Shown here: positions 1 through 64,000 of the stretch, in pieces | How the letters are laid out: every line of letters begins with the position of its first letter | Position numbering within the stretch: position 1 is the first letter of the stretch | Source of the DNA: Pirellulales bacterium | GTDB lineage: Bacteria > Planctomycetota > Planctomycetia > Pirellulales > JAEUIK01 | Assembly (NCBI GenBank): GCA_019694435.1 | Contig: JAIBBZ010000006.1 | Coordinates: 124,001-188,000 of the forward strand | Length of the DNA stretch: 64,000 nucleotides | Reading direction: 5' to 3' | Notes under the pieces: model-generated | The model's input: the letters and a program-made list of their open reading frames with translations, nothing else | What the model was told of the DNA's origin: nothing | Databases searched by the model: none | Made by a program: the position numbers and the translations under genes

Positions 1-1
1 C

Positions 2-1279
2 GAAGTCGCGCAAGTCGCCACGGCGACGCGCGTGAACTATCTCGCCGGCCGGGCGGCCGATCAGCGCACGCCGGCCGAGGCCGACGAGCTGTATGCCTGG
101 TGGCTCGGTGCGCGTCACGAGCCCTACCGCGACTTGACCGGCAAGCTGGCTGCCTTCGAGGCCGAAGAAACTGCCATCCGCGCCCGGGGAACCGTGGCCC
201 ACGTCATGCAGGAACGCGCCGACGAGGCGATGGCCTACGTGCTCTACCGCGGCGAATATGAGCAGCGCCGCGATGCCGTGAAACCGAAGACGCCCAGCAG
301 CCTGCCGGCGATGCCCGACGACTTGCCGCGCAATCGGCTCGGCTTTGCTCAGTGGCTCGTGCGGCCCGAGCACCCGCTGATGGCCCGAGTCGCGGTGAAC
401 CGTTTCTGGCAAGAGGTTTTCGGTACCGGACTGGTCCGCAGCTCCGGTGATTTTGGCACCCGGGGCGATCTACCGACGAACCAAGAGTTGCTCGATTGGC
501 TGGCCGTGGATTTCCGCGAGCACGGTTGGGACGTCAAGCGGCTGTTCAAACTGATGCTCACCTCGAACACCTATCGCCAGGCCGCGCTCGTCACGCCCGC
601 CAAGCTCGAAAAAGACCCCGACAATCGGCTGCTCTCACGCGGGCCACGGTTCCGGATGGATGCCGAGATGGTGCGCGACTATGCCCTGGCCGCCAGCGGC
701 CTGCTGGTTGGTAAGATCGGCGGCCCGAGCGTTCGACCCTATCAGCCCGAGGGCGTTTGGGAAGCCGTCGCGATGATCGGCAGCAACACGCGCGACTATC
801 AGGCCGACCGCGGCGACAGCGTCTATCGGCGCAGCATGTACACGATCTGGAAGCGGAGCGCGCCGCCGGCATCGATGGACATTTTCAACGCGCCCAGCCG
901 CGAGACGTGCACGATGCGCCGCGAGCGCACCAACACACCGTTGCAGGCGCTGGTGACGCTCAACGATCCGCAGTTTGTCGAGGCGGCCCGGCAGTTAGCC
1001 TCCGACGCGCTGCGCAGCCCGGCGGTCACGCCGGAGCAACGCGTGAACCTGATTGCCGAACGGCTCTTGGCCCGACCGCTGCGCGACGACGAGCAGGCGA
1101 TCGTGAACCAGTCGCTGGCCCAGCTCAGCGCCTATTACCTAGCGCAGCCCGAGGCCGCGGCCGAGCTGCTCAAGGTGGGCCACGCGCCGGTCGACGCGGC
1201 GCTCGACCCGACGCTGCTGGCCGCTTGGACGATGTTGACCAACGAATTGATGAACCTCGACGAGGTGCTGTGCAAGTAG
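2..1279 (+). CDS. DUF1553 (PSD1-type) protein, 3' part only
   Basis: This is the C-terminal part of a large planctomycete secreted protein. The frame is open to the left edge, so the true start lies outside the window. About 90 residues into the visible part comes the typical DUF1553 stretch, including the NRFWQEVFG segment followed by a DFG-x-RGD-LPTN-QELLDWLA run, and later RRSMYTIWKR and TPLQALVTLNDPQF, all hallmarks of the family. Full-length members usually begin with a Planctomycete-type cytochrome c domain and DUF1549, expected upstream but not visible here. The next gene, 68 bases downstream, is a DUF1501 protein. DUF1549/DUF1553-DUF1501 pairs are very common in planctomycetes and often coexpressed. 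The biochemical function is unproven; roles in polysaccharide degradation or electron transfer have been proposed. Confidence 0.93.
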   Translation, partial: EVAQVATATRVNYLAGRAADQRTPAEADELYAWWLGARHEPYRDLTGKLAAFEAEETAIRARGTVAHVMQERADEAMAYVLYRGEYEQRRDAVKPKTPSSLPAMPDDLPRNRLGFAQWLVRPEHPLMARVAVNRFWQEVFGTGLVRSSGDFGTRGDLPTNQELLDWLAVDFREHGWDVKRLFKLMLTSNTYRQAALVTPAKLEKDPDNRLLSRGPRFRMDAEMVRDYALAASGLLVGKIGGPSVRPYQPEGVWEAVAMIGSNTRDYQADRGDSVYRRSMYTIWKRSAPPASMDIFNAPSRETCTMRRERTNTPLQALVTLNDPQFVEAARQLASDALRSPAVTPEQRVNLIAERLLARPLRDDEQAIVNQSLAQLSAYYLAQPEAAAELLKVGHAPVDAALDPTLLAAWTMLTNELMNLDEVLCK

Positions 1280-1347
1280 CCGCGCAGGCGGCTCGGCTGC
1301 CCGCGGGCCGCCGAGTCCGAATTCTTCCGTTAACGCGAGAGCTTCCG

Positions 1348-2808
1348 ATGCATCCCTGGCAAGAACATCAGCTCCTGGAAACGCGACGGCACTTTTTCGG
1401 CCGGGCCGGACATCTCCTCGGCTGGGGGGCGCTGGCCTCGCTGTTGCCGGGCGGCGCCGCGCCGGCACGGGCCGCGACTGCGGACAACCCGACCGTCGGC
1501 CTGCAGCACTTTCCCGGCAAGGCCAAGCACGTGATCTACCTGCACATGGTCGGCGGTCCCTCGCAATTGGACCTGTTCGACTACAAACCCCAGATGCAGG
1601 AGTATTACGACAAGGACCTGCCCGATTCGATTCGCAAGGGCCAGCGGCTGACGACCATGACCTCGGGCCAGGCGCGGTTTCCGATCGCACCCAGCAAATA
1701 CAAGTTCGCCCAGCACGGCCAGTCGGGCATGTGGGTCTGCGAGCTGCTGCCAAACGTCGCCAGCATGGTCGATGACCTGAGCTTCGTGCGCAGCATGTAT
1801 ACCGAGGCGATCAACCACGAGCCGGCCATTACCTACATCCAGACGGGCAACCAGATCACCGGGCGGCCGTGCCTGGGCGCCTGGACCAGCTACGGTCTCG
1901 GCTCGCTCAACGAAGACCTGCCCACGTTTGTCGTGCTCGTCGCGCAACCGTCGAATACCGAGCAGGTGCAAGCCATCTCGGCCCGGCTCTGGTCGGCCGG
2001 GTTCCTGCCCGGCAAGCACGCCGGCGTGTCGTTCCGTTCGAAGGGCGACCCGATCCTGTACATCAACAACCCGCCCGGCGTCAGCAACGAGGTCCGCCGC
2101 GCGACGCTCGACGGCCTCAAGGCCCTCAACGAGCTGAACCACCAACAACTGGGCGACCCTGAGACCGCCACGCGCATTCAGCAATATGAGCTGGCGTATC
2201 GCATGCAGACGAGCGTGCCTGAGCTGACGAACATCGCCGACGAGCCAGCGACCACGACCGAGCTGTACGGCGCGGATTGCCAGAAGCCCGGCACGTTTGC
2301 CAACACCGTCTTGATGGCGCGGCGGCTGGTCGAGCGCGGCGTGCGGTTCGTCCAGATCTATCACAACAACTGGGACACCCACACCAACGTCGCGGGCCGC
2401 TTGCCCGACCAGTGTCGCGACGTGGACCGTGCCTGCTACGGGCTGATCCAAGACCTCAAGCAGCGCGGCATGCACGACGACACGCTGGTGGTCTGGGGCG
2501 GCGAGTTCGGCCGCACGATCTATTCACAAGGCGGCCTGAGTAAGACCAACTACGGCCGCGACCATCACCCTCGGTGCTTCACGATGTGGATGTCGGGCGG
2601 CGGCATCAAGGGCGGCACGATCTATGGCGAAACCGACGATTTCTCGTACAACATCGTCAAGGACCCGGTCCATATCCGCGATTTCCACGCCACGGCCCTG
2701 CGCCTGTTGGGCTTCGACCACCAGCGGTTGACCTATCGCTTCAACGGTCTCGAAGCCCGCCTGACCGGCGTCGAGCCGGCCCGGGTGATCTCCGAAATCC
2801 TCGCCTGA
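1348..2808 (+). CDS. DUF1501 protein with Tat signal
   Basis: This 486-residue protein belongs to the DUF1501 family, which is related to the alkaline phosphatase/sulfatase fold. The N-terminus has a twin-arginine signal (RRHFFGRAG from residue 13) followed by a hydrophobic stretch and an Ala-rich cleavage region, so it is probably exported folded by Tat. The mature part contains HMVGGPSQLDLFDYKP, the WDTH segment and the GGEFGRT motif near residue 390, the characteristic DUF1501 signature. I chose the ATG at 1348 because it directly precedes the Tat signal; the same frame stays open far upstream through the DUF1553 gene, but that extension overlaps a real gene and encodes nothing recognisable. 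It is probably cotranscribed with the upstream DUF1553 gene. The substrate is unknown. Confidence 0.93.
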   Translation: MHPWQEHQLLETRRHFFGRAGHLLGWGALASLLPGGAAPARAATADNPTVGLQHFPGKAKHVIYLHMVGGPSQLDLFDYKPQMQEYYDKDLPDSIRKGQRLTTMTSGQARFPIAPSKYKFAQHGQSGMWVCELLPNVASMVDDLSFVRSMYTEAINHEPAITYIQTGNQITGRPCLGAWTSYGLGSLNEDLPTFVVLVAQPSNTEQVQAISARLWSAGFLPGKHAGVSFRSKGDPILYINNPPGVSNEVRRATLDGLKALNELNHQQLGDPETATRIQQYELAYRMQTSVPELTNIADEPATTTELYGADCQKPGTFANTVLMARRLVERGVRFVQIYHNNWDTHTNVAGRLPDQCRDVDRACYGLIQDLKQRGMHDDTLVVWGGEFGRTIYSQGGLSKTNYGRDHHPRCFTMWMSGGGIKGGTIYGETDDFSYNIVKDPVHIRDFHATALRLLGFDHQRLTYRFNGLEARLTGVEPARVISEILA

Positions 2809-2840
2809 CGCCGCGCGTGGCGGGACGGCAAACGTGACCA

Positions 2841-2870
2841 TGCGCCGCCGTATCCACCGTCGGCGGCGCA
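2841..2870. terminator. Inverted repeat between convergent genes
   Basis: A perfect 9-bp inverted repeat, TGCGCCGCC at 2841-2849 and GGCGGCGCA at 2862-2870, encloses a 12-base loop in the 74-base gap between two convergent genes. There is no T tract on either side, so it is at best a weak or Rho-assisted bidirectional terminator. Confidence 0.4.
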
Positions 2871-2882
2871 CGGTCCGTGTGC

Positions 2883-5090
2883 TCATCTTCGGCACCACCG
2901 CCGGCCACGCCCCGTGAGCAGCAGCACCCCGGCAATCGCCGCCAGCACGAGCGACGACGGCTCTGGCACCGCAGCCACGAGCTGCGCGGAAGCCTTCGAT
3001 TGCGCAAACATCCAATCGTAGAGCCCATACTGGTTCAACTCGGCGTCGTTGTAGACCGGGTCCCAGATATCGTGCCCTCCGTTGGGAATTTCGGTGAAGA
3101 GCGGCGAGCCACCCGCATTGCGAATCGCATTGACCATGCCGCGCGAGTAGGTGACGGGCACCACGTCGTCGAGGGTTCCGTGAAACACCCACAGCGGGAT
3201 GTCCTTGATCGTGGGCGCGTCGAGAATGCTCCCGCCGCCGGACATCGGGACCGCGGCGGCAAACAGATCAGGACGCTCGGCCAGGTACTCGAACGTGCCG
3301 AAACCGCCCATCGACAGCCCGGTGATGTAGATCCGGTGGGGGTCAACGGGATATGTCGCGAGGACGTCGGCCAGGATTTCCAAGGTGCGATCGTAGCTGG
3401 ACGTCGGCGTCCACCCGCCGGCGAACGGAAAATCGGTCATCTGCGGGGCGAGCAGAAACGCCCGGTAACGGTCGCCTTGCGTCGCGTTGATCAGGCCGTC
3501 GATGTGATTGAGCTGATCGTAATTGTCGACGCCGCGTTCGCCGGAACCGTGAAGAAACAACACCAGCGGCAATTGCTCGGCCGACGACTCGGCGCCCGAA
3601 GGCACGAACAACCGGTACGGCATCGGAAACACGCCATCACGATCGAAGACGTTTTCCACCGAATCTTTGGTATGCAACGAAGCGGCTTCGACCCCCGAGG
3701 CGCCGAGCACCAGGGTGCACACGACACCGCACAGCACCCGGCGAAGCCAGCCTCGCCGCCGCGCGGCAAACACCAAAGCGAATCCCATCGTGGCCAGGAA
3801 CCAACTGGCCGGCTCGGGCACGACGGCCGTCGACAGGGCCACGCCCAGGCGATAGCCGCCCGGCGACGAGTCGGAGGCCGCCAGCGTCGGGCCCGGCTGC
3901 GCAAAGGGCACCACGGCCAGCGTGTATTCGCCCGGCGCTGCAAAGGCGTATTCGATGAAGGCATCGTTCGAGCTGAGGCTCCCTAACGCCCCCAGCGTCG
4001 ACGAGGCATCGTCGTTCGAGGCGATCAGCCTGCCGAGCGCATCGTACAGCAGCAGGCGCGTATCGAAGCTCGCACCGTCGATGTCAAAGATGCCCACGGC
4101 GTTGGCTGCCGAGACGTGGAAGCGATAATAATCGGGAGTTCCGTCAGCCTCGGCGTCGATGGTCAAGTGCGGCATGGCCGCGGAAATGTTGACCAGCGAT
4201 TCGCCGATGTTCGGATCGAAGCCCGAGCGAAACTCCGCGTCGAGCGACTGGGCCGTCGCCAAGCTGTCGTTGTCCGGATTGGCCCGCACGATCGTCGGCT
4301 CGGCAAGCTGAAAGCTATGTCCGACGATCTGGCCCGCGACCTGCAGGCTCACATTAATCCGCCCGATGCCTTCGACGTCATCGACCGATGTCAGGACCGA
4401 AGTGTTGATTGGCACGCGCAGGTCCCAGCCGCCCGAGGCGCCCATGCTCAGACTGCCTTGGCCGGCGATGTTTTGGGCCGCGTAGCGCTCCTCCAGGTCG
4501 AACCGCACGGGATCAATCAACAACCCCAGGCCCGATTGCCCTTCGAAGTCGAGCTTGGTCGAAACGGAAATCCATTCGTCGGTCGCGAACCCGTAGTTGC
4601 CCGATCCCAGATCGGTCAGCGAGGTGATCGAGTATTGATCGGCGTAGTCCAGCCAGAAGTCGCGGACCGCGGCCACCGCGCGGGTCGGAACGCCGCCGAC
4701 GTCGAGGATCATGATGCCCAGAAAGGCCGGGGCGATGCCGTGTTCGCCTTGCGGCAGCGGCTCCCAGATTCCGCTCGGCAAGCCGTACATGCCGCCGCCG
4801 CCGAACTTCATCGTGCCGGCGTCGAAATCGACATTGGCCGCGAGCACACCGTCCAGCTGGCCGGATCGCCCGGTGCTGAAGCCAGGCTCGCCGAGACCGC
4901 GGCGCCCCTGACCGACGGTCGTCACGACGAGACCCAGATCGAGGAAATTCAGCGTGGTCGTGGATTGCAGAACGCTTTGCGTGGGATCGACATCGAAATA
5001 GAGCCGCTCGCCCGCACCGGCGGCTCCCGGCGATGTGAAAGCGACACACCAAGACACCAGCGCGCAGCCAAAGACAGTTCGAACCGACAT
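2883..5090 (-). CDS. Two PEP-CTERM proteins fused in one frame: PPC-domain protein plus alpha/beta-hydrolase
   Basis: The 735-residue product carries two complete sets of export and sorting signals. Residues 1-26 form a signal peptide. Residues 27-420 are a beta-rich region ending in a probable bacterial pre-peptidase (PPC) domain around 270-420. A full PEP-CTERM signal follows at 425-451: PEP, a hydrophobic helix, then an Arg-rich end. Immediately after, residues 452-470 resemble a second signal peptide. Residues 475-695 are an esterase/prolyl-oligopeptidase-like hydrolase with oxyanion HGSG at 514, nucleophile Ser593 in GLSMGG, acid Asp641 or Asp642, and His673. A second PEP-CTERM motif sits at 709-735. 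The ATG at 5090 has GAGGG eight bases upstream. Codon 452 is GTG and could start the hydrolase separately. No stop or frame shift separates the halves. PEP-CTERM tails are cut by exosortase, so the halves may be sorted independently. Confidence 0.85.
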   Translation of the reverse strand: MSVRTVFGCALVSWCVAFTSPGAAGAGERLYFDVDPTQSVLQSTTTLNFLDLGLVVTTVGQGRRGLGEPGFSTGRSGQLDGVLAANVDFDAGTMKFGGGGMYGLPSGIWEPLPQGEHGIAPAFLGIMILDVGGVPTRAVAAVRDFWLDYADQYSITSLTDLGSGNYGFATDEWISVSTKLDFEGQSGLGLLIDPVRFDLEERYAAQNIAGQGSLSMGASGGWDLRVPINTSVLTSVDDVEGIGRINVSLQVAGQIVGHSFQLAEPTIVRANPDNDSLATAQSLDAEFRSGFDPNIGESLVNISAAMPHLTIDAEADGTPDYYRFHVSAANAVGIFDIDGASFDTRLLLYDALGRLIASNDDASSTLGALGSLSSNDAFIEYAFAAPGEYTLAVVPFAQPGPTLAASDSSPGGYRLGVALSTAVVPEPASWFLATMGFALVFAARRRGWLRRVLCGVVCTLVLGASGVEAASLHTKDSVENVFDRDGVFPMPYRLFVPSGAESSAEQLPLVLFLHGSGERGVDNYDQLNHIDGLINATQGDRYRAFLLAPQMTDFPFAGGWTPTSSYDRTLEILADVLATYPVDPHRIYITGLSMGGFGTFEYLAERPDLFAAAVPMSGGGSILDAPTIKDIPLWVFHGTLDDVVPVTYSRGMVNAIRNAGGSPLFTEIPNGGHDIWDPVYNDAELNQYGLYDWMFAQSKASAQLVAAVPEPSSLVLAAIAGVLLLTGRGRRWCRR

Positions 5091-5375
5091 GGGGTTGCCC
5101 TCAAGAAAATGAAAAAAGCATGCCTGACAACACGCGGCGTGGTGCGATCAGTAGCTGTTTCCAAGGAGGGCAGCAGGGGCAATGGAGACCAAGCATGTGG
5201 CCCCCGCATGCCCGTGTCAAGCGCGCGGCGGGTTAACCCTGCTGGCAGCCATCAAGAACAGGAACGGCCGGCGGCGGGCAAGCATTCGCGCTGGCCACAC
5301 CGCCGGCCGTTGGGTCGCACCCTTCGTCACCGGAATAAGCTCGGGACGCCCGTGGCCATGAGGCCACTGAAATGA

Positions 5376-5918
5376 TCACAGCTCGCGGAATAAATCGCTC
5401 GAAATCCGACGTTCGACGATCCGCCCGAACTCGTCGAGCGTGCGCCGCTGCCCCACGGCATGCCAAGGATTCACGCCCTGCAACTCGGGCATGATTTCGA
5501 TCAGTTGGTCCACCAGTGTCTGCGCCAGCCGTCGAATGCTCGCGTGGTCGGCCTTTTCCAGAATCGCCGCGGCGGTCTTCATGATCTTGACCATCCGGGC
5601 CCGCTCGAGGACCGGCGGCGACAGGGGGGCATCGCTCTCTTCAAGCAGCTCGCCGACAGGTACCTCGAGGGCCTCTTGCCACTGAAACAGTTGTGACAGG
5701 TGCAGGTCGCTCCCGGGATCTTCTTCGAGCTTCAACTCGCTCACGGTGCGTTTCAATTGACGGGCGACGCCCCGCAAGGAAACCCCCTGCTGGCGCCGTA
5801 CCTCGGCAATGCGGTGGAGCGCCCGTTTGCGACGGGTGGGCGACTCCTCTTCAGGTTCGGCGGCCCGGGCAAACACCGGACTGTCAACAGGCGTTACAGG
5901 AAGATGGGAAATGCTCAT
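5376..5918 (-). CDS. XRE-like helix-turn-helix regulator
   Basis: This is a 180-residue probable DNA-binding protein. After a disordered acidic N-terminus of about 40 residues, residues 40-75 (RRKRALHRIAEVRRQQGVS and following) fit a Cro/C1-type helix-turn-helix, with the recognition part LRGVARQLKRTVSELKLEE. The C-terminal half is helical (AAAILEKADHASIRRLAQTLVDQLIEIMPELQ) and probably dimerises. The start was set at the ATG at 5918 because AGGAGG lies seven bases upstream; the frame remains open for 73 more codons without recognisable content. Small XRE proteins of this layout recur in Pirellulales, but the target is unknown. It is a monocistronic minus-strand gene with a long leader region. 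Confidence 0.8.
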   Translation of the reverse strand: MSISHLPVTPVDSPVFARAAEPEEESPTRRKRALHRIAEVRRQQGVSLRGVARQLKRTVSELKLEEDPGSDLHLSQLFQWQEALEVPVGELLEESDAPLSPPVLERARMVKIMKTAAAILEKADHASIRRLAQTLVDQLIEIMPELQGVNPWHAVGQRRTLDEFGRIVERRISSDLFREL

Positions 5919-6671
5919 GCGAAGCCTCCTGTTCCACCGGGCAGGCACGAGAGCCAGCCGGTCGAACACCGATAAAAGAAAGAACAAAAAATGAATACCG
6001 AACGACCGACGATCGTTCGCATGAGACGCCGAAGCCAAGGGAAGCCGCACGCGCGCTGCCCGGGAAAAATTCCCATGCAACGACAGCGGCCACGCTTCAG
6101 GGGGCCGTGGAATAGTTCCGGCGCAGACGAGTAGCATCCCTCACCGAGCACGCGGCCGGCGCGCAACGCGCCCGCGCATGGGTGGATGAGGAAAAAAAGC
6201 TATGACACCAACTCGATGGAGATCCCAAACGTCTGCCGACCGATCCCTCGGCCCCGAAGGCTCACGCGATCGACAAGACACCTCTCGACTCTGTTGGGTC
6301 GGCGATTACCCCAGCGGCGGCCGCAGCTGACGAGGTTTCCCTTAACACTCGTCCGGTCACGAACCACCAGGCGCCGACGGTTCTCCCAATTATGCAACCC
6401 GGAAACGGATATCGCTACGATCCAGCGAAAGATGAGGACTCGACCGCTCGCAACCCCCGCAAAACCCCACACGCAAGTGGCCGAGTTCGCCACACTATAA
6501 GTTTGCCCGGACAATTGGGCAAGTCGTCGAACCAGTAAAAACCCTTAAGTTTGGTCGATCGACGCCCAGGTGCTGTGCGAAACAAGATTCACACGCGGGC
6601 CACGAAGACGCGCTTGGACACTTGCTCGATGCAACAGCGGTCCGTGCGTCACGACGACCGCTGCGCGCCGC
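5919..6671. other. 753-base gap without a convincing gene
   Basis: This stretch separates the XRE regulator from the end of the GT2 gene, both on the minus strand, and is less GC-rich than its neighbours. Open frames of about 104 codons exist on both strands (6186-6500 plus, 6200-6514 minus), but neither has a ribosome binding site, family resemblance or balanced composition. Visible structure is limited to a seven-A tract at 6192-6198 and an inverted repeat TTGCCC...GGGCAA at 6503-6522. Part of it presumably holds the promoter of the XRE gene. Confidence 0.5.
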
Positions 6672-7388
6672 TCATTCGCCCAGCGCGAAGTTCTTGATCG
6701 GGCCCAGATAGTTCGGGCGCCGCACGCGCTGGGCCGCGGGCGGAGACGATTCGCCGGCGTGGCTCGAATTGCGGCTGGCCGACTGGGCCGGCAGTTCGGG
6801 AATCTCGCCGATGCCACGGCTCTTCATCGTCAACTCGACGAACGGATGACCAAAGCGACGCAGCTCGTCGGCCAAGGGCCCGCCCGCGGTCAATGCCGCG
6901 CGGAAGGCATCGAAAGCCCGGCGGCGAATCAACACGTAGTCGAGACGCATGCCGGACGCCTTGGCGCGTTTGCCGCCTTGGCCCAACCGTTCGATGAGGG
7001 CCATCCAGCCGCTGGCCTTCTCAAGAAGCGAGCAAGCCAGCACGGCATCGCGGCCCGCGAACTCCTGCCACAGCTTGTAGATCTCGTGGACCTCGATCTG
7101 CGAGTCGGGATCGCGAACCAAGAGCATATCTCCGCGCGTCTCTTGAATCGCGGCCCGCAGCGTCATCTCCCGGCTCACAGGCAAGGGAAAGGCCAGCCGG
7201 CGGACCTGTGGATAGCGCATCGATAGTTCGTGCGCTATCTCTGGCGTAGCGTCGGTCGATCCGTTGTCGAGCACGACGATCTCGAACCGTGGCACCAGGT
7301 CATGCACGACCTCGATCAGCTCTTCGACGAGCCCTTCGAGCGTCGCCTGGGCATTGCGAACCGGCAGGCAGATCGTAAACAACGGCAC
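6672..7388 (-). CDS. Family 2 glycosyltransferase
   Basis: A 238-residue GT-A fold glycosyltransferase. It opens with FTICLPVRNAQATLEGLVEEL, the standard GT2 nucleotide-binding start, followed by VVLDNGSTDATPEIA at residues 38-52 and an acidic DPDSQ at 93-97 in the position of the DxD-type metal/nucleotide site. Such enzymes transfer sugars from nucleotide-sugars to lipids or glycans. The start was placed at GTG 7388, the first start codon before the conserved strand, with AGGA about ten bases upstream. The frame runs open a further 225 codons, but only as the complement of hisI. The C-terminus is a Ser/Pro-rich tail. The acceptor is unknown, and no other glycan genes are adjacent. Confidence 0.82.
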   Translation of the reverse strand: MPLFTICLPVRNAQATLEGLVEELIEVVHDLVPRFEIVVLDNGSTDATPEIAHELSMRYPQVRRLAFPLPVSREMTLRAAIQETRGDMLLVRDPDSQIEVHEIYKLWQEFAGRDAVLACSLLEKASGWMALIERLGQGGKRAKASGMRLDYVLIRRRAFDAFRAALTAGGPLADELRRFGHPFVELTMKSRGIGEIPELPAQSASRNSSHAGESSPPAAQRVRRPNYLGPIKNFALGE

Positions 7389-7664
7389 GCGTAAGTTCCT
7401 GCTTGCGAGAGGATTCAGGATTGCTCGTATTGATCGGACCGCCCGGCCAACGGACTCCACAAGTGCTGGCAGAGAGACAAGCGGCGCGCGTGGCAACGCT
7501 TGCAGCGTTGGGCCGGCCGGCGCGGGCCAAAACGGTCGCACCGGCCCCCACCCCCTGCGGCCGTCTTGCTGGTGAGCGCCGCGCGGGCCGATTATGCTGA
7601 CGCGCTGGCTTCCGACGGGCTGTTTCCCTGAGCCCCCGAGGCCGGCGCACCTGGACCCTGCAAG

Positions 7665-8060
7665 ATGGCTCCCGACGGCAATGTGCCTGACTTTTCCCGC
7701 GGCGACGGCCTGTTGCCGGCGATCGCCCAAGACGCCGCCACGGGCGACGTGCTGATGCTCGCCTATATGAACGCGGAGAGTTTTGCCGAGACGGTCCGCA
7801 CCGGTCGGGCAGTTTATTACAGCCGCAGCCGCGGGCGGCTGTGGCGCAAAGGCGAAGACAGCGGACACGTGCAGCACGTCGAGGCGATTTACGTCGACTG
7901 CGACGCTGACACCATTTTGCTCCGCGTCCGGCAGACAGGCGCCGCTTGCCACGAAGGCTACCGCAGTTGCTTTTTCCGGCAGCTCACGCCCGAGGGTGTG
8001 CGCACGATCGGCCAACGCCTGGTCGATCCCCAACAGGTTTACGGCCAGAAAGGTAGTTAG
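7665..8060 (+). CDS. hisI: Phosphoribosyl-AMP cyclohydrolase
   Basis: This enzyme catalyses the third step of histidine biosynthesis, hydrolysing the purine ring of phosphoribosyl-AMP. The 131-residue protein is the single-domain form without the fused HisE pyrophosphohydrolase. Family signatures are clear: MLAYMN at 31-36, the [18 protein letters not shown] block at 51-68, the metal-binding DCDAD at 78-82, and three conserved cysteines at 79, 95 and 102 with the spacing seen in characterised zinc-containing homologues. The ATG at 7665 fits the usual N-terminus. It is divergent from the GT2 gene and only five bases upstream of the next gene, with which it may be cotranscribed. No other his genes lie in the window; dispersal of his genes is usual in planctomycetes. 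Confidence 0.96.
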
Positions 8061-8065
8061 CACCG

Positions 8066-8737
8066 ATGTGGCGACGATGTCCGGTCGTGGGTGGGGCGCT
8101 ACTTGCCACGCTCCTGGTGTTCGTGGCCGAGGCGCGGGCAGGTGACCTCGAGTTGCTCGTTCGGGAAGACTTTTCCGGTGGAGCGGACCGTTGGGAGCCG
8201 ACCGATCCCGCAGCCTGGGAAATTGCCACCACGCCCGAGGGACCCGTCTACCGGTTGGCGAGGCAAAGCAAGTACCAGCCCCCGCACCGCAGCCCCGTCA
8301 ACATCAGCCTGCTCAAGGACGTCGCGCCGGGCGATTTTGAGCTGACCGTGCGCGTGCACACGACGGCGCGCTCCTATGGCCATCGCGACATGTGCCTGTT
8401 CTTCGGATACCAGGACCCGGCCCATTTCTACTACGTGCATTTCGGCCAGCGCGCCGACGAGCATGCCAACCAGATCTTCATCGTCAACGACGCGCCGCGC
8501 AAGATGATCAGCCAGACGAGCAACCCGGGCACCCCCTGGACCGAAGACTGGCATCGCCTCAAGCTGGTTCGACGCGTGGCCGACGGCACGATCGCCGTGT
8601 ACTTCGACGACTTCGACAAGCCTGCCATGACGGCCATCGACAAGACGTTCTTATCCGGCCGCATCGGGCTGGGCTCGTTCGACGACACCGGCGAATTCGA
8701 CGATCTGGAGCTGCGCGGCGCGCCGGCCAGGCCTTGA
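8066..8737 (+). CDS. Secreted concanavalin-like (DUF1080-type) protein
   Basis: A 223-residue exported protein. Residues 1-25 form a signal peptide ending in ARA-GD. The mature protein (REDFSGGADRWEPTDPAAWEI, later FELTVRVHTTARSYGHRDMCLFFGYQDPAHFYYVHF, and finally GRIGLGSFDDTGEFDDLEL) matches the beta-sandwich pattern of DUF1080/3-keto-disaccharide hydrolase-like and LamG-like proteins. This fold is hugely expanded in planctomycetes and often acts on or binds carbohydrates. I see no catalytic residue that would prove hydrolase activity. It starts five bases after hisI, suggesting shared transcription without functional connection. Confidence 0.8.
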   Translation: MWRRCPVVGGALLATLLVFVAEARAGDLELLVREDFSGGADRWEPTDPAAWEIATTPEGPVYRLARQSKYQPPHRSPVNISLLKDVAPGDFELTVRVHTTARSYGHRDMCLFFGYQDPAHFYYVHFGQRADEHANQIFIVNDAPRKMISQTSNPGTPWTEDWHRLKLVRRVADGTIAVYFDDFDKPAMTAIDKTFLSGRIGLGSFDDTGEFDDLELRGAPARP

Positions 8738-8755
8738 GCGGCCGTGGCTGCGCCA

Positions 8756-8785
8756 GTGGATGATGGCGCCGGTGGATGATGGCGC
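8756..8785 (+). repeat. 14-bp tandem duplication, period 16
   Basis: GTGGATGATGGCGC occurs at 8756-8769 and again at 8772-8785, in the gap between the secreted lectin-like gene and the RidA-family gene. It is a recent-looking short tandem duplication with no obvious function. Confidence 0.85.
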
Positions 8786-8877
8786 ACAAGCTGTTAGAAT
8801 CGCGGCCTCGGAACCGGGCCACGGCAGGGTGCCGCTGGGAGCGGTTTCGATTCGCTGCACACACGTCGAGGGACATC

Positions 8878-9339
8878 ATGGGAGCCGAGGCCCGAATCGC
8901 CGAGTTAGGACTGCAATTGCCACCGCCGCCCAAGCCGGCCGGCGTCTACAAGCCGGTCGTCGTCGTCGGGAATATGGCCTACGTCTCGGGTCACGGGCCG
9001 CTGTTGCCCGACGGCTCGATGCTCACCGGCAAGGTCGGCGCCGATCAGGACCAGCAGGCCGGCTACGAGGCCGCGCGGCAAACGGGCCTGGCGATTCTCG
9101 CGTCGCTGCGGGCCCATTTGACGAGCCTCGACCGCGTGGTCCGGCTGGTCAAGACGCTCGGCATGGTCAACGCCACGCCCGACTTTGCGCAGCATCCGGC
9201 CGTGATCAACGGCTACAGCGAGCTGATGAGCCAGGTGTTCGGGCCCGACGCCGGCGTCGGGGCGCGCAGCGCCATCGGTATGGGCTCGTTGCCGGGCAAC
9301 ATTCGCGTCGAGATTGAGGCGATCTTCGAAGTGCGGTAG
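8878..9339 (+). CDS. RidA/YjgF-YER057c-UK114 family protein
   Basis: A 153-residue member of the Rid superfamily, whose best-known members deaminate reactive enamine/imine intermediates released by pyridoxal-phosphate enzymes. The sequence has the longer form typical of the YjgF-like subgroup with a GHGPLLPDGSMLTGKVG block (about residues 38-52), then QQAGYEAARQTGLAILA and a C-terminal VEIEAIFEV strand. The canonical RidA arginine environment (xPxRxxVxV) is replaced by SAIGMGSLPGNIRVEIE, so enamine deaminase activity cannot be assumed. The ATG at 8878 was chosen because the frame upstream overlaps a repeat and has no family similarity. It stands alone between a secreted protein and a convergent phosphatase gene. 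Confidence 0.88.
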   Translation: MGAEARIAELGLQLPPPPKPAGVYKPVVVVGNMAYVSGHGPLLPDGSMLTGKVGADQDQQAGYEAARQTGLAILASLRAHLTSLDRVVRLVKTLGMVNATPDFAQHPAVINGYSELMSQVFGPDAGVGARSAIGMGSLPGNIRVEIEAIFEVR

Positions 9340-9393
9340 GTCGGATCGCCCGCCGCGGCCTCGGCAGTTCTCGGCAAACGGCCGGACCCGATT

Positions 9394-10050
9394 TCAATAC
9401 AGGTCGCCTGCCTTGCCCTGATGCACGCCGCAGCGCACCAGGTGCTCGACCTGGTTGAGCGTGACCAGTTTGGCCTGCTTGTCCCAGGTCACCTGGCTGA
9501 TTGCGCCGTTGAACAACGAAAACGGGTTGCGCTCGGCGGGTACGCCGAGCAGCGCCTTCAGGCCCGCGGTGAGCACGCCGCCGTGCGCCACGACGAGCAC
9601 GCGCTCCAGCCCCGTTTCGCGGATCGCTTCGAGCACGGCCAGCGCGCGTGCCATCAGCGCCCGGCGCGATTCACCTTGCGGCACGACAAAGTCGGGCTCT
9701 TGCGCGCGCCAGCGCGCCGCGGCCTCGGGATGCGCCGCCTGGATCTCATCCCAGCGCAGGCCCTGAAAGATGCCGGCATTGATTTCCTTAAGCCGTTCGT
9801 CGGCCTGGGCACCCACGTCGAGCGCGGCACAAATCGGCTCGGCCGTTTGCCAGGCACGCGCCAACGGGCTGGCGAACACGGCCTGAATGGTCTGGCCTGT
9901 GAACGCTTCGGCAAGCGCCGTCGCCTGGCGCAGCCCGAGCTCCGAAAGCGGCGGATCGAGTTGACCTTGAATGCGGCCTTCCGCATTGAAGACGCTCTCG
10001 CCATGCCGCACGAGGTACAGAATCATCTTCGATCCGTCGGTTTGACTCAT
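9394..10050 (-). CDS. Histidine phosphatase (phosphoglycerate-mutase-like)
   Basis: A 218-residue branch-1 histidine phosphatase. The catalytic LVRHGES is at residues 13-19 with His16 as the phospho-acceptor, the second conserved Arg is in SPLARAWQTAE near residue 65, the acid Glu is in LKEINAG near 89, and the second catalytic histidine is His156 in VVAHGG. The family covers cofactor-dependent phosphoglycerate mutases, alpha-ribazole phosphatases and broad-specificity sugar-phosphate phosphatases; the short length argues for a phosphatase rather than a glycolytic mutase. The ATG at 10050 is preferred; an in-frame GTG at 10062 would add four residues. The small membrane protein gene lies upstream on the same strand. 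Confidence 0.9.
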   Translation of the reverse strand: MSQTDGSKMILYLVRHGESVFNAEGRIQGQLDPPLSELGLRQATALAEAFTGQTIQAVFASPLARAWQTAEPICAALDVGAQADERLKEINAGIFQGLRWDEIQAAHPEAAARWRAQEPDFVVPQGESRRALMARALAVLEAIRETGLERVLVVAHGGVLTAGLKALLGVPAERNPFSLFNGAISQVTWDKQAKLVTLNQVEHLVRCGVHQGKAGDLY

Positions 10051-10135
10051 CGCCCGAATCACGGCCCTCTGCGGAGACGCGATTAGACGGGTCCGACCCA
10101 GAGGTCGTCAAACCGTTTGGCGGGCCCGGGGCCGA

Positions 10136-10435
10136 TCAGCCGTTGTCGGCTGCCGCGGCCAGGGCCGCAAAGTCTTCGGCCGCCTTGGGATCTACCGTCG
10201 CCTCGAAGTCGGCGCCGCCCTGCTGTTCGTTTTGCGGGGCCGCCACGGGCATCGAGTCGGGGGCCATCGGCTCGGCTGCCGGGGGCTCGGCCGGCTCAAG
10301 GGGCCGCGATTCGAACGGCACCACCGGCGGCAACTCCGCATGCAAGGTCAGGTGATCGTGCCCGAGAAACACGGCCAGCGCGTAGCCCAAGGCCAGGTTC
10401 AAGACCATCAAGATGACAACCAGCACAAGACCCAT
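10136..10435 (-). CDS. Small single-pass membrane protein, Pro/Ala-rich
   Basis: A 99-residue hypothetical protein. Residues 1-24 (MGLVLVVILMVLNLALGYAL and following) form one membrane helix. The remainder is a disordered Pro-, Ala- and Glu-rich tail (EPAEPPAAEPMAPDSMPVAA) ending in an acidic, alanine-rich helix. The composition suggests a membrane-anchored cytoplasmic or periplasmic tail. It starts at an ATG and lies 85 bases upstream of the phosphatase gene on the same strand, so the two may form a short operon. No family is recognised. The opposite strand is also open here, but only with shadow composition. Confidence 0.6.
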   Translation of the reverse strand: MGLVLVVILMVLNLALGYALAVFLGHDHLTLHAELPPVVPFESRPLEPAEPPAAEPMAPDSMPVAAPQNEQQGGADFEATVDPKAAEDFAALAAAADNG

Positions 10436-10700
10436 GAATTGCCGGCTCGCGTGAGTAACTCATCCAGTCGATTGCTGACTGAATCCCTACAAACGTAGCT
10501 CCGCAGATGCGTGCGGTGCGCCGCCCGCGCGTGCCCGGGACGTCCCCGTCGAGCCCGGAATTCCGGTTTTGCGGTCGCGCGCCCGTGCACATCCGGATCA
10601 ACCCCTCCAAAGCGGTGCCGCTTGACCGCCCGCAAAGGGCGAATGATCCTGGGCCACTCCACCGTTGCCTGTGGTCGTGATTCGCGGGAGCAAATATTCG

Positions 10701-12938
10701 ATGCGTGCAAAAGCTGTCTTGTGGGCCTGGGTTTGGCGTTTGCTCGCCATCGGCGCGGCTGTGCCCGGCGCCGTGGCCGCCGAAGCCATGCCAGATGTCC
10801 CCTTTCAACAGGAATACCGCGAGCCGTTTGTCGCCAGCGCGAGCCCAGAGGAGAACGACCTCCGCGCCGTGACCGTCGATCGCCAGGGGCGCGTCTGGCT
10901 CGCCACCGCTGCCGGCTTTCGCTATCTCGAAGGCGCGGCATTCAAAACGCCCGAGCGCGGCGCGGTCGCCGGGCCGGCCTACGACGTAGAGATTGACGCC
11001 GAAGGTACGGTCTGGGGCGCCGCTTGGAACGGGCTGTTCCGACTGTCGCCCGAACGCGTCGAGCCGGTCGCGGGCTTCGAGCAGGCGCTGGCCGAGATCG
11101 CCGTGGCGGGGGACCGCATGGCGGTGGGCGGGCCAGACGGCCTGTGGATTCGTCAAGGCGGCGCCTGGAACAAGTCGACCGCACCGGTGGCCACGAGTTT
11201 TCGCGACTTGCTCTGGGTCGACAATCAACTCTGGGCCGCCACGGCCGTCGGCGCGTACGTGGTCGAAGGCGATCGCGCCCGGCGCTTGTATCGCACCGTC
11301 GACCTGCTGAGTTCCGACGTCCACGCGCTGTGCCAGACTGGTGACGGCCGCGTATGGGTCGGCTCCAATGTAGGCCTCGACGTGTTCGATCGCGGTCAAC
11401 GCGTCGCCAGCTACACGGGGCGCGAGGGCCTGCCTTCGATTCACGTGCGCAGCTTGGCGGTCGATGCACAGGACCGGCTGTGGATCGGTACCGCCGTGGG
11501 CCTGGCCCGGTACGATGGGCGGCGGTTCGCCTTCCGCCACTCGCTGCGCTGGCTACCGCACGACGAGGTGCGCGATGTGCTGGCCCTGGGCGAGCATCGC
11601 TGCTGCATCGCCACGGCCGGCGGCCTGAGCGTGCTCGACGCCCGACCGCTCACGTTGGAAGAAAAGGCCGCGCACTACGAAAGAGTCGTCCGTGCGCGCC
11701 ACGTGCGCGCCCCGGGCCTGGTCGAGGTCTGCTACCTGCGCGTGCCCGGCGACCTCAACACCTGGGAGCCCATGGATACTGACAACGACGGTATGTATAC
11801 CGGGCAATACCTGGCGTCGCAGTGCTTCCGCTATGCCGTCACGCGCGACCCGGTGGCGCGGGCCAGCGCCGTCGCCGGGTTCGAGGCGATCGAGTTCCTG
11901 CAAACCGTCACCAGTACGCCGGGCTTCATTGCCCGCACGGTCATTCCACGCGAATGGAAGCGGATGGCCGACCCGAACCGGACGTACACGCCCGCCGAAG
12001 CGGCCGCCGAGCGGATTGGCGAACCGCTCAACAAGATCGTCACCGAGCGCTGGCGGCCCAGCTCCGACGGCCGTTGGCTCTGGAAGGGCGATACGAGTTC
12101 CGACGAGATTTCAGGGCATTACTATGCCTGGGGCGTATTCTACGACCTGGTGGCCAACGAGTCGGAGCGCCGCCGCGTGGCCGCGCTGGCCCGCCGCGTG
12201 ACCGACCAGATCATCGCCGGTGAATACTCGCTGCGCGACATCGACGGCCGATCCACGCAATGGGCCATCTGGTCGCCATCGCGACTGAACGGCGATCCGA
12301 ATTGGGCGCCCGAACGAAATACCAACTCGATCGAGATCATCGCGCTGCTGGAAATCGCCGCGCACCTGACGGGCGACGAAAAGTATCGCCAACACGGGCG
12401 CGACTTGCTCGACCGGCACGGATACCGCCATAACCTGCTGCCGCCGCAATCACCCGACCCGGGATTGTTCACGTTCATCGACAGCGACTTGCTGGCGATG
12501 GATTTTCGCGATTTGCTGTGCGAGCAGGCGCTGCCCGCCTGGCGCGAGACGTTTTTGCCGAGTCTCGAGGCGTGGTACCGAATGAACCGCCGCGTGCACA
12601 GCCCGTTCTACAACTTCACCTATGGCCACTTGTCCGGCCGCGAATGCGACGCGGCGGCCGCGGTGCAATACTTGCGCGACGTGCCGCTCGACATGGTCCG
12701 CTGGCGGATCGACAACTCGACCCGCGACGACGTGCAAATCGTGCGCACCCCGCAAAGCGGCTCGCCGCAAACGGACCGCTGGCTGCCGCCCGACGAGCGG
12801 GCCCTGATCAAGTGGGACGGCAACCCTTTCCACGTGGCGGACGGCGACGGAGGTCGCGCCGAAGATGCGTCGACCTTCTGGCTCTTGCCCTACTGGATGG
12901 GGCGCCACTACGGCTTCATCGCCGCGCCCCAGCCTTAG
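10701..12938 (+). CDS. Secreted two-component-type propeller protein with helical C-terminal domain
   Basis: A 745-residue exported protein. Residues 1-27 are a signal peptide (cleavage near AVAAEA). Residues about 45-320 hold repeated propeller blades of the two-component regulator propeller type: DLRAVTVDRQGRVWLATAAG, YDVEIDAEGTVWGAAWNG, VHALCQTGDGRVWVGSNVG and VRSLAVDAQDRLWIGTAVG. In sensor kinases these blades form the periplasmic ligand domain. Here no kinase, transmembrane helix or DNA-binding domain follows. Instead there is a helical region of about 420 residues beginning with a GDLNTWEPMDTDNDGMYTG segment, plausibly an alpha/alpha-toroid as in glycan-active enzymes. GGGAG sits nine bases before the ATG at 10701. 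It is monocistronic and convergent with the DUF1552 gene. Confidence 0.82.
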   Translation: MRAKAVLWAWVWRLLAIGAAVPGAVAAEAMPDVPFQQEYREPFVASASPEENDLRAVTVDRQGRVWLATAAGFRYLEGAAFKTPERGAVAGPAYDVEIDAEGTVWGAAWNGLFRLSPERVEPVAGFEQALAEIAVAGDRMAVGGPDGLWIRQGGAWNKSTAPVATSFRDLLWVDNQLWAATAVGAYVVEGDRARRLYRTVDLLSSDVHALCQTGDGRVWVGSNVGLDVFDRGQRVASYTGREGLPSIHVRSLAVDAQDRLWIGTAVGLARYDGRRFAFRHSLRWLPHDEVRDVLALGEHRCCIATAGGLSVLDARPLTLEEKAAHYERVVRARHVRAPGLVEVCYLRVPGDLNTWEPMDTDNDGMYTGQYLASQCFRYAVTRDPVARASAVAGFEAIEFLQTVTSTPGFIARTVIPREWKRMADPNRTYTPAEAAAERIGEPLNKIVTERWRPSSDGRWLWKGDTSSDEISGHYYAWGVFYDLVANESERRRVAALARRVTDQIIAGEYSLRDIDGRSTQWAIWSPSRLNGDPNWAPERNTNSIEIIALLEIAAHLTGDEKYRQHGRDLLDRHGYRHNLLPPQSPDPGLFTFIDSDLLAMDFRDLLCEQALPAWRETFLPSLEAWYRMNRRVHSPFYNFTYGHLSGRECDAAAAVQYLRDVPLDMVRWRIDNSTRDDVQIVRTPQSGSPQTDRWLPPDERALIKWDGNPFHVADGDGGRAEDASTFWLLPYWMGRHYGFIAAPQP

Positions 12939-13022
12939 CGATCGGCCGGTCTAGGCGGCCGGGGGTTAGGGGGCGCGAGCTGACGACGCGCCGGGTGCTC
13001 AAGGACGATCCGTCGGCGTGCG

Positions 13023-14372
13023 CTACGCCAGATCGTTCAAACGGCCGTTGCTGTCGCCGACCTTTTCGGCGGTGATGTCCATGCACCCCAGCAGCGACAC
13101 GAACAGGTTGGCCAGCGGCGTTTCGTTCGGATAGCGCACGTGCCGGCCGGTCCGCAGCGCTCCGCCGCAGCGGCCCACCAGCATGATCGGCAGATCGTCG
13201 TGATTGTGGCGGTTGCCGTCGCCGATGCCGCTGCCGTAGAGCAACAGGCTATTGTCCAGCAGCGTCGAGTCTCCCTCGGGAATCGCCTTCATCCGCTCGA
13301 CGATATAGGCAAATTGTTCCATGTGATAGCGGTTGATCTTGGCGATCTTGGCCTGCTTCGCCTCGTCGTTGCCGTGGTGTGAGAGATCGTGATGTCCTTC
13401 GGGCACTTCGATCTGCGCGTAGCTGCGGTTGCTGCCCTCGTTGGCGAACATGAACGTCGCCACGCGCGTCAGGTCGCCCTGGAAAGCCAGCACCAGCAGG
13501 TCGCCGATCAGCCGCGCGTGGGCCGAGTAGTCCGACGGAACACCCGGCGGCGGCGTCATCTCCGCAAGCTGCTCGGCGTTCACCTCGGTCAGCGGCGTCG
13601 CGCTCAGCCGGGTTTCGATCTCGCGGATGGCGGTGAGGTATTCGTCCAATTTGCGGCGATCGGCCTGGCCGAGCTTTTGCCGCAAGCGATTGGCGTCGGT
13701 CAGCACGAAGTCGAGCACGCTCTTTTGAAAGAGCTGCCGCCGGGCGCGGCTTTCGGCCGCCTCGCTGCGGTTCACGTCGCCGAACAATCGCTCGAAGATC
13801 AGCCGCGGATCGATTTCCTTCGACGCCGGCTGGTTCGGCGTGCGCCAGGAGATGTTGCCGGAGTACGCGCAGCTATAGCCCGAGTCGCATCCGCCCGACT
13901 GCGGACCAAGATCACAGCCCAATTCGAGCGAAGGGAACCGGGTACGCGCGCCCAAGTGTTGGGCGATCATCTGATCGACCGACACTCCGGCGCGGAGATT
14001 GGCGCCGTCGGTCTTGAACGGCTGACACGCGGTGAGAAAACACGCGGCGCTGCGGGCATGGTCGCCCGGTCCGTCGCCGTTGGCGCGGGCCTTGTCGTGC
14101 GAGAGCCCGCTCAGGATCAGCAGATCTTGTTGCCGGGCCGCGAGCGGTTCGAGCGTGGGCGGCAGGACAAATTCGGCGCCTTCCTCGGCCGGCGTCCAGT
14201 TGGGCATGTGCACGCCGTTGGGGACGAAGAAAAACGCCGCCCGCCGGGGCGCCACAGCCGTCGTCTCGGCCGCGCGGCCCGAGGGAGTCATGGCCTCGAG
14301 CCAGGGCAGGGCCACGACGGTGCCGAGACCCTTGAGCACGGTACGACGATCGAGCGGTTGGGAATGCAACAT
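13023..14372 (-). CDS. DUF1552 protein with Tat signal
   Basis: A 449-residue protein of the planctomycete/verrucomicrobial DUF1552 family, structurally related to DUF1501. Residues 7-30 carry a twin-arginine signal (LDRRTVLKGLG then a hydrophobic run with VALPWLEAM, a typical family start). Later motifs include RAAFFFVPNGVHMPNWTP, LSGLSHDKA, GDHARSAACFLT and, near the C-terminus, LLYGSGIGDGNRHNHDDLP. The ATG at 14372 is two bases past the stop codon of the DUF1592 gene, which indicates translational coupling. DUF1592-DUF1552 pairs are among the most repeated gene pairs of planctomycetes. The function is unproven; export as a folded, possibly metal-containing protein is inferred from the Tat signal. 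Confidence 0.94.
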   Translation of the reverse strand: MLHSQPLDRRTVLKGLGTVVALPWLEAMTPSGRAAETTAVAPRRAAFFFVPNGVHMPNWTPAEEGAEFVLPPTLEPLAARQQDLLILSGLSHDKARANGDGPGDHARSAACFLTACQPFKTDGANLRAGVSVDQMIAQHLGARTRFPSLELGCDLGPQSGGCDSGYSCAYSGNISWRTPNQPASKEIDPRLIFERLFGDVNRSEAAESRARRQLFQKSVLDFVLTDANRLRQKLGQADRRKLDEYLTAIREIETRLSATPLTEVNAEQLAEMTPPPGVPSDYSAHARLIGDLLVLAFQGDLTRVATFMFANEGSNRSYAQIEVPEGHHDLSHHGNDEAKQAKIAKINRYHMEQFAYIVERMKAIPEGDSTLLDNSLLLYGSGIGDGNRHNHDDLPIMLVGRCGGALRTGRHVRYPNETPLANLFVSLLGCMDITAEKVGDSNGRLNDLA

Positions 14373-14374
14373 GT

Positions 14375-16780
14375 TCACTGCTCGCTGGCGGCCGCCGGGC
14401 CGCGGAAAGGAACGCTCTGCACGATGGCCAACACCAGGGCCGAGAAGCGATTCTCCGACCCGGCCACCGACTGACAAATTTCATCGACCGTGCAGCGGTC
14501 GCCGGCCTCTAATCCTCGACCCAAGGCGTAGGTTAGCAGCTTTTGCGCCAGGCAACGACGAAAGTCGGCCGCCTGGCCCACGAGAATCTCGCGCAATCCC
14601 CCGGGGCCGGCAAAGGTCCGCCCGTTGGGCAGTTCGCCCGAGGCATCGATCGGATCAGCGCCGTCTTGATCGCGCCAGGCGCCAACGGCGTCAAAGTTTT
14701 CCAGGCCGAAGCCCAACGGGTCCATCAGCCGATGGCACGCCGCACAATTCGGATCGGTGCGGTGCTGCTCGGTCCGCTGGCGCAGAGTACCGGTGAGCGG
14801 ACCACCTCCATCGTCGGGCAACTGCGGAGCGCCAGGCGGCGGCGGGGGCGGCGGCGTACCCAGGATTTGTTCGAGCACCCAGCGGCCGCGCTTGACCGGC
14901 GAGGTCCGCGTGGGATTCGACGTGACGGTCAATACGCTCGCTTGCAGCAAGACTCCGCCGCGCTGCGTACCGGCCAGCGACACCTGGCGAAACTCGGGGC
15001 CCGCGACGCCGTTGATGCCGTAATGTCGTGCAAGCCGCTCGTTGACGAACGTGTAATCGGCGTCGAGGAATTCGAGAATGCTGCGATCCTCGCGCATGAT
15101 GTGGGCGAAGTATTGCTCGGTCTCGGAGCGCATCGCGGCGCGCAGTTCCTCGTCGAACTCGGGGAACCGCCCGCGGTCCGGCTCGATGATCCGCAGGTTG
15201 CGCAACTGCAGCCACTGGCCGGCAAAGTTCTCGACCAGCGCCTGCGACTTCGGATCGGCCAGCATGCGCCGGACTTGCGCTTCGAGCACAGCCGGCTCGG
15301 CGAGCGTGCCCTCTTCGGCGAGCTTGAACAGCTCCTCGTCGGGCATGCTGCTCCAGAGGAAATAGGACAACCGCGACGCGAGCGCCCAGGGATTCAATGG
15401 ACCGGGCGGCGCATCTTCGGCCGGCGGCTCGTCCTTGCCGCGTTTCGATTTCGGCTTGTCCTCGCCGGGGGGCAGCTCGATGCGGTAGAGAAAATACGGC
15501 GACACAAGCACGGCCTGGCAGGCCAGCTGAATGCCCCGTTCGAAGCTCTCGCCCTGTTCTGTCGCCACGTGGAACACGCGCATCAGCCGCGAGACCTCGA
15601 TCGAAGTCGCCGGGCGGCGCCAGGCACGCGTCGCAAACTGCTTGAGCACCATCCGCGCGCAGCCTTCGACCGTGTCGGCCTCGGGTTGAATGAAGATGAT
15701 CCGGCGATGACTCTCGGGCACCGCCGCCGGCTCGAGCCCCAGGGGGCCTTCGATTTCCAGATAGTCGACGGCCAGGTTGCGATCCTTCCGCTGGGGATCG
15801 GTGGCCTGTGCGTCGTTGAAGTCGTTGAGGAACGCCGCGGCGATGCGGTGCTTGCCGGCGATCAATTCGAACTTCGCTTCGTAGACCTCGGCCGCCTCTT
15901 CCGTCACCGGCACGTCGATCGTCTGGCGGTTGGCCTCGTCGAAGCGGAGCTCCATGCGCGCCGGCTCGTCGCCGGCCTGCGTGCCAAAAGCTCGGGCACG
16001 CACGACGTAGGGGCCTGCGGCCGGGGCATCGAACGTACCGTAGACCTCGCCCGGGTAGTACAGATGAAACGCGCCGTTGACGGCTCCCTTGTAGTCGAAC
16101 GTCGACTGCATGTCCTCGGCTTCGAGCCGCACGCGGCGCGGACGGCTCGGGTCGTCCGTCACGATCGCCCGCGACGTGATCTCCTCGGCAGCCGCGAGAT
16201 ATTTCTCCAGCAGCACCGGCGAGAGCGAAAGCACGTCGCCGATATTGTCGAATCCGTAACCGACGTCGTCCGAGGGAAAATCGTCGGCGCCGTGATAGTC
16301 GATGCCGACCAGATCTCGAATCGTGTTGTTGTATTCAACCCGATTCAAACGCCGCACCGTCACGCGGCCGGGGTCGCGCGGGCCAGCGCAGGCCAGCGTG
16401 CTCAGCAGCGCCTCGAAGCGGTCGAGCATCGCGGTGGCCACTTCCTGCGATGGCCGTTCCTCGCCTTCGGGCGGCATGGTGCCGGCGCGAAACTTGGAGA
16501 TGGCCTTGTCCCAGATTTCGCGCTGCTCGACAAACTGCTTCGCGGTCGTCGCCTGGCTCAAATCCAAGCTATTCGAAGAAAACGGGCTGTTGTGGCAATC
16601 GATGCAGTATTGCCGCAACAGCGGCAAGACCTGCTCGTCGAGCGTCGCCTGGGCCGCCTGCAAGTCGGCCTCGGAGACATGCGCCAAAGGATCGTCGGCC
16701 ACGGCTTGCAGGCCGAGGACCAGCCACGTGAGCCCCAGAGCCAAGGGCACCAACCGACAGCGTGTCATGCGGCTCGACAT
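14375..16780 (-). CDS. DUF1587/DUF1592/DUF1588/DUF1585 cytochrome-type protein
   Basis: An 801-residue exported protein. After a signal peptide (about residues 1-28) comes a planctomycete cytochrome c-like segment with a CIDCH haem motif at 59-63. The recognised order follows: DUF1587 (VTVRRLNRVEYNNTIRDLVG), a carbohydrate-binding-like beta domain (RVRLEAEDMQSTFDYKG and following), DUF1595, DUF1592 (LASRLSYFLWSSMPDEELF), DUF1588 with a second CAACH motif in DPNCAACHRLMDPLGFGLENFD, and DUF1585 at the C-terminus. An internal linker is Lys/Glu/Pro-rich (KPKSKRGKDEPPAEDAPP). The start at 16780 is one of two close ATGs (the other is 16768). It is translationally coupled to the DUF1552 gene. A role in periplasmic electron transfer coupled to polymer oxidation is an inference from haem plus sugar-binding modules. 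Confidence 0.93.
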   Translation of the reverse strand: MSSRMTRCRLVPLALGLTWLVLGLQAVADDPLAHVSEADLQAAQATLDEQVLPLLRQYCIDCHNSPFSSNSLDLSQATTAKQFVEQREIWDKAISKFRAGTMPPEGEERPSQEVATAMLDRFEALLSTLACAGPRDPGRVTVRRLNRVEYNNTIRDLVGIDYHGADDFPSDDVGYGFDNIGDVLSLSPVLLEKYLAAAEEITSRAIVTDDPSRPRRVRLEAEDMQSTFDYKGAVNGAFHLYYPGEVYGTFDAPAAGPYVVRARAFGTQAGDEPARMELRFDEANRQTIDVPVTEEAAEVYEAKFELIAGKHRIAAAFLNDFNDAQATDPQRKDRNLAVDYLEIEGPLGLEPAAVPESHRRIIFIQPEADTVEGCARMVLKQFATRAWRRPATSIEVSRLMRVFHVATEQGESFERGIQLACQAVLVSPYFLYRIELPPGEDKPKSKRGKDEPPAEDAPPGPLNPWALASRLSYFLWSSMPDEELFKLAEEGTLAEPAVLEAQVRRMLADPKSQALVENFAGQWLQLRNLRIIEPDRGRFPEFDEELRAAMRSETEQYFAHIMREDRSILEFLDADYTFVNERLARHYGINGVAGPEFRQVSLAGTQRGGVLLQASVLTVTSNPTRTSPVKRGRWVLEQILGTPPPPPPPGAPQLPDDGGGPLTGTLRQRTEQHRTDPNCAACHRLMDPLGFGLENFDAVGAWRDQDGADPIDASGELPNGRTFAGPGGLREILVGQAADFRRCLAQKLLTYALGRGLEAGDRCTVDEICQSVAGSENRFSALVLAIVQSVPFRGPAAASEQ

Positions 16781-16950
16781 GCGCACGGCGCTCAACAATG
16801 CGACAAGGAGGGCAAGGGAGGAGCCGTTGGGCGGCCCCCGGCAGGGTCCCTGTATTCTAATTCCCACGGCACAGGAAAGCCATCAGCCCGATCGTGCCAT
16901 CGCACGTAAGCCCAGTCCTGCCCGAGGTTACCGGCTTCGTGCAGGCCGAA

Positions 16951-17679
16951 TCACTCATCTTCGCCGGCACGGACAAAGCGGTATCCGGCACCCCGCACGC
17001 TCAGAAAATGGCGGGGCCGCGAGGGATCGGCCTCGAATACCTTACGCAACCGCATCACGAAGTTGTCCACCGTGCGCGTCGTCGGGCTCGAAGCCAAACC
17101 CCAGACGCGCTCCAGCAATTGCGATCTCGTGACCACGACCCCTTCGTTCTCGATGAAGTGGCGCAGCAGCTTCAGCTCCATGTAAGTCAGCCGGACCGGC
17201 TGGTCGTCGACCAGCACCTTGAACGTGTCGAAGTTCACCACGGCGCTGTTGAACCGGTACTCGGGCCCGATGTCCTTGGTGCTCAACGGGGCACGAGGGA
17301 TGCGCCCCCTGGCCAACAGGTTGCGAACCCGGGCCAGCAGCTCCTGCAGGTCGAACGGTTTCTGCAGATATTGATCGGCGCCGACGTCGAATCCCCGGGT
17401 CCGGTCCTCGGCCAGCGAGCGCGCGCTGAGGATCAACACCGGAACATCGTCGCCCTGTTCGCGCAGCGTCTCGCAAACGGCGTAGCCGCTCATGCCCGGC
17501 AACATGAGGTCGAGGACCAGCAGGTCGACGGCCTCGTCGTCCGAGCCGAGCAGGGCCAGGGCCGCGGGGCCGTCGCCCACGGTCGTCACGCGATAGCCCT
17601 CGGCCTCGAGATTGTATTGGATACCGAGGGCCAGGTGGGCTTCGTCCTCGACCACGAGGATGTGTTTGCGTTCGCTCAT
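16951..17679 (-). CDS. OmpR/PhoB-family response regulator
   Basis: A 242-residue two-component response regulator. The receiver domain (1-120) has the acidic pair in VVEDE at 9-13, the phospho-acceptor Asp57 in LLVLDLMLPGMSG, Ser85 in LILSARS and Lys107 in QKPFDL. The C-terminal winged helix (about 140-238) has the OmpR-type pattern: LTYMELKLLRHFIENEGVVVTRSQLLERVW, a VDNFVMRLRKVFE recognition region and a FLSVRGAGYRFV hairpin. Its ATG overlaps the stop of the upstream kinase gene by four bases (ATGA), so the two are translationally coupled and surely cognate. The order kinase then regulator is the reverse of most OmpR-type operons. Regulated genes are unknown. Confidence 0.96.
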   Translation of the reverse strand: MSERKHILVVEDEAHLALGIQYNLEAEGYRVTTVGDGPAALALLGSDDEAVDLLVLDLMLPGMSGYAVCETLREQGDDVPVLILSARSLAEDRTRGFDVGADQYLQKPFDLQELLARVRNLLARGRIPRAPLSTKDIGPEYRFNSAVVNFDTFKVLVDDQPVRLTYMELKLLRHFIENEGVVVTRSQLLERVWGLASSPTTRTVDNFVMRLRKVFEADPSRPRHFLSVRGAGYRFVRAGEDE

Positions 17680-18668
17680 GCCGGCGAGATGTTCGTCTGC
17701 GGCTGCTCTGCGCCAGCACGCCGATTCGACGTGGCGGCCGTGGCCTGCGGCTGCGATCCCGGCGCATAGCCCAGCGGCAAGTCGACTTCGAAAATGGTAC
17801 CTGAGTGGCCGGCCCGGTCGCGGACGTGTACCTTACCGCGCATCCGGCGCACGAGCTGATCGACAATATACAATCCCAACCCGGTGCCTGGTTTCCTGCG
17901 CTCCAGCTCGCTGCCGATGCGATAAAAGCGGCCGAAGATCTTCCGCTGCAGCCGCACCGGAATGCCGGGGCCATTGTCCGAGATCCGGGTCACGACGCGG
18001 CCGCCCGCGGTGGGCAGCGTCTCGATCTCGATTTGCGCCTGCTCGCCCGAGTATTTCGCGGCGTTGTCGATTAGGTTGCGAAACACGATCTCCACGTCGA
18101 TCGGCCAGGCGCGCAGGAGCACCGGCTGCAAATGCAGCTTGATCGCCTCGGCCGGCAGGCGATAGCGCTGGCAAGCCTCGCGCGCGCAGGCGGTGAGCAA
18201 GGAGGACAGATCGACGTCGGCCAGCTCGCTGGTCTCCGGAACTTCGCGCAGGCGGGCCGCCTCGAGCAAATGATCGATCAGGGCATCGAGCCGTTCGACA
18301 TCTTCGAGCATCACGCGGACGAAATCCGACTGTTGGGCCTCGGTCACCGAGCGCATGCGCAGGGTCTGCAAATAGAGCTTGAGCGAAGCAATCGGCGATT
18401 TGAGCTCGTGCGTCACGCTGTCGATGAAATTGGCCTGCCGCTGATTGAGATTGATCTCCTTGATCGTCAACAACAGGTAGAGCACGACGCCGACGAGCAC
18501 GATCGTGAAGAAAATCGTGCCGACGACCAGCGTGCCCCAGAAGGCGCCCGAAATGGTGCGATTGGCGGCCAGCGAGAGCAGCACCCAGCCGATCGTCAGC
18601 GCGATCAGCAAGATGATCATGATCACGCCGAGCGTGATCGGCCAACCCAGCGATCGCTTGCGTTCCAT
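17676..18668 (-). CDS. Sensor histidine kinase with minimal periplasmic loop
   Basis: A 330-residue membrane histidine kinase. Two closely spaced membrane helices at about 9-34 and 44-69 leave only some nine residues outside, so there is no periplasmic sensor domain. The HisKA domain has the phospho-acceptor His87 in FIDSVTHELKSPIASLKLYL-type context. The ATPase domain shows the N box (FRNLIDNAAKY), G1 (DNGPGIP), F box (FGRFYR) and G2 (GTGLGLYIV). The C-terminus is a Gln/Ala-rich tail. The architecture is that of intramembrane-sensing kinases, which often detect envelope stress or act through partner membrane proteins. It is the first gene of a two-gene operon with the response regulator and is divergent from the FlgM-like gene. 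Confidence 0.95.
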   Translation of the reverse strand: MERKRSLGWPITLGVIMIILLIALTIGWVLLSLAANRTISGAFWGTLVVGTIFFTIVLVGVVLYLLLTIKEINLNQRQANFIDSVTHELKSPIASLKLYLQTLRMRSVTEAQQSDFVRVMLEDVERLDALIDHLLEAARLREVPETSELADVDLSSLLTACAREACQRYRLPAEAIKLHLQPVLLRAWPIDVEIVFRNLIDNAAKYSGEQAQIEIETLPTAGGRVVTRISDNGPGIPVRLQRKIFGRFYRIGSELERRKPGTGLGLYIVDQLVRRMRGKVHVRDRAGHSGTIFEVDLPLGYAPGSQPQATAATSNRRAGAEQPQTNISPA

Positions 18669-18816
18669 GGTGCCGGCCCTCTGCAGTCACCCAGCGCGCC
18701 AGCGTACAAACCTCGCGCCCAGCGTCAAGCGACGCCCTGGCCCCCCGCACGAGCCCGGCGGGCGGTACCGCCGCGCGATCCGTGCTAGACTTTACACACG
18801 GCACTCCGGCGAATAC

Positions 18817-18993
18817 ATGGCCATGCACGAACGTCCCCCCCAGACCGAACCGCGCGACGACGAGCGACCCATTCGCTGGGAGCTCGTTGCACGGCTGCGC
18901 CGGGAGATCGCCGAGGGCAACTACGATACGCCCGAGCGATGCGCCGCGGCGATCGATCGCCTGCTCGAACGCTGGCACGCCGACGAGCGCTGA
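18817..18993 (+). CDS. Small FlgM-like (anti-sigma) protein
   Basis: A 58-residue protein with a disordered, charged N-terminus followed by RWELVARLRREIAEGNYDTPERCAAAIDRLLERW. This matches the C-terminal half of FlgM anti-sigma-28 proteins, where the VxxIKxxIAxGxY-x-i-d-xxkIAxxLL pattern forms the sigma-binding helices. No flagellar gene is nearby. Short FlgM-like proteins are scattered in planctomycetes and may have other partners, so the assignment is by pattern only. ATG 18817 was used; ATG 18823 is equally possible. The reading frame ends inside the first copy of a 16-bp direct repeat, and a probable terminator follows at 19135. Confidence 0.55.
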   Translation: MAMHERPPQTEPRDDERPIRWELVARLRREIAEGNYDTPERCAAAIDRLLERWHADER

Positions 18994-19013
18994 GGCCCAC
19001 GCCGACGAGCGCT
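18976..19013 (+). repeat. 16-bp direct repeat, period 22
   Basis: CACGCCGACGAGCGCT is present at 18976-18991, spanning the last codons of the FlgM-like gene, and again at 18998-19013 just after its stop. It looks like a small tandem duplication of the gene end. Confidence 0.85.
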
Positions 19014-19134
19014 CAGGGCGCTGATCGCCAGCGACCGCCGCGACAAGAAAATCTCGTGCCAATCGCGCGTCACTTTGCAACGCCCCCGGCCCCGCGCGGC
19101 AAACCCCGCAAGATCGCTGCCGCTTTCCGCGACG

Positions 19135-19165
19135 GGCGCGGGAGACCCGCGGCCTCGATTTTTTT
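19135..19165 (+). terminator. Probable intrinsic terminator after the FlgM-like gene
   Basis: CGCGGG at 19137-19142 and CCCGCG at 19146-19151 form a 6-bp stem with a three-base loop, extendable by two G-C pairs with a one-base bulge. Seven T residues follow at 19159-19165 after a seven-base spacer. The spacer is longer than ideal, so efficiency is uncertain. Confidence 0.5.
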
Positions 19166-19201
19166 CCGTGCATTTTCTCCGCCTGCATTGCAGTCGCGGC
19201 A

Positions 19202-19207
19202 TAGAAT
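19202..19207 (+). promoter_or_regulatory. Possible -10 element of the candidate RNA gene
   Basis: TAGAAT at 19202-19207 matches the -10 consensus at five of six positions and lies 6-10 bases before the structured stretch. No good -35 element at normal spacing is visible, so this is suggestive only. Confidence 0.25.
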
Positions 19208-19213
19208 AAAGAA

Positions 19214-19525
19214 AGCCGGGTTGCAGCTAAGCTCTAGCGAGCGGGCACAACCGCGCGGCTTCAAACGCCGCGCGGTTTGTCCGCAAGCTGGGAGCGAAAA
19301 TTGCCGATGTCTGTTTGCGGCTCGGTTGGTGACAACCGGGCGGATCCCAGCCTCCTGTCTAATTCCGTCGGAGGTGCCAACCCTGAATTCGTGGACCGAG
19401 ATCAACCAACGGCCCGTGCCTAGCACAGCCTGATCTCGCGTACTTCTCGAAGCGACTCCACCGTCGCAATGGCAGGGGGTTTGGATCCAAGGCCGCGGGC
19501 CCAACAGGGTACCGCGGCTTTTTTT
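19214..19525 (+). ncRNA. Candidate structured non-coding RNA or riboswitch-like leader
   Basis: This roughly 310-base stretch contains no plausible gene but strong RNA structure. A long hairpin at 19241-19284 has a perfect nine-pair core (CCGCGCGGC/GCCGCGCGG) around loop TTCAAAC and further pairing outward. A second at 19323-19338 is CGGTTG-GTGA-CAACCG, a six-pair stem capped by a GNRA tetraloop. A third pairs CCTCC (19351) with GGAGG (19370). The stretch ends in an intrinsic terminator at 19492-19525 and is preceded by another terminator. It is either an independent small RNA or the attenuated leader of the PQQ-like gene starting at 19635. It lacks diagnostic motifs of RNase P, tmRNA, SRP RNA and the common riboswitches. 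Both ends are approximate. Confidence 0.4.
19492..19525 (+). terminator. Intrinsic terminator
   Basis: GCCGCGG at 19492-19498 pairs perfectly with CCGCGGC at 19512-19518, directly followed by seven T residues at 19519-19525. This is a textbook Rho-independent terminator on the plus strand. It lies 109 bases before the GTG start of the next gene, so it either ends an upstream RNA or attenuates that gene. Confidence 0.8.
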
Positions 19526-19533
19526 ATTGAACG

Positions 19534-19554
19534 GCGCCGGCATTTTGCCGGCGC
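19534..19554 (+). promoter_or_regulatory. Strong hairpin upstream of the PQQ-like gene
   Basis: GCGCCGGCA at 19534-19542 and TGCCGGCGC at 19546-19554 form a perfect nine-pair stem with a three-base loop. No T tract follows. It lies just downstream of the intrinsic terminator and 66 bases before the ribosome binding site at 19621, and could protect a 5' end or contribute to leader folding. Confidence 0.45.
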
Positions 19555-19634
19555 TGGGGGGCAATCGCGACGCGGTCCGGATAGACTTGGCCCCAGCGGT
19601 CAAGTCGTTCGCCCCACCGCAGGAGGCCAGGCTC

Positions 19635-20867
19635 GTGTCGCGTGTGTCGATTGCTGCCCTCGTCTTGTTATTGTTCGCCGGCCAAGTCGCTCGGTCTGCG
19701 GCCGAGGACTGGCCCTGCTGGCGCGGCCCACGGGGCGACGGCACGAGCCTCGAGCCGAACGTACCCACCACCTGGAGCGGCACGGAAAACGTCGCCTGGA
19801 AGGTGCCCATCGCCGGCCGGGGCCATTCTTCGCCGATTATCTGGCAGGACCGGCTGTTCCTGGTCACCTGCCTGGAAGAGTCGCAAGAGCGCGTGCTGAT
19901 GGGGCTCGATCGCCGCGACGGGCGCGAGCTTTGGCGGCGAACGGTCGTCACGGCGCCCCTGGAGGAAAAGCACCCGCTCAACAGCTACGCCTCGAGCACC
20001 CCGGCCACCGATGGCGAGCTGGTGTACGTCACGTTTCTCGAAGGCGACCAGATGGTGGTCGCGGCGTACGACTTTGCGGGCCAGCAGCGTTGGCTCGTGC
20101 GTCCCGGCTCGTTTCACAGCAAGCACGGCTACTCGAGCTGCCCGGTGCTGTTCGAGGACCTGGTGATCGTCAATGGCGACCACGACGGCGACAGCTTTGT
20201 CGTGGCGCTGGACCGCGCCAGCGGCGCGACCCGGTGGAAGATCGACCGCGAGAACAAGACGCGCAGTTACTCGGTCCCGTTGATCCGCGAGTTCGCCGGG
20301 CAGACGCAAATGTTGCTCTCGGGCAACAAGTGCGTGTCGAGCTACGATCCGCGCACCGGCGAGCGCCGCTGGGTTCTCGCTGGTCCCACCGAGCAATTCG
20401 TGGCGTCGCTCGTCAACAACGACGAGCTGGTCTTCATGACCTGCGGGTTTCCCGACCATCACATCCTGGCGATCCGCCCGACGGGCGCCGGCCAACTGAC
20501 CGACGACCACATCGTCTGGCGGACGATCAAGGGCGCATCGTACGTGCCGTCGCCGATCGTGATCGGGCCTTACTTTTTGATCGTGGCCGACAACGGCATC
20601 GCCAGTTGTTTCGACGCGGCCTCAGGCAAGCGGCACTGGATGGAGCGGATCGGCGCGCGTTATAGCGCTTCGCTCGTCGCGGCCGGCGGCCTGGCCTATT
20701 TTCTTTCGGACGACGGCGTGATGACCGTCGTCCGGCCGGGTCCGGAGTTCGAACAAGTCGCCGAGAACGCCCTAGGGGAAGAAACCTACGCCTCGCCGGC
20801 CATCAGCCGGGGGCAAGTGTTCCTCCGTGGGGTCGGCCATTTGTATTGCATCGGTCCGCGGTCGTAG
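19635..20867 (+). CDS. Secreted PQQ-like beta-propeller protein
   Basis: A 410-residue exported propeller protein. The start is the GTG at 19635, which has a perfect AGGAGG at 19621-19626 with eight-base spacing; upstream in-frame codons run through the terminator and are rejected. Residues 1-25 form a signal peptide (cleavage near SAAED). The mature part has the planctomycete opening DWPCWRGPRGDGTS and PQQ-type blade repeats (VLMGLDRRDGRELWRRT, FVVALDRASGATRWKIDREN, CVSSYDPRTGERRWVLAG, GIASCFDAASGKRHWMERIG). These 'outer membrane protein assembly factor BamB-like' PQQ repeats are abundant in planctomycetes; actual PQQ binding is not implied because catalytic dehydrogenase residues are absent. 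It is convergent with dprA. Confidence 0.9.
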   Translation: MSRVSIAALVLLLFAGQVARSAAEDWPCWRGPRGDGTSLEPNVPTTWSGTENVAWKVPIAGRGHSSPIIWQDRLFLVTCLEESQERVLMGLDRRDGRELWRRTVVTAPLEEKHPLNSYASSTPATDGELVYVTFLEGDQMVVAAYDFAGQQRWLVRPGSFHSKHGYSSCPVLFEDLVIVNGDHDGDSFVVALDRASGATRWKIDRENKTRSYSVPLIREFAGQTQMLLSGNKCVSSYDPRTGERRWVLAGPTEQFVASLVNNDELVFMTCGFPDHHILAIRPTGAGQLTDDHIVWRTIKGASYVPSPIVIGPYFLIVADNGIASCFDAASGKRHWMERIGARYSASLVAAGGLAYFLSDDGVMTVVRPGPEFEQVAENALGEETYASPAISRGQVFLRGVGHLYCIGPRS

Positions 20868-20895
20868 TCGAAGCCGCGAGGCGGCGCCGCGCGGA

Positions 20896-22023
20896 TCAGC
20901 GCCGGGCATAGAGCTGGCCGCTGACGCGCCGCACCAGGCGGCGCACTTCAAGCACTGCGAGCGCGGCCGAAACCTGCGAAGCGGCCAGGCCCGTCGCGGC
21001 GACGACCGTATCGATGGCCGTCGTTTCGCCGTCGAGCGCGGCCAACACGATGCGCTCGACGTCGTTCAGCTTCAACTCGGCCGGGTGCCGCACGGTCGTC
21101 GCGTCGTCCGTCTGCACCGGATGGGCCAAGGGCCCGAGTTCCTCGAGCACGTCGTCGGCCGTTTCGACCAGCTTCGCCCCGTCGCGAATCAACCGATGAC
21201 AGCCACGGGCCAGGCGGTTGTCGACCCGGCCCGGCACGGCGAACACCTCGCGGCCTTGTTCATAGGCATGGCGCGCCGTGATCAACGCGCCGCTGCGTTC
21301 GGCCGCCTCGACGACGATCGTCCCCAGCGTCAAACCGCTGATCAGCCGGTTGCGCTGTGGAAAGGTGCCCGGCAATGGCGTGCCGCGCAAGGCGTTTTCG
21401 GACAAGACGGCGCCGGCGCCGGCGATCTGCGCGGCCAGCTCGGCGTGCTCGGGCGGATAGATTTCCAACAGCCCGCTGCCGAGCACCGCCAAGGTGCGAC
21501 CGCCGGCGGCCAGTGCGCCACGATGCGCCGCGGCATCGATGCCCCGGGCCAGGCCGCTGACAATGGTGACCCCGGCGCGTGCGAGGCTCGCGGCGAGTCG
21601 TTCGGCCTGCTCCAGGCCGTAGCGCGTCGCATGGCGCGAGCCGACAATCGCCACGGCCAGCCCATCGGACGAAGCCAGGGTACCGCGCAGATACAACACG
21701 CCGGGTGGGTCGGGAATCTCGGCCAAGAGCGGCGGATACTCGGCCGACGTGTCGAGCATCAACTGGATGCCATGCTGGCGCGCCAGTGCCAGTTCGCTCG
21801 CGACGTCGATTGAATCGCGGACGTCGACGATGCGCCCGCTCAGCTTCGGACCAATGCCCGGTACGAGAGCCAACTGCTGAGGCGATGCTCTCAAGACCTC
21901 GGCGGGACTACCGAAAGCATCGAGCAGTGCGCGGCGCAGCCGCGGACCGATTCCCGGCAACAGCGCCAAGCGCAGATGGTCTGCCAAGTCCCGCTCGTCG
22001 CTGTGCTCGGAACCAGCGGTCAT
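20896..22023 (-). CDS. dprA: DNA processing protein DprA
   Basis: DprA loads RecA on incoming single-stranded DNA during natural transformation and is widely conserved even in non-competent bacteria. The 375-residue protein has an N-terminal helix-hairpin-helix/SAM-like part (LLPGIGPRLRRALL and LVPGIGPKLSGRI), the central Rossmann domain with AVAIVGSRHATRYG, VSGLARGIDAAAHRGAL, LGSGLLEIYPPEH and SENALRGTPLPGTFPQRNR, all diagnostic for the Smf/DprA family, and a C-terminal winged helix (about 310-375). The length is normal for three-domain DprA. It lies 51 bases downstream of aroB on the same strand and is probably cotranscribed. Confidence 0.97.
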   Translation of the reverse strand: MTAGSEHSDERDLADHLRLALLPGIGPRLRRALLDAFGSPAEVLRASPQQLALVPGIGPKLSGRIVDVRDSIDVASELALARQHGIQLMLDTSAEYPPLLAEIPDPPGVLYLRGTLASSDGLAVAIVGSRHATRYGLEQAERLAASLARAGVTIVSGLARGIDAAAHRGALAAGGRTLAVLGSGLLEIYPPEHAELAAQIAGAGAVLSENALRGTPLPGTFPQRNRLISGLTLGTIVVEAAERSGALITARHAYEQGREVFAVPGRVDNRLARGCHRLIRDGAKLVETADDVLEELGPLAHPVQTDDATTVRHPAELKLNDVERIVLAALDGETTAIDTVVAATGLAASQVSAALAVLEVRRLVRRVSGQLYARR

Positions 22024-22074
22024 GCCCCGTGCTCGTACCGCGTCTGAGGCGCGTGTGTTAACTGTGGCGGTGCG

Positions 22075-23460
22075 TTAGTTGTCGCTCGTCTCGCCCGGCT
22101 CGCCGGCCGCCGGTGGCTCGGCCGGGGCGACCAGGGCCTCTTCCGGATTAGTCGAGATCGGTCCCAGCGAGATGGATTCGGCCGGCATGGCATTCGATGC
22201 ATCGGCCACCGCCTCTTCGAACGGCTGCGACCCCTTTGACGGCGCGTCGGCAGTCTCGCCATCGACCGTCGCAGCCCTGGGTGCCTCTGACCCCGGAGAT
22301 GCCGCTGGCCCAGGGGGCGCCGCCTCGCCGGGGCCGGCCTGCTTTTGCGCACGTTGCAGATCGGGCCGCCCGGCGTTGAGCACGGCGCGGATTTCGCGGA
22401 CCGGTACATCGTCGACCAGCTCGACGTGGCCCAATCGCGTCGGCAGCACCAGCCGCAGATGGCCGGCCGTGGCTTTCTTGTCGCGGCGCATCACCGAGAT
22501 CACCTTGTCGGCGTTCAACCGCGGGACATACGTCGGCAGGCTCAGGGCCCGCAGCAGCCGCTCCTGGCGTTTGACGAGCGCCGCATCGATACGTCCCAAG
22601 CGCTCGGCCAGTTGTGCGGCGCAGGTCATGCCGATCGAAACCGCCTCGCCGTGCAACAACTGCGCATACCGGGTCAGCGTCTCGAAAGCATGACAGAAGG
22701 TGTGGCCATAGTTCAGCACGGCCCGATGTCCTGTCTCCTCGCGTTCGTCTTGTTCGACGACGTCAGCCTTCAGACGACAACATCGGGCCACGATGTGTTC
22801 GAGCACGCTCGGGTCGCGGTTCTTGATGCCGGGGATGTGCTGTTCGAGATAGACGAAAAACTCCGGGTCCAGGATCACGCCGTACTTGACCACCTCGGCC
22901 AACCCCGCGCGATACTCGCGCGGCGGCAAGGTGTTGAGCACGGTCGTATCGATCAACACGCCGCGCGGTTGCCAAAAGCAACCGACCATGTTCTTGCCGC
23001 CAGCCAGGTTGACGCCCACCTTGCCGCCGACCGAGCTATCGACCTGCGCCAACAAGGTGGTGGGCACCTGCCAGAAGGGGAGTCCGCGCCCGTAGGTCGC
23101 GGCCACGAAGCCGGCCAGATCGCCGACAACTCCGCCGCCGACGGCAACGACCGCTGTCTGGCGATTGACGTTCAGCTCCAATAGCTTGTCCCACAGCAGC
23201 CAGGCCGTCTTGACCGACTTGGTCCGTTCGCCGGGATCGGTCACCAGCACCTCGACCTGCCAGCCGGCGTCCTGCAAACTCTTGACGGCGACCTCGGCAT
23301 GCGTTTGGTCGATGTTGGTATCGCTGATGACGACCGCATGACTCGGCCCACCCGACGCGCTAATCCAGCCTCCCAGCTCGTGCAAATTGCCCGTGCCGAT
23401 GCGGATGTCGTAGCTGCGCGGACCGAGATTCACGTGCACGGTGGAACTTGTCGAGTTCAC
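22075..23460 (-). CDS. aroB: 3-dehydroquinate synthase with long C-terminal tail
   Basis: AroB converts DAHP to 3-dehydroquinate, the second step of the shikimate pathway, using NAD and a divalent metal. The first 365 residues are a complete enzyme: NAD-binding GGGVVGD at 108-114, VPTTLLAQVDSSVGGKVGVN at 132-151, and metal ligands Glu189, His253 (YGHTFCH) and His270 (HGEA). The remaining 96 residues are a low-complexity Pro/Ala/Glu/Ser tail (GPGEAAPPGPAASPGSEAP and similar) absent from standard AroB, possibly a disordered extension gained by stop loss. The GTG at 23460 has GGAGG about 11 bases upstream. It precedes dprA in an operon and is divergent from the CoA-transferase gene. Confidence 0.96.
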   Translation of the reverse strand: MNSTSSTVHVNLGPRSYDIRIGTGNLHELGGWISASGGPSHAVVISDTNIDQTHAEVAVKSLQDAGWQVEVLVTDPGERTKSVKTAWLLWDKLLELNVNRQTAVVAVGGGVVGDLAGFVAATYGRGLPFWQVPTTLLAQVDSSVGGKVGVNLAGGKNMVGCFWQPRGVLIDTTVLNTLPPREYRAGLAEVVKYGVILDPEFFVYLEQHIPGIKNRDPSVLEHIVARCCRLKADVVEQDEREETGHRAVLNYGHTFCHAFETLTRYAQLLHGEAVSIGMTCAAQLAERLGRIDAALVKRQERLLRALSLPTYVPRLNADKVISVMRRDKKATAGHLRLVLPTRLGHVELVDDVPVREIRAVLNAGRPDLQRAQKQAGPGEAAPPGPAASPGSEAPRAATVDGETADAPSKGSQPFEEAVADASNAMPAESISLGPISTNPEEALVAPAEPPAAGEPGETSDN

Positions 23461-23612
23461 AACCAGGCTCTCCTCCGGAATGCGAACGTGGGGCCGCCCC
23501 AGACGATTTCCCCACGGGGCAGGCCGACCCGAACCGCGTCAGTATATCCTCTGATGTGTGCGGAGGCAGGGACCGCCTGCCGCCCAGGCCCAACCCGTTG
23601 CGAGCACCGCGC

Positions 23613-24845
23613 ATGACGTCGCCCGTCGCCGATTCCTCGACTCCCCATTTGCCGCTGGCAGGCGTACGCGTGCTCGATTTGTCGCGCGTGCTGGCGGGCC
23701 CGTTGTGCTGCCAGGTGCTCGCCGACCTGGGCGCCGACGTCGTCAAGGTCGAGCGCCCCGGTACGGGCGACGACACGCGGGCCTGGGGTCCGCCGTTTTT
23801 GCCCGAAGGCGGTACGAGCGCCTACTACTTGTCGTGCAACCGCGGCAAGCGGTCGCTGGCCCTCGACCTGGCCCATCCCCAGGCGCGCGCCGTGCTCGAT
23901 GCATTGCTCATGCAGGCTGATTGTCTGGTCGAGAACTTTCTGCCTGGCTCGTTGGCCAGGCTCGGCCTCGACGACGCTCGTGTTCGCCAGCTCAATCCTC
24001 GCATCGTGCGGGCCTCGATCTCCGGCTATGGCCGCAGCGGGCCGATGGCCGAGGTGCCGGGCTACGACCTGGCCGTACAGGCCTTTGCCGGGTTGATGGC
24101 CATCACCGGCCCCGTCGAGGGTCCGCCGATGAAAGTCGGCGTCGCCATGGCCGACGTGCTCGCCGGACTCTACGCCGCGATTGCGCTGCTGGCCGGGTTG
24201 CATGCCCGGGGTGCGTCCGGTACGGGGGCGACCTGCGACCTGGCGCTGGCCGACTGCACCTTGGCCAGCCTGGTCAACGTCGCTCAAGGGGCGCTCGTCA
24301 CGAGCCTGGCGCCGCAGCGCTGGGGCAACGCGCACCCGCAAATCGTGCCCTATGAGCCGCTCGCCGCGCAAGACGGTCATTTCATTCTGGCCGTCGGCAA
24401 CGACGGTCAATGGCAGCGCTTCTGCACAGCCGTCGGGCACGCCGATTGGGCCGTTGACCCACGGTTTGCGACGAACCCGGTGCGCGTCGCCCATCGCCGC
24501 GAGCTACTCGCCCTGCTCGAACCGCTCGCTCGCGCACGGACCGTCGACCAATGGCATGCCTTGTTGGCCGCTCACGACGTGCCGCATGGGCCCGTGCTCG
24601 GCGTCGACGAGGCGCTGGCGCATCCGCAAGTGGCCGCTCGCGGCATGGTTCTGCCGGCCACCGACGGCGCGGGCCGCAGCTTTCGGCTGGTCGCATCGCC
24701 GCTGCACTGGGAAGGTGACCCGCCGCGCACGAGTCTGCCTGCGCCGCCCGCGCTCGGCGAACATTCGGACGAAGTTCTGCGCGATTGGCTGGCGTTTACC
24801 CCCGTGCAGATCGCCGCCTTACGGCAGTCGGGTGCGCTCGGCTGA
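23613..24845 (+). CDS. Family III CoA-transferase (CaiB/BaiF)
   Basis: A 410-residue class III acyl-CoA transferase, which moves CoA between carboxylic acids through aspartyl-CoA chemistry. Diagnostic blocks are VRVLDLSRVLAGPLCCQVLADLGADVVKVERP at about 18-50, CNRGKRSLALDL at 75-86, DCLVENFLPGSLARLGL, and the nucleophile Asp152 in EVPGYDLAVQAFAGLMAITG. The length is normal for the family. ATG 23613 begins shortly before the conserved core; the frame is open upstream across the aroB start, which is rejected. Substrates cannot be deduced, and no beta-oxidation or carnitine genes are adjacent. Confidence 0.93.
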   Translation: MTSPVADSSTPHLPLAGVRVLDLSRVLAGPLCCQVLADLGADVVKVERPGTGDDTRAWGPPFLPEGGTSAYYLSCNRGKRSLALDLAHPQARAVLDALLMQADCLVENFLPGSLARLGLDDARVRQLNPRIVRASISGYGRSGPMAEVPGYDLAVQAFAGLMAITGPVEGPPMKVGVAMADVLAGLYAAIALLAGLHARGASGTGATCDLALADCTLASLVNVAQGALVTSLAPQRWGNAHPQIVPYEPLAAQDGHFILAVGNDGQWQRFCTAVGHADWAVDPRFATNPVRVAHRRELLALLEPLARARTVDQWHALLAAHDVPHGPVLGVDEALAHPQVAARGMVLPATDGAGRSFRLVASPLHWEGDPPRTSLPAPPALGEHSDEVLRDWLAFTPVQIAALRQSGALG

Positions 24846-24940
24846 TCGCCGGGAGCACGGCTTTCGGGGCACTGGCCTAGGCCGTAGAATCCACGCCATT
24901 CGTCCTGGTATCCCGTTGCCCGCACCGCGGCAGTTTGTAC

Positions 24941-25576
24941 ATGTCGTCCTCACCGCGATTCTGGCTGTTGAAGACCGAACCCGAGTCGTATTCCATCGAC
25001 GACCTGGCCGCCGCACCGCGGCAGACGACCTGCTGGGACGGCGTGCGCAACTACCAGGCCCGCAATTTCATCCGCGACGACATGCGGGCCGGCGACCAGG
25101 TGCTGTTCTATCACTCGAGCACCGACCCCCCGGCCGTCGTCGGTACGGCGGTCGTGGTGCGCGAGGCATATCCCGACCACACGGCCTGGGACCCGAAGGA
25201 CCATCATTACGATCCCAAGGCGTCCGCCGAGAACCCGATTTGGCAGATGGTCGACATTCGCCTCGAGCACAAGTTCGCGGTGCCCATCGCGCTGGAAGTG
25301 CTGCGCAAGACGCCGTCGCTCAAGGGCATGGAACTGCTGCGTCGCGGCTCGCGGCTGTCGGTGCAGCCGGTCTCGCCGGCCGAGTTCGACGCGGTGTTGC
25401 AGGTGGCCGAGCAATTGGCCGAGGCGGCCGGTCACTCCCCGCGCGTGGCCCGACACAAGATGACCCCTCCGAAAGGCGTGGCCCATCGCCTCGGCAAGCC
25501 GAAGGCGCGCCACCACGTCGCCAAGAAAGGTGGCTCGAAGAACAGCGCCTCGAAAAACCGGGCGGCGAAAGGCTGA
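24941..25576 (+). CDS. EVE-domain protein with basic tail
   Basis: A 211-residue protein. Residues 5-155 are an EVE domain, related to PUA/YTH folds that bind modified bases: RFWLLKTEPESYSIDDL, then TCWDGVRNYQARNFIRDDMRAGDQVLFYHS, and WQMVDIRLEHKFAVPI. EVE proteins resemble human THYN1 and are thought to read modified cytosine or other modified nucleotides; in bacteria they often accompany modification-dependent restriction. The final 45 residues are Lys/Ala/Ser-rich (KARHHVAKKGGSKNSASKN and more), a histone-H1-like tail that should bind nucleic acid. ATG 24941 was preferred over TTG 24935. The stop codon overlaps the bioF-like start by one base, so both are translated from one message. Confidence 0.92.
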   Translation: MSSSPRFWLLKTEPESYSIDDLAAAPRQTTCWDGVRNYQARNFIRDDMRAGDQVLFYHSSTDPPAVVGTAVVVREAYPDHTAWDPKDHHYDPKASAENPIWQMVDIRLEHKFAVPIALEVLRKTPSLKGMELLRRGSRLSVQPVSPAEFDAVLQVAEQLAEAAGHSPRVARHKMTPPKGVAHRLGKPKARHHVAKKGGSKNSASKNRAAKG

Positions 25577-26838
25577 TGCGGCCGATGGCTACCAGCGACG
25601 CGATGCGCAACGATGGGCCGCTCGATCCGCTCGAATGGCTCGATGAACAGCTCAGCGATTGGCGCGCCGCGGGCCTTGAGCGACGTCTGCGCACCGTTGA
25701 ACGCATCGCGCCCGGCTGGATTGAATGGGCCGGCCAGCGTCTGCTCGACTTCGGCTCGAACGACTATCTCGGGCTGGCGCTCGACCCGCGTCTGGTGGCC
25801 GCGACGGTCGAATTGCCGCAAGCCGGGGCCGGGGCCGCGGCCAGCGCGCTGGTCGCAGGACACAGCGCAGCGTGCGCCGACCTCGAAGCGCGGTTGGCCG
25901 CCTTCGAAGGCTGCGAGGCGGCCTTGGTCTTCGCCTCCGGCTATGCGGCCAACGTGAGCACTATTCCCGCGCTCGTCGGCCGTGGCGACGCCGTGTTCAG
26001 CGACGAGTTGAATCATGCCAGCCTGATCGACGGCTGCCGGCTTTCGCGGGCCGACGTGCAGGTCTACCCCCATCGCGACGTGGGCGCGCTCGCCGCGGCG
26101 CTCCAGCAAAGCCGCGCTCGCCGCAAACTGATCGTCACCGACGGCCTGTTCAGCATGGACGGCGACCTGGCGCCCCTGGTCGAATTGGCCGCGTTGCGGC
26201 AGCAATTCGGCGCCATGCTGTTGGTCGACGAGGCGCATGCGACGGGCATCTTCGGCACGCAGGGCCGCGGCGCGGCCGAACACTGCGGCGTCGAATCGCA
26301 GGTCGACATCCGCATCGGCACGCTGAGCAAGGCCCTCGGCACGCTCGGCGGCGTTGTCGTCGGGCGACAGAAACTCGTCGACTGGCTGGTTCAGCGCGCC
26401 CGAGGCTACGTGTTTTCGACCGCGTTGCCGCCGAGTTTGTGCCGCGCGGCAATGACCGCGCTCGACGTGGTCCATCACGAGCCGCACCGCCGCAACGAAT
26501 TGCTGCGCACGGCGGCGTTTGTGCGCGAGGCGCTGCATGCGCAAGGTTGGAACCTCGGACCAACTCAGAGCCAGATCGTGCCGCTGGTCGTCGGCAGCGC
26601 CGAAGTGGCCCTGGCTTTGTCGAGCGAATTGCAGCGACGCGGTTTGTTCGTCCCCGCGATCCGTCCGCCATCGGTGCCCGAAGGCCAGGCACGGCTGCGC
26701 ATCAGCCTCAGTTGGGCCCACGACGCCGCGGCGATCGAGCGGCTGGTCGAGAGCTGCGCCGAATTGCAGCGCAGCCAGCCCGGCCAAGCCGCTCGGGGTG
26801 AAGCTTCACGCGCGGCCGCCGGGCCGGTGCATGCGTGA
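25576..26838 (+). CDS. bioF: 8-amino-7-oxononanoate synthase-like alpha-oxoamine synthase
   Basis: A 420-residue pyridoxal-phosphate enzyme that condenses an amino acid with an acyl-CoA; the closest pattern is BioF (alanine plus pimeloyl thioester, biotin pathway). Seen are LLDFGSNDYLGLALDPR at 56-72, GHSAACADLEARLAAFEG, DELNHASLIDGCRLSRA at 143-159, the Asp218-Glu-Ala-His221 cofactor motif, and the PLP lysine Lys252 in TLSKALGTLGG. Family members include 2-amino-3-ketobutyrate CoA ligase, so substrate is not certain. A 40-residue N-terminal extension and an Ala-rich tail are present. The ATG at 25576 overlaps the EVE stop by one base; ATGs at 25585 and 25603 are alternatives. No other biotin genes are nearby. 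Confidence 0.88.
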   Translation: MRPMATSDAMRNDGPLDPLEWLDEQLSDWRAAGLERRLRTVERIAPGWIEWAGQRLLDFGSNDYLGLALDPRLVAATVELPQAGAGAAASALVAGHSAACADLEARLAAFEGCEAALVFASGYAANVSTIPALVGRGDAVFSDELNHASLIDGCRLSRADVQVYPHRDVGALAAALQQSRARRKLIVTDGLFSMDGDLAPLVELAALRQQFGAMLLVDEAHATGIFGTQGRGAAEHCGVESQVDIRIGTLSKALGTLGGVVVGRQKLVDWLVQRARGYVFSTALPPSLCRAAMTALDVVHHEPHRRNELLRTAAFVREALHAQGWNLGPTQSQIVPLVVGSAEVALALSSELQRRGLFVPAIRPPSVPEGQARLRISLSWAHDAAAIERLVESCAELQRSQPGQAARGEASRAAAGPVHA

Positions 26839-26846
26839 ACGGAGCA

Positions 26847-26864
26847 GCGAACGGCGCCGTTCGC
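26847..26864. terminator. 18-bp perfect palindrome after the bioF-like gene
   Basis: GCGAACGGCGCCGTTCGC at 26847-26864 is a perfect palindrome beginning eight bases after the stop codon. As RNA it forms a seven-pair stem with a GCGC loop. No T tract follows, so if it terminates transcription it does so weakly or with Rho. Confidence 0.4.
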
Positions 26865-27240
26865 AGAGTGTGGCCGTGTGCCAACGATGCGGCGACGTGG
26901 CGGCCGTGAAGGGCACCGGCTCGGCCGGGCGAGGCCTCGAGCGTCGCGGATTTTCGCAAGGGTTGTCGGATCGTCCCGTGGCGGCGTTGAGATGGGCCGC
27001 AAAGTTGCTATAGGTCAAGCGTAGCAACAACAATCGCCAAGAACGGATCGGCATAGAGCGTCTCACCCGGGTTCGAGAAACGCACGTCCACGACGGACCC
27101 TATCCCCTTACGTTAATCGGGCGCCTCGGACACGCCTAGAGATTTTTGTTTGGGTTCGATGACGCGCCGGCTGTCCGGCCCGGATCGAAACCTCCGCCGG
27201 CCCGTGATGTTCTCCACCGGAGCAAGAGCGGCCGCGCCGA
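26865..27240. other. Gene-free gap
   Basis: Between the bioF-like gene and the convergent TIGR03067 gene there are about 375 bases without a supported gene. A GGGTTCGAG at about 27070 superficially recalls a tRNA T-loop, but no flanking stems exist. I see no promoter or repeat of note. Confidence 0.5.
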
Positions 27241-27738
27241 TTAGCGTTCGGCAAGCGGATCGGCCGGCTGGGCGGCGGGTTCGGCGCTGGGGGATTTCGG
27301 CTTCGGACGTTCCCAGACCGACAGAATGAAGCCGTTGGCAGCCGCGTTGTCGAAGGTCGTCGGGCGGGGGCCGTTCGGATCTCCATGACAGCGAACCCAA
27401 CGCGAGCCCTCGAAGCGGTAGATCCCCCGCGTCACGCGGCCGTCGTCCCACCGCACGTCGAAGGCTGGCGGCTGCGCCAGCGGATGCAGCACCAACGTGT
27501 ATTCGTGCTTCACGTCGTCGCGGTCGGGCAGCCGCACGAGAATGCTGGCCCGATCGCCGTGAATCTCGAGCTTGCCTTTGGCCTGCTCGCCTTCCATGCG
27601 CATGGCCGCGTTTTCCAAGAGCACCAGTGACCAGGTGCCTTGAACGCGGCTGGCGTCCGACTGTTCGCTGCCGGCCAATGCAGGCACGACGGCCAACAGC
27701 GCACAACCTCCAACGCAGATCCAGCGACTGGCACGCAT
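27241..27738 (-). CDS. TIGR03067-family extracytoplasmic protein
   Basis: A 165-residue exported protein with a signal peptide (residues 1-25, CVGGCALLAVVPALAGS; the cysteine context could also be read as a lipoprotein signal, but weakly). The mature part follows the planctomycete TIGR03067 pattern: a VQGTWSLVLLENAAMRMEGEQ start, a strand-rich middle, and RGIYRFEGSRWVRCHGDPNGPRPTTF at the end. The family is restricted mainly to planctomycetes and has no known function; several copies per genome are usual. ATG 27738 directly precedes the signal. It follows the efflux operon by 136 bases on the same strand and could be a late member of it or independent. Confidence 0.82.
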   Translation of the reverse strand: MRASRWICVGGCALLAVVPALAGSEQSDASRVQGTWSLVLLENAAMRMEGEQAKGKLEIHGDRASILVRLPDRDDVKHEYTLVLHPLAQPPAFDVRWDDGRVTRGIYRFEGSRWVRCHGDPNGPRPTTFDNAAANGFILSVWERPKPKSPSAEPAAQPADPLAER

Positions 27739-27874
27739 GCAGCGGTTCGCCCTAGGGCGCCCCTCGGAGTGCGCTCGGCCGCCGGGATGGCTCCGTGCGG
27801 CAAGCGCGAATAGCGCAAATTTGGCACATGAGAATAACAAAAAAACGGCGGTGCGTCTGCTGCTAGCAGTTCCC

Positions 27875-29194
27875 TTATTCGTGTCGCAAGGCCTCGATCG
27901 GGTCCATCGCGGCGGCTCGAATCGCGGGATACAAGCCGAAAATCACGCCCACGCCGACCGAAATGCCGAACGCCAGTGGAATCGACCAGGTGACGATCAC
28001 CGGCGAAACGTCGCGCACCACCTCGGGCAGGTTGCGCACCACGTCGGGAAACGCGTCTTCGATCAGGCTCCGCAGACCGCGCGTCACCGGTCCGCAGACC
28101 AATCCGCCCAGGATTCCCGTCCCGCCGCCGACGATCGACAAGGCGATGGTCTCGGCCAGGAATTGCCGTGTGATGTCGCGGCGCTTGGCCCCCAGGGCGC
28201 GACGAATGCCGATCTCGCGCGTCCGCTCGGTGACCGTGGCCAGCATGATGTTCATGATGCCGATGCCGCCTACGACCAGCGAGATGGCCGCGATCAAGCC
28301 CATGAACACGATGAACATCAACCGCGTGCTGCGCGCCTGTTCGAGCAGTTCCAGGGGCACGACGATCGCGTAGTCCTCCATGCGATGGTTGAGCTGCAGC
28401 GTGCGCCGTACGACCTCGGCCGTGGCCAGCACCTGGTCGACGTCGGCCACGCGGAGCGTCACCTGGGTGACCTCGACGTGCTCGCCCTCGAACGAGCCGC
28501 TGCGCCGGGTGACGACTGTGTCGCCGATGCGGTTCCACAACGTCGAGATCGGGATATAGACGTCCGAGGCGAAATCCTGCGCCGCGAGCGAGCCGCCGAT
28601 ACCGGCCGTCGGCGTGCGCGACTTCATCACCCCGACCACGACATAGTAAGCGTCTTCGACGTGAATGGCCCGGCCGATCGGGTCTTCATACGGAAACAGC
28701 CGCTTGGCCACCTCGTGCGCCAGCACGCAAATGTTGCTCTTGTCCTGCACGTCGGCGCCGGCGATGAAGTGGCCCCGATCGACGATCAATTTCGTGACCT
28801 CGGCATACTCCGGCGTGCAGCCGACCAGCCGGCCGTCGACCAGCCGGTCCTGATGGCGGAATTGCCGGCGGATCTCGCGGATCGGCAGGGCCCGCTCGAT
28901 CGTCGGAATCGTCTGGCTCAGGCGCTCGTAGTCCTCGCGCGTGAGGCCATACGGCACCGGGCCACGGAAGCTGACCGTCGATTCGCTGGGCGGCTTGACC
29001 GACCGGACGATGATGTTGTCGGCGCCGAGCCCTTCGATCTGTTCCTGCGCCTTTTGGCTGATCCCTTCGCCGATGGCCAGTAGCCAGACGACGCTGGCCA
29101 CGCCGATAAAGATGCCCAGCACCGTCAGCAGCGACCGCAACGGGTGCAGCAGCAGGCTCTTGATGCCCAGGATCCAGGTGCGCAGCCACAACAT
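27875..29194 (-). CDS. MacB-like ABC transporter permease
   Basis: A 439-residue FtsX/MacB-family permease. A first membrane helix near residues 18-40 (LLTVLGIFIGVASVVWLLAIG) is followed by a large periplasmic core domain (MacB_PCD, about 45-280). Three C-terminal helices (about 295-320, 345-375, 400-425) carry the FtsX domain, with GGIGIMNIMLATVTERTREIGIRRALGAKRRDI as the hallmark coupling region. It is the membrane half of a MacB-type transporter; here the ATPase is a separate protein, encoded five bases upstream. MacB works with a periplasmic adaptor and TolC to export substrates from the periplasm, and both partners are encoded in the same operon. Confidence 0.95.
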   Translation of the reverse strand: MLWLRTWILGIKSLLLHPLRSLLTVLGIFIGVASVVWLLAIGEGISQKAQEQIEGLGADNIIVRSVKPPSESTVSFRGPVPYGLTREDYERLSQTIPTIERALPIREIRRQFRHQDRLVDGRLVGCTPEYAEVTKLIVDRGHFIAGADVQDKSNICVLAHEVAKRLFPYEDPIGRAIHVEDAYYVVVGVMKSRTPTAGIGGSLAAQDFASDVYIPISTLWNRIGDTVVTRRSGSFEGEHVEVTQVTLRVADVDQVLATAEVVRRTLQLNHRMEDYAIVVPLELLEQARSTRLMFIVFMGLIAAISLVVGGIGIMNIMLATVTERTREIGIRRALGAKRRDITRQFLAETIALSIVGGGTGILGGLVCGPVTRGLRSLIEDAFPDVVRNLPEVVRDVSPVIVTWSIPLAFGISVGVGVIFGLYPAIRAAAMDPIEALRHE

Positions 29195-29199
29195 CGCCG

Positions 29200-29883
29200 T
29201 TAGTTCCTGACGTCCGAGACGATGTTGCCGTCTTTGAGCCGCACCACGCGCTTCGCCCGCCGCGAGACGTCGTCTTCGTGGGTAACCATGATGATCGTCT
29301 TGCCCTCGGCGTTGAGCCCCGCGAGCAGGTCGAGAATCTCTTGCGTCGTCACCGAGTCGAGATTTCCCGTCGGTTCATCGGCCAGGATGAAGTACGGATC
29401 GTTGGCCAGGCTGCGGGCAATCGCCGCGCGCTGCTGCTGGCCGCCGGAGAGCTGTGCCGGCCGGTGATTCAACCGGTTTCCCAGCCCGACAATTTGCGCC
29501 AATTCGCGGCACCGGGCCCGCTGTTTCGAGGTCAGCCGCCCTTGGTAATACAGCGGCACCTCGATGTTTTCGATGACCGTCAACTGCGGAATCAGGTTGA
29601 ACGATTGAAACACGAAGCCGATCCGCTGGGCACGGACCTCGGAGAGCTGGTCGTCGCTCATGCGAGCCACGTCATCGTTGCCCAGGAAATACTGTCCACC
29701 GCTGGGCCGGTCGAGACAGCCCAGCAAGTTGAGCAGCGTCGACTTGCCCGAGCCCGAGGGGCCCATGATGGCGACGTAATCGCCCTCGGGCACGTCGAGA
29801 CTGACTCCGCGCAGGGCGTAGACCGTTTCGCCCGAGAGGCGATACTCCTTACGGATGTCGACGGTGCGCGCGGCGAAATTCAT
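29200..29883 (-). CDS. ABC transporter ATP-binding protein, LolD/MacB type
   Basis: A 227-residue nucleotide-binding subunit. Walker A is GPSGSGKST at 41-49, the Q loop is in FVFQSFNLIPQLT, the signature LSGGQ is at 145-149, Walker B FILADE at 165-170 and the H loop is in MVTHEDD. The SFNL and PTGNLDS context is typical of the LolD/MacB/FtsE subfamily, whose members act mechanically on periplasmic substrates rather than as ordinary importers. It lies five bases before the permease gene and 38 bases after the adaptor gene, all on one strand, so it forms a complete export pump with them. Confidence 0.96.
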   Translation of the reverse strand: MNFAARTVDIRKEYRLSGETVYALRGVSLDVPEGDYVAIMGPSGSGKSTLLNLLGCLDRPSGGQYFLGNDDVARMSDDQLSEVRAQRIGFVFQSFNLIPQLTVIENIEVPLYYQGRLTSKQRARCRELAQIVGLGNRLNHRPAQLSGGQQQRAAIARSLANDPYFILADEPTGNLDSVTTQEILDLLAGLNAEGKTIIMVTHEDDVSRRAKRVVRLKDGNIVSDVRN

Positions 29884-29921
29884 CGAGACGATTGCGCGAC
29901 CAGGAGTCGCGGGCCAAGGAC

Positions 29922-31760
29922 CTACGAGCCGGATTGACCGCCTTCGCCCGCCTCGGCGGGCGGTTCGCCGTCGGCGGCCTTCTTCTTGGCCGCGGCCGCC
30001 ATCCGCTCCTTGAGCTTGGTCATGGCCGCGATCATTTCCTCGCGGTCGACGAAGCCGTCCTTGTTGGCGTCGGTCTGATCGAAGTTGGCCTTGCCGCGCT
30101 CAGGCATTTCGTCCTTGCTCAGTCGGCCGTCGCTGTCCTTGTCCATCGTGGGGAACATCATGTCGACCATCGCCGCTGGCTCCATGTCTGCCATCTGGCC
30201 CATCCCGCCGGCCCCGCCGGAGCCCCCGCGTTTGTTCCCACGCTCGCGCTTGGCATCGCCGCCGGCCGTCGCATCGGCGGCCACCGCCCCCGCGGGCCGC
30301 GCAGACTTCGGATCGAGCTTCGGCAGCTCGCGGACCTGTTCCGAGCTGGCCACCAACACCTCGGCCGGCAGTTGGACGTTGTCCAATTGCAGCGTCGGCT
30401 CCAGCAGCACCTCGTCTCCTTCTTTCAAACCGCCGCGAATCACGATGAACGTGTCGTTCGTCGAACCGATCTCGACCTGGCGGGCCTCGAGCTTTTCGCC
30501 GTTGCGTACGACCGTGAAGTGGGTGCCTCCCCGTTCGAACACGGTTTGCACCGGCACCTGGATCACGTCCTTGGCTTGTTCGACGTAGATCTTCACCTGG
30601 GCTGTCATGCCCGGTCGCAGTCCGACCGACGCGTCTTTGATCTCGACGTAGGCGCCGTATTCCTTGACCGCCGACGAGAACCAGTTGCCGGCCAACGGAT
30701 ACTCGTCCACCTTGCGGACCACGCCTTCCAACTGCTTTTCCGGCAAGGCATCGAGCTTCACCAGGGCGAACTGCCCGGCCTGCACGCGGTCGATGCGCGA
30801 CTCGTTGATCTTGGTTTTGACCTGCATTCGCGCCGGATCGGGCAGTCGGATCACCACCTGGCGCTCGCGGACGACGGCGCCTTCCTGGACGATGAACTCG
30901 CTGTTGTTGTTGCGACCTTCCGATTGGTTGGCATAGACGACCTGGCCCGCGGCCGGGGCCGTGACCACGCACTTGGCGATCTGGTCCTTGATCAGTTGCA
31001 GCTTCTCTTCATCGAGCTTCAGCACTTCCTGGTCGGCCTGCAGCTTGGCATCGGCGATCTTGATGTCGGCCTGCAACTGGCGCAGCATCTTCTCTCGGGT
31101 GAACCGCCGCAGGACGTCGAGCTTCGTGCTGGCGATCTCGAGCGTCTTGCGGGCCTTCTCGACCGCAAAGCGATCGGCGTCGAGCTGCAATTGCGTGATG
31201 TAGCCCTTGGCGGCCAGCTTTTCGCTGAACCGGGCATAGTCCTCGGCGCGCCGCAAGTCTTCCTGCGCGATGAAGATGTCGCCTTCGAGCGTCTTTTCTT
31301 CTTGCTTGAACGTGCCTTCGAGGTATTCCCTCTCGGCGATCGTGGCCGTATCCAAGGTGTTCTGCGACGAGATCACCGTCGACAGGCTGGTGTTGACCTT
31401 GATCTGCTGCTGGTTGAGCTCGTTCTCGAGGCTCGATGCATCGAAACGAATGAGGAAGTCGCCCTGGGCCACGTGCGTGCCCTCGGGCACGATCTCGATG
31501 ATCGCCACACCCGAGCCGGAGCCGCGCGATTGGACCTCGCAACGGACCTCGACGTTACTTGAGCTTTCCAGCTCACCCTGCTCGGTGACGGTGTTGGTAA
31601 ACACACCCTTGGCCACCTTGTGAACCAAGGGTCCGGCCTTCTTTTCCGAGAGCGAGCCCCAGGGCACCAGCCAAGCGGCGGCCAACGGAACACCGACCAG
31701 GACCGACAACCCGATCAGGGTGCCGACCCAAGAGAGACCGCGGCGGTTGGCAACTGGCAT
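29922..31760 (-). CDS. HlyD/MacA-like periplasmic adaptor with C-terminal EF-hand pair
   Basis: A 612-residue membrane-fusion protein. A single helix at about 12-33 anchors it. Then come the lipoyl/barrel-sandwich half (NVEVRCEVQSRGSGSGVAIIEIVPEGTHV), a long alpha-helical hairpin (about 95-255), the second lipoyl half (TAPAAGQVVYANQ) and the beta-barrel and membrane-proximal domains to about residue 480. The C-terminus is unusual: a Gly/Arg linker with a GGSGGAGG run, followed by two calcium-binding EF-hand loops at 540-551 (DKDSDGRLSKDE) and 564-575 (DANKDGFVDREE), both with canonical Asp/Glu ligands, then a basic helix. Standard MacA is about 370-400 residues. EF-hands suggest calcium sensing or calcium-dependent assembly in the periplasm. 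It sits between the TolC-like and ATPase genes. Confidence 0.93.
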   Translation of the reverse strand: MPVANRRGLSWVGTLIGLSVLVGVPLAAAWLVPWGSLSEKKAGPLVHKVAKGVFTNTVTEQGELESSSNVEVRCEVQSRGSGSGVAIIEIVPEGTHVAQGDFLIRFDASSLENELNQQQIKVNTSLSTVISSQNTLDTATIAEREYLEGTFKQEEKTLEGDIFIAQEDLRRAEDYARFSEKLAAKGYITQLQLDADRFAVEKARKTLEIASTKLDVLRRFTREKMLRQLQADIKIADAKLQADQEVLKLDEEKLQLIKDQIAKCVVTAPAAGQVVYANQSEGRNNNSEFIVQEGAVVRERQVVIRLPDPARMQVKTKINESRIDRVQAGQFALVKLDALPEKQLEGVVRKVDEYPLAGNWFSSAVKEYGAYVEIKDASVGLRPGMTAQVKIYVEQAKDVIQVPVQTVFERGGTHFTVVRNGEKLEARQVEIGSTNDTFIVIRGGLKEGDEVLLEPTLQLDNVQLPAEVLVASSEQVRELPKLDPKSARPAGAVAADATAGGDAKRERGNKRGGSGGAGGMGQMADMEPAAMVDMMFPTMDKDSDGRLSKDEMPERGKANFDQTDANKDGFVDREEMIAAMTKLKERMAAAAKKKAADGEPPAEAGEGGQSGS

Positions 31761-31912
31761 AGCACGTCCTCGCAGAAGGCAGGGCCTCGCACGAGCGACG
31801 GGGCCCCCTCAGACTCCTCGCGGAGAGAACCCTGAGACCCCTCGTGGAGAGAACTTCGTGGCGAGAAACAACGGGCGGGCGGTTGCTGGCTAGCAACGAA
31901 AGCCCATTAATC

Positions 31913-34864
31913 TTAGTCGGCTGTGGCGCGGCTGTCATCTCGGCCGACCCAGCCATCGTCAATCCAACCCGTTTGTTTTACCCCGCTTGCCGAGGGGGAA
32001 GAAACCGAGCCTTTTGACCCGCTGCCAGGATTCTGCCGCAGCTCCCGCCGAGCGGGCTTCCAGGCCTGAGGTACGGTTTTTTTCTCCGGGGGGCCGTTCG
32101 CCGGGTCTTTCGCGACTTCCGCTGGTTGGCGAGGGGCAACTGACACCTGGTGCGAAACCTTGCGCAGCAGCGGGGCCGCGGCCTCGGGCTGGGGCAGCTC
32201 TTCCTGTGCCGGCGGCTCGACGCTTTCCGGCCGTGAGCCCGACTGCAATTCAGCAGGCAGATCGGTCCACTCGGGACCGACGGTGTTCTGGCAGTCGTCG
32301 CCCGAGAGATGTTTCGCCGCGAACGAGTCGCCGGTGATCGCGCCCGGATCGATCCACATGCCGTGCTCGTCGAGCAGGATGGTGCCCAGATCGAAGTCGA
32401 GCGAGACGCGCTGCACCTCGGTGTTGACCCACACGCTCAGAAAATCGTTTTGCACGTTGAGCAGGTCGCTCAAGGCCGAGAGCAAGTCACGGGCCGTGGT
32501 CGCGCCGAGTTGTTCACTCGTCTGGCCGGGCTGCGGCGGCCGTTTCAGGTTAAGTCGCGTCAGATCGACTTGCTCGAGCGCGACGAGCACCGCCTCGCGG
32601 CGGAGCTCGAAATTGAGCGCATTGAGATCGATCGTCCGCAGCGTCAACCGCAGCCCTTGCCGGATGCCGTCCTCCGAGGCGTAGTAGTTCCGCCGGGCCT
32701 GCTGGAATTCGATCAGCGATTGGCGGTACAGATTGCGTTCGGACAGCCGGGTCAGCGGGGCGTCGAATTCCAGGCCCACGCGCAGCCGGCCGGTCGTGTT
32801 GCGGAACCGGAAGGGATTGTCGTCGGTGCTGCTGATGTCGCCGTCGAAGACGAAGTCGACGTCGCTGCGCAGCTGGTTCGCATTGAACTCGATCAACCGC
32901 CAGCTATCGACCAGGCTGGCCCGGGCATTCATCAGGTCGAGCCGGTTGACCCGCGCGATGCGGAACGCCTCGTTCGCATCGAGTTCGACGCGGATCAGGT
33001 TGGTGCTGTCGAGGCGGATGCGCCCCTGGACGAGCGACAATTCGAACAACTCGTCGGCCAGATCGCTCAGCAGGCCGATCAACTGTTGCCGCACCTCGGG
33101 TCGGTCCGCCGCGGCCTCTTGGGCGAGCTGCTCGACGCGCGTGCGCGTGTCGCCCGAGCGCTTTTGAAAGTCGGTCAGATCGCGCTCTAGCTCCGCGAAG
33201 CGTTCGGCCAGTCGCGCCGAGTCGTACGCACTGCGATCGACGTCGCCGCGTTTGACCTCTTCGCGGCCGATCAGCCGGTCGAGCGTCTCGCGACGACGGG
33301 GCAAGGCTTCGCGCAGCGTTTCCATGTCCCGTTCGACGATCGCCAGGTGCGCGGCTTCGAGCCGGGCACCCTCTTGCGCGGCGCGAATGCCCGCGGCGAG
33401 GCCGCCGGACTCGGGATCGTCGGTGCGCAGTTGTTCGAGCGCGTCGAGCACCGTGTTTTGCGAGTCGGTCAACTCCGGATCGAGCAGATTGAACTGGTCG
33501 AGCAACCGATCGTTGATCTCCAGCAGCAAATTGGGCGGCAAACCCAGGTTGACCTTGTAGGCGTCGAGCGCCGTGTCGAAGGCGGCCTTGGTGTTGAGCA
33601 GCACGCTTTGCGCATTGAACAGCGCCTGCCGCGTCTGCTCGACTTGCAGACGGTTGTCGATCCGGCCGGCCTCGTATGCGGCTTCGAGCTGCGCGAGACT
33701 GGCCCGCAATCCGGCGACGTTGGCCTCCTGATTGCGGATCTGCAGTTGGTCCTGCAGCAGGCCCAGATAGCCGTTGGCCTGGGCCGCACCGGCGCCGCCG
33801 GCAAACCCACCGCCGCCGCCGCCACTGCCGCCCGCGCCGCCGACCCGGCCAAAGCCGCCCGTACCGATCCCGGAGAAGCCTTCCAAACCCGAACCGCCGA
33901 AGAAACCACCGCGGCGTTGCGGACCCTGGCCCGGATCGCGGCCGGTGTAGACATTCACGAAGAAGCCCTGGCGATAGCGCTCCATCTGCCGCACGTTGGC
34001 CAGCAAGGTGCGCTCGGCCAGCGTCAAGCGTTCCAGCACCACGGCGCGGCTGCCGGCACGCAACAGTGGCTGCACGAACGTGAACGCGGCCAGCGTGTTG
34101 GCCTGATAGCTGTCGGGCCCGGAGAGCTGCCACATGATCTGGTTGGCCAACCCCACGACCAGCGTGCCGCCGCTGGCGAACAGCCGCGTGGCCTGCGTGG
34201 CCACCGGTGCGCGGGCCGGCGTCTGGCTGCGCAGCCGCAGTTTGCTGGCCGAGCCGAAGCTGTTGAGGGCCTCGCCCTCGCTCTGGTAATCGATGCCGTA
34301 ACCGGCGAAGAACTGCGTGTCGAAGCGGAACCGCTCGAACGCCACGTCGAGCGCCGACAAGTAGAGCTGTTCGAGTTGATTTTGATAATTCCGCGAATTC
34401 AACCGCGCCACGTCGACGGTCCCGCGCAGATCGAGCACGAGCACGCCGTCTTCGTTGGTCGGCAAGAAGGCCGCCCAATTCGGGTTCTCGGCCGTATCGA
34501 TGTCGCCGTTGAGATGCCAACAGCAAAAGCCGTGCTTGTCGTCGACACAATGCATCAGCCGATGCGACACGGGATCGTCGGGTGGCATCGCGGGTGCCAC
34601 CTTGCAAGTTGGATCGAACAACCGGGAACGCGAGTCGATATTGATCGAGTAGTCCTGCAAGTCCCAGCGGGGATCGTTGATCTTCTCGTTGATCCGTGCG
34701 TAGGCGTCCAAGTCGGCTTGCCGCAAGGCAAAGGCCCGGGAGCAACCCGTACCGGCGAACAACGCCGTCCCCACGAGCAAGGTGGCCGCCGCGAGCACCG
34801 CCCGGTAGACGACGTGTGCGATCACGCGCCGCAAGAACAGCCCACGCGTCGAGGAGCCATTCAT
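31913..34864 (-). CDS. Very large TolC-like outer-membrane efflux protein
   Basis: A 983-residue outer-membrane factor, about twice the usual TolC/OprM length. Residues 1-41 form a signal with a possible lipidated Cys41 (LFAGTGCS). An N-terminal region of roughly 120 residues with several Cys/His (HRLMHCVDDKHGFCCWH) precedes the efflux repeats. TolC-type repeats start near 155 and recur at about 260-300 and 365-440 (LAQLEAAYEAGRIDNRLQVEQTR), and again in the second half (about 690-850). A glycine-rich insert occupies about 318-360. The C-terminus (about 880-983) is disordered and Pro/Glu-rich. The ATG at 34864 overlaps the marR stop by four bases, proving coupling. It supplies the outer-membrane channel of the efflux operon. 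Confidence 0.9.
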   Translation of the reverse strand: MNGSSTRGLFLRRVIAHVVYRAVLAAATLLVGTALFAGTGCSRAFALRQADLDAYARINEKINDPRWDLQDYSINIDSRSRLFDPTCKVAPAMPPDDPVSHRLMHCVDDKHGFCCWHLNGDIDTAENPNWAAFLPTNEDGVLVLDLRGTVDVARLNSRNYQNQLEQLYLSALDVAFERFRFDTQFFAGYGIDYQSEGEALNSFGSASKLRLRSQTPARAPVATQATRLFASGGTLVVGLANQIMWQLSGPDSYQANTLAAFTFVQPLLRAGSRAVVLERLTLAERTLLANVRQMERYRQGFFVNVYTGRDPGQGPQRRGGFFGGSGLEGFSGIGTGGFGRVGGAGGSGGGGGGFAGGAGAAQANGYLGLLQDQLQIRNQEANVAGLRASLAQLEAAYEAGRIDNRLQVEQTRQALFNAQSVLLNTKAAFDTALDAYKVNLGLPPNLLLEINDRLLDQFNLLDPELTDSQNTVLDALEQLRTDDPESGGLAAGIRAAQEGARLEAAHLAIVERDMETLREALPRRRETLDRLIGREEVKRGDVDRSAYDSARLAERFAELERDLTDFQKRSGDTRTRVEQLAQEAAADRPEVRQQLIGLLSDLADELFELSLVQGRIRLDSTNLIRVELDANEAFRIARVNRLDLMNARASLVDSWRLIEFNANQLRSDVDFVFDGDISSTDDNPFRFRNTTGRLRVGLEFDAPLTRLSERNLYRQSLIEFQQARRNYYASEDGIRQGLRLTLRTIDLNALNFELRREAVLVALEQVDLTRLNLKRPPQPGQTSEQLGATTARDLLSALSDLLNVQNDFLSVWVNTEVQRVSLDFDLGTILLDEHGMWIDPGAITGDSFAAKHLSGDDCQNTVGPEWTDLPAELQSGSRPESVEPPAQEELPQPEAAAPLLRKVSHQVSVAPRQPAEVAKDPANGPPEKKTVPQAWKPARRELRQNPGSGSKGSVSSPSASGVKQTGWIDDGWVGRDDSRATAD

Positions 34865-35409
34865 GGCTGGGCCTCCTCGACTTCGTGGTCGAGGGACACG
34901 ATGCGCAACGCCGGCGCACCGGGGTCCTTGATCGCTATTTGAAAGTGACGCAGCGCCGCACCCAGCTCGCGAACTTCGGCGGCCGAGACGTGCCGTTCGG
35001 CGTCGGCCAGCCAAGGCTCGAGCCGCGCCAACACGGCATCGAGCAATTGGCGGCCCTGCGACGTGGGCAACCAGACTTGGCGTCGGCGATCGCGCGGATC
35101 ACGATGACCGGCGATCAGCCCCCGTTGCTGGAGCCGCTCGACCAGCGCGCTGATCTGCGCCGCCGACACGCCCAGTTCGGCGGCCAGCTGGTTTTGGTGC
35201 AGGCCCGCCGGCACGGCCGACTGGCAATTCCAGAGCAAGCAGAACTCGACGTCGCCCAGCCCGGCCGCTTCGGCCCTGTGGGCCAGGGCGGCGCGCAGCA
35301 GCCGGCTGCATTGCGTCGCGCGCTGCACCAGCTCGCCCCACGGCGCAAACCGCTGCCCCGCGGTGAGCGGAGCCGTGGTTGGTTCGCTTTGCGTCTTGCC
35401 GTTGGCCAC
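34861..35409 (-). CDS. MarR-family transcriptional regulator
   Basis: A 182-residue winged-helix regulator of the MarR family. The core reads LAAELGVSAAQISALVERLQQRGLIAGHRDPRDRRRQVWLPTSQGRQLL, with the recognition helix and the typical DPRDRR wing. MarR proteins usually repress an adjacent efflux operon and release DNA on binding a small ligand or oxidant; one cysteine (TQCSRLL) and another (EFCLLWNC) could take part. The start at GTG 35409 was chosen because AAAGG lies eight bases upstream. TTG 35481 or GTG 35436 would lengthen it across a tandem repeat. It is the first gene of the five-gene pump operon, four bases overlapping the TolC-like gene, so autoregulation of the whole operon is expected. 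Confidence 0.9.
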   Translation of the reverse strand: MANGKTQSEPTTAPLTAGQRFAPWGELVQRATQCSRLLRAALAHRAEAAGLGDVEFCLLWNCQSAVPAGLHQNQLAAELGVSAAQISALVERLQQRGLIAGHRDPRDRRRQVWLPTSQGRQLLDAVLARLEPWLADAERHVSAAEVRELGAALRHFQIAIKDPGAPALRIVSLDHEVEEAQP

Positions 35410-35452
35410 CGGCCAAACCTTTCGCGTCGGATACACCCCGTTACGGCTGAAA

Positions 35453-35497
35453 GATTCGGCATTGAACGATTCCGACTTCAACGATTCTGACGAATCG
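35453..35497. promoter_or_regulatory. Three 15-bp tandem repeats with a palindrome: candidate MarR operator
   Basis: Three consecutive 15-bp units starting GATTC lie at 35453-35467, 35468-35482 and 35483-35497. The last unit completes a perfect inverted repeat CGATTC-TGAC-GAATCG at 35482-35497, a 16-bp palindrome of the size bound by MarR dimers. The block lies 44-88 bases upstream of the chosen marR start. It is also open in the marR frame, so a coding explanation is possible if the start is TTG 35481. Confidence 0.5.
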
Positions 35498-35720
35498 AGC
35501 GGTGGGGCACGCCGCGTGACGCGTGTCGCAGCGAATGGATCGCCGTCAATCCAGGTAGTTTTCGCCTTCAGGGCAGTTTGCGGAATCTTGACCGCCTATT
35601 CCGGTCGGCCTAAGATCGACGAAGGCGATGAGCGACGTAAGTCCTTGCGCAATCGTGTCCTGAGCAGGCTCGGCCAGCTCCTTCACGCGGCAAAATCGTC
35701 TAGCTGTTCGCGCCAACTTC

Positions 35721-35772
35721 TTCGACGAGCACACCGGTTCGATGAGCACACTGGGTCGATGAGCACACTGGG
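35721..35772 (+). repeat. Three tandem copies of a 17-18-bp unit at a gene start
   Basis: Near-identical units with the core TCGATGAGCACACTGGG lie at 35721-35738 (degenerate), 35738-35755 and 35756-35772. Two copies contain the ATG-AGC-ACA start sequence, but only the ATG at 35759 is in frame with the downstream gene. Confidence 0.85.
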
Positions 35773-36814
35773 CAAGGTCTTCGCCGGATTGGTCATCGTG
35801 GCCGCCCTGGGATTCTTCTTCCTGGGCATGCTGGCGCTGCAGGCGCATCGCTCGTGGGGTGAGGCGAACGAGAATGCCAAGCAGCAGCTCGAACAGGCCA
35901 TCGAACAGGTGAAAGTCACCCGCTGGGGGCAGCTCCAAGGCGGCAAGCTCGTCAAGCCGGGCATCGTGCAGAAAGTCGCCGAGCTGCATGGGCTGCTCGT
36001 CGATCGCGGTCGCGTCTGGTACCAGGTCACTCCCAGTGCCGTCGATCCGATGACCGGAGCGACCAGCGTGGAAGTGGCCAACCCCAGCCCGCATCAGATT
36101 GTCGGCGGATCGATCCTGAACGTGTTCGAGGACAAGCCGCGCGGCGAGGGGGGACAGTTTCTCGGACAGTTCCGCGTGACGGGCCTCGAAGGCGACACCA
36201 AGGTGGCGCTCGCCCCGGCGATGACGATGAGCCCCGAGTCGCTCCAGCGCCTGGCTGCCAGCCAGGCGGCGGGTGGCACTTGGACCATCTACGAGCTGTT
36301 GCCCCGGGACCGTCATGAGCTGTTCACGACGCTCGACGACGAGGCGCAAAAGGCCCTGTTGCCTGCCGAGACGGTGCAGGAGTATCTCAAGGACGGGAAA
36401 GACGCCGATCCGAACGATCCTCAAGACCGGCAGGTCGATCGCAAATACGTGCGCCGGCTGCGCGATTACAACGTGCTGTTCCGCGATCTCGATCAGCAAA
36501 TGGCCGTGCTCCGCGATCGCGTCGCCTCGGCCGAGGTCGACCAGCAAAACATGGACGCGGCGCTGGCCGACGCCCAGAAACACGTCGAGTTCGAACGCGC
36601 CACGATCGCCTCGCTGAAGACCGAGCTGGCCGAGCTGCAGGCCGAGCTGACGGCCGTTACCAAGCATCGCGAGACGCTCGAGGCCGGGCTGGCCCAGACG
36701 CGCGCCGATGTAGCGCGGCTGGTCGAGGCCAACGAGCAGCTCGTCGATCAATTGGCGGCCCAGCAGGGCGTGGTCCGCGCGCCGGGCGACCGCGCCGATT
36801 ACGAAGAGCCCTGA
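35759..36814 (+). CDS. Membrane-anchored coiled-coil protein
   Basis: A 351-residue protein of unknown function. Residues 5-30 are a membrane helix (VFAGLVIVAALGFFFLGMLAL). Residues about 35-190 form a compact region without recognised family (GGKLVKPGIVQKVAELHGLLVDRGRVWYQV and SVEVANPSPHQIVGGSILNVFED). Residues about 240-340 are a continuous coiled coil (DQQMAVLRDRVASAEVDQQN and further heptads). The topology suggests a periplasmic or cytoplasmic spacer anchored in the inner membrane. The start lies in the third copy of a tandem repeat. It is divergent from the efflux operon across a 349-base gap that carries both repeat clusters. Confidence 0.75.
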   Translation: MSTLGKVFAGLVIVAALGFFFLGMLALQAHRSWGEANENAKQQLEQAIEQVKVTRWGQLQGGKLVKPGIVQKVAELHGLLVDRGRVWYQVTPSAVDPMTGATSVEVANPSPHQIVGGSILNVFEDKPRGEGGQFLGQFRVTGLEGDTKVALAPAMTMSPESLQRLAASQAAGGTWTIYELLPRDRHELFTTLDDEAQKALLPAETVQEYLKDGKDADPNDPQDRQVDRKYVRRLRDYNVLFRDLDQQMAVLRDRVASAEVDQQNMDAALADAQKHVEFERATIASLKTELAELQAELTAVTKHRETLEAGLAQTRADVARLVEANEQLVDQLAAQQGVVRAPGDRADYEEP

Positions 36815-37012
36815 TCTGGCTGGGCCATCTGCCGGCGCTGCGCCACCGAGCGGCACGCTGGCACTCTTGAGTTGACCCGTCGCGGCTCAGGCGCGCAAAA
36901 AATCGCACCTTTCCGCTGGAGTGCGGCGGATCGATTGCGCGGAAAATGTTAGGATTCGGAAGCGGCGCGGCAAGTTCATGCTGCGCGTCGCCGCCTCGAG
37001 GGCCTGGGCCGG

Positions 37013-37882
37013 ATGGGACTTTACGACCGCGACTATTTGCGCGACGAAGACGACAGCTCGTGGACGCGCGGGCGATCGATGGTCGTCAACCTGATCATCG
37101 CCAACGTGGCGGTTTATCTGCTCGATCAGCTCTCCGCGGCCACGCCCGGCGGCGGGCGATGGCTGAGCGACTTGCTGTCGTTGCGCGTCGGCACTTTGAC
37201 CGTGCCGTGGGAGTGGTGGCGATTCCTCACTTGCGGGTTCGCCCACGCCCCCGACGACATCATGCACATCCTGTTCAACATGATCGCGCTCTACTTCTTC
37301 GGGCGCGACGTCGAAGCCGTCTACGGCCCGAAGGAGTTCTTGCGCGTCTACCTGACTTCCATTGTGCTCGGCGCCGTGGTCTGGGCCGGCGTCGAAGCGC
37401 TGCAAGGCGCGAACCCGCAGACCAGGATGCTGGGGGCATCCGGCGCCGTATCGACGGTGCTGGCGCTGTTTGCCTGTCATTTTCCCAACCGCACGATCCT
37501 GCTGGGCATGTTCTTGCCGGTTCCGGCGTGGGCGGCGGTCGGGCTGATGTTCATCGGCGACATCCTGACGGCGACCGGCGCCACGCACAGCAACGTGGCC
37601 GCCGCGGTGCACATCACCGGCTTTGTGTTCGGGTTCATCTACTACCGCACCGGCTGGAACTTGGGGCGCGTCCTGCCCAACTGGTCCCGGACCGTCAAGC
37701 TGCGGCGGTCGAAGCTCAAGCTGCACGATCCGGGCCGCGAACCGCAAGACACGCGCTCGTTCGAGGCCCGCGTCGATGCGGCCCTGGAGAAGGTGCTGCG
37801 CTCGGGCGAGGCAAGCCTGACGGCGGAAGAGCGCAAGCTCCTCGAAGAGGCCAGCCGGCGCTATCAAGCCCGCCGCCGGTAG
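37013..37882 (+). CDS. Rhomboid-family intramembrane serine protease
   Basis: A 289-residue membrane protease that cleaves transmembrane segments. Six helices are predicted between about 22 and 215. The catalytic Ser143 is in MLGASGAVSTV, the partner His200 in VAAAVHITGFVFGF, and the conserved HILFNM with His85 and Asn89 forms the oxyanion region. All key residues are present, so the enzyme should be active. The cytoplasmic C-terminus (about 225-289) is charged and ends in EERKLLEEASRRYQARRR. The start ATG 37013 fits the usual short N-terminus. It is in a short plus-strand group after the coiled-coil protein and convergent with the redoxin gene. Substrates are unknown. Confidence 0.95.
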   Translation: MGLYDRDYLRDEDDSSWTRGRSMVVNLIIANVAVYLLDQLSAATPGGGRWLSDLLSLRVGTLTVPWEWWRFLTCGFAHAPDDIMHILFNMIALYFFGRDVEAVYGPKEFLRVYLTSIVLGAVVWAGVEALQGANPQTRMLGASGAVSTVLALFACHFPNRTILLGMFLPVPAWAAVGLMFIGDILTATGATHSNVAAAVHITGFVFGFIYYRTGWNLGRVLPNWSRTVKLRRSKLKLHDPGREPQDTRSFEARVDAALEKVLRSGEASLTAEERKLLEEASRRYQARRR

Positions 37883-37894
37883 TGGCGCGCGGCG

Positions 37895-39682
37895 CTACTC
37901 GCTCGCGGCATCGGCCTGCGCGGTATCTCCGTGTTCGCCCACCGGCGAGACGGTCTGAAACACACCGAACATCATTTCTTCCCAGGTCTGCTCGCCGAAA
38001 TGGACTTCGGCCGTTGGATCGGGGTTCGCCGGGTTATCGGCCGAGTTGTCGAACCGCGCATAGCAATGCAACCGGCTGCCGCTCGGCACGAGCAGCGGCT
38101 CGGCCAGGTCGTAGCGCAACTGCCAATTGAAGTCGTAGCGCGGCACGTCGAGCAACACCTCGCGACTGCCGTCGGGTCGCTCCAGCTCGAAGCGAAACGC
38201 CTTGCCGCGCAAATGCATGTGCGGGGCCAGGTTCAAGAGCAGGGTGTCGGTCTTGAAACGGCGCTTCGATGCGAGCGCATAGTCCGGGTCGCCGGGCGGA
38301 ATGCGGATGCCGATGTTGCCCGTGATCTCGTTGTGCACCTCGCGCTCGACCTGGTCGGCCGGCACGAACTTCAGGCCCAGGTAGCTGCGGTCGGTCGTTT
38401 CGTAACCGACCGGCGTGTAGTGCATTTGAAACACGATCTTCGAGCCTGCGGGAATGCGCAGCGCCGTTCCCTGTGGATAGACGAACGGTGGCGAGCCGGG
38501 GGCATATCCGGCAATCTGGTTGGCCACTTGGCTCATTTGCCGGTTGCCGCCGGGCGGGATGAAATAGGCCAGGTGATGATGTACGACCGCACGGTTGCCC
38601 GGCCGCGCCTCGGCCGCCTGAACCCAGCGATCCTCGGTGAAGCCGGGGTCGATCTCGTAATTCTGATAATCCATCACCCCCGTCGCCGGAATCGTGCACG
38701 GCTCGTCGCTCATGTAATACACCGCGTCGGGCTCGTCGATCTGCCAGCCGGTGGCGAATTGCCGAGGCGACGGCAGCTCGGCCGCGTCGCCCTCGGGCGT
38801 GCCGTGGTCGATCCAGGCGAACAACGTCGCCAGCTCGGCATCCGACAGTCGGGCCTCGTTGGCAAAGCGGCCATGCCGGGGATCGGCAAACCAGGGCGGC
38901 ATTCGCCGCTGCGATACGACTTCGCGAATCATCGGCGCCCAACCCGCCACCTCCTCGTAGGTGGTCAACGGGAACGGCCCGACCTCGCCGGGGCGATGGC
39001 ACGACACGCAATGCGCCTGTAAGAGCCGCGCGACCTGGTTGCAATACGTCACCTCGCCGTGCGGCTCGACCGTCGGGACACGACCAATCAGGCAGCCGGG
39101 CGCCTCGGTCTCGCTTACGCTCACGGCCTGTCCCGCGAGCAGTTCATCGAGCGCGATGGCCAGGTCGCGGCGGCCGACCTGGGCCCGTTGCACGCCGACG
39201 CCGTACTGATCGTCGATCCGCCCGTGATAGCGCACCGTGCGGCCGGAATCGAGGACGAACACCTCGGGCGTGCGCGCGGCGCCGAGCCGGTCGATCACAT
39301 CGCCGCGGGGATCTTTCAGCAGCGGGAACTCGATCTGCTGCTGTCGGGCAAACGCGCCGAGCGCGTTCAGCGAATCTTGGCGATTGGCGTTGATGGCCAA
39401 GAACTGCACGCCGCGTCCCTGGTACTCGGTCGCCAACTCGACCAGCCGTCGGGCGTACAGCTTCACCAGCGGACAATCGTTACCCAACACGGCGACGACC
39501 ACGACCGGCCGATCGGCGAACTCGGCCAGGGACCAGGTGCGGCCGCGAAAATCCGTCAGCGCAAAGTCGTCGATCTGGCGTCCCACGCGGGGCGCGGTCG
39601 CGTCTTCGGCCTGGCCCAACGAAACGCCCGTCAAGAGGCCCACGCAGACGATCGACGCCAACCAACCGCAACACGCGCGCAT
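37895..39682 (-). CDS. Redoxin-cytochrome-copper monooxygenase-like fusion
   Basis: A 595-residue exported three-part protein. Residues 1-24 are a signal peptide. Residues 30-190 are an AhpC/TSA-type peroxiredoxin or thioredoxin-fold domain with a single conserved Cys70 (VLGNDCPLVKLYA). Residues about 205-300 include a CVSCH haem site at 225-229 with Met261 in QRRMPPW as possible distal ligand. Residues 320-575 resemble the copper type II ascorbate-dependent monooxygenase fold, with candidate copper ligands in VVHHHLAYF at 367-374, QMHYTP and APHMHLRGK. This fusion recurs in planctomycetes and related phyla; the reaction is unknown. ATG 39682 was preferred over GTG 39700. It lies 89 bases after the haem-propeller gene on the same strand. 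Confidence 0.85.
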   Translation of the reverse strand: MRACCGWLASIVCVGLLTGVSLGQAEDATAPRVGRQIDDFALTDFRGRTWSLAEFADRPVVVVAVLGNDCPLVKLYARRLVELATEYQGRGVQFLAINANRQDSLNALGAFARQQQIEFPLLKDPRGDVIDRLGAARTPEVFVLDSGRTVRYHGRIDDQYGVGVQRAQVGRRDLAIALDELLAGQAVSVSETEAPGCLIGRVPTVEPHGEVTYCNQVARLLQAHCVSCHRPGEVGPFPLTTYEEVAGWAPMIREVVSQRRMPPWFADPRHGRFANEARLSDAELATLFAWIDHGTPEGDAAELPSPRQFATGWQIDEPDAVYYMSDEPCTIPATGVMDYQNYEIDPGFTEDRWVQAAEARPGNRAVVHHHLAYFIPPGGNRQMSQVANQIAGYAPGSPPFVYPQGTALRIPAGSKIVFQMHYTPVGYETTDRSYLGLKFVPADQVEREVHNEITGNIGIRIPPGDPDYALASKRRFKTDTLLLNLAPHMHLRGKAFRFELERPDGSREVLLDVPRYDFNWQLRYDLAEPLLVPSGSRLHCYARFDNSADNPANPDPTAEVHFGEQTWEEMMFGVFQTVSPVGEHGDTAQADAASE

Positions 39683-39771
39683 GACCTGGACCCTCGACAC
39701 AGGGAAAAAACGGCCACTTGTCGAATGCGATCTCGATCCTAAGTCGGCCAGCGCGACGGGTGAAGTCTCGC

Positions 39772-42700
39772 TCAGTTGGCCGGCGGTGAATTCAAGTAGG
39801 CAAACAAGTCGGCAATCTCCTCGAGCGTCAGGTTGTTGAACAAGCCCTCGGGCATGGCCGACTTGTTGCTCGGCACCAGCTCTTCAATTTCGTCCTTGTT
39901 GATCACGACCTTGTCGCCCGTCGATTGCAGCACGACCACGGCGTCTTCACCGGCCGAACCGATGATCCCGGTAAAGCTGCGGCCGTCGGTCGTCACCAGG
40001 GTCTTGCTGGAGTACTGGTCGCTGATCACCTGCGAGGGGAACAGCACCGACTCGACGATCTCCTTGCGCTGGAACCGGCGGCTGACGTTGGTCAGGTCGG
40101 GACCGACGCCCTCGCCGCGTGCGCCAAAGCGGTGGCATTTGACGCATTGCGACTTTTCGAACACCAGGGCTCCGCGCTTGGCGTCGGCCAACTGGGCATG
40201 CGTGCCTTCGAGAGCCTCGAGCAGCACGTTCATCGTCCAGCGTCCCTCGGCGCCCTTGGCCAGTTCGGCCGGCGGCGCGTTGGGATAGGTCGCGGCGAAC
40301 CACTGCTGCCAGGGGGCCAAAGCGCCGCCCGATCCGTCGCCCGACGCCTCGGGAGTCTGGCCGCTCCATTTCTGGAGCAGCGCCTGCACTTGTTTCACGC
40401 CGTCGTCACCCATCCGCAGCCCGGCCAGGATCACCTGGCGGATCGGCTCCGGCTCCGTCGGCACCACGTCGGACTCGGCCAGCCGCACGAGCACCTCGAT
40501 GGCCGCGGCGCCCTGCAGCGAAGGTAAGGCCCGAATCAACAGCGGCCAGTTCTCGCTGCCCGGGTCTTGGGCCAGGCCCATGGCCAGCTCCTGCCGGCGA
40601 TCGGGCTGCTGCTCGTAACACTCGCGCAAGTAGGCCATGGCCTGCGGATGCTTGCTGCGCCCGAGCACTGCGATGATCGCGGTCGCCAGCGGCCTGGCCC
40701 CGCTACGCGGGTTATTCAGCAGCGCGCGGTCGAGGTCGATCAGCCCGGCGACCTGGTCCAACTCGAGCACGTCGGGCAGATCGGCCACGGCGTGCATGGC
40801 CGTGGCGGGCATTTCCTCGGCCCGGTCGAGAATCAATTGCCGCACCTCGTCCGAGGTCCCGGCATACACGTCGCGAATGAAATTGTCGATGTAGCCTTTG
40901 AAGCTGTGACCGCCCTCGATGTCGCGGGTGTTTTCGTAGAACTGCAGCAGGGCGAGCTGATACTCCGGCGTCCAGCCGCGCGTCAGAAAGCGCAAATGGC
41001 CTGCCAGGTGGATGCGCTCTTCAAGCGGACCATCGCCCTGCAATTCCTCGATGGCCCGGGGCAAGAACGACTCTTCCTGCGTGTAGACCAGAATGCGCAC
41101 CAACTCGCGGTTCATCCGCGGCTCGAGTGCCGGGTATTCCTCGGCGCACAAGGCGCGCAGCTCCTGAACCTCCGGACCGGTGACTTCGCCTTTGATCATC
41201 GCGACTTGCACCAGCCGCAACAGATCGAGGAAGTCCGCGTCGCTCAGTTCGGTGCGCAACAGCTCGGTGCAGCGTTCGAGAATCTGGTCGCATGTCGGGC
41301 GGTCGGCGTTCAAGATCAACAGGGCCAGCGAGCCCTGAAAAAACACCCGGTTGTTTGGGCTGTCGAGCACGCGCGAGCGCCAATCGTTGGTCGGCATGCG
41401 TTCGAGCGCCCGCCGCGCGGCCCAGCTCACATAGCGATTGGGCTCGGCGATCAACTGCAAGAGCTTGTCGACCGGTGCGCCCTGACCGCTGCGCACCAGC
41501 GATTCGCAGGCTATGCGACGGACCGCGGCATCCGGATCGTCGAGCAGGGACACGAGTTGACCCCGCGTTTCGTCACTGAAGTGAATGCCCAACAGATAGG
41601 CTGACTTGGCGCGGACCTCGGGGTTCGCGTCTTGCGCCAGCTTGATCAAGAACCGCGGGGCCGGCGGAGGGCCGATCAACTGCATCAGGTCCATCGCCCG
41701 AATCCGGGCCTCGGGCGGTTGGCGCGGATCGTCGGCCACGGCCGCCAGCTCGGGACTCCACTGGTCGCCCAACTCGAGCTTGAGTTTGGCGATCTTGTTG
41801 CGTCCCCAGGCGGCGTTCAATTGCGGCTGGTCGATCGCCAGCATCACGCCCTGCTGCTCGGGCCGCGGCGGCACTTCGCCCTTCCAGACGATTCGGTAGA
41901 TGCCCCCCTCGGTATTGCGGCCGCCGGTCGTGAAATAGAGCCACCCGTCGGGCCCCACGCCCAGGTCGGTCACGTTGAGCGGGCGCCCGGTGAGAAACAC
42001 TTCGCTGGTGGCGCGGTAGGTGCCGCCCGACGGCTTCATCTTCACGGCCAGGATCCGCCCCATCGACCAGTCGGCGATGAATAAGGCGTTGTGGTACCGC
42101 ACCGGGAACATGTAGTGGTTGTAACACTCAACACCCGTCGGCGAGCCGCGGCCGACATCGACCACCGCGCCCAGGCTGTCGTAGTAATAGTCAGGCCACT
42201 TCGACCAACCGCTGCGCCAGCCGAACTCGGCGCCGGGGATGCAATGATTGACCCGCGTGGGCCGGTACCACGGCAGGCCCACGTCCCATTCCATGTCGGA
42301 GTCGTAGGTGAACAGTTCGCCCTGGCGATTGAACACGATGTCGTACGCGTTGCGGAACCCGCCGCAATAGGTCTCGACAAAGCTGCCGTCGATGTCCGTG
42401 CGAATCACCACGCCGCCAGGAGCCTTGACGCCCACGGCGTGCCCGCCGGCGTCCTCATACTTGGGCTGCACCAGGTCGCCTTCGAACCAGCCGTAGTGCG
42501 GGCTCGAAGCGGCCGGCTCGACCTCGGCACCGGAATGGTTGCCGATCACCAGGTAGATCAACCCGTCGGGGCCGAGAATAGGCGCGTGGGGGCCGTGCTC
42601 GCCCATGCCGCCGCGGAACTTGAGCAGCGTCTTGACCGTTTCGGCCACGCCGTCGTTGTCGGCGTCGGTCAATTTGCAGAAGGTCGTGCCGTCGGGACCA

Positions 42701-43542
42701 TCGCCCACGGCGAAGACGGCGCCGTTGAGACAGAGAATGCCCTGGCAGTTCTCCATCTTGTCGCAATAGACACTGACTGTGTCGACCAGGCCATCGGCAT
42801 TTTCGTCCGAGACGCGCTGCAGGGGGCCACGCTCGCGCGAACAGATGATCTCACCCCGCTCGTTAAAGGCCATCGCTACGAGCGAGCCGGTCAGGTCCGG
42901 GTGGACCACGCGCTGCACGCTGAATTCGGCCGGCAGCGTGAAGCGCCCGGCCGGCTCGGTCGTCCCGCCGGAGCGCACCTGGTCGCCCCAGGGCGCTGCC
43001 TGGCCGAGCTCACCCAGCGACTGCGCCGGCTTCCACGAGCGGTCGTTGAACTGTGCGAGTTCCCAATCTTGCTGCTCTTCGACGCTCGAACGCCAGGAGT
43101 TGTCGCTGGAGAACGACTGTTCGGTGTTGCCGGCCCGTTTGACGATCAATCGGGCCACGAGGCCCGCCGCGCCGGGGCTGGCGTTTTCGGCCCGCACGGC
43201 GACGACGTTCTTGCCACCCCCGAAATAGGGTTTCAGGTCGTACTGGTCGAGCTTCTGCCAACTATTGCCGCCACCGATGCGCCGTCCGTTGACGTACAGC
43301 TCGTAGCGATCGTCGGCCGTGATCTCCAGCAACGCCGTTTCAGGATTGCCGATCGGCACGACCTTACGAAAGAACACCACACCGGCCGGAGGGGTCTGAC
43401 CGCGATAGTCCGGCGACCAGATCCATTGCGCCTCGCCCGACTCGTTCTCCTGCGCGACCGCTACGCCGCACATGCAGCTCGCGAGCAATGCGCCGAACAA
43501 CGCACCGACAGGAAAATGGCCACGATGGTTGAAGCGCCTCAT
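39772..43542 (-). CDS. PVC-type haem-binding propeller/HEAT-repeat protein
   Basis: A 1256-residue exported protein of the class named for its CxxCH C-terminus. A signal peptide (1-30) precedes a galactose-binding-like jelly roll (about 35-135: AQWIWSPDYRGQTPPAGVVF and following). A sorbosone/glucose dehydrogenase-like propeller (about 180-600) contains GPDGLIYLVIGNHSG, GGFRNAYDIVFNRQGELF and LGVGPDGWLYFTTGGRNTEGGIYRI. HEAT-type repeats fill about 640-1050. The C-terminal cytochrome module has CVKCH at 1133-1137, then GVGPDLTNVSRRF and the family end SAMPEGLFNNLTLEEIADLFAYL. GAGG precedes ATG 43542. Likely a periplasmic oxidoreductase passing electrons to its own haem; the substrate is unknown. 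Confidence 0.93.
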   Translation of the reverse strand: MRRFNHRGHFPVGALFGALLASCMCGVAVAQENESGEAQWIWSPDYRGQTPPAGVVFFRKVVPIGNPETALLEITADDRYELYVNGRRIGGGNSWQKLDQYDLKPYFGGGKNVVAVRAENASPGAAGLVARLIVKRAGNTEQSFSSDNSWRSSVEEQQDWELAQFNDRSWKPAQSLGELGQAAPWGDQVRSGGTTEPAGRFTLPAEFSVQRVVHPDLTGSLVAMAFNERGEIICSRERGPLQRVSDENADGLVDTVSVYCDKMENCQGILCLNGAVFAVGDGPDGTTFCKLTDADNDGVAETVKTLLKFRGGMGEHGPHAPILGPDGLIYLVIGNHSGAEVEPAASSPHYGWFEGDLVQPKYEDAGGHAVGVKAPGGVVIRTDIDGSFVETYCGGFRNAYDIVFNRQGELFTYDSDMEWDVGLPWYRPTRVNHCIPGAEFGWRSGWSKWPDYYYDSLGAVVDVGRGSPTGVECYNHYMFPVRYHNALFIADWSMGRILAVKMKPSGGTYRATSEVFLTGRPLNVTDLGVGPDGWLYFTTGGRNTEGGIYRIVWKGEVPPRPEQQGVMLAIDQPQLNAAWGRNKIAKLKLELGDQWSPELAAVADDPRQPPEARIRAMDLMQLIGPPPAPRFLIKLAQDANPEVRAKSAYLLGIHFSDETRGQLVSLLDDPDAAVRRIACESLVRSGQGAPVDKLLQLIAEPNRYVSWAARRALERMPTNDWRSRVLDSPNNRVFFQGSLALLILNADRPTCDQILERCTELLRTELSDADFLDLLRLVQVAMIKGEVTGPEVQELRALCAEEYPALEPRMNRELVRILVYTQEESFLPRAIEELQGDGPLEERIHLAGHLRFLTRGWTPEYQLALLQFYENTRDIEGGHSFKGYIDNFIRDVYAGTSDEVRQLILDRAEEMPATAMHAVADLPDVLELDQVAGLIDLDRALLNNPRSGARPLATAIIAVLGRSKHPQAMAYLRECYEQQPDRRQELAMGLAQDPGSENWPLLIRALPSLQGAAAIEVLVRLAESDVVPTEPEPIRQVILAGLRMGDDGVKQVQALLQKWSGQTPEASGDGSGGALAPWQQWFAATYPNAPPAELAKGAEGRWTMNVLLEALEGTHAQLADAKRGALVFEKSQCVKCHRFGARGEGVGPDLTNVSRRFQRKEIVESVLFPSQVISDQYSSKTLVTTDGRSFTGIIGSAGEDAVVVLQSTGDKVVINKDEIEELVPSNKSAMPEGLFNNLTLEEIADLFAYLNSPPAN

Positions 43543-43892
43543 GCTGACCTCGTTGTCGCGGAGTAGTGATTTGTCGCGGTGGGTGGGCCAATGGTTGCCC
43601 GAAATACGACCCTGCCCCAGGGCAGAAAACTTGGCCAGATTACCACTTGCCGAACATCGCAAGCAACACGTACGTAGCATGCAAGTGCTTGCCTGCCAAC
43701 GCTGTGGGTTTATTGACCGGTTTGTTCGGAATGGTTTACGCTGGCACGCGCCGAGGGCGGCAAGGCGGTCGATTGCCGGGTTTGCTCGGCAAGGTGGCTG
43801 CGCCGGGGTGCAAGCAGGTCGCTGCCGCGGGGGTCGCGCGGTTGTTTCGGCGCGGCCGCCTGAATGGCCCCAAGTGACGGGAGGAACGCAAG
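43543..43892. promoter_or_regulatory. Divergent intergenic region with clustered CTTGC/GCAAG half-sites
   Basis: This 350-base gap separates the haem-propeller gene from the oligopeptide transporter genes. Inverted half-sites CTTGC (43646-43650), GCAAG (43659-43663), GCAAG (43681-43685) and CTTGC (43688-43692) flank palindromes ACGTACGT and GCATGC, which suggests an operator. A plus-strand promoter candidate is TTGACC at 43713-43718 and TACGCT at 43737-43742 with 18-base spacing, but the -10 is weak. GGGAGGA precedes the start at 43893. Confidence 0.4.
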
Positions 43893-45890
43893 ATGGGTCG
43901 GATCGGGACGAGAAACATTGCCGCCGCGCCGCTGCTTGTGCTAGCACTGCTCCCCTTGGCCGGTTGCGGTAGCAGCGAGCCAGACCGACGGGCCACCACG
44001 GCGCAGGCGCCCCAGGCGACTGCGCCGGATGCCCCGCCGCCGGCCACGCTGGACGATCTCAAAGAGCTGCTGCCGCCGGCCGACGCAGCCCCGCCGCAAT
44101 TGGTCGATCCGGAACACGTACCCCCCTTGGCGGAGCTTGACGCCAAGGCCGGGTGGCGCGACCAGCCGGTGCTCGACCTGCTCGCCGAGATGCGCAAGCT
44201 GCAGGCCACGGAAACACCGCTGGCCACCGTGGCCGAGGCGCTGGCCTTGCGCAACGTCTCGAAGGAAGACAACGCCAAGATTCTCAGCGCGCTGGGCCGG
44301 CTGCCGGCCAGCGACGCGGAGGCGAATTTCGACGCCACGATCAACCGCCATCTGCTGGGCGACGTCAAGTCGAACAATCCGTTGTTGATCAACTCGCGCG
44401 AGGAGTTCGACGTCCAGGGCCTGATCTCGGCCGGCTTGATGGGCTTCGACTGGAACATGAATCCCTGCGCTTCGAAAGACTCGGTCGTCAGTTGGCAGAC
44501 CAGCGCGGACGGGATGATGGACAAGATCGTGATGCGCAACGATTTGTTCTGGTCCGACGGCGTGCCGATGACCGCCCACGACGTGGCCTTTTCTTTTCGC
44601 ACGATCCTCGATCCGGAGATTCCGATCCCCGCCGTCCGCGCCGGCACCGACAAGATCCACCACGTGCACGCCTACGACGACTACACGCTGGTCTACTTCC
44701 ACAAGGATGCCCTGGCCACGAACGTCTGGAATATCAACTTCCCGATCCTGCCGAAGCACATCTACGAGTCGACGATTCCCGAGGACAAGTCGCTCGTCAG
44801 TAGCGCGCGGCACATCGAGCTCGAAAACAACCCGGTCGTGGCCGGGCCCTACCGGATCGCCTCGCGCAAGTTGCAGCAAGAGATCGTGCTGGAGCGGCGC
44901 GAGGAATACTACCTGCGCGACGGCAAACCGATTCGCGAGAAGCCGTATTTCAAGACCATTCGCTTTCGCATTATTCCCGACCGCAGCACGGCGCTGCTGG
45001 CGATGAACAAGGGCGACATCGACGAGCTGGAACTGCTGCCCGATCAGTGGCAGTCGCAGACCGGGGGTAACGATTTTTACCGGCTCAACACCAAGGCCTC
45101 GGCGATCGAGTGGACCTTCTTCTTCTTCGGCTGGAACTTGAAGCGCCCGTATTTCGACGACGCCCTGACGCGCCGGGCCATGTCCTATGCCTTCGATTAC
45201 AAGGTGCTGTTCGAGCGCCTGCTCTACGGGCTCACCGAGCCGTGCACGGGCATCTTCTATAAAGACTCGTGGATGGCCCCCAAGCAGCCGACCGGGCCCT
45301 ACTACCAGGACCTCGACAAGGCCGAGGAGCTGCTCGCGGCGGCCGGCTGGGCCGACCACGACAACGACGGCGTGCTCGACAAGCTGGTCGACGGCAAGCC
45401 GCTGCGGTTCGAGTTCACCTTGCTCGTGCGCAACGAAGATCTGCGGATCAAGATCTGCAACTTGCTGCGCGAGAACCTTGATCAATTGGGCATCGTCTGC
45501 AACGTGCGGCCGCTCGAGGCCACGACGCTGCAGCAATTGACCTTCGACAAGCAATTCGATGCCTACTACGGCGGCTGGGGCACCGGCGCCGATCCCGACA
45601 CCTCGGAGAACATCTGGGGCACCGGCCAGGAGCGCAATTTCGTCAGCTACTCGAACCCCTTAGTCGATCAGTTGTTCGTCGCGGCTCGCAAGCAGTTCGA
45701 CCGCGACAAGCGCGGCCTGCTGTACGGCCGCCTGCACGAGCTGATTTATGCCGATCAGCCGTACACGTTTTTGTACTATCAAAGCGCTTTCTACGGTTTC
45801 AGCAAACAATTACGCGGCTACCGCTTTTCGCCGCGCGGCCCGTATCACTATGGTCCCGGCTTCGGCTCGATCTGGAAGGGGCGCGAGTAG
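43893..45890 (+). CDS. Oligopeptide-type ABC transporter binding lipoprotein
   Basis: A 665-residue family 5 extracellular solute-binding protein. The signal ends in a lipobox LAGC with Cys25, so it is a lipoprotein. The region 26-160 is an added N-terminal part rich in Pro/Ala and helices not found in DppA. The binding domain then follows with DKIVMRNDLFWSDGVPMTAHDVAFSF (family signature), LENNPVVAGPYRIASRKLQQEIVLERREEYYLRD and RRAMSYAFDYKVLFERLLYG. Members bind peptides, nickel or sugars; the large size resembles YejA. It is the first gene of an operon with two permeases and has GGGAGGA eight bases before its ATG. Confidence 0.94.
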   Translation: MGRIGTRNIAAAPLLVLALLPLAGCGSSEPDRRATTAQAPQATAPDAPPPATLDDLKELLPPADAAPPQLVDPEHVPPLAELDAKAGWRDQPVLDLLAEMRKLQATETPLATVAEALALRNVSKEDNAKILSALGRLPASDAEANFDATINRHLLGDVKSNNPLLINSREEFDVQGLISAGLMGFDWNMNPCASKDSVVSWQTSADGMMDKIVMRNDLFWSDGVPMTAHDVAFSFRTILDPEIPIPAVRAGTDKIHHVHAYDDYTLVYFHKDALATNVWNINFPILPKHIYESTIPEDKSLVSSARHIELENNPVVAGPYRIASRKLQQEIVLERREEYYLRDGKPIREKPYFKTIRFRIIPDRSTALLAMNKGDIDELELLPDQWQSQTGGNDFYRLNTKASAIEWTFFFFGWNLKRPYFDDALTRRAMSYAFDYKVLFERLLYGLTEPCTGIFYKDSWMAPKQPTGPYYQDLDKAEELLAAAGWADHDNDGVLDKLVDGKPLRFEFTLLVRNEDLRIKICNLLRENLDQLGIVCNVRPLEATTLQQLTFDKQFDAYYGGWGTGADPDTSENIWGTGQERNFVSYSNPLVDQLFVAARKQFDRDKRGLLYGRLHELIYADQPYTFLYYQSAFYGFSKQLRGYRFSPRGPYHYGPGFGSIWKGRE

Positions 45891-45920
45891 GGCCCGCGCA
45901 CCGCGGCTCCCACGATCGAC

Positions 45921-46895
45921 ATGGCTACCTATCTGCTGCGCCGCTTCCTGATCGGACTGCTCACGCTGTTTCTGATCACGTTCCTGATCTATGGGCTGAT
46001 CCGCGCGATGCCCGGCTCGCCGATCACGCTGATGAACGAGGACCCGAGCCGCGCGCTGAAGCAGGAAGACATCGACCGGATGAAGGCCTTTTTCGGCCTC
46101 GATCAACCCTGGTACGTCGCCTACTGGAGCTGGCTGACCAAGGTGGCCCAATTCGATCTGGGCACCTCGATCTCGCAAAAGCAGCCCGTGGCGACGCTGA
46201 TCCGCGGGCGCTTGTGGCCGACGTTGCTGTTGTCGATTTCCTCCCTGCTGCTCACCTATTTGTTGTCGATCCCCTTGGGGCTCGTCGCCACGGTGCGCTC
46301 CGGCCGTTGGGACGAGCGCGTCACCAGCACCCTGCTATACACGCTCTATTCGTTTCCGGCGTTCGTGGCCGCGCTGCTACTGCAGATGTATCTCGCCGTG
46401 CGGCTCGATTGGTTCCCGCTGTTCGGCATGCAAAGCGATCAATACGCCGAGCTGAGCACTTGGGGTAAGTTCCAGGATCTGGCCTGGCACGCGGCCTTGC
46501 CGATCACCTGCTACACATATGGCAGCCTCGCCTACTACAGCCGGTTCATCCGCTCGAACATGCACGAGGTAATTCGCCAGGACTACATCCGTACGGCCCG
46601 GGCCAAAGGCGTCGGGCCGGTGCGCGTCGTGTTGCACCATGCCTTTCGCAACACGCTGATCCCGTTAGTAACGCTGATTGGACTGACTCTGCCCGGTCTG
46701 CTCTCGGGCAGCATCATCCTCGAGCAGATCTTCGGTTGGCCGGGCATGGGCCGGCTGTTCTTCGAAGCGATCCTGATGCGCGACTATCCGACGATCATGG
46801 CCGAGACGTTGATCTTTGCCGTGCTCACGCTCGCCGGGCAGATGCTGGCCGACGTGTTGTATGCCGCGGTCGATCCGAGGGTCAGCTTCTCGTGA
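45921..46895 (+). CDS. ABC transporter permease, DppB/YejB type
   Basis: A 324-residue inner-membrane permease of the oligopeptide importer family. The N-terminal MATYLLRRFLIGLLTLFLITFL helix and the MPGSPITLMNEDPSRALKQEDI segment are typical for DppB/OppB/YejB. Six membrane helices are predicted. The EAA loop that contacts the ATPase is IRTARAKGVGPVRVVLHHAFRNTLIPLVTL near residues 210-250. The stop overlaps the next permease start by four bases (GTGA), showing translational coupling. Pairs with the DppC-like protein to form the transmembrane channel. Confidence 0.95.
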   Translation: MATYLLRRFLIGLLTLFLITFLIYGLIRAMPGSPITLMNEDPSRALKQEDIDRMKAFFGLDQPWYVAYWSWLTKVAQFDLGTSISQKQPVATLIRGRLWPTLLLSISSLLLTYLLSIPLGLVATVRSGRWDERVTSTLLYTLYSFPAFVAALLLQMYLAVRLDWFPLFGMQSDQYAELSTWGKFQDLAWHAALPITCYTYGSLAYYSRFIRSNMHEVIRQDYIRTARAKGVGPVRVVLHHAFRNTLIPLVTLIGLTLPGLLSGSIILEQIFGWPGMGRLFFEAILMRDYPTIMAETLIFAVLTLAGQMLADVLYAAVDPRVSFS

Positions 46896-48028
46896 GTACG
46901 ACACCCGGCACCACCGCGCCGCTCGCCACGGCTTCGTCTCCCGGCAATGCACCGGCGGGCACCGTGCCTGAACCACCGCCGATCGGCTACTGGGCCGAGG
47001 TCTGGCGGCGTTTTCGCCGCCGCAAACTGGCGATGGTCGCGCTGGCCTACGTGCTGTTTCTTGTGGTCCTGGCCGCCGGCGCGCCGCTGATCGCCGGCAC
47101 CAAGCCGATCGTGTGCTACTACAAAGGCCGCCTCTATTTTCCCTGCCTCGGCTACTTCAACACGGCCTGGGAAAACCCGGTCTTTCAACGCGACCGGTTT
47201 CGCCGCGTATATCCGCAGAGTCTCAAGACCAAGGACCCTGACAGTTGGGCCGTTTGGCCGCTGTTCTACCAGGACCCGTACCGTCGGGTCCGCGACGGCG
47301 AATGGCCCGATCGTCCCGGCAATCCAGCCAGCGGTCCGCCCAACCAATGGAATTTCTTCGGCACCGATCCGAACAGCTACGACGTCTTTGCTCAGATGGT
47401 CCACGGCACCACGATCGCGCTGCTGGTCGGCTTTGTCTCGGTGGGCATTGCCGCGGCCATCGGCATGGTCGTCGGCGCGCTGTCGGGCTACCTGGGCGGC
47501 TGGGTCGACATGCTCTTCAGCCGGCTTACCGAAGTCGTGCTGTGCGTGCCGTCGCTGGTACTGATCCTGGCGCTCGTGGCGGTGATCGAAAAGCCGACCA
47601 TCTGGCACACGATGGTCATCCTGGGCTGCACGCGCTGGACCGACATTGCCCGGCTCACGCGCGGCGAGTTTCTGCGGCTGCGCGAGAGCGATTTCGTCAC
47701 CGCGGCCCGGGCCATCGGCGTCGGCGAAATGCGGATCATGTTCCGTTACATCCTGCCCAATGCGCTGGCGCCGGTGCTGGTGCCCATCACGTTCGGAATT
47801 GCCGGCGCGATCCTGATCGAGAGCTCGTTGAGCTTTCTCGGCTTCGGCGCACCGCCGCCGAATCCGAGCTGGGGGACGCTGCTCAACTACGGCCGCACCA
47901 ACCTGCAGCACTGGTGGTTGATCGTCTTTCCCGGCACGGCCATCTTCCTGGCCGTGTTGGCCTACAACCTGATCGGCGAAGGCTTGCAGGAAGCCACGGA
48001 CCCGCGCCTGCGCGGCAACGGCAATTGA
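46892..48028 (+). CDS. ABC transporter permease, DppC/YejE type
   Basis: A 378-residue second permease of the importer. After a disordered 35-residue N-terminus and the first helix (about 48-68) it has a roughly 90-residue periplasmic insertion (CYYKGRLYFPCLGYFNTAWE and following), a feature of the YejE subgroup rather than DppC. FGTDPNSYDVFAQMVHGTTIALLVGF then starts the conserved core. The EAA loop reads TAARAIGVGEMRIMFRYILPNALAPVLV, followed by ESSLSFLGFGAPPPNPSWGTLL, the strongest family signature. Start is GTG 46892, overlapping the previous stop. The expected ATPase genes do not follow; the next gene is on the opposite strand. Confidence 0.95.
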   Translation: MSTTPGTTAPLATASSPGNAPAGTVPEPPPIGYWAEVWRRFRRRKLAMVALAYVLFLVVLAAGAPLIAGTKPIVCYYKGRLYFPCLGYFNTAWENPVFQRDRFRRVYPQSLKTKDPDSWAVWPLFYQDPYRRVRDGEWPDRPGNPASGPPNQWNFFGTDPNSYDVFAQMVHGTTIALLVGFVSVGIAAAIGMVVGALSGYLGGWVDMLFSRLTEVVLCVPSLVLILALVAVIEKPTIWHTMVILGCTRWTDIARLTRGEFLRLRESDFVTAARAIGVGEMRIMFRYILPNALAPVLVPITFGIAGAILIESSLSFLGFGAPPPNPSWGTLLNYGRTNLQHWWLIVFPGTAIFLAVLAYNLIGEGLQEATDPRLRGNGN

Positions 48029-48050
48029 CGGCGCCGTGTGCGCCGCGCGA

Positions 48051-50666
48051 CTAGTTCGGCGCAGCGGCGCTCTCGAGCCGCTGGAGCTCGGCCCGGGCCG
48101 CGGCGGCACGCTCGGCTTCGCCTTGGCGCTCGTAACAGGCGATGGCCTTGCGCAGTAGGGCCATGCAATACTCGCTCGGCTCGTCGAGCCGTTGCCGGGG
48201 AACCTTCGGTAGCAGCGCGTCGTAAAATCGGGCCAGCTTCGGGCCCGTATCCGGCAGCTTGTCGCAAAGCAGCTCGATGCGGTCGACCAGCTTAGGCACG
48301 AACTGACCTTCGGTCGGAAATGCCAGCACGATGCCGCTCAACCCCTGCACGGCCGCGGCCTGCTGGTTGTCTGCGGCCAGCAAGTCGGCGAGCTTCAGGC
48401 CCGCGTCGGCGGCCAGATCGGGCCGCTGCGCTGCGACGTACATGTTCAAGAGCTGCTCATACATGTTCCGTCGCAGCTTTTCGTCTTCGGCGTACGACGT
48501 CAGGTCTTCAAACACCTTCCAGGTGAAATCGGGAAACGCCGCGAAGGTCGTAAACAGCCCGTCGAGCACGCGGCGGATCGCCTTGGAGTATTGCGGTTCG
48601 CCGCGGAGGGACCGCGCGAGCCGGGCCGCCTCGAGCCAGGCCGCCTCGTTCCAGGGGTCGATCTCGAGCACCTTTTCCAGGTAGTCGAGCTGCTGCACCG
48701 GTTCGAGCGGCGGATCGCGCCGCACCAACATCGGATAGGCCCGCATCAGGAGATCGGCATGTCGATGAGCCAACGGGCTCGTGCCGGCGCTGTGCAGCTG
48801 CATCTCGAGTTCGCGATCGGTGATCGGTTCGCCGGTGCGCGGGTCGGTCAACGTGCCGATGTAGTAATTGTCGCCCCGGTAGCGGCCGTGCGACTTGAGC
48901 TCGAACTTGATCGCTTGCGGCGTGACGCTGGCCAGCTCGACCCACATGACCCAGGCGTGATACTGGCCCGTGCGCCCCTGGCCGCTGACGTCGGCGGCGG
49001 GCACACCCAGGGACTTCGCCACCCGTGCGGCGTAGTCCGCCTGCAGCGAACACACGCCACCCAACTGGCGAAGATTCTGCAGCGTGTAAACCTGGTTGTT
49101 CATCCGCGCCTGGCGCGAATCGGTCTTGAGCATGAGCATGTCGTAGGGGCAATCGTGGTAGCACTTGCCGATGCCGACGCGCTGATTCAAATAGTTCGCC
49201 AGGGCCCATTGGCGGTCGGCCAGGGGCGTGGTGTGATTCACGACGTGCACCAGGAATTCCCAGGGCAGGTAGCGAATGCGCCCCTCCATCAGGTCTTCGG
49301 TATCGACCAGGTAGCGAAAGTTCGCAAGCGCGCCCATCGGCTCGGGCGGCGCCGTGGCCTGTGCGCGGCGGATGTGTTCCTGAGAATCGATGATGCCCGC
49401 CGTCTTGCGGTCCCAGACTGTCGCCGTGGCAATCACCAACTCGCCGTACGGCTCCATTGCCTGGGGAAAGTTCTTCCACAGGTTGGCCACGAGATTCAGC
49501 GCCTCGGGCACGTCGTCCCAATCCGAACGCAGCGCCGTATACAGCTCCTCCTTGAAGTCGCCGTGCTGATTGAGCCATTTGTCGATCGCGTCGCGCTCGT
49601 CGCCAAAGGCCAGCCGCATGGATTCGGCTTGTTCGTTGGCAAACTGCTCGGCAAACAGCCGCCGCACGGCCGCGTAGTCTTTCGGCTTGCGCGCCAACAG
49701 CCGATGCTCGTCGAACAACTTGCGCAGGCCCGCCACCAGCGGCGAGTCGCTCGCGGCGGCCACGCGCGGCAGCTCAGTCACCGGCTCGTCGACCACGGGG
49801 AGCGGCTCGTCGGGCATGGTCTCGGTCGGCTGCGGCGCCGGCGCGTCGGCGACCGGCTTGCGCGGCGTCACGGTGATCGAAAACCGCACCGGCTCGCTCT
49901 CCGCGTCGAGGCTGTCGCGCACGCGGACGACAAAATCGTAAATATTGTCGGGCTCGGCCCGTTTCGTGCGCCAGACAAAGTCGCCGCTACGCGTCGAAAT
50001 CGCCGCTTCGTCGCTGGCGCTTTCGAGCAAGTCGAAGGCCAATTTCTGCTGCGGCAAATCCGGATCGTGCGCCGCGAGGTGGATTCGCACCGGCTGACCT
50101 TGCTCGATCGAGATCGACTCGACCGGGTCGAGCACCGGCGGGGTGTTGTGCTCGTCGACCTGCAGCAGGATTCGAGCCTCGGCGCGGCGCCGGTGCCCCG
50201 CCGCGCGCACGCGCACCGGATATTCTCCCGGCCCTGCCTCCTCGGGCGGCGTCCAACTCAATCGACCCGTACGTTCGTCAATCACCAGGCCGATCGGGCC
50301 TTCGAGCAAGCTGAACTGCAACTCGCCGGCGGGAATACCCCGGCTCTGCACCGGCAGATCGAGCGACCAGGCCGTGCCTTCGGTCAGCGTCTGCCGCTCG
50401 AGCGCTGCCACTTCGAGCAGGTCGAAACCGCCGGTGCTCCAATAGAAGGCCAGTCCACCGAGCATCAACAGGACCAGCACCCCGGCACCCGCGAGCACGA
50501 ACAACTCGGGCCCCAGGCCGCGCTTGCGCCGCGGCGCGGGCGTCCTCGACTTGGGCGACGCAGGCAACGAGGAGAAATCCAACTCAGACCCGGCCGTTGT
50601 GGGACTGGGCGCAGGCTGTGCTCGGTGCGGCGGTCGCTGTGGATCCGGGAGACGCGATGTGGACAT
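48051..50666 (-). CDS. Membrane-anchored Ig/cadherin-like and transglutaminase-like protein
   Basis: An 871-residue protein. A disordered Pro/Arg-rich cytoplasmic part (1-52) precedes one membrane helix (about 55-77). Two beta-sandwich domains follow at about 85-172 and 175-268, with LEGPIGLVIDERTGRLSWTPPEE and FDLLESASDEAAISTRSGDFVWR, typical of putative-Ig/cadherin-like repeats. After a Pro/Glu linker, residues 480-600 contain a transglutaminase-like core: Cys539 in LGGVCSLQADYAARVAKSLGVPA and His570 in GQYHAWVMWVEL. A third triad residue is not obvious. The C-terminal 250 residues are helical repeats, perhaps TPR-like. Likely a periplasmic peptidase or cross-linking enzyme. ATG 50666 was chosen over TTG 50675. 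Confidence 0.8.
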   Translation of the reverse strand: MSTSRLPDPQRPPHRAQPAPSPTTAGSELDFSSLPASPKSRTPAPRRKRGLGPELFVLAGAGVLVLLMLGGLAFYWSTGGFDLLEVAALERQTLTEGTAWSLDLPVQSRGIPAGELQFSLLEGPIGLVIDERTGRLSWTPPEEAGPGEYPVRVRAAGHRRRAEARILLQVDEHNTPPVLDPVESISIEQGQPVRIHLAAHDPDLPQQKLAFDLLESASDEAAISTRSGDFVWRTKRAEPDNIYDFVVRVRDSLDAESEPVRFSITVTPRKPVADAPAPQPTETMPDEPLPVVDEPVTELPRVAAASDSPLVAGLRKLFDEHRLLARKPKDYAAVRRLFAEQFANEQAESMRLAFGDERDAIDKWLNQHGDFKEELYTALRSDWDDVPEALNLVANLWKNFPQAMEPYGELVIATATVWDRKTAGIIDSQEHIRRAQATAPPEPMGALANFRYLVDTEDLMEGRIRYLPWEFLVHVVNHTTPLADRQWALANYLNQRVGIGKCYHDCPYDMLMLKTDSRQARMNNQVYTLQNLRQLGGVCSLQADYAARVAKSLGVPAADVSGQGRTGQYHAWVMWVELASVTPQAIKFELKSHGRYRGDNYYIGTLTDPRTGEPITDRELEMQLHSAGTSPLAHRHADLLMRAYPMLVRRDPPLEPVQQLDYLEKVLEIDPWNEAAWLEAARLARSLRGEPQYSKAIRRVLDGLFTTFAAFPDFTWKVFEDLTSYAEDEKLRRNMYEQLLNMYVAAQRPDLAADAGLKLADLLAADNQQAAAVQGLSGIVLAFPTEGQFVPKLVDRIELLCDKLPDTGPKLARFYDALLPKVPRQRLDEPSEYCMALLRKAIACYERQGEAERAAAARAELQRLESAAAPN

Positions 50667-50804
50667 GGAACACAAGCCATGCGAGGCTGTCCGCCGGCGG
50701 CGCGAGCCGCGAACCAGCGGCGCTTGCCTCTATGGTCGCCAAAATCGGCGGCCGGGCAATGCACCGGGAGGAAATTGCCGGACAGGGTGCACGATCGGCA
50801 CCTT

Positions 50805-51668
50805 CTAGAAACGACGCTGTGAGCGTCGCGGCCGGGCCAGAGCCCCCTGTGCCCGATCTTCGCTCGACTCGGCAGGCAGTTCCTCGTTGGCCAACATGGC
50901 CGCAAGCAACCCCTGCGTGTCGTCGGCCACCCGCGACATGCGAACCCAGGCAAAGGGTGGCAAGAGCCCCACCCCGTCGAACAACAGCTCGGGCAGGCAA
51001 CCGAGGATGGCCGAGGCCAGGTCGGACTGGATGTCGGCATTGGGCGACGCGTGGGGCGGAATCTCCCAGATCGCGGCCAGGATCGAAGCGAACACTCCGG
51101 ACCAGATCGCTTCGGAGTCGGCCCGGCGCATCTGTGCCGCCAATTCGAGCGCCCGCCGCCGATCGACGGCATATTCGCCCGACTCTCCCCAGGGCACCAT
51201 CCGAGCCACGAGCAAATCGCTCCAACGCTCGGCGCGCCGGCGCAAGCGGTCGATGGTCACGGTTTGTTGCAGCGTCAGCGCGGTGCCGTCGAGCAACAGG
51301 TGCAACGCGCGATTGCGCGCCTCGAGATGGCCGATGTAGATGCTGCGGGCAATCGGCTCGGCTTCTCGCGCGCCGCGGCGCCGATCGTGGGCACACAGCA
51401 CGGCGCTCCACGAACGCGTGAGCACTTCGCCCGTGAGGATCTCAATCAGCAGCGCGGGGAGCGATACGCCGCGAGGCGCCTGTTCGCGCTGCGCGGCGGT
51501 GACGAACTTGAACAGCTTGAGCGAGCGATTCCAGCGGTCGAGACGGCACTTGGCCGTCGACCAATACTCTCCCAGGCGGCGCGGTTCGATCTCGCCGGCC
51601 GTTTCGACCAGCGCCGGGCCATGCTTGGCGAGCAGCACGGCCAACTGGACTAATTCACGCGCCAACAT
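50805..51668 (-). CDS. Hypothetical helical protein
   Basis: A 287-residue protein of no family I recognise. It is predominantly alpha-helical, without signal peptide or membrane helices, and contains LARELVQLAVLLAKHGPALVETAGEIEPRRLGEYWSTAKCRLDRW near the N-terminus and an Arg-rich middle (RLRRRAERWSDLLVARMVPWGES). The C-terminus is basic (ARPRRSQRRF). The ATG at 51668 was preferred to upstream codons because the 65 extra codons have shadow-like composition. It lies 138 bases upstream of the transglutaminase-like gene on the same strand. Cytoplasmic location is inferred from the absence of signals. Confidence 0.7.
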   Translation of the reverse strand: MLARELVQLAVLLAKHGPALVETAGEIEPRRLGEYWSTAKCRLDRWNRSLKLFKFVTAAQREQAPRGVSLPALLIEILTGEVLTRSWSAVLCAHDRRRGAREAEPIARSIYIGHLEARNRALHLLLDGTALTLQQTVTIDRLRRRAERWSDLLVARMVPWGESGEYAVDRRRALELAAQMRRADSEAIWSGVFASILAAIWEIPPHASPNADIQSDLASAILGCLPELLFDGVGLLPPFAWVRMSRVADDTQGLLAAMLANEELPAESSEDRAQGALARPRRSQRRF

Positions 51669-51971
51669 GCAGGGGGTCGACCGGGGAGGAGATGAGATGA
51701 GCGCCACGGGCGGGCCGGAAGCCGCGCGGCGCGGGCGGGAGAGCCCGAGGGGACGAAGGCTCTCCCGCCACGGCCGTGCTGCTTCAGGAGCGTTGCAAAG
51801 CAAGGGCAAAGCCGGTGCCGGGAACAGCCGAGAATGCGCCGGGACAGCCGCAAGCCACGACACAACAACGAGTTAAACGGCCGGAATCCATCGCGCGCAG
51901 GCCCCAGCCGGCGCCGGCCATGTGGCGAAACGGCAACATGCGTGCTGCCTGGAATCGGCGCGCTGGGCGCC
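51669..51971. other. Gap with an inverted repeat
   Basis: About 300 bases separate the unknown helical protein from the end of the GT39-like gene. The only notable element is a perfect 10-bp inverted repeat GGCGGGAGAG (51734-51743) / CTCTCCCGCC (51760-51769) with a 16-base loop. It has no T tract and may be a weak terminator for the GT39-like gene. Confidence 0.5.
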
Positions 51972-53477
51972 TTAGAGCTCGCGCCGGGTACTGGCCCCTT
52001 GTCGGGCCGCGTGTTCCTGCGCGGCCCGGTGTGGTCCGCGCAGCGTGGCGTGCGGACCGGAGAGCGTGGCACCCTCGGGAAGCGGCGCGGGCAGCGCCGT
52101 CGCTGAATCGCGACGCGCGACGCGCAGATGTGCGGCCAGCGGCGCTAGTGCCCCGGCAGCCCAAATCCAGGCCAGCGGCTCGATCGGCAAACGGAATCGC
52201 ACCGAGGAGATGGTCAACGCGTGAAACGCAGTGACGGCCAGAAAGATGACCACGCTCGGCCACAGCACGCGGATGCGCGACCACGTCGCCAGCAGGCCGG
52301 TCGTCCCCAGCACCAGCCATGCGACCGTCGTCACGCGAAACACGGCATTGGCCGTGCGTGGATTCGTTTCGTCGAACAACAGAAAATAGCGCAACCGCGC
52401 CAGACACAGCCGAGCATAACGATCGGGTTGCGTGCGAATGAAATCCACGGCGCGTTGCCCCAGCCACCGGCAGCGCTGAGGCTCGCCGAGCAGGGCCAGT
52501 TGCCGATAGTCGGCGGGCGTGAGTGCCACGTCGTCGATATAGCGCGTAGCGAGACGAGCGCTTTGCACGGCTCCGGCCCGCGCGGCGAGGCTGTCCTCGC
52601 GCTGCGCCGTCGCAGCACGGCTCGCCTCGGTGGGCAGTTTGTCGGTGCCCAGGCTCAGCGGATTGTTACCCTGCCAGAAGGCATAGCCGAAGGTCGACTT
52701 GATGAAGACCAGCTCGCCGTGAACGGCGTAGTTGCGCGCCAGCCATGGCGCGATGACCAGCGCGGCAGTGGCCACCGTTAGCGCCAGCCGCTTGAGGCCC
52801 GCCGTCCATGACAGGCCCTGGCCGCGGTCGGCCAGCAGCCGCGCCAGCGCCGCAATGGGCAACGCCACGGCCAGAATCGGTTCCCAGAGCAGCAACCAGC
52901 CGGCCGCCGCTCCAAACCAGAGCGGCCCTCGCCAGCCCGATGTGCCGGCGCGCTGCGCCAGCCACAACACGACGAACAAACACAGCGTGATCCAGACGAC
53001 GGGCTGGATTTGCGCGACCGCGTAAAGCTGCGTTGGATGCACGGCCGCCAAGAGCCCGGCGAACCAGCCGGCGGCCGGCGACTCGGGAAACCAGCGTGCC
53101 GCCAGTTGCGCCACGAGTACCACGCAAGCAGCACCGGCCAGCGCCTGGAGCACTTGCATTAAATACAGCGACGCGAGTCCCTGACCGCAGAACGTTTGCA
53201 CCGCGGCCAACAGCAGCGGGTAGCACGGCGCTTGTTGCGACGTGGGCCCTTCGCTACCGAGAAAACGAATGGCAAAGCCCTTGCCGGCCAGCAGGTTGGC
53301 GGCGATCTGGCCGTGCTCGAAGGTGTACGGCGGATGCGCCGCATCAGCCAGCAGCCACACGACCGTCAGCCGCGCGGCCAGCGCGAACGCCGCCAAGGCA
53401 AACATTCCGCGCCACGACAGCGCCGCAAGTGGCGCCGGCACACGCACATCGTCGGGACGAGGCCGATCGGAATTCAC
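51972..53477 (-). CDS. GT39-like polyprenyl-phosphate glycosyltransferase, multi-pass
   Basis: A 501-residue integral membrane protein with about ten predicted helices. The first periplasmic loop carries the FEHGQIAANLLAGKGFAIRF stretch and GPTSQQAPCYPLLLAAVQ, in the style of ArnT/PMT-type GT-C enzymes, whose acidic residue in loop one binds the lipid-linked sugar. Another loop has WLARNYAVHGELVFIKSTFGYAFWQGNNP, common in this family. The C-terminus is a soluble disordered tail (ALPAPLPEGATLSGPHATLRG). Start is GTG 53477; ATG 53405 would remove 24 disordered residues. The acceptor substrate is unknown. It stands between the anti-sigma gene and an inverted-repeat region. Confidence 0.82.
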   Translation of the reverse strand: MNSDRPRPDDVRVPAPLAALSWRGMFALAAFALAARLTVVWLLADAAHPPYTFEHGQIAANLLAGKGFAIRFLGSEGPTSQQAPCYPLLLAAVQTFCGQGLASLYLMQVLQALAGAACVVLVAQLAARWFPESPAAGWFAGLLAAVHPTQLYAVAQIQPVVWITLCLFVVLWLAQRAGTSGWRGPLWFGAAAGWLLLWEPILAVALPIAALARLLADRGQGLSWTAGLKRLALTVATAALVIAPWLARNYAVHGELVFIKSTFGYAFWQGNNPLSLGTDKLPTEASRAATAQREDSLAARAGAVQSARLATRYIDDVALTPADYRQLALLGEPQRCRWLGQRAVDFIRTQPDRYARLCLARLRYFLLFDETNPRTANAVFRVTTVAWLVLGTTGLLATWSRIRVLWPSVVIFLAVTAFHALTISSVRFRLPIEPLAWIWAAGALAPLAAHLRVARRDSATALPAPLPEGATLSGPHATLRGPHRAAQEHAARQGASTRREL

Positions 53478-53630
53478 GGCGACACGCGAAGTGGCGGTCT
53501 GAAACGCTCCCCCGGCAATCGACGGGGGCGGCGGATTCTAGACCTGCGCTGGCTGCCGCCGCTAGAGCGAAGCGTACGTCGTGCGCGGATGAAAACCGGC
53601 GGAGACATGCTGACGCTAGCGTGCTAGCAG

Positions 53631-53642
53631 CGCTCGCGAGCG
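53631..53642. repeat. 12-bp palindrome cluster downstream of the anti-sigma gene
   Basis: CGCTCGCGAGCG is a perfect palindrome, preceded within 20 bases by two GCTAGC hexamers. The cluster lies between the end of the anti-sigma gene and the GT39-like gene. A transcription end or protein-binding function is possible, but no T tract is present. Confidence 0.4.
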
Positions 53643-53678
53643 ACCGTGTGCCGCGGTTGCGAGTTGGGCAGCCGCGCT

Positions 53679-54653
53679 CTACCGTCCCATCGCATCCTGC
53701 AGATCGACCGCCCCGTACCCGAGGACGACGTCGTTCGCGTCGACGCCCGGGGCGAACTGGCCCCGGCGGTTCACAAAGATGTTGTCGCCGCGGTCGCACG
53801 TCAGGCACGACGGCAGCAAATCGACGTGGCCGTCTTCATACCAGACGTTCACGCCGTGACCCCCGTGGCTCAGGGGTGCCGCACCGCTGGCCAGCAGCGT
53901 TGCGGCCGGCAGATCGGCGCGCTGCCGGCGCGGCGAATCGGCCAGCACCGGGAACGTCGAGCGATGCAGATTGCGCGGGGAGCGCAACTCCTGGTTTTCA
54001 TAGTAACCCAGGCAATAGCTGTAGCTGCCGCTTAGGCGCTCGCTGAGCTGGGCCAGTTGCTCGCGCGTAGCTCGTTCGAATTCCTGGCACGTGGGCAGCT
54101 TCAGAAACTCGTTGTCCGACATCGACGCGGGGCAGACCAGGGTCTTGGGACACTCGAGGTATCCCAATTCCAGCATCCGCGGCGCGAACATGCTCACCAG
54201 CGCCAAGCGGTCGCGCACCGGTACGTCGGGAAAGTATCCGCAGTGGCGTTCGCTGTAATTCAGCAGTGCATTACCGATCATCTGCAGTTGGAACTGGCAA
54301 CCGGCCATCTGGCTGACGAGCCGGCTGTGATTGACGGCCGGGAAAAACAGCATGCCGGCGGCGATCACGATCCCGGCGGCGACACTCAGGTCTTGCGTGC
54401 GCCAACGCTGGGCCTGACCGGCAGGTGCCTCGCACAGCAGCGCGGCGCGGTGCCGTACGAACTCGCAAGTGCGCGACGCCAACCGCGCAGGCGGCTCAAA
54501 AGGCTGCCCGTCGTGCGCAAGCGGCTGCAACCCGCGCTTGAGGACATCCAAGTCCCGGCGCAGGGCAGGATCGCGTGTCAGGTGGGCTTCCAGGCGTTCG
54601 CAGTCAGTTTTTTCGAGGGCGTTGAGCAGGTAGCCGAGCAATTCATCTCGCAT
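53679..54653 (-). CDS. Anti-sigma factor fused to a pseudopilin/DUF1559-like outer domain
   Basis: A 324-residue membrane protein. Residues 1-65 match the short zinc-finger-less anti-sigma domain of planctomycetes (ELLGYLLNALEKTDCERLEAHLTRDPALRRDLDVLKRGLQPL). A membrane helix spans about 88-107. The outer domain begins with CQFQLQMIGNALLNYSERHCGYFPD, closely resembling the start of DUF1559/type II pseudopilin-like proteins, and ends with HGGHGVNVWYEDGHVDLLPS, resembling their 'FADGHV' motif. So the sigma regulator may sense via a pseudopilin-like fold. ATG 54653 lies 11 bases inside the sigma gene, an overlap that couples them; ATG 54692 is the alternative. Confidence 0.8.
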   Translation of the reverse strand: MRDELLGYLLNALEKTDCERLEAHLTRDPALRRDLDVLKRGLQPLAHDGQPFEPPARLASRTCEFVRHRAALLCEAPAGQAQRWRTQDLSVAAGIVIAAGMLFFPAVNHSRLVSQMAGCQFQLQMIGNALLNYSERHCGYFPDVPVRDRLALVSMFAPRMLELGYLECPKTLVCPASMSDNEFLKLPTCQEFERATREQLAQLSERLSGSYSYCLGYYENQELRSPRNLHRSTFPVLADSPRRQRADLPAATLLASGAAPLSHGGHGVNVWYEDGHVDLLPSCLTCDRGDNIFVNRRGQFAPGVDANDVVLGYGAVDLQDAMGR

Positions 54654-55326
54654 CGGTCTGCTGTTCTCCGGCGCTGTGCGGACCCGCTTCATGATCGCGG
54701 GTCCACGAGTCGTTCAGTTTGTAAATCGCGGTGTGCAGGCGGCTCTTTACGGTCCCTACGGGAATCGCCAGCACTTCGGCCGCTTCGCGATACTTGAGGC
54801 CTTGGTAGTAAATCAAGTTGACTGCCGCTCGCAACGGCTCGGGCAAGGCGGCCACGGCCTGCCGGATCCAATTGCGGCGTTCGGTGGCTTCGAGACTGTC
54901 CGACGGGCTCGAGTCGCGATTCTCCAGCAACTCGACCAGCGAACTGGCGTCGCGATCGTCGCCTGCGCTGTTCGGTCGGTCCAGGCTCACCATCCGGTGG
55001 CGGCGGTTGCGGCGCTGGGCATCGATCGCCTGATTGGTGGCGATCGTATATAGCCACGGCCGAAACCGTCGCCCTTCCTCGAACTGATCGCACTTCAAGT
55101 GCACCTGTAAAAAGGTCGCCTGAAACGCGTCCTCGGCCATCACGGGGTCGTCCAGGTAACGCCGCAGGTAGCTGTACAACTCCTGCTCGTAACGGTGGAC
55201 CAACTCCTCAAAGGCTCGGCGGTCTGCCCGGCTACGGTAACGCAGCAGCAGCTCCTCGTCCGAGACCGTTTTCTCACGGTCCTCGAGGACCGCGGAGTTC
55301 ATACCTTTCGTCGTGGTGGCCATCAT
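54643..55326 (-). CDS. ECF-type RNA polymerase sigma factor
   Basis: A 227-residue sigma-70-family factor of the extracytoplasmic-function group. Region 2 covers about 30-110 (RRAFEELVHRYEQELYSYLRRYLDD, then AEDAFQATFLQVHLKCDQFEEGRRFRPWLYTIATNQAIDAQRR). Region 4 covers about 160-215 (ALPEPLRAAVNLIYYQGLKYREAAEVLAIPVGTVKSRLHTAIYKL). The linker is long and Ser/Asp-rich, and the C-terminus is a 15-residue hydrophilic tail. The downstream, overlapping anti-sigma gene is its likely regulator. Two adjacent ATGs (55326 and 55323) are possible starts. Targets are unknown; the outer domain of the partner suggests surface or secretion stress. Confidence 0.94.
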   Translation of the reverse strand: MMATTTKGMNSAVLEDREKTVSDEELLLRYRSRADRRAFEELVHRYEQELYSYLRRYLDDPVMAEDAFQATFLQVHLKCDQFEEGRRFRPWLYTIATNQAIDAQRRNRRHRMVSLDRPNSAGDDRDASSLVELLENRDSSPSDSLEATERRNWIRQAVAALPEPLRAAVNLIYYQGLKYREAAEVLAIPVGTVKSRLHTAIYKLNDSWTRDHEAGPHSAGEQQTDAR

Positions 55327-55483
55327 TTCTTACGTCTTATACGCAGAAGGGTTCTCGCCGGTCGCAATTAATTCGCCGCCGAGTGGGCATCCTTGGCACA
55401 TGCCCTACTGCTTTCGATGAGTTTACCGAAGGAGAAGTGACATTTCCCGGAAAAAGCCAAGCCCGGGGATGCCAAATTGACAG

Positions 55484-57169
55484 GTGTTTTGCCGCCGACC
55501 TACACTCACAGCCCGCATATCCGCAACTCGCGTGCCCTTGTCACAGGTCGTTCGTTTGACGCCGTACCGTTGGGCCACTCCAGGTGACATAAACGCATTC
55601 TGCGGCTTGGTTTTGGACAACCTCGCCGTGATGGTGCTGTTGGTCAGCATGCTGGTGGGCACCTACGGCTTCGATGCAAGTTTTGCTCTTCGTTACATGA
55701 TTCCCGGCACCGCACTGGGGGTGGTGGTCGGGGATCTCTGCTTTACCTGGATGGCGTTTCGCCTGGCCGCACGCACCGGACGCAACGACGTCACTGCTAT
55801 GCCTTTGGGGCTCGATACGCCGAGCACCTTCGGGATGGTGTTTTTTGTCCTGGGTGATGCTTTTGTTACCGCCAAGGCGGCTGGACTTGCTCCGGAGGAG
55901 GCCTGCCGCCATGCCTGGCACATTGGCATCTGTGCCCTGATCACTAGTGGCGTGTTCAAGTTGGCCTGCGCAACGCTCTCCGGCTGGATTCGTCAAATTG
56001 TTCCCCGGGCGGGTCTGTTGGGGTCGCTAGCAGCCATCGCCCTGGTGCTGATTGGCTTTCTCCCCCTGCTCGAGGTGGCCCACCTGCCCGTGGTGGGGTA
56101 TGTCACGCTGGCGGTCATCCTCACGGCTCTCGTCGCGCGCGTTCCCTTGCCGGGACGCGTCCCGGGGGCCCTGGGCGCCCTGGTGGTGGGTTGCGTCGTC
56201 TATTTCTTGATGAGCGCCACCGGGACGCTGGGCTACGATCCCGGCGCGCTATCCCACACAGCATTTGAGCCTCAACTGGGCCTGTTAGTTCCCTGGCCCA
56301 GCCTCGCCTGGCTCGATACGTTCGGCGCTTCGCTCAAATACCTGCCCGTGGTGATCCCGTTCGCGCTGGCGACTGTCGTGGGCGGCATCGACTGCACGGA
56401 AAGCGCGGCAGCCGCCGGCGACGAATACTCCACCGGGCGGGTCATCGCCATCGAGGGACTGGCCACGCTCGTCGCCGGGCTGTGCGGCGGGGTGATCCAG
56501 ACGACGCCCTACATCGGCCAACCGGCCTACAAGGCGATGGGCGGGCGCGCCGCCTACACGCTCGCCGCGGCGCTGTTCATCGGCCTGGCCGGCATGACGG
56601 GCTCGTTCGCCTACGTCTATGCCTATCTGCCCAAGCCGGCGATTTTTCCGATCCTGATCTTCATCGGCTTGGAGATCACGGCGCAGAGCTACCACGCCAC
56701 GCCGCAGCGTCATTACCCGGCCGTAGGACTGGCCTGCTTGCCGGCGATCGCCTACCTGGTCGTGATCTTCACCGACAACCTGTTGGCTCAAACGGGCACT
56801 TCGGTCGCCGCGCTCAAACCGCCGCTCGACGTGCAGTTGCCCACGCTGCGGGTGCTCTCGGCCGGATTTATTGTCACCAGCCTGTTGTGGGCCGCTACTC
56901 TGGCGTCGATCATCGATGGGCGACTCAAGGGCGCCGCCGGGTTTGTGGCCGCGGCTGCGCTGTTGAGCGCGTTCGGGGTGATTCACTCGCCGCTGCCCGG
57001 CAGCCCGATGTTCTTGCCCTGGAACCTCGACACCCGCAGCCTGCCCCCGGCGCTGGCCGGACAGACACCCTATCACCTCGCCGCGGCCTATGGGCTCGTG
57101 GCCGCGCTGTTGTTTGGCTGGGGCTTGTGGCTCGGCGATCGTAAGCTGACGGTCGACGAAGCACCCTAA
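55484..57169 (+). CDS. NCS2-family permease
   Basis: A 561-residue integral membrane protein of the nucleobase-cation symporter-2/xanthine-uracil permease superfamily. Some 12-14 helices are predicted. Characteristic segments include INAFCGLVLDNLAVMVLLVSMLVG, MIPGTALGVVVGDLCFTWMAFRLA, NDVTAMPLGLDTPSTFGMVFFVLG and ALATVVGGIDCTESAAAAGDEYSTGRVIAIEGLATLVAGLCGGVIQTTPYIG, where the acidic substrate motif lies. The family imports purines, pyrimidines or ascorbate with protons or sodium; specificity cannot be read. GTG 55484 is the longest start; GTG 55532 would remove 16 residues and fits the usual N-terminus better. Plus strand, followed 26 bases later by an acyltransferase. Confidence 0.88.
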   Translation: MFCRRPTLTARISATRVPLSQVVRLTPYRWATPGDINAFCGLVLDNLAVMVLLVSMLVGTYGFDASFALRYMIPGTALGVVVGDLCFTWMAFRLAARTGRNDVTAMPLGLDTPSTFGMVFFVLGDAFVTAKAAGLAPEEACRHAWHIGICALITSGVFKLACATLSGWIRQIVPRAGLLGSLAAIALVLIGFLPLLEVAHLPVVGYVTLAVILTALVARVPLPGRVPGALGALVVGCVVYFLMSATGTLGYDPGALSHTAFEPQLGLLVPWPSLAWLDTFGASLKYLPVVIPFALATVVGGIDCTESAAAAGDEYSTGRVIAIEGLATLVAGLCGGVIQTTPYIGQPAYKAMGGRAAYTLAAALFIGLAGMTGSFAYVYAYLPKPAIFPILIFIGLEITAQSYHATPQRHYPAVGLACLPAIAYLVVIFTDNLLAQTGTSVAALKPPLDVQLPTLRVLSAGFIVTSLLWAATLASIIDGRLKGAAGFVAAAALLSAFGVIHSPLPGSPMFLPWNLDTRSLPPALAGQTPYHLAAAYGLVAALLFGWGLWLGDRKLTVDEAP

Positions 57170-57195
57170 GGCGGACGTTATCTCGCGAGGCGGAC

Positions 57196-57783
57196 ATGCG
57201 TGCCTGGTTCGGCAAGCTGATCTTGAAGCTCATCGGTTGGCGCCTGGAAGGGGGCAAGCCGGCGCTCAACAAATACGTCATCATCGCCGCGCCGCACACA
57301 TCGAACTGGGACCTGCTCGTCGCGGTGGCGATGTCGATGGTCCTGGGGATTTACGTGCACTGGGTCGGCAAACACACGCTGTTCCGTTGGCCGTTCGGCG
57401 GCTTCATGCGCTGGATCGGCGGCGTGCCCGTCGATCGCCGCTCGCGGCACAACGCGGTGCAGCAAATCGCGGCCGAGTTTGCCCGGCACGACGAGTTCAT
57501 CCTGATGGTGCCGCCGGAGGGCACGCGCCATCGGCCCGAGTATTGGAAAAGCGGCTTCTATTACATCGCCCAAAAGGCCAAGGTCCCGATCGCGATGGGC
57601 TTTCTCGACTATGGCCGCAAGGTGGGCGGCATTGGCCCGCTGTTGCACGTGACCGGCGACTTGAAGGCCGACGTGCAGGTGCTGCGCGATTTTTACGCGG
57701 GCATGACGGGCTACTATCCCGACAACTTCTGCCCGCCGCGGCTGCGCGAAGAGGTCGAAGCGCCGGCCGACGCCAAGTCGTGA
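57196..57783 (+). CDS. PlsC-type acyltransferase
   Basis: A 195-residue 1-acyl-glycerol-3-phosphate-acyltransferase-like protein. The catalytic HX4D motif is HTSNWD at 34-39 and the glycerol-phosphate-binding block is PPEGTR at 106-111, both intact. The subfamily is the short form with a GFYYIAQKAKVPIAMGFLDYG segment, often annotated lysophospholipid acyltransferase. It probably acts at the inner membrane in phospholipid or lipid remodelling. It follows the NCS2 permease gene by 26 bases on the same strand, so cotranscription is likely, though the functional link is not obvious. Confidence 0.9.
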   Translation: MRAWFGKLILKLIGWRLEGGKPALNKYVIIAAPHTSNWDLLVAVAMSMVLGIYVHWVGKHTLFRWPFGGFMRWIGGVPVDRRSRHNAVQQIAAEFARHDEFILMVPPEGTRHRPEYWKSGFYYIAQKAKVPIAMGFLDYGRKVGGIGPLLHVTGDLKADVQVLRDFYAGMTGYYPDNFCPPRLREEVEAPADAKS

Positions 57784-57820
57784 CGGGCCGCGGGCGTATG
57801 AACTCGTTGGCAGGCGTGCG

Positions 57821-58309
57821 CTAGATCAACGGCGCCTTGCCGAGCTTGCGGCGACAGGCCGACAACTGTGCGATGTGGAACGACTCGTGCGTGCACATCA
57901 GGTGGGCCAAGACGTCGCCGATCGTTTCGAGCGGCGTGCCTTTGAGGACCTCGACCGTCTGCGGCTGCTGCATGGCGGCCGGATCGGCGGTGCGCGCCGC
58001 TTCGGTGACGCGTGCATGACCCGCCACGAGCGCGGCCAGCAGCTCGGCCTTCGACGGCACGTTGTCGCCCAGCTCGGCCGGCTTGCTGCCGGGCCCGAAC
58101 ATAGCATGCCACGCGCGCGGGCACTCGCGCCCCAGCCCCAGCAGCCGGGCGGCAAAGTCGGTGCAGATCGCCAGGTGCCCGAGAATCCAAGCCGGCGGAT
58201 TCGCGCCTGGAAAGGGCACCAACCGCAGCTCGTCGTCCGGAATATCCGCGGCGATCAATTGCACCATCGAGAGATTGAAGCGATACAGCGTGCGTTCGTG
58301 GGTAAACAT
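57821..58309 (-). CDS. DinB-family protein
   Basis: A 162-residue four-helix-bundle protein of the DinB/YfiT superfamily. The metal triad is intact: His45 in PAWILGHLAI, and His141 and His145 in MCTHESFHIAQLS. Family members bind a divalent metal and include thiol-dependent transferases such as mycothiol or bacillithiol enzymes, but many are uncharacterised. The ATG at 58309 matches the usual N-terminus. It is convergent with the acyltransferase gene. A palindromic element lies about 80-105 bases upstream. Confidence 0.9.
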   Translation of the reverse strand: MFTHERTLYRFNLSMVQLIAADIPDDELRLVPFPGANPPAWILGHLAICTDFAARLLGLGRECPRAWHAMFGPGSKPAELGDNVPSKAELLAALVAGHARVTEAARTADPAAMQQPQTVEVLKGTPLETIGDVLAHLMCTHESFHIAQLSACRRKLGKAPLI

Positions 58310-58803
58310 GAGAAGCCTCAGCAGCCTCGGTGTACTTGTCGCGGCATGCCCATCCGCAGATTGGCCCCCAGCGACCGCGTGAGTTTAATCCCTGCAGCAC
58401 GGCCTGGCTGCAGGGCATGATTCCTGCGGGCAGACGCTCATCCTGCCCACACACCCAGGGCGCTCGCTCTCAAAACGGTCATCGAGAAAAGGACGGGCCT
58501 ACTGCTGTCGTCGAAGCAAGACGATGCCCGGCCATCACAGGGCGCCACTGAAAAACGACAGGCGCGGCCAGCATAGCAGCATCCCTGAATTAGCCGCCGA
58601 AACGCACAGGTCGCGCCCACGCAAGTTGCCAAGCCGCGTTACAATTCTCCGCGACGGTGGGTTGGGCCAGAGCAGGATGCCCTCATTTGCTTCTTAACGA
58701 TGTGGATGCGATGTATGCTGCTCGGTAGAAGGAGTGGTTCGTCAACGCGAGAATCACAACGCATTCGTGCTTGTAGCACGCTACTCGCCAATGGAGGAAT
58801 CGG
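58310..58803. other. 494-base gap with a palindrome
   Basis: No gene is supported here. CCCTGCAG (58390-58397) and CTGCAGGG (58408-58415) form an 8-bp inverted repeat 81 bases upstream of the DinB gene on its strand, a possible operator. A short inverted repeat GTAGC-AC-GCTAC lies at 58773-58784, just upstream of the orphan gene's ribosome binding site. The right half is visibly less GC-rich than the window average. Confidence 0.45.
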
Positions 58804-59373
58804 ATGGGATTGAAAATCCACTCCCTAGAAGAACTACCCTCCGCGCCCGCAAGGGGTTACTACGTTTATCTGCTCGACTACGGTTGGGACGAGCCCCTCG
58901 GCCGGGCGCTCCACGACAACTTTGATGAAATGGCCAATGCGGCATCGCGGAACAACGCTGCCGTAATACTTGGTGTCGGCAATGAGTTCAATGATGAAGT
59001 TCTGTCATGGCACGGAGTGAACGGCAGGAATGCAGATGACCTGCTGCCGGCAATCCTCATCACTAACAAACCTCCTCGTGAGTTCAGAGAACAACATGGA
59101 TCTTGGAGGCGCGAGCACGACCACCTCGTGATAATCCCACTCCGAGATCAATGCAAAACAGCAACGGATGTCGTTCGGGTCATAGCGAGCGTTTTTGCCG
59201 ACATAAAGGCGAATCGACCACTTGCGAACTTCGAAGTTGCAAGGGAGGATCGCGCAGGATTGAAGGGCGCGATCTTAGACGCGATCGTTTTGCGGCCAAC
59301 CTTCGGCGGCATCGGAGTCGACTTAAAGGCGCTATTGAACAAGCTCGTGATGAGGCGACAAGATCGTGCGTAA
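58804..59373 (+). CDS. Orphan protein of unknown function, foreign-looking
   Basis: A 189-residue probable cytoplasmic protein with no signal or membrane helix. I do not recognise the family. Notable segments are RGYYVYLLDYGWDEPLGRALHDNFDEMA, EVLSWHGVNGRNADDLLPAILITNKPPREFRE and LVIIPLRDQCKTATDVVRVI, ending in FGGIGVDLKALLNKL. The alternating strands and helices suggest a compact alpha/beta fold. A good GGAGG lies about five to ten bases before ATG 58804. Codon use is clearly more A/T-rich than its neighbours, the flanks are long gene-free stretches, and the gene stands alone, which all suggest recent acquisition. A defence-associated or effector-type role is only a guess. Confidence 0.7.
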   Translation: MGLKIHSLEELPSAPARGYYVYLLDYGWDEPLGRALHDNFDEMANAASRNNAAVILGVGNEFNDEVLSWHGVNGRNADDLLPAILITNKPPREFREQHGSWRREHDHLVIIPLRDQCKTATDVVRVIASVFADIKANRPLANFEVAREDRAGLKGAILDAIVLRPTFGGIGVDLKALLNKLVMRRQDRA

Positions 59374-59921
59374 CTACTTGCAAGCATCACATTGCGACTC
59401 GCAGCAGTGATGCTCATCCTTGCGATATCGCCTCTGCAGTCATGACGAGCCGTCCCGAAATGTGCACAGTCTGCTCGCGATCTGCTTTGGACATATCAAC
59501 CGACGCGACCGATCGGTCTTGTGTCAGCACCTAGGTCGAGCCGTCCCGTGTTATCGGCAGTGATCGCAATGAGATGAAAAGCTCGCAATTGATCTGGTTG
59601 CTGAATCCTTGGCCGAACAACGGTCCGGGGCTTCTGCTGACTGGCGCCAGCCGCGGTTGCGATGCTTGGTTCCGCGGCCCGCTTCACCGGTCCACATCGC
59701 GCGATTGCTCTCTCTTGCGGCACGCGGCCTTGGCGGGCGCCTTGGCAACTTTTCAGCCGTGCATCCTGCGAAAATTCAGCTAAAGGCAAGCACTTTTCTT
59801 TATCGGGCGGATCCCCCTCCGTATACTCAGCGCCCTCTTGCTAGCGCAAATCGGGCACCGTTTTCCCCAACGTCGGGTGAAAACAGCGTGACCTGTTTGC
59901 ACTTTTCCCGGAGGGCCGCTG
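59374..59921. other. 548-base gap with stem-loop and promoter
   Basis: Ten bases after the orphan gene stop an 8-bp inverted repeat AGCATCAC (59383-59390) / GTGATGCT (59407-59414) could end its transcript, though without T tract. CGAGCCGTCCCG occurs twice, at 59446 and 59537. A promoter candidate for the next gene is described separately. No gene is supported in between. Confidence 0.5.
59799..59827 (+). promoter_or_regulatory. Promoter candidate of the PEP-CTERM gene
   Basis: TATACT at 59822-59827 matches the -10 consensus at five of six positions, with TTTATC at 59799-59804 as a weak -35 at 17-base spacing. It would give a leader of about 90 bases before the ATG at 59922. Confidence 0.35.
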
Positions 59922-60719
59922 ATGCGAAGTGGGCAGATGATGAGAAGCGTCGCATTTCTATTGATCGTCGCCTCAACGGTGTTGGGTTTCGCCACGACCA
60001 GGTCGTTTGCCGCGCCCGCATACGTTCACCTGAACCTGGCGGGTTCGAGCCTGCTGCTGACGATTGACGCGCTGGGTGCGATCACCGCCACGGTCGGCTT
60101 CAATCCGACCGGCACGCAGGAGATCTTCTTTGACGACGGCTGTGACCCCACGTCGATGACTTTCGACCATGGTGATTTTTCCCTGAGCGATCAGACCCTG
60201 CAGCTCAATCTCGGCGCCCTCGGCAATGTGCGCGTCGGCTTTGCAGGCGTGAAGCTCGGCGGCCTGGTGAGCACGGGCAACGTGCCGCTCAACTACACCG
60301 GCGGCACCTGGAACTACACGTTTGATCCGGGCGATCCGACGGGTGGCAATGTAACCAGCATCGCCATCGACGAGGGTCTGCTGACTTATGTCGGTTCGGG
60401 TGCCATCTCGCTGCTGCTCGGCTCGGGTACGCTCGATTTCGCGACCGACCCGGTCATCGCCGACCTGCCGTCGCTCGGCCAGACCGGCACGTTGACGCGC
60501 ACGTTGTTGAGTAGTGCCAGCAGTTCCTATTCCGTGGTGCTCTCGGCTCCGCTGTCGGTGTACACCGCCGTAGACTCTGACCTGGGCATCTACGCCACGC
60601 TGCAAGGGGTGATTCTCGCCACCGGCACCTACATGTGCGTTCCGGAGCCCTCAACGCTGGTCTTGCTGAGCATTGCCCTGGTTGGCTTGATCCCGATTTG
60701 CCGGCGGATCAGGAAATAG
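59922..60719 (+). CDS. PEP-CTERM sorting domain protein
   Basis: A 265-residue exported protein. Residues 1-30 are a signal peptide (cleavage near SFAAPA). The middle is a Gly/Thr/Leu-rich beta region without recognised domain (YVHLNLAGSSLLLTIDALGA and following). The C-terminus is a PEP-CTERM signal: VPEPSTLVLLSIALVGLIPICRR with a basic end RIRK. Exosortase would process and retain or export the protein at the envelope; the exosortase gene is not in the window. GGAGGG at 59910-59915 precedes ATG 59922 by six bases. It is monocistronic and convergent with the next gene. Confidence 0.88.
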   Translation: MRSGQMMRSVAFLLIVASTVLGFATTRSFAAPAYVHLNLAGSSLLLTIDALGAITATVGFNPTGTQEIFFDDGCDPTSMTFDHGDFSLSDQTLQLNLGALGNVRVGFAGVKLGGLVSTGNVPLNYTGGTWNYTFDPGDPTGGNVTSIAIDEGLLTYVGSGAISLLLGSGTLDFATDPVIADLPSLGQTGTLTRTLLSSASSSYSVVLSAPLSVYTAVDSDLGIYATLQGVILATGTYMCVPEPSTLVLLSIALVGLIPICRRIRK

Positions 60720-60736
60720 CAGTCGGCTTCCATCTG

Positions 60737-60758
60737 TGCCAAACGGCAAGATTTGGCA
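60737..60758. terminator. Short inverted repeat between convergent genes
   Basis: TGCCAAA (60737-60743) and TTTGGCA (60752-60758) form a 7-bp stem with an eight-base loop in the 54-base gap between two convergent genes. It could serve as a weak bidirectional terminator; no long T tract follows on either strand. Confidence 0.4.
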
Positions 60759-60773
60759 GATCTCCTCACAACG

Positions 60774-61367
60774 TTACTTTGGCATTGCACCGGCCGCTTT
60801 GACGCTGTCTTCAAACAACAGCCGCCATTCGTGTTCTTGGATCGTCTCGCACAGCTCGCGGCAAGGGTTCTGGCCGCGGCGGGCGGATTCGCAGAGGTCA
60901 ATCCAGGCGAACGGGTCCCAGGCCGCCTGGTCGAGCAGGAACGCGGCCGCCGCGTCCCCGTCGCCGCGCCCGTGAAACTCGGCGGCCACGTCGCGGGCGC
61001 GCGTTGCCAACTCGGCGTAGATCGGGTGCCGCGGCACCCGGCGGAACCAGTACTTCGCGTTGCCCGGGTCGGGCTCGCGGCGGTGCATGATGCCGTGCCA
61101 GAACGCGCCAGCCGCATCGTCGAGCCCCTGGCTGACCGTGTGCGACTCGTCGAGAAAGTTGTGATAGAGCCACAGGCCCGCGATCGCCGCTTCGGCGTAC
61201 GACCGGTTGCCGAGGCGACCGTCGGCGAACAAGCTCTCCGGTGCAAGCGCGGCCAGCGCGCTGCGCTTCGCGGCGTCGGGCCGGCCGGGGCCGAGCGGAT
61301 TGCGATGCGGCGGTTCAATCAGCGCCAATACGTCGGCCGCGAGCCGATCCAGCAATGCATCGGACAT
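60774..61367 (-). CDS. Hypothetical alpha-helical protein
   Basis: A 197-residue cytoplasmic protein without signal or membrane helix. Aromatic-rich conserved-looking segments include YAEAAIAGLWLYHNFLDESHTVSQGL, AAGAFWHGIMHRREPDPGNAKYWFRRVPRHPIY and FLLDQAAWDPFAWIDLCESA. The multiple His and Trp in WHGIMHRREPD suggest a metal or ligand site, but no known enzyme motif is evident. Similar proteins appear in planctomycetes and acidobacteria as far as I recall, without assigned function. ATG 61367 was preferred to GTG 61379. It is divergent from the kinase gene. Confidence 0.75.
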   Translation of the reverse strand: MSDALLDRLAADVLALIEPPHRNPLGPGRPDAAKRSALAALAPESLFADGRLGNRSYAEAAIAGLWLYHNFLDESHTVSQGLDDAAGAFWHGIMHRREPDPGNAKYWFRRVPRHPIYAELATRARDVAAEFHGRGDGDAAAAFLLDQAAWDPFAWIDLCESARRGQNPCRELCETIQEHEWRLLFEDSVKAAGAMPK

Positions 61368-61613
61368 GGCACGACTCACTCCAGAACCGGTGAGAACAAC
61401 CCATGGACTACGACCGGGAGATTCACGCGTATTCTAACGGGCCGGGCCTCCGTCGCGCCGGCGGGATCGGCGCCAGGGCCGCATTGCAAGCCGCGCCCCC
61501 TTGAACCACAATGAAGAGTTCAGGGGAGCAGGGAGGCGCTGGCTCCGCGAATTCCATCGGCCGCCCAGGGCCAGGGGGGCCGCCACATCCCACTGCAGGT
61601 ATCGGCGCCGCTC

Positions 61614-63362
61614 ATGGAGTCTCGCCGCCTAGGCCCGTTTGAACTCGGCGAGAAGATCGGCACCGGCGGCATGGGCGTCGTCTATCGGGCCACGCACCTG
61701 CCCACCGGCAAACAGGTCGCCGTCAAGCTGGTCCGGGCCGACCTGGAAGACAATGCCCGGATCGTCGCGCGCTTCAAGCGCGAACTGGAGATTCTCAAGC
61801 GGCTGCGACACCCGCACATCGTCCGCTGCTACGGCGGGGGCGTCGACGGCACGCGGATGTTCCTGGCGATGAAGATCGTCGACGGCGGCTCGCTGGCCGG
61901 GCTGGTGCGGCAGCGCGGTCGGTTGTCGTGGGAAGACACCATCCACTTCGGCGTGCAAATCTGCGAGGCGCTCGAATATGCCCACAGCGAGGGGATCATC
62001 CATCGCGATCTGAAGCCCTCGAACTTGCTGCTGACGCGCGACGGCCGGGTCAAGCTGAGCGATTTCGGCCTGGCGCGCTACCCGGGCGCTTCGGCGCTAA
62101 CGGTCGACGGTCGCGCGCTGGGGACGTGCTACTACACCGCGCCGGAGCTGATTCGTGGCTCGGCGGCGACCTACAAATGCGACCTCTATTCGCTCGGTTG
62201 TCTGCTGTACGAGCTGGTGACCGGGCAAAAGGTCTTCAAGGCCGAATCGCTGGCCGAGATGTTCGCGATGCACTTGGAGAAGACGCCGGCGCCGGTGTCG
62301 TCGATCGCGCTCGACTGCCCGATCTGGCTCGAGACGCTGATCCACCGGCTGATGGCCAAGAACCCGGCCGACCGGCCGCACGACGCAGGCGTGGTCCGGG
62401 CGCAACTGCTGGAAATCCCCAAGAAAGTGGCCGAGCAGCAGAGCGTGATCGGCCATTCGCTCAGCGGCGAATCGTCGGCCTTCGGCATGATGGCCGACGG
62501 TGGCGAGGTGCGCAAGGCACTCGGCGGCGGCAAGAAGAAACGCTCGGCGCGCGGCCCGGTCTGGGACCAGCCGTGGTTTCTGGCCGCATGTTTACTGCTG
62601 CTGGCGGCGCTGGTCGGTTGGGCGCTGTGGCCGATGAGCGAAAGCCAGTTGTACGCGCATGCCCAGACGCTGATGAAAAGCACGGACCCGGTCGAATGGC
62701 GCCGGGCCGAGGAAGAATACCTGCGGCCGTACCTGGCGCGATTTCCCGAGGGCCCTCACGCCAGCGACGTGCGAACCTGGCTCGATCAGATCGAAATGCA
62801 CATGGCCGAGCAGCGGCTGCGCAACAATCAGCGCTTGGGGCGCGAACCGAGCTGCGAGGCCGAACGGCTGTTCGCGCATGCCTGGAGGTATGAACAATTT
62901 GGCGACCGGATCACGGCCGTCGAGGAATACCGCAGCATGATCCACCTGCTGGGTGACGCGGTCGACGACAAGACGCGGCCGTTTTTGAACCTGGCTCGAC
63001 GGCAGCTCGCCGCGCTCGAAGGACAGGCCGGTACGCCGGACGATCGCCGCCGGCTGGTCGAAGCGGCCCTGGCCCAGGCCGAAGAGCTGGCCGCCGCGGG
63101 CGACATGCTGGCCGCCCACACCAAGTGGCAGTCGATCATCACGCTGTACGGCCAAAACAAGGAGCTGGCTCCCCTGGTCGAGCGGGCACAGGCCCGGCTG
63201 GCGGGCCGTGAAACGCCGGTCGTGGAAACCGGCGAAGCCCCGGCAACTCCGGCCACGACGCCGGCCAATGCCACGGCGCCGGCCACCGCACAGCCGCCGC
63301 GTAGCGCCGACGGGGCCGCGGCAACGCCGACGCCGCGCGCCGTGCGGCGGCGAGCGAGTTGA
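61614..63362 (+). CDS. Hanks-type serine/threonine protein kinase, membrane-anchored
   Basis: A 582-residue eukaryotic-like kinase. The catalytic domain (about 8-270) has the Gly loop IGTGGMGVVY, Lys38 in VAVKLV, Glu57 in the C helix, the catalytic loop HRDLKPSN with Asp132, DFG at 150-152 and the GTCYYTAPE activation segment end. All key residues are present. One membrane helix at about 321-339 separates a periplasmic part (340-582) of helical, TPR-like repeats with an Ala/Pro/Thr-rich tail, replacing the PASTA or propeller sensors of other kinases. The following FHA-domain gene, beyond a terminator, may encode a phospho-binding partner. Confidence 0.95.
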   Translation: MESRRLGPFELGEKIGTGGMGVVYRATHLPTGKQVAVKLVRADLEDNARIVARFKRELEILKRLRHPHIVRCYGGGVDGTRMFLAMKIVDGGSLAGLVRQRGRLSWEDTIHFGVQICEALEYAHSEGIIHRDLKPSNLLLTRDGRVKLSDFGLARYPGASALTVDGRALGTCYYTAPELIRGSAATYKCDLYSLGCLLYELVTGQKVFKAESLAEMFAMHLEKTPAPVSSIALDCPIWLETLIHRLMAKNPADRPHDAGVVRAQLLEIPKKVAEQQSVIGHSLSGESSAFGMMADGGEVRKALGGGKKKRSARGPVWDQPWFLAACLLLLAALVGWALWPMSESQLYAHAQTLMKSTDPVEWRRAEEEYLRPYLARFPEGPHASDVRTWLDQIEMHMAEQRLRNNQRLGREPSCEAERLFAHAWRYEQFGDRITAVEEYRSMIHLLGDAVDDKTRPFLNLARRQLAALEGQAGTPDDRRRLVEAALAQAEELAAAGDMLAAHTKWQSIITLYGQNKELAPLVERAQARLAGRETPVVETGEAPATPATTPANATAPATAQPPRSADGAAATPTPRAVRRRAS

Positions 63363-63399
63363 CCGCCGGCGCGGGGGCGTGCTATAAGCGCAAGCTGTG

Positions 63400-63441
63400 C
63401 CCGGCTACCGCGATCGGCGTGGCTTCCGGGCTCTTTTTTTC
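63400..63441 (+). terminator. Intrinsic terminator after the kinase gene
   Basis: GCCCGG (63400-63405) and CCGGGC (63427-63432) form a GC stem enclosing further partly paired bases, followed by TC and seven T residues at 63435-63441. It is a good Rho-independent terminator and separates the kinase transcript from the FHA gene starting at 63469. Confidence 0.7.
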
Positions 63442-63468
63442 GGCTCGGACGAGAAGAACTGGCAGGCG

Positions 63469-64000
63469 ATGGGTGCGATCACGATTCAAGTGATTGACGG
63501 CGCGGATCGCGGCCGCGTCTTCGAGCAACTGGCGACTCCCGTCACGGTCGGGCGCGAAGAAGGCAATACGATCCAACTGAACGACGAACGCGTCAGCCGG
63601 TTTCATCTGAAGATCCAGGAAGATCACGAAAAGTTCGTCCTCACCGACCTGGAAAGCACCAACGGCACCAAGGTCAACGGCGAGGACATTCAACTCCGCA
63701 TCCTGCGCTATGGCGACATGATCGCCGTGGGGCGCTCGGTGCTGGTGTTCGGCTCGCCACGGCAAATCGCCGGTCGCTTGGCGGCGCTGCGCGGCGCGCC
63801 GCCCGAGCCGCGCGCCGCCGACAAAGACCAGCCGGCCGACGGCGGCCTCTCACTCGATTTCGAGTTGAACTACTCGGAGCAGGCGGCCGATCATGTCACG
63901 CTTCACGCGCCGCAGCCGCCCGAGCTGCCGGAGCACTTGAGCCCCGGCCAGGCCGCCCAGCTCTCCGAGCTGCTGGAGTATCTGCACCTGCGGCTGCGCA
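63469..64000 (+). CDS. FHA-domain protein, 5' part only
   Basis: The gene runs off the right edge; 177 residues are visible. Residues 4-100 are a forkhead-associated domain that binds phosphothreonine: ITIQVIDGADRGRVFEQL, TVGREEGNTIQLNDERVSRFHLKI with the conserved Gly-Arg and Ser-Arg-x-His, and LTDLESTNGTKVNGEDI with the Asn-Gly pair, followed by LRYGDMIAVG. The rest is a Pro/Ala/Glu-rich linker. The ATG at 63469 follows a terminator by 27 bases, so a promoter should overlap or lie within that short gap. Given the neighbouring kinase, it is a plausible phospho-dependent partner. Confidence 0.9.
   Translation, partial: MGAITIQVIDGADRGRVFEQLATPVTVGREEGNTIQLNDERVSRFHLKIQEDHEKFVLTDLESTNGTKVNGEDIQLRILRYGDMIAVGRSVLVFGSPRQIAGRLAALRGAPPEPRAADKDQPADGGLSLDFELNYSEQAADHVTLHAPQPPELPEHLSPGQAAQLSELLEYLHLRLR

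Follow-up and report, generated by a model that had tools for sequence, protein, structure and literature searches.

An internal PEP-CTERM tail in a Pirellulales genome marks a candidate secretory polyprotein

Introduction

How is one to read an open reading frame in which a complete PEP-CTERM protein runs, with no stop, into a second one? According to Haft et al. (2006; PMC1569441), 87% of PEP-CTERM tails are followed by fewer than 10 residues; tails placed internally, or carrying long extensions, are very few and more variable, and may be non-functional. An ORF of this unusual kind resides in a 64,000-nucleotide stretch of a Pirellulales bacterium genome, hereafter the window. It spans positions 2883..5090 on the minus strand, and measures 735 codons plus the stop. 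A sequence-only reading had proposed that it may be a natural polyprotein, two cistrons whose stop codon was lost, or an assembly error. The analysis described here indicates that the ORF resembles a bacterial polyprotein of a kind apparently not described before, which would be cleaved in the course of export. It is best explained as one of a wider class present in this order of planctomycetes, each chain comprising from two to ten surface proteins.

Results

Organization of the fused ORF

Translation of the frame yields 735 residues with zero internal stops, and all the parts of two complete PEP-CTERM proteins, as originally described, are present. An N-terminal signal peptide, recognized by inspection and with a cleavage site estimated by eye, covers residues 1–26 (5013..5090; this and the following features are on the minus strand). 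The first mature domain, defined by translation and by alignment to the orthologue described below, extends from residue 27 to 423 (3822..5012). The PPC-type region suspected in this domain corresponds to a match to NF038127 (DVUA0089 family) at residues 317–397 (3900..4142), with 30.2 bits (cut-off 29), though Pfam PPC itself matches the first unit below its cut-off. The internal PEP-CTERM tail (residues 424–451, 3738..3821) is made by the VPEP motif, a hydrophobic helix and the basic stretch RRRGWLRR. The latter is shared, being also the n-region of a signal-peptide-like segment at residues 444–469 (3684..3761). This segment, identified by composition and junction analysis, has the features of the second signal previously noticed after the first tail: the RRRGWLRR loop, a hydrophobic stretch, and VEA at 467–469, with a predicted cut after VEA-469. 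A secreted esterase domain (residues 470–707, 2970..3683) and a terminal PEP-CTERM tail (residues 708–735, 2886..2969) complete the ORF.

Searching both tails with a PEP-CTERM model, as had been suggested, gave two PF07589 matches above the cut-off of 20.7 bits in a genome-wide scan (28.7 bits for the internal tail, 22.6 for the terminal one). The second tail is located at the extreme C-terminus. The first is followed by 284 residues, and is therefore termed PEP-CTERM-like in an unusual place, rather than an ordinary member of the family. In having a single open frame that spans two otherwise complete proteins, the ORF at 2883..5090 is a putative polyprotein. A single-sequence structure model was useless (mean pLDDT 32), and the helices that it places at residues 426–442 and 447–464 are not counted as evidence.

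The second unit was classified as a PHB-depolymerase-like alpha/beta hydrolase on the basis of alignment and of matches to PF00326 and PF02230. By sequence, the closest solved structure is 3doh (E 1.8e-40); 3doh and LC-Est1C (3wyd) appear to be relatives of the esterase domain, the matched region alone being compared. The score against NF050058 (extracellular PHA depolymerase type 1), 67.1 bits, falls under the curated cut-off of 150, and the unit is hence called an esterase and not a PHA depolymerase. The catalytic triad, reported as intact, is made by Ser593 in a GLSMG motif (GxSxG), Asp641, which is the aspartate left unnumbered before, and His673. All three residues are conserved in a 52%-identical orthologue.

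PEP-CTERM tails in the same genome

The genome hosting the ORF is a draft of 6.13 Mb in 90 contigs. It contains 77 tail-like matches, 74 of which stop within 23–54 residues of the PEP motif; one longer match is spurious. Most are thus ordinary single tails, and true run-on tails are 2/77, which goes beyond chance; an internal exosortase signal had already been called unusual. The two exceptions are the ORF at 2883..5090 and a second two-tail ORF on another contig (G000:C3:67889-70069, locus L090:390-2570, plus strand), a frame of 726 codons encoding unrelated domains. The layout of the two ORFs is alike. The junction of the second reads ...VPEPSSALLMVIGGAMLLGRTNRRR-MAMARIATVLSTALLVFPLTANA-DV... 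and, unlike most junctions, contains in-frame ATG codons. A further PEP-CTERM tail, apparently of the ordinary terminal kind, is found in the window at 60639-60716 (plus strand) in a frame of 275 codons. The genome also encodes an exosortase (PF09721, G000:C17:106273-107031, E 6e-60), as do all the polyprotein genomes tested (7/7, this one included).

An orthologue of the fused pair

Among 396 genomes of the order, one full-length relative was identified in G057 (locus L015), which belongs to a different family. It is 52% identical over residues 8–722, and the first half taken by itself is 48% identical over residues 1–480. Orthologues always encoded as two separate genes, with a stop between residues 451 and 452, had been indicated as evidence against a fused product; the opposite was found, as L015 is a single open frame without stops and the fusion is the same, with the junction PEPPAFALAALPLVGFLFAARRRLGRRTAAVFALMVLAAFAPHAVLA-DD. 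The gene neighbourhoods of the two ORFs share no match. Scanning the first half of the protein against genome contigs gave no further relative, and no additional full-length relative of this half was detected in a sample of the phylum; the exact pair thus rests on one full-length orthologue. Purifying selection across the junction is hard to judge from the two sequences, as dS is saturated (about 1.5), junction dN being 0.58.

The esterase unit is found in other contexts. Stand-alone versions with their own signal peptide and tail exist, as in L022. In G024 and G048, the unit is part of an in-frame fusion with another PEP-CTERM protein, one consisting of NHL-like repeats; it has therefore more than one partner. 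Chains of another type occur in L020 (G389) and L024 (G065), where the frame of an esterase with a PEP-CTERM tail stays open through VEPLEDRRML, an N-terminal motif of planctomycetes, and on into a repeat protein. In these, the sorting tail is joined to a different N-terminal signal.

Multi-tail ORFs in the order

Junction profiles derived from four (A3) and 22 (A4) junctions were run over the 396 sampled genomes of the order, most of which are draft metagenome assemblies. Matching regions were fetched and read, and matches covering only the tail half of the profile were excluded. ORFs with multiple tails were found in at least 22/396 genomes, distributed in eight families: f1 (the genome of the window and G004), f6 (G011, G050, G074, G098, G118, G122, G149, G153, G157, G169), f11 (G032), f13 (G054), f14 (G035), f17 (G072, G097), f18 (G039) and f19 (G024, G040, G048, G057). 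G011 and G149 are single-contig assemblies. One case was found beyond the order, in G472 (L349). The architecture is featured by the records PLYM01000109.1 and PLYM01000219.1 (MAG palsa_1355) and JADLEL010000219.1 (Pirellulales MAG SJ322), which correspond to G054/G072, and by JAPLNA010000244.1. The apparent fusion in L234 was discarded, being chance open sequence ahead of a separate start. Chains of this type are no general feature: of the 77 tails in a mixed collection of 80 loci (planctomycetes, verrucomicrobia and other bacteria), 72 are ordinary, with a stop within 36 residues.

Long chains include L322 (ten tails, 2531 aa), with laminin-G-like and discoidin-like units, L160 (2594-9874, minus strand; seven tails, 2427 aa), in which six sulfatase-modifying-factor-like (FGE) units are accompanied by an unrelated one, and L323 (eight tails, 2298 aa), which carries laminin-G-like units. 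Units 2 and 5 of L160, which follow junctions 1 and 4, are near-identical over long stretches, so that chains seem to grow by unit copying. In G032, 76 of the 89 PEP-CTERM tails are found within 19 multi-tail ORFs, each consisting of one frame; internal tails are thus the main form of PEP-CTERM tail in this organism. They score no worse than terminal ones (median 33.2 vs 30.4 bits). In contrast to the remark made in 2006, the internal tails described here are intact and recurrent.

Putative polyprotein pairs from different species keep frame and junctions. L337 and L340 are 76% identical, with a whole-ORF dN/dS of about 0.14. L333 and L172, made by three and two units, respectively, are 83% identical, and dN/dS at the junction is about 0.11.

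Junctions between units

Statistics were obtained on 84 distinct internal junctions, whose layout was partly selected for, as they had been found by junction profile. The order of elements is uniform: PEP motif, hydrophobic helix, basic loop, hydrophobic helix, AxA. In the mean profile, positions 4–17 after PEP are hydrophobic, positions 18–26 basic, with almost no acidic residues, positions 27–38 again hydrophobic, and a polar mature start follows. The best AxA-type predicted signal-peptidase site is located at a median distance of 45 residues from PEP (quartiles 43–47). In frame 2957-5278 (plus strand) of L174, from G048, the junction linker measures about 110 residues and includes an extra signal-like segment; this may be a degraded unit, or intergenic sequence that happens to be open.

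The strongest alternative to a polyprotein is that two cistrons overlap in one frame, translation of the esterase beginning mostly at a GTG or TTG located within the first tail, and the fusion resulting from incidental read-through. GTG 452 (3735..3737), the second start indicated in the sequence-only reading, is a poor candidate, as the basic n-region sits upstream of this codon and none is left after it. The sole other start that keeps a basic n-region is GTG 440 (3771..3773), inside the helix of the first tail. It has a counterpart in L015, where TTG 438 occupies the matching position before FAARRR, and either codon would give a plausible signal peptide; the ATG codons at the junction of the second two-tail ORF fit the same hypothesis. 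No stop separates the units, however, and ribosomes translating the first must make the fusion. Moreover, initiation at an internal codon, possible in the ORF under study, is impossible at many sister junctions. In 72/84 junctions there is no ATG from which the second signal peptide could begin and still keep a basic n-region, and 36/84 have no usable start at all (ATG, GTG or TTG with a basic n-region); in the latter, translation must therefore be continuous. Junction 2 of L160 has zero start codons from PEP through to the mature domain. In the same ORF, one mature start, VTIPTVPVGN, follows both the N-terminal signal peptide with which unit 1 begins and the internal signal peptides. In contrast, ordinary neighbouring PEP-CTERM genes in the genome of the window have an ATG, and their PEP is separated from the cut that follows by at least 58 codons (about 8 pairs, a small sample). 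Judging from the start-poor junctions and from these neighbours, the fused state is more than a lost stop: in most cases, the second n-region and the basic end of the first tail have become one. Two cistrons with a lost stop are less supported than a polyprotein also because L015 is likewise fused, and internal initiation as the main source of the esterase is unlikely.

According to a second alternative, the chain is left uncut, and forms a multi-span membrane protein whose outside domains are linked by two-helix hairpins. The junctions do resemble such hairpins, with two helices flanking a basic loop. An uncut hairpin would need neither PEP nor AxA motifs, but PEP motifs are kept equally well at internal and terminal tails, and [AVS]xA is retained after the second helix, at +36 to +52, in 83% of junctions vs 73% in shuffles (1/500 shuffles as high). 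This makes an uncut chain quite improbable.

An assembly error, a sequencing indel or a recent stop loss leaving a non-functional internal tail would be compatible with a draft of 90 contigs and with the remark of Haft et al. (PMC1569441) on rare tails with long extensions, but is hardly credible, being contradicted by the occurrence of this fusion in the independent orthologue, by the recurrence of the layout, both in genomes assembled as one contig and in ORFs that count as many as ten tails, and by the G032 scores, which denote internal tails that are not degraded.

Discussion

Among the three origins initially considered for the ORF at 2883..5090, a natural polyprotein is the best supported, in view of the fused orthologue, of the recurrence of the architecture, single-contig genomes included, and of sister junctions devoid of starts. 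We consider it probable that the ORF encodes a two-unit PEP-CTERM polyprotein, whose single chain would be exported and cleaved at the junction by exosortase and signal peptidase.

We infer the following path. The first signal peptide would start export, and the first domain would cross the membrane until the PEP-CTERM helix halts transfer, leaving RRRGWLRR in the cytoplasm. This loop would have two roles, closing the first sorting tail and providing the second signal peptide with its n-region. The second hydrophobic stretch would then restart export, carrying the esterase out. Exosortase would cut at the PEP motif of the internal tail, signal peptidase after VEA-469, and the two-helix piece between the cuts would be discarded. 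Two separately sorted surface proteins would be obtained from each message, in equal amounts. Junctions in other members of the class may be cleaved by the same two enzymes. A broader proposal, which we hold to be reasonably likely, is that in some planctomycetes the majority of the surface proteins sorted by exosortase are produced in this way, as chains of up to ten units.

Viral and eukaryotic secretory polyproteins are known in which one chain of alternating stop-transfer and signal segments is cleaved at the membrane, yielding separate proteins on the outer side. The chains described here may be similar in the way they work, a resemblance that does not denote kinship. They differ in being bacterial, and exosortase would be responsible for the cut that precedes the hairpin. 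With PEP-CTERM/exosortase (EpsH, PF09721) sorting they share the tail motif, the presence of the enzyme family in the genome, and a signal peptide and C-terminal tail for each unit. Tails described in that system are C-terminal, whereas here they are internal, each leading directly into a further signal peptide, as many as nine times in one ORF of ten tails. The GlyGly-CTERM/rhombosortase and MYXO-CTERM/myxosortase systems (PMC3237569 and PMC11980579) similarly feature three-part C-terminal sorting tails cut by intramembrane proteases, but motifs and proteases are other than those of PEP-CTERM. In openly licensed PMC papers, no match was found for PEP-CTERM with polyprotein; internal, tandem or fused PEP-CTERM retrieved only the 2006 paper and a cyanobacterial paper worded 'two PEP-CTERM'.

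If cut as proposed, these chains would constitute a bacterial secretory polyprotein system processed by exosortase, an enzyme with poorly known natural cleavage products, and each junction predicts two new termini. One message would fix the ratio, and perhaps the export order, of many surface proteins. In the output of gene callers and domain searches, a multi-tail ORF would appear as one large multidomain protein, and surface proteomes are therefore probably misread in these bacteria.

Follow-up and report, generated by a model that had tools for sequence, protein, structure and literature searches.

A conserved structured RNA of Pirellulales, likely the gene of an undescribed stand-alone RNA family

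Features of the locus

The window, a 64,000-nt stretch of a contig from a Pirellulales bacterium, carries an RNA element on its plus strand. Upstream lies a FlgM-like ORF of 56 residues (18823-18993, +), a neighbour outside the RNA that scored 17.3 bits, below the Pfam cut-off of 25, and the downstream gene, on the same strand, encodes a PQQ-like protein (PQQ_2). The features named in the original prediction were recovered in the sequence at or near where it had placed them, namely a TAGAAT box at 19202-19207, a GC hairpin at 19241-19284, a six-pair stem with a GTGA loop at 19323-19338 and a terminator at 19492-19525 (GCCGCGGGCCC-AACA-GGGTACCGCGGC followed by T7). The upstream terminator proposed at 19135-19165 is also present but weaker, with 7 bases between its hairpin and the T-run, and a simple terminator scan missed it. 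Likewise, both CCTCC (19351-19355) and GGAGG (19370-19374) exist, but their mutual pairing is absent from the conserved fold described below, in which CCTCC pairs within stem P1 with 19475-19479 and GGAGG lies opposite the P4 loop, so that the proposed sequestration of an anti-Shine-Dalgarno by a CCTCC/GGAGG pairing is unsupported by this fold.

Folding of 19205-19527 on the plus strand gave -165.7 kcal/mol, against -121.5 ± 5.0 kcal/mol for 100 shuffled sequences, none of which was as low (z = -8.9), and the same test on the minus strand gave a z of only -3.2. Conservation at the locus covers 19347-19484 and the terminator. Both the GC hairpin and the GTGA stem lie in the 5' part, whose sequence is not conserved, and a long hairpin occupies the same place in some relatives. 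Window positions 19347-19484 (+), represented by 137 positions in the covariance models R1 and R2, are confirmed as the core of a structured RNA, an observation stronger than first described.

Conservation and distribution

A blastn search with 19160-19540 as the query hit 39 of 57 relatives, most of them once, and the matches centred on 19362-19498, the sequence 5' of the core being variable. An exact 25-base pattern hit 21 contigs of the GTDB set (10 of them duplicates of contigs found earlier), every title being that of a planctomycete lineage. Across Pirellulales, the order of the window and the group proposed at the outset for comparison, a covariance-model search recovered the RNA in most genomes: R1 matched 171 of 196, including 143 of the 159 better ones (completeness of 90% or more, contamination of 5% or less), and 90 of 102 genera. 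A single match was obtained in 167 of the 171 genomes and two in the other 4, and 25 of the 196 genomes, including one single-contig genome (G010), gave none. One genome holds a second, clearly divergent copy (L190, G047:C208; E = 3.0e-19), for which contamination (4%) is possible.

Across a phylum sample, R1 matched 39 of 392 genomes, comprising 12 Pirellulales, 24 of the 27 genomes of family f21 from the same class, and 3 outside the class whose E values (0.0019-0.0088) are at chance level. One of the f21 matches is that of G373, a genome of 5.5 Mb in 2 contigs, at C1:3488647-3488787. Model R2, built from 100 members, matched 117 of 248 genomes in a class sample (62 Pirellulales and 55 of f21; three further Pirellulales genomes were listed without a match), and none of these 117 class-wide matches fell in families f22, f118, f119 or f120. 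When applied to the phylum sample, R2 matched 41 of 392 genomes, that is, the same 36 of the class as R1 and 5 weak ones outside it (E 3.7e-5 to 5.4e-4), three of which lack the entire P3 arm. One of these five (L202, G094:C318:3267-3413; 26.4 bits) retains both signatures, UUCCGNCG and UCUCGAAGCGGC, and is possibly a distant member of the RNA family. The distribution is most simply read as an origin of the RNA before Pirellulales and the order of f21 diverged, followed by losses.

Fold and covariation

The fold is modelled as a closing stem P1, a long arm P3 and a hairpin P4, plus a probable pseudoknot in which the P4 loop pairs with the GGAGG strand. P1, in which 19349-19357 pairs with 19473-19481, displays covariation. 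The P3 arm (19389-19450), which covaries, is built of P3a (19389-19391/19448-19450), P3b (19393-19396/19440-19443), P3c (19398-19403/19432-19437) and an apical hairpin (19412-19419/19423-19430). The stem of P4 (GCGAC-UCCACC-GUCGC, 19452-19467) is nearly invariant, and its support therefore comes from conservation rather than covariation. Bases kept in at least 95 of 100 members are found in the junction (19366, 19367, 19369, 19445-19447 and 19451), in the pseudoknot strand (19371 and 19374) and in the P4 stem.

RNAalifold analysis of a MAFFT alignment of 41 distinct members yielded 39 pairs, 28 of them with compensatory changes. With a hand-set structure of 37 pairs, 91.2% of the cells were paired, compared with 81.4% in the shuffled control and 37-47% in slid controls; the corresponding values for the final fold, which has 40 pairs including the pseudoknot, were 92.5%, 75.7% and 34.5-46.0%, and both-sided changes occurred in 34 of the 40 pairs. 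Entire helices are exchanged in P3a, where GCG/CGC, GCA/UGC, GGA/UCC, CGA/UCG and UUA/UAA were all found. Moreover, G-U cells (213) outnumber A-C cells (59), indicating the plus strand.

Covariation was evaluated by a test written in the manner of R-scape, with a G statistic and average-product correction, null alignments simulated along a FastTree tree using the observed substitutions, and a threshold of E ≤ 0.05. Applied to the 100 members as aligned by the model, the test found 15 significant pairs among 8911, all 15 of them inside the fold. Because an alignment fitted to the model is biased towards the structure, the test was repeated on a structure-blind MAFFT alignment, in which the top 16 of 9045 pairs all belonged to P1 or P3 (two of them off by one base in window numbering, at an extra base of the window's copy) and 10 reached E ≤ 0.05. 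The covariation in relatives that the original prediction had called for is thus found in both alignments.

Two other pairings were considered. P2 (19365-19366/19373-19374), proposed by RNAalifold and contained in the search models, was dropped from the final fold since the pseudoknot accounts better for its G side; covariation cannot decide on P2 because its letters barely vary. A pairing of a 5' CGGGTTG with CAACCC of the core was rejected, as loci L028 and L029 retain CGGGTTG while CTACTT replaces CAACCC.

A pseudoknot probably forms between the GGAGGU strand (19370-19375) and the P4 loop (19457-19462), judging from joint changes of the two, which occur as GGAGGA/UCCUCC, GGAAG/UUUCC, GAGGGA/UCC(A)CUC and GGUGG/CCACC. 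In 43 distinct strand/loop combinations, the duplexes of own partners had a mean of -5.55 kcal/mol, against -4.89 ± 0.17 kcal/mol for shuffled partners, and 1 of 5000 shuffles was as low, a permutation result weakened by the kinship of the sequences. The pair 19370-19462 ranked 19th of 9045 in the structure-blind scan and was non-significant on its own (E = 11.7). Most members have a central A-A mismatch in the pseudoknot.

Predicted transcription unit

The TAGAAT sequence resembles a -10 box and lies 139 nt upstream of the core; no match to a -35 element was found at the window locus. TANAAT occurs within 120 nt upstream of 53 of 136 distinct cores, against a shuffled mean of 14.5 (maximum 24), and is absent from this interval in the other 83, the window's own box falling outside the distance counted. 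The boxes form two groups, one under 60 nt away from the core (41 hits) and one 90-150 nt upstream (40 hits, the window's included), and in several f21 members (L055-L064) the box stands 8-12 nt 5' of the core. From these two positions, a transcript of about 180 nt is predicted in lineages whose -10 box directly precedes the core, and one of about 310 nt here, where transcription would start about 7 bases after TAGAAT (near 19214) and end at the terminator (19525). The extra length of the longer transcript would be a variable hairpin domain.

This variable 5' part (19214-19346, +) contains, besides the GC hairpin and the GTGA stem-loop, the sequence TGCCGATG at 19302-19309. The upstream flank of 17 of the 136 distinct cores, against 0.4 in shuffles, has CGGGTTGCA, which in the window (19217-19226) follows soon 3' of the distant -10 box and appears to be the conserved start of the longer predicted transcripts. 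TGCCGAT is found upstream of 68 of the 136 cores, with about 3 expected. The window as a whole has 13 TGCCGATR sites (19302-19309 and 12 others) against 5.2 expected, a number reached in none of 100 shuffles, and this sequence may be a promoter or regulatory motif of the group.

At the 3' end, the intrinsic terminator has a stem with a 2-base bulge, owing to which the simple scan missed it. The consensus fold of the relatives retains a hairpin at this site with compensatory changes. A strict terminator test, blind to bulged stems such as the window's own, detected a terminator after 95 of the 136 distinct cores, the shuffled mean being 11.35, and a terminator after the core is well supported by these comparisons. 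At two loci (L079 and L080) a T-run follows almost directly after the 3' strand of P1 and no separate terminator hairpin was seen; P1 itself may end transcription there.

Genomic context

The genes around the RNA differ from locus to locus. In 20 long loci, clusters of neighbouring proteins hold at most 3 loci each. Among the family-labelled loci, examined within 1.5 kb of the RNA (63 of them with at least 1 kb downstream), the protein clusters common to at least 3 families are all upstream genes, and no downstream protein is common to at least 3 families. Two genes recur upstream of the RNA and in its orientation: a 3-keto-disaccharide hydrolase gene (PF06439), seen at 14 loci from 6 families, and a FlgM-like ORF about 150-400 nt away, seen at 16 loci (two of which repeat the same place) from 14 distinct genomes and 5 families. 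These recurring upstream genes seem to reflect a gene order inherited within part of the tree, and a functional tie between them and the RNA is conceivable. Where a FlgM-like or hydrolase gene precedes the RNA on the same strand, the RNA could be cut from a longer mRNA. As the neighbours vary between families, we read the element as a stand-alone RNA rather than a leader of the PQQ-like gene.

Comparison with known RNAs

No match to any of 4227 Rfam families was obtained at gathering scores in the whole window, so the locus itself remained unassigned in the scan with all Rfam models; ten long relative loci gave tRNAs only, and at E ≤ 5 no family recurred on the core in 12 divergent relatives. 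No tRNA or tmRNA was found in the window. The absence of RNase P, tmRNA and SRP RNA signatures noted earlier agrees with the location of these RNAs elsewhere in the genome of the window (RNase P RNA in contig C13, 275.3 bits; tmRNA in C17, 168.5 bits; SRP RNA in C40, 61.2 bits). The sole match to 6S RNA in this genome also lies elsewhere (L191, G000:C3:297489-297712), with 29.2 bits against a cut-off of 46.4, and may be a divergent 6S RNA of this lineage.

In its habits the new RNA is similar to 6S RNA (RF00013), which is single-copy, stand-alone and widely conserved and has a similar length. However, 6S RNA is one long hairpin with a central bubble, whereas a multi-helix junction with a pseudoknot is modelled here, and RF00013 had no match at the locus. 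raiA and OLE, lineage-wide structured RNAs of uncertain function, share with it a strong fold, an own gene, confinement to a lineage and a context silent on function, but they occur in other phyla, gave no match in the Rfam scans and are larger. The best sub-threshold Rfam match near the locus was RT-12 RNA (RF03016; 22.9 bits, E = 0.15), at half of its gathering score of 44.2 and on the variable GC hairpin, off the conserved core.

The only planctomycete entry in Table 1 of the 2010 list of 104 motifs is Rhodopirellula-1, given there as an ambiguous RNA, probably cis-regulatory ('y'), from Proteobacteria and Planctomycetes and without an Rfam number (PMC2864571). It resembles the new RNA in being partly from Planctomycetes, the comparison resting on the Table 1 attributes, and, lacking an Rfam number, it lies beyond the reach of the Rfam scans. 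In contrast to its probably cis-regulatory position, the genes downstream of the new RNA differ. As regards Proteobacteria, the strict 25-base pattern of the new RNA, run over the GTDB set, hit contigs with planctomycete titles. The main texts of three later bacterial surveys (PMC11109978, PMC8632094 and PMC6429828) contained none of the planctomycete terms searched. Our literature search found no paper describing the RNA among those listed, which falls short of proof that it is unpublished. The family is probably new in that it matches nothing it was tested against, a comparison that covered the Rfam models and, for Rhodopirellula-1, the listed attributes. As a general kind, stand-alone structured RNAs are well known, and this one has the covarying fold by which they are judged.

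Discussion

The conservation of this element, its fold and strand, its near single-copy state and its independence from its neighbours all emerge from comparison of genome sequences. The original prediction left two alternatives, an independent RNA or an attenuating leader of the PQQ-like gene. The former is favoured by order-wide conservation extending to f21, covariation, the promoter-like box, the terminator, the lack of an Rfam match and the changing flanks. In our judgement the stretch is quite likely the gene of a stand-alone, trans-acting structured RNA of an undescribed family, most probably part of a ribonucleoprotein.

The second alternative, a cis-acting leader or riboswitch of the PQQ-like gene with termination at 19525, would fit the position of the RNA 5' of that gene on the same strand with a terminator at its end, and a related gene also follows the RNA in one genome of the same family (G002). 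However, such a gene follows in no other fetched locus, whereas a riboswitch or leader is expected upstream of homologous genes in most genomes; with no downstream protein shared by at least 3 families and all such clusters upstream, we consider the leader very unlikely. The near-universal presence in the group, single copy and predicted own transcription unit would also suit a known housekeeping RNA in divergent form (6S, SRP RNA, RNase P RNA or tmRNA), the more so as the genome's own 6S RNA is unconfirmed (29.2 bits against 46.4). This is nevertheless highly improbable, given that the SRP RNA, RNase P RNA, tmRNA and weak 6S candidate are all encoded elsewhere, that the junction with its pseudoknot is unlike 6S and that the core has no recurrent Rfam match. 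Self-cleaving ribozymes or mobile-element RNAs can also show a compact junction with a pseudoknot, as predicted here, and the single match in 167 of 171 genomes, the absence of an Rfam ribozyme match and the lack of a hit of the exact pattern in viral contigs make such an origin exceedingly doubtful. That the conservation stems from the codons of a small protein gene was rejected on reading frames and has almost no probability left: many members do have GGAGG followed by GTG, ATG or TTG, but at most 50 of 136 distinct cores are open in any one frame of either strand, all three phases are represented among the core lengths (51, 47 and 38), and compensatory changes track base pairs.

The RNA could also be a stand-alone regulatory sRNA that targets mRNAs by base-pairing, with the partly unpaired AUUCCGUC or the UUCU stretch as possible contact sites. 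Its own terminator and promoter-like box and the unpaired conserved stretches 19362-19369 and 19444-19447 agree with such a role, which we hold to be possible though rather unlikely, as only 19366, 19367 and 19369 within the former stretch are near-invariant in the 100-member alignment and the best conserved stretches are the structured ones. A ribonucleoprotein scaffold is preferred because the bases that hardly vary are those of the junction, the strand of the pseudoknot and the P4 stem, as in protein-binding folds, and because no long unpaired stretch that could act as a free seed is kept across the whole set.

For this putative ribonucleoprotein RNA we infer transcription between the two predicted ends, action in trans and a protein partner. 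In the proposed mechanism, P1, the P3 arm and the P4 hairpin of the core would fold around one junction, that junction would be locked by the pseudoknot pairing of the GGAGG strand with the P4 loop, and the RNA would act in trans, most likely as the RNA part of a ribonucleoprotein. More tentatively, and with somewhat less than an even chance in our view, it may be a lineage-specific housekeeping ribonucleoprotein RNA, possibly essential, that descends from the ancestor of Pirellulales and the order of f21 and serves a special planctomycete function on a par with 6S or SRP RNA.

With the model and the fold, annotation of the RNA in planctomycete genomes becomes straightforward. Dense transposon data, with about one insertion per 11 bp, exist for Planctopirus limnophila, a related culturable species (PMC10632474), and, if this species carries the RNA, its importance could be looked up in them. 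Kept as a single copy throughout most of an order whose cell biology is unusual, and in a further family, the RNA is likely to matter to these bacteria, which probably rely on a so far unstudied RNA.
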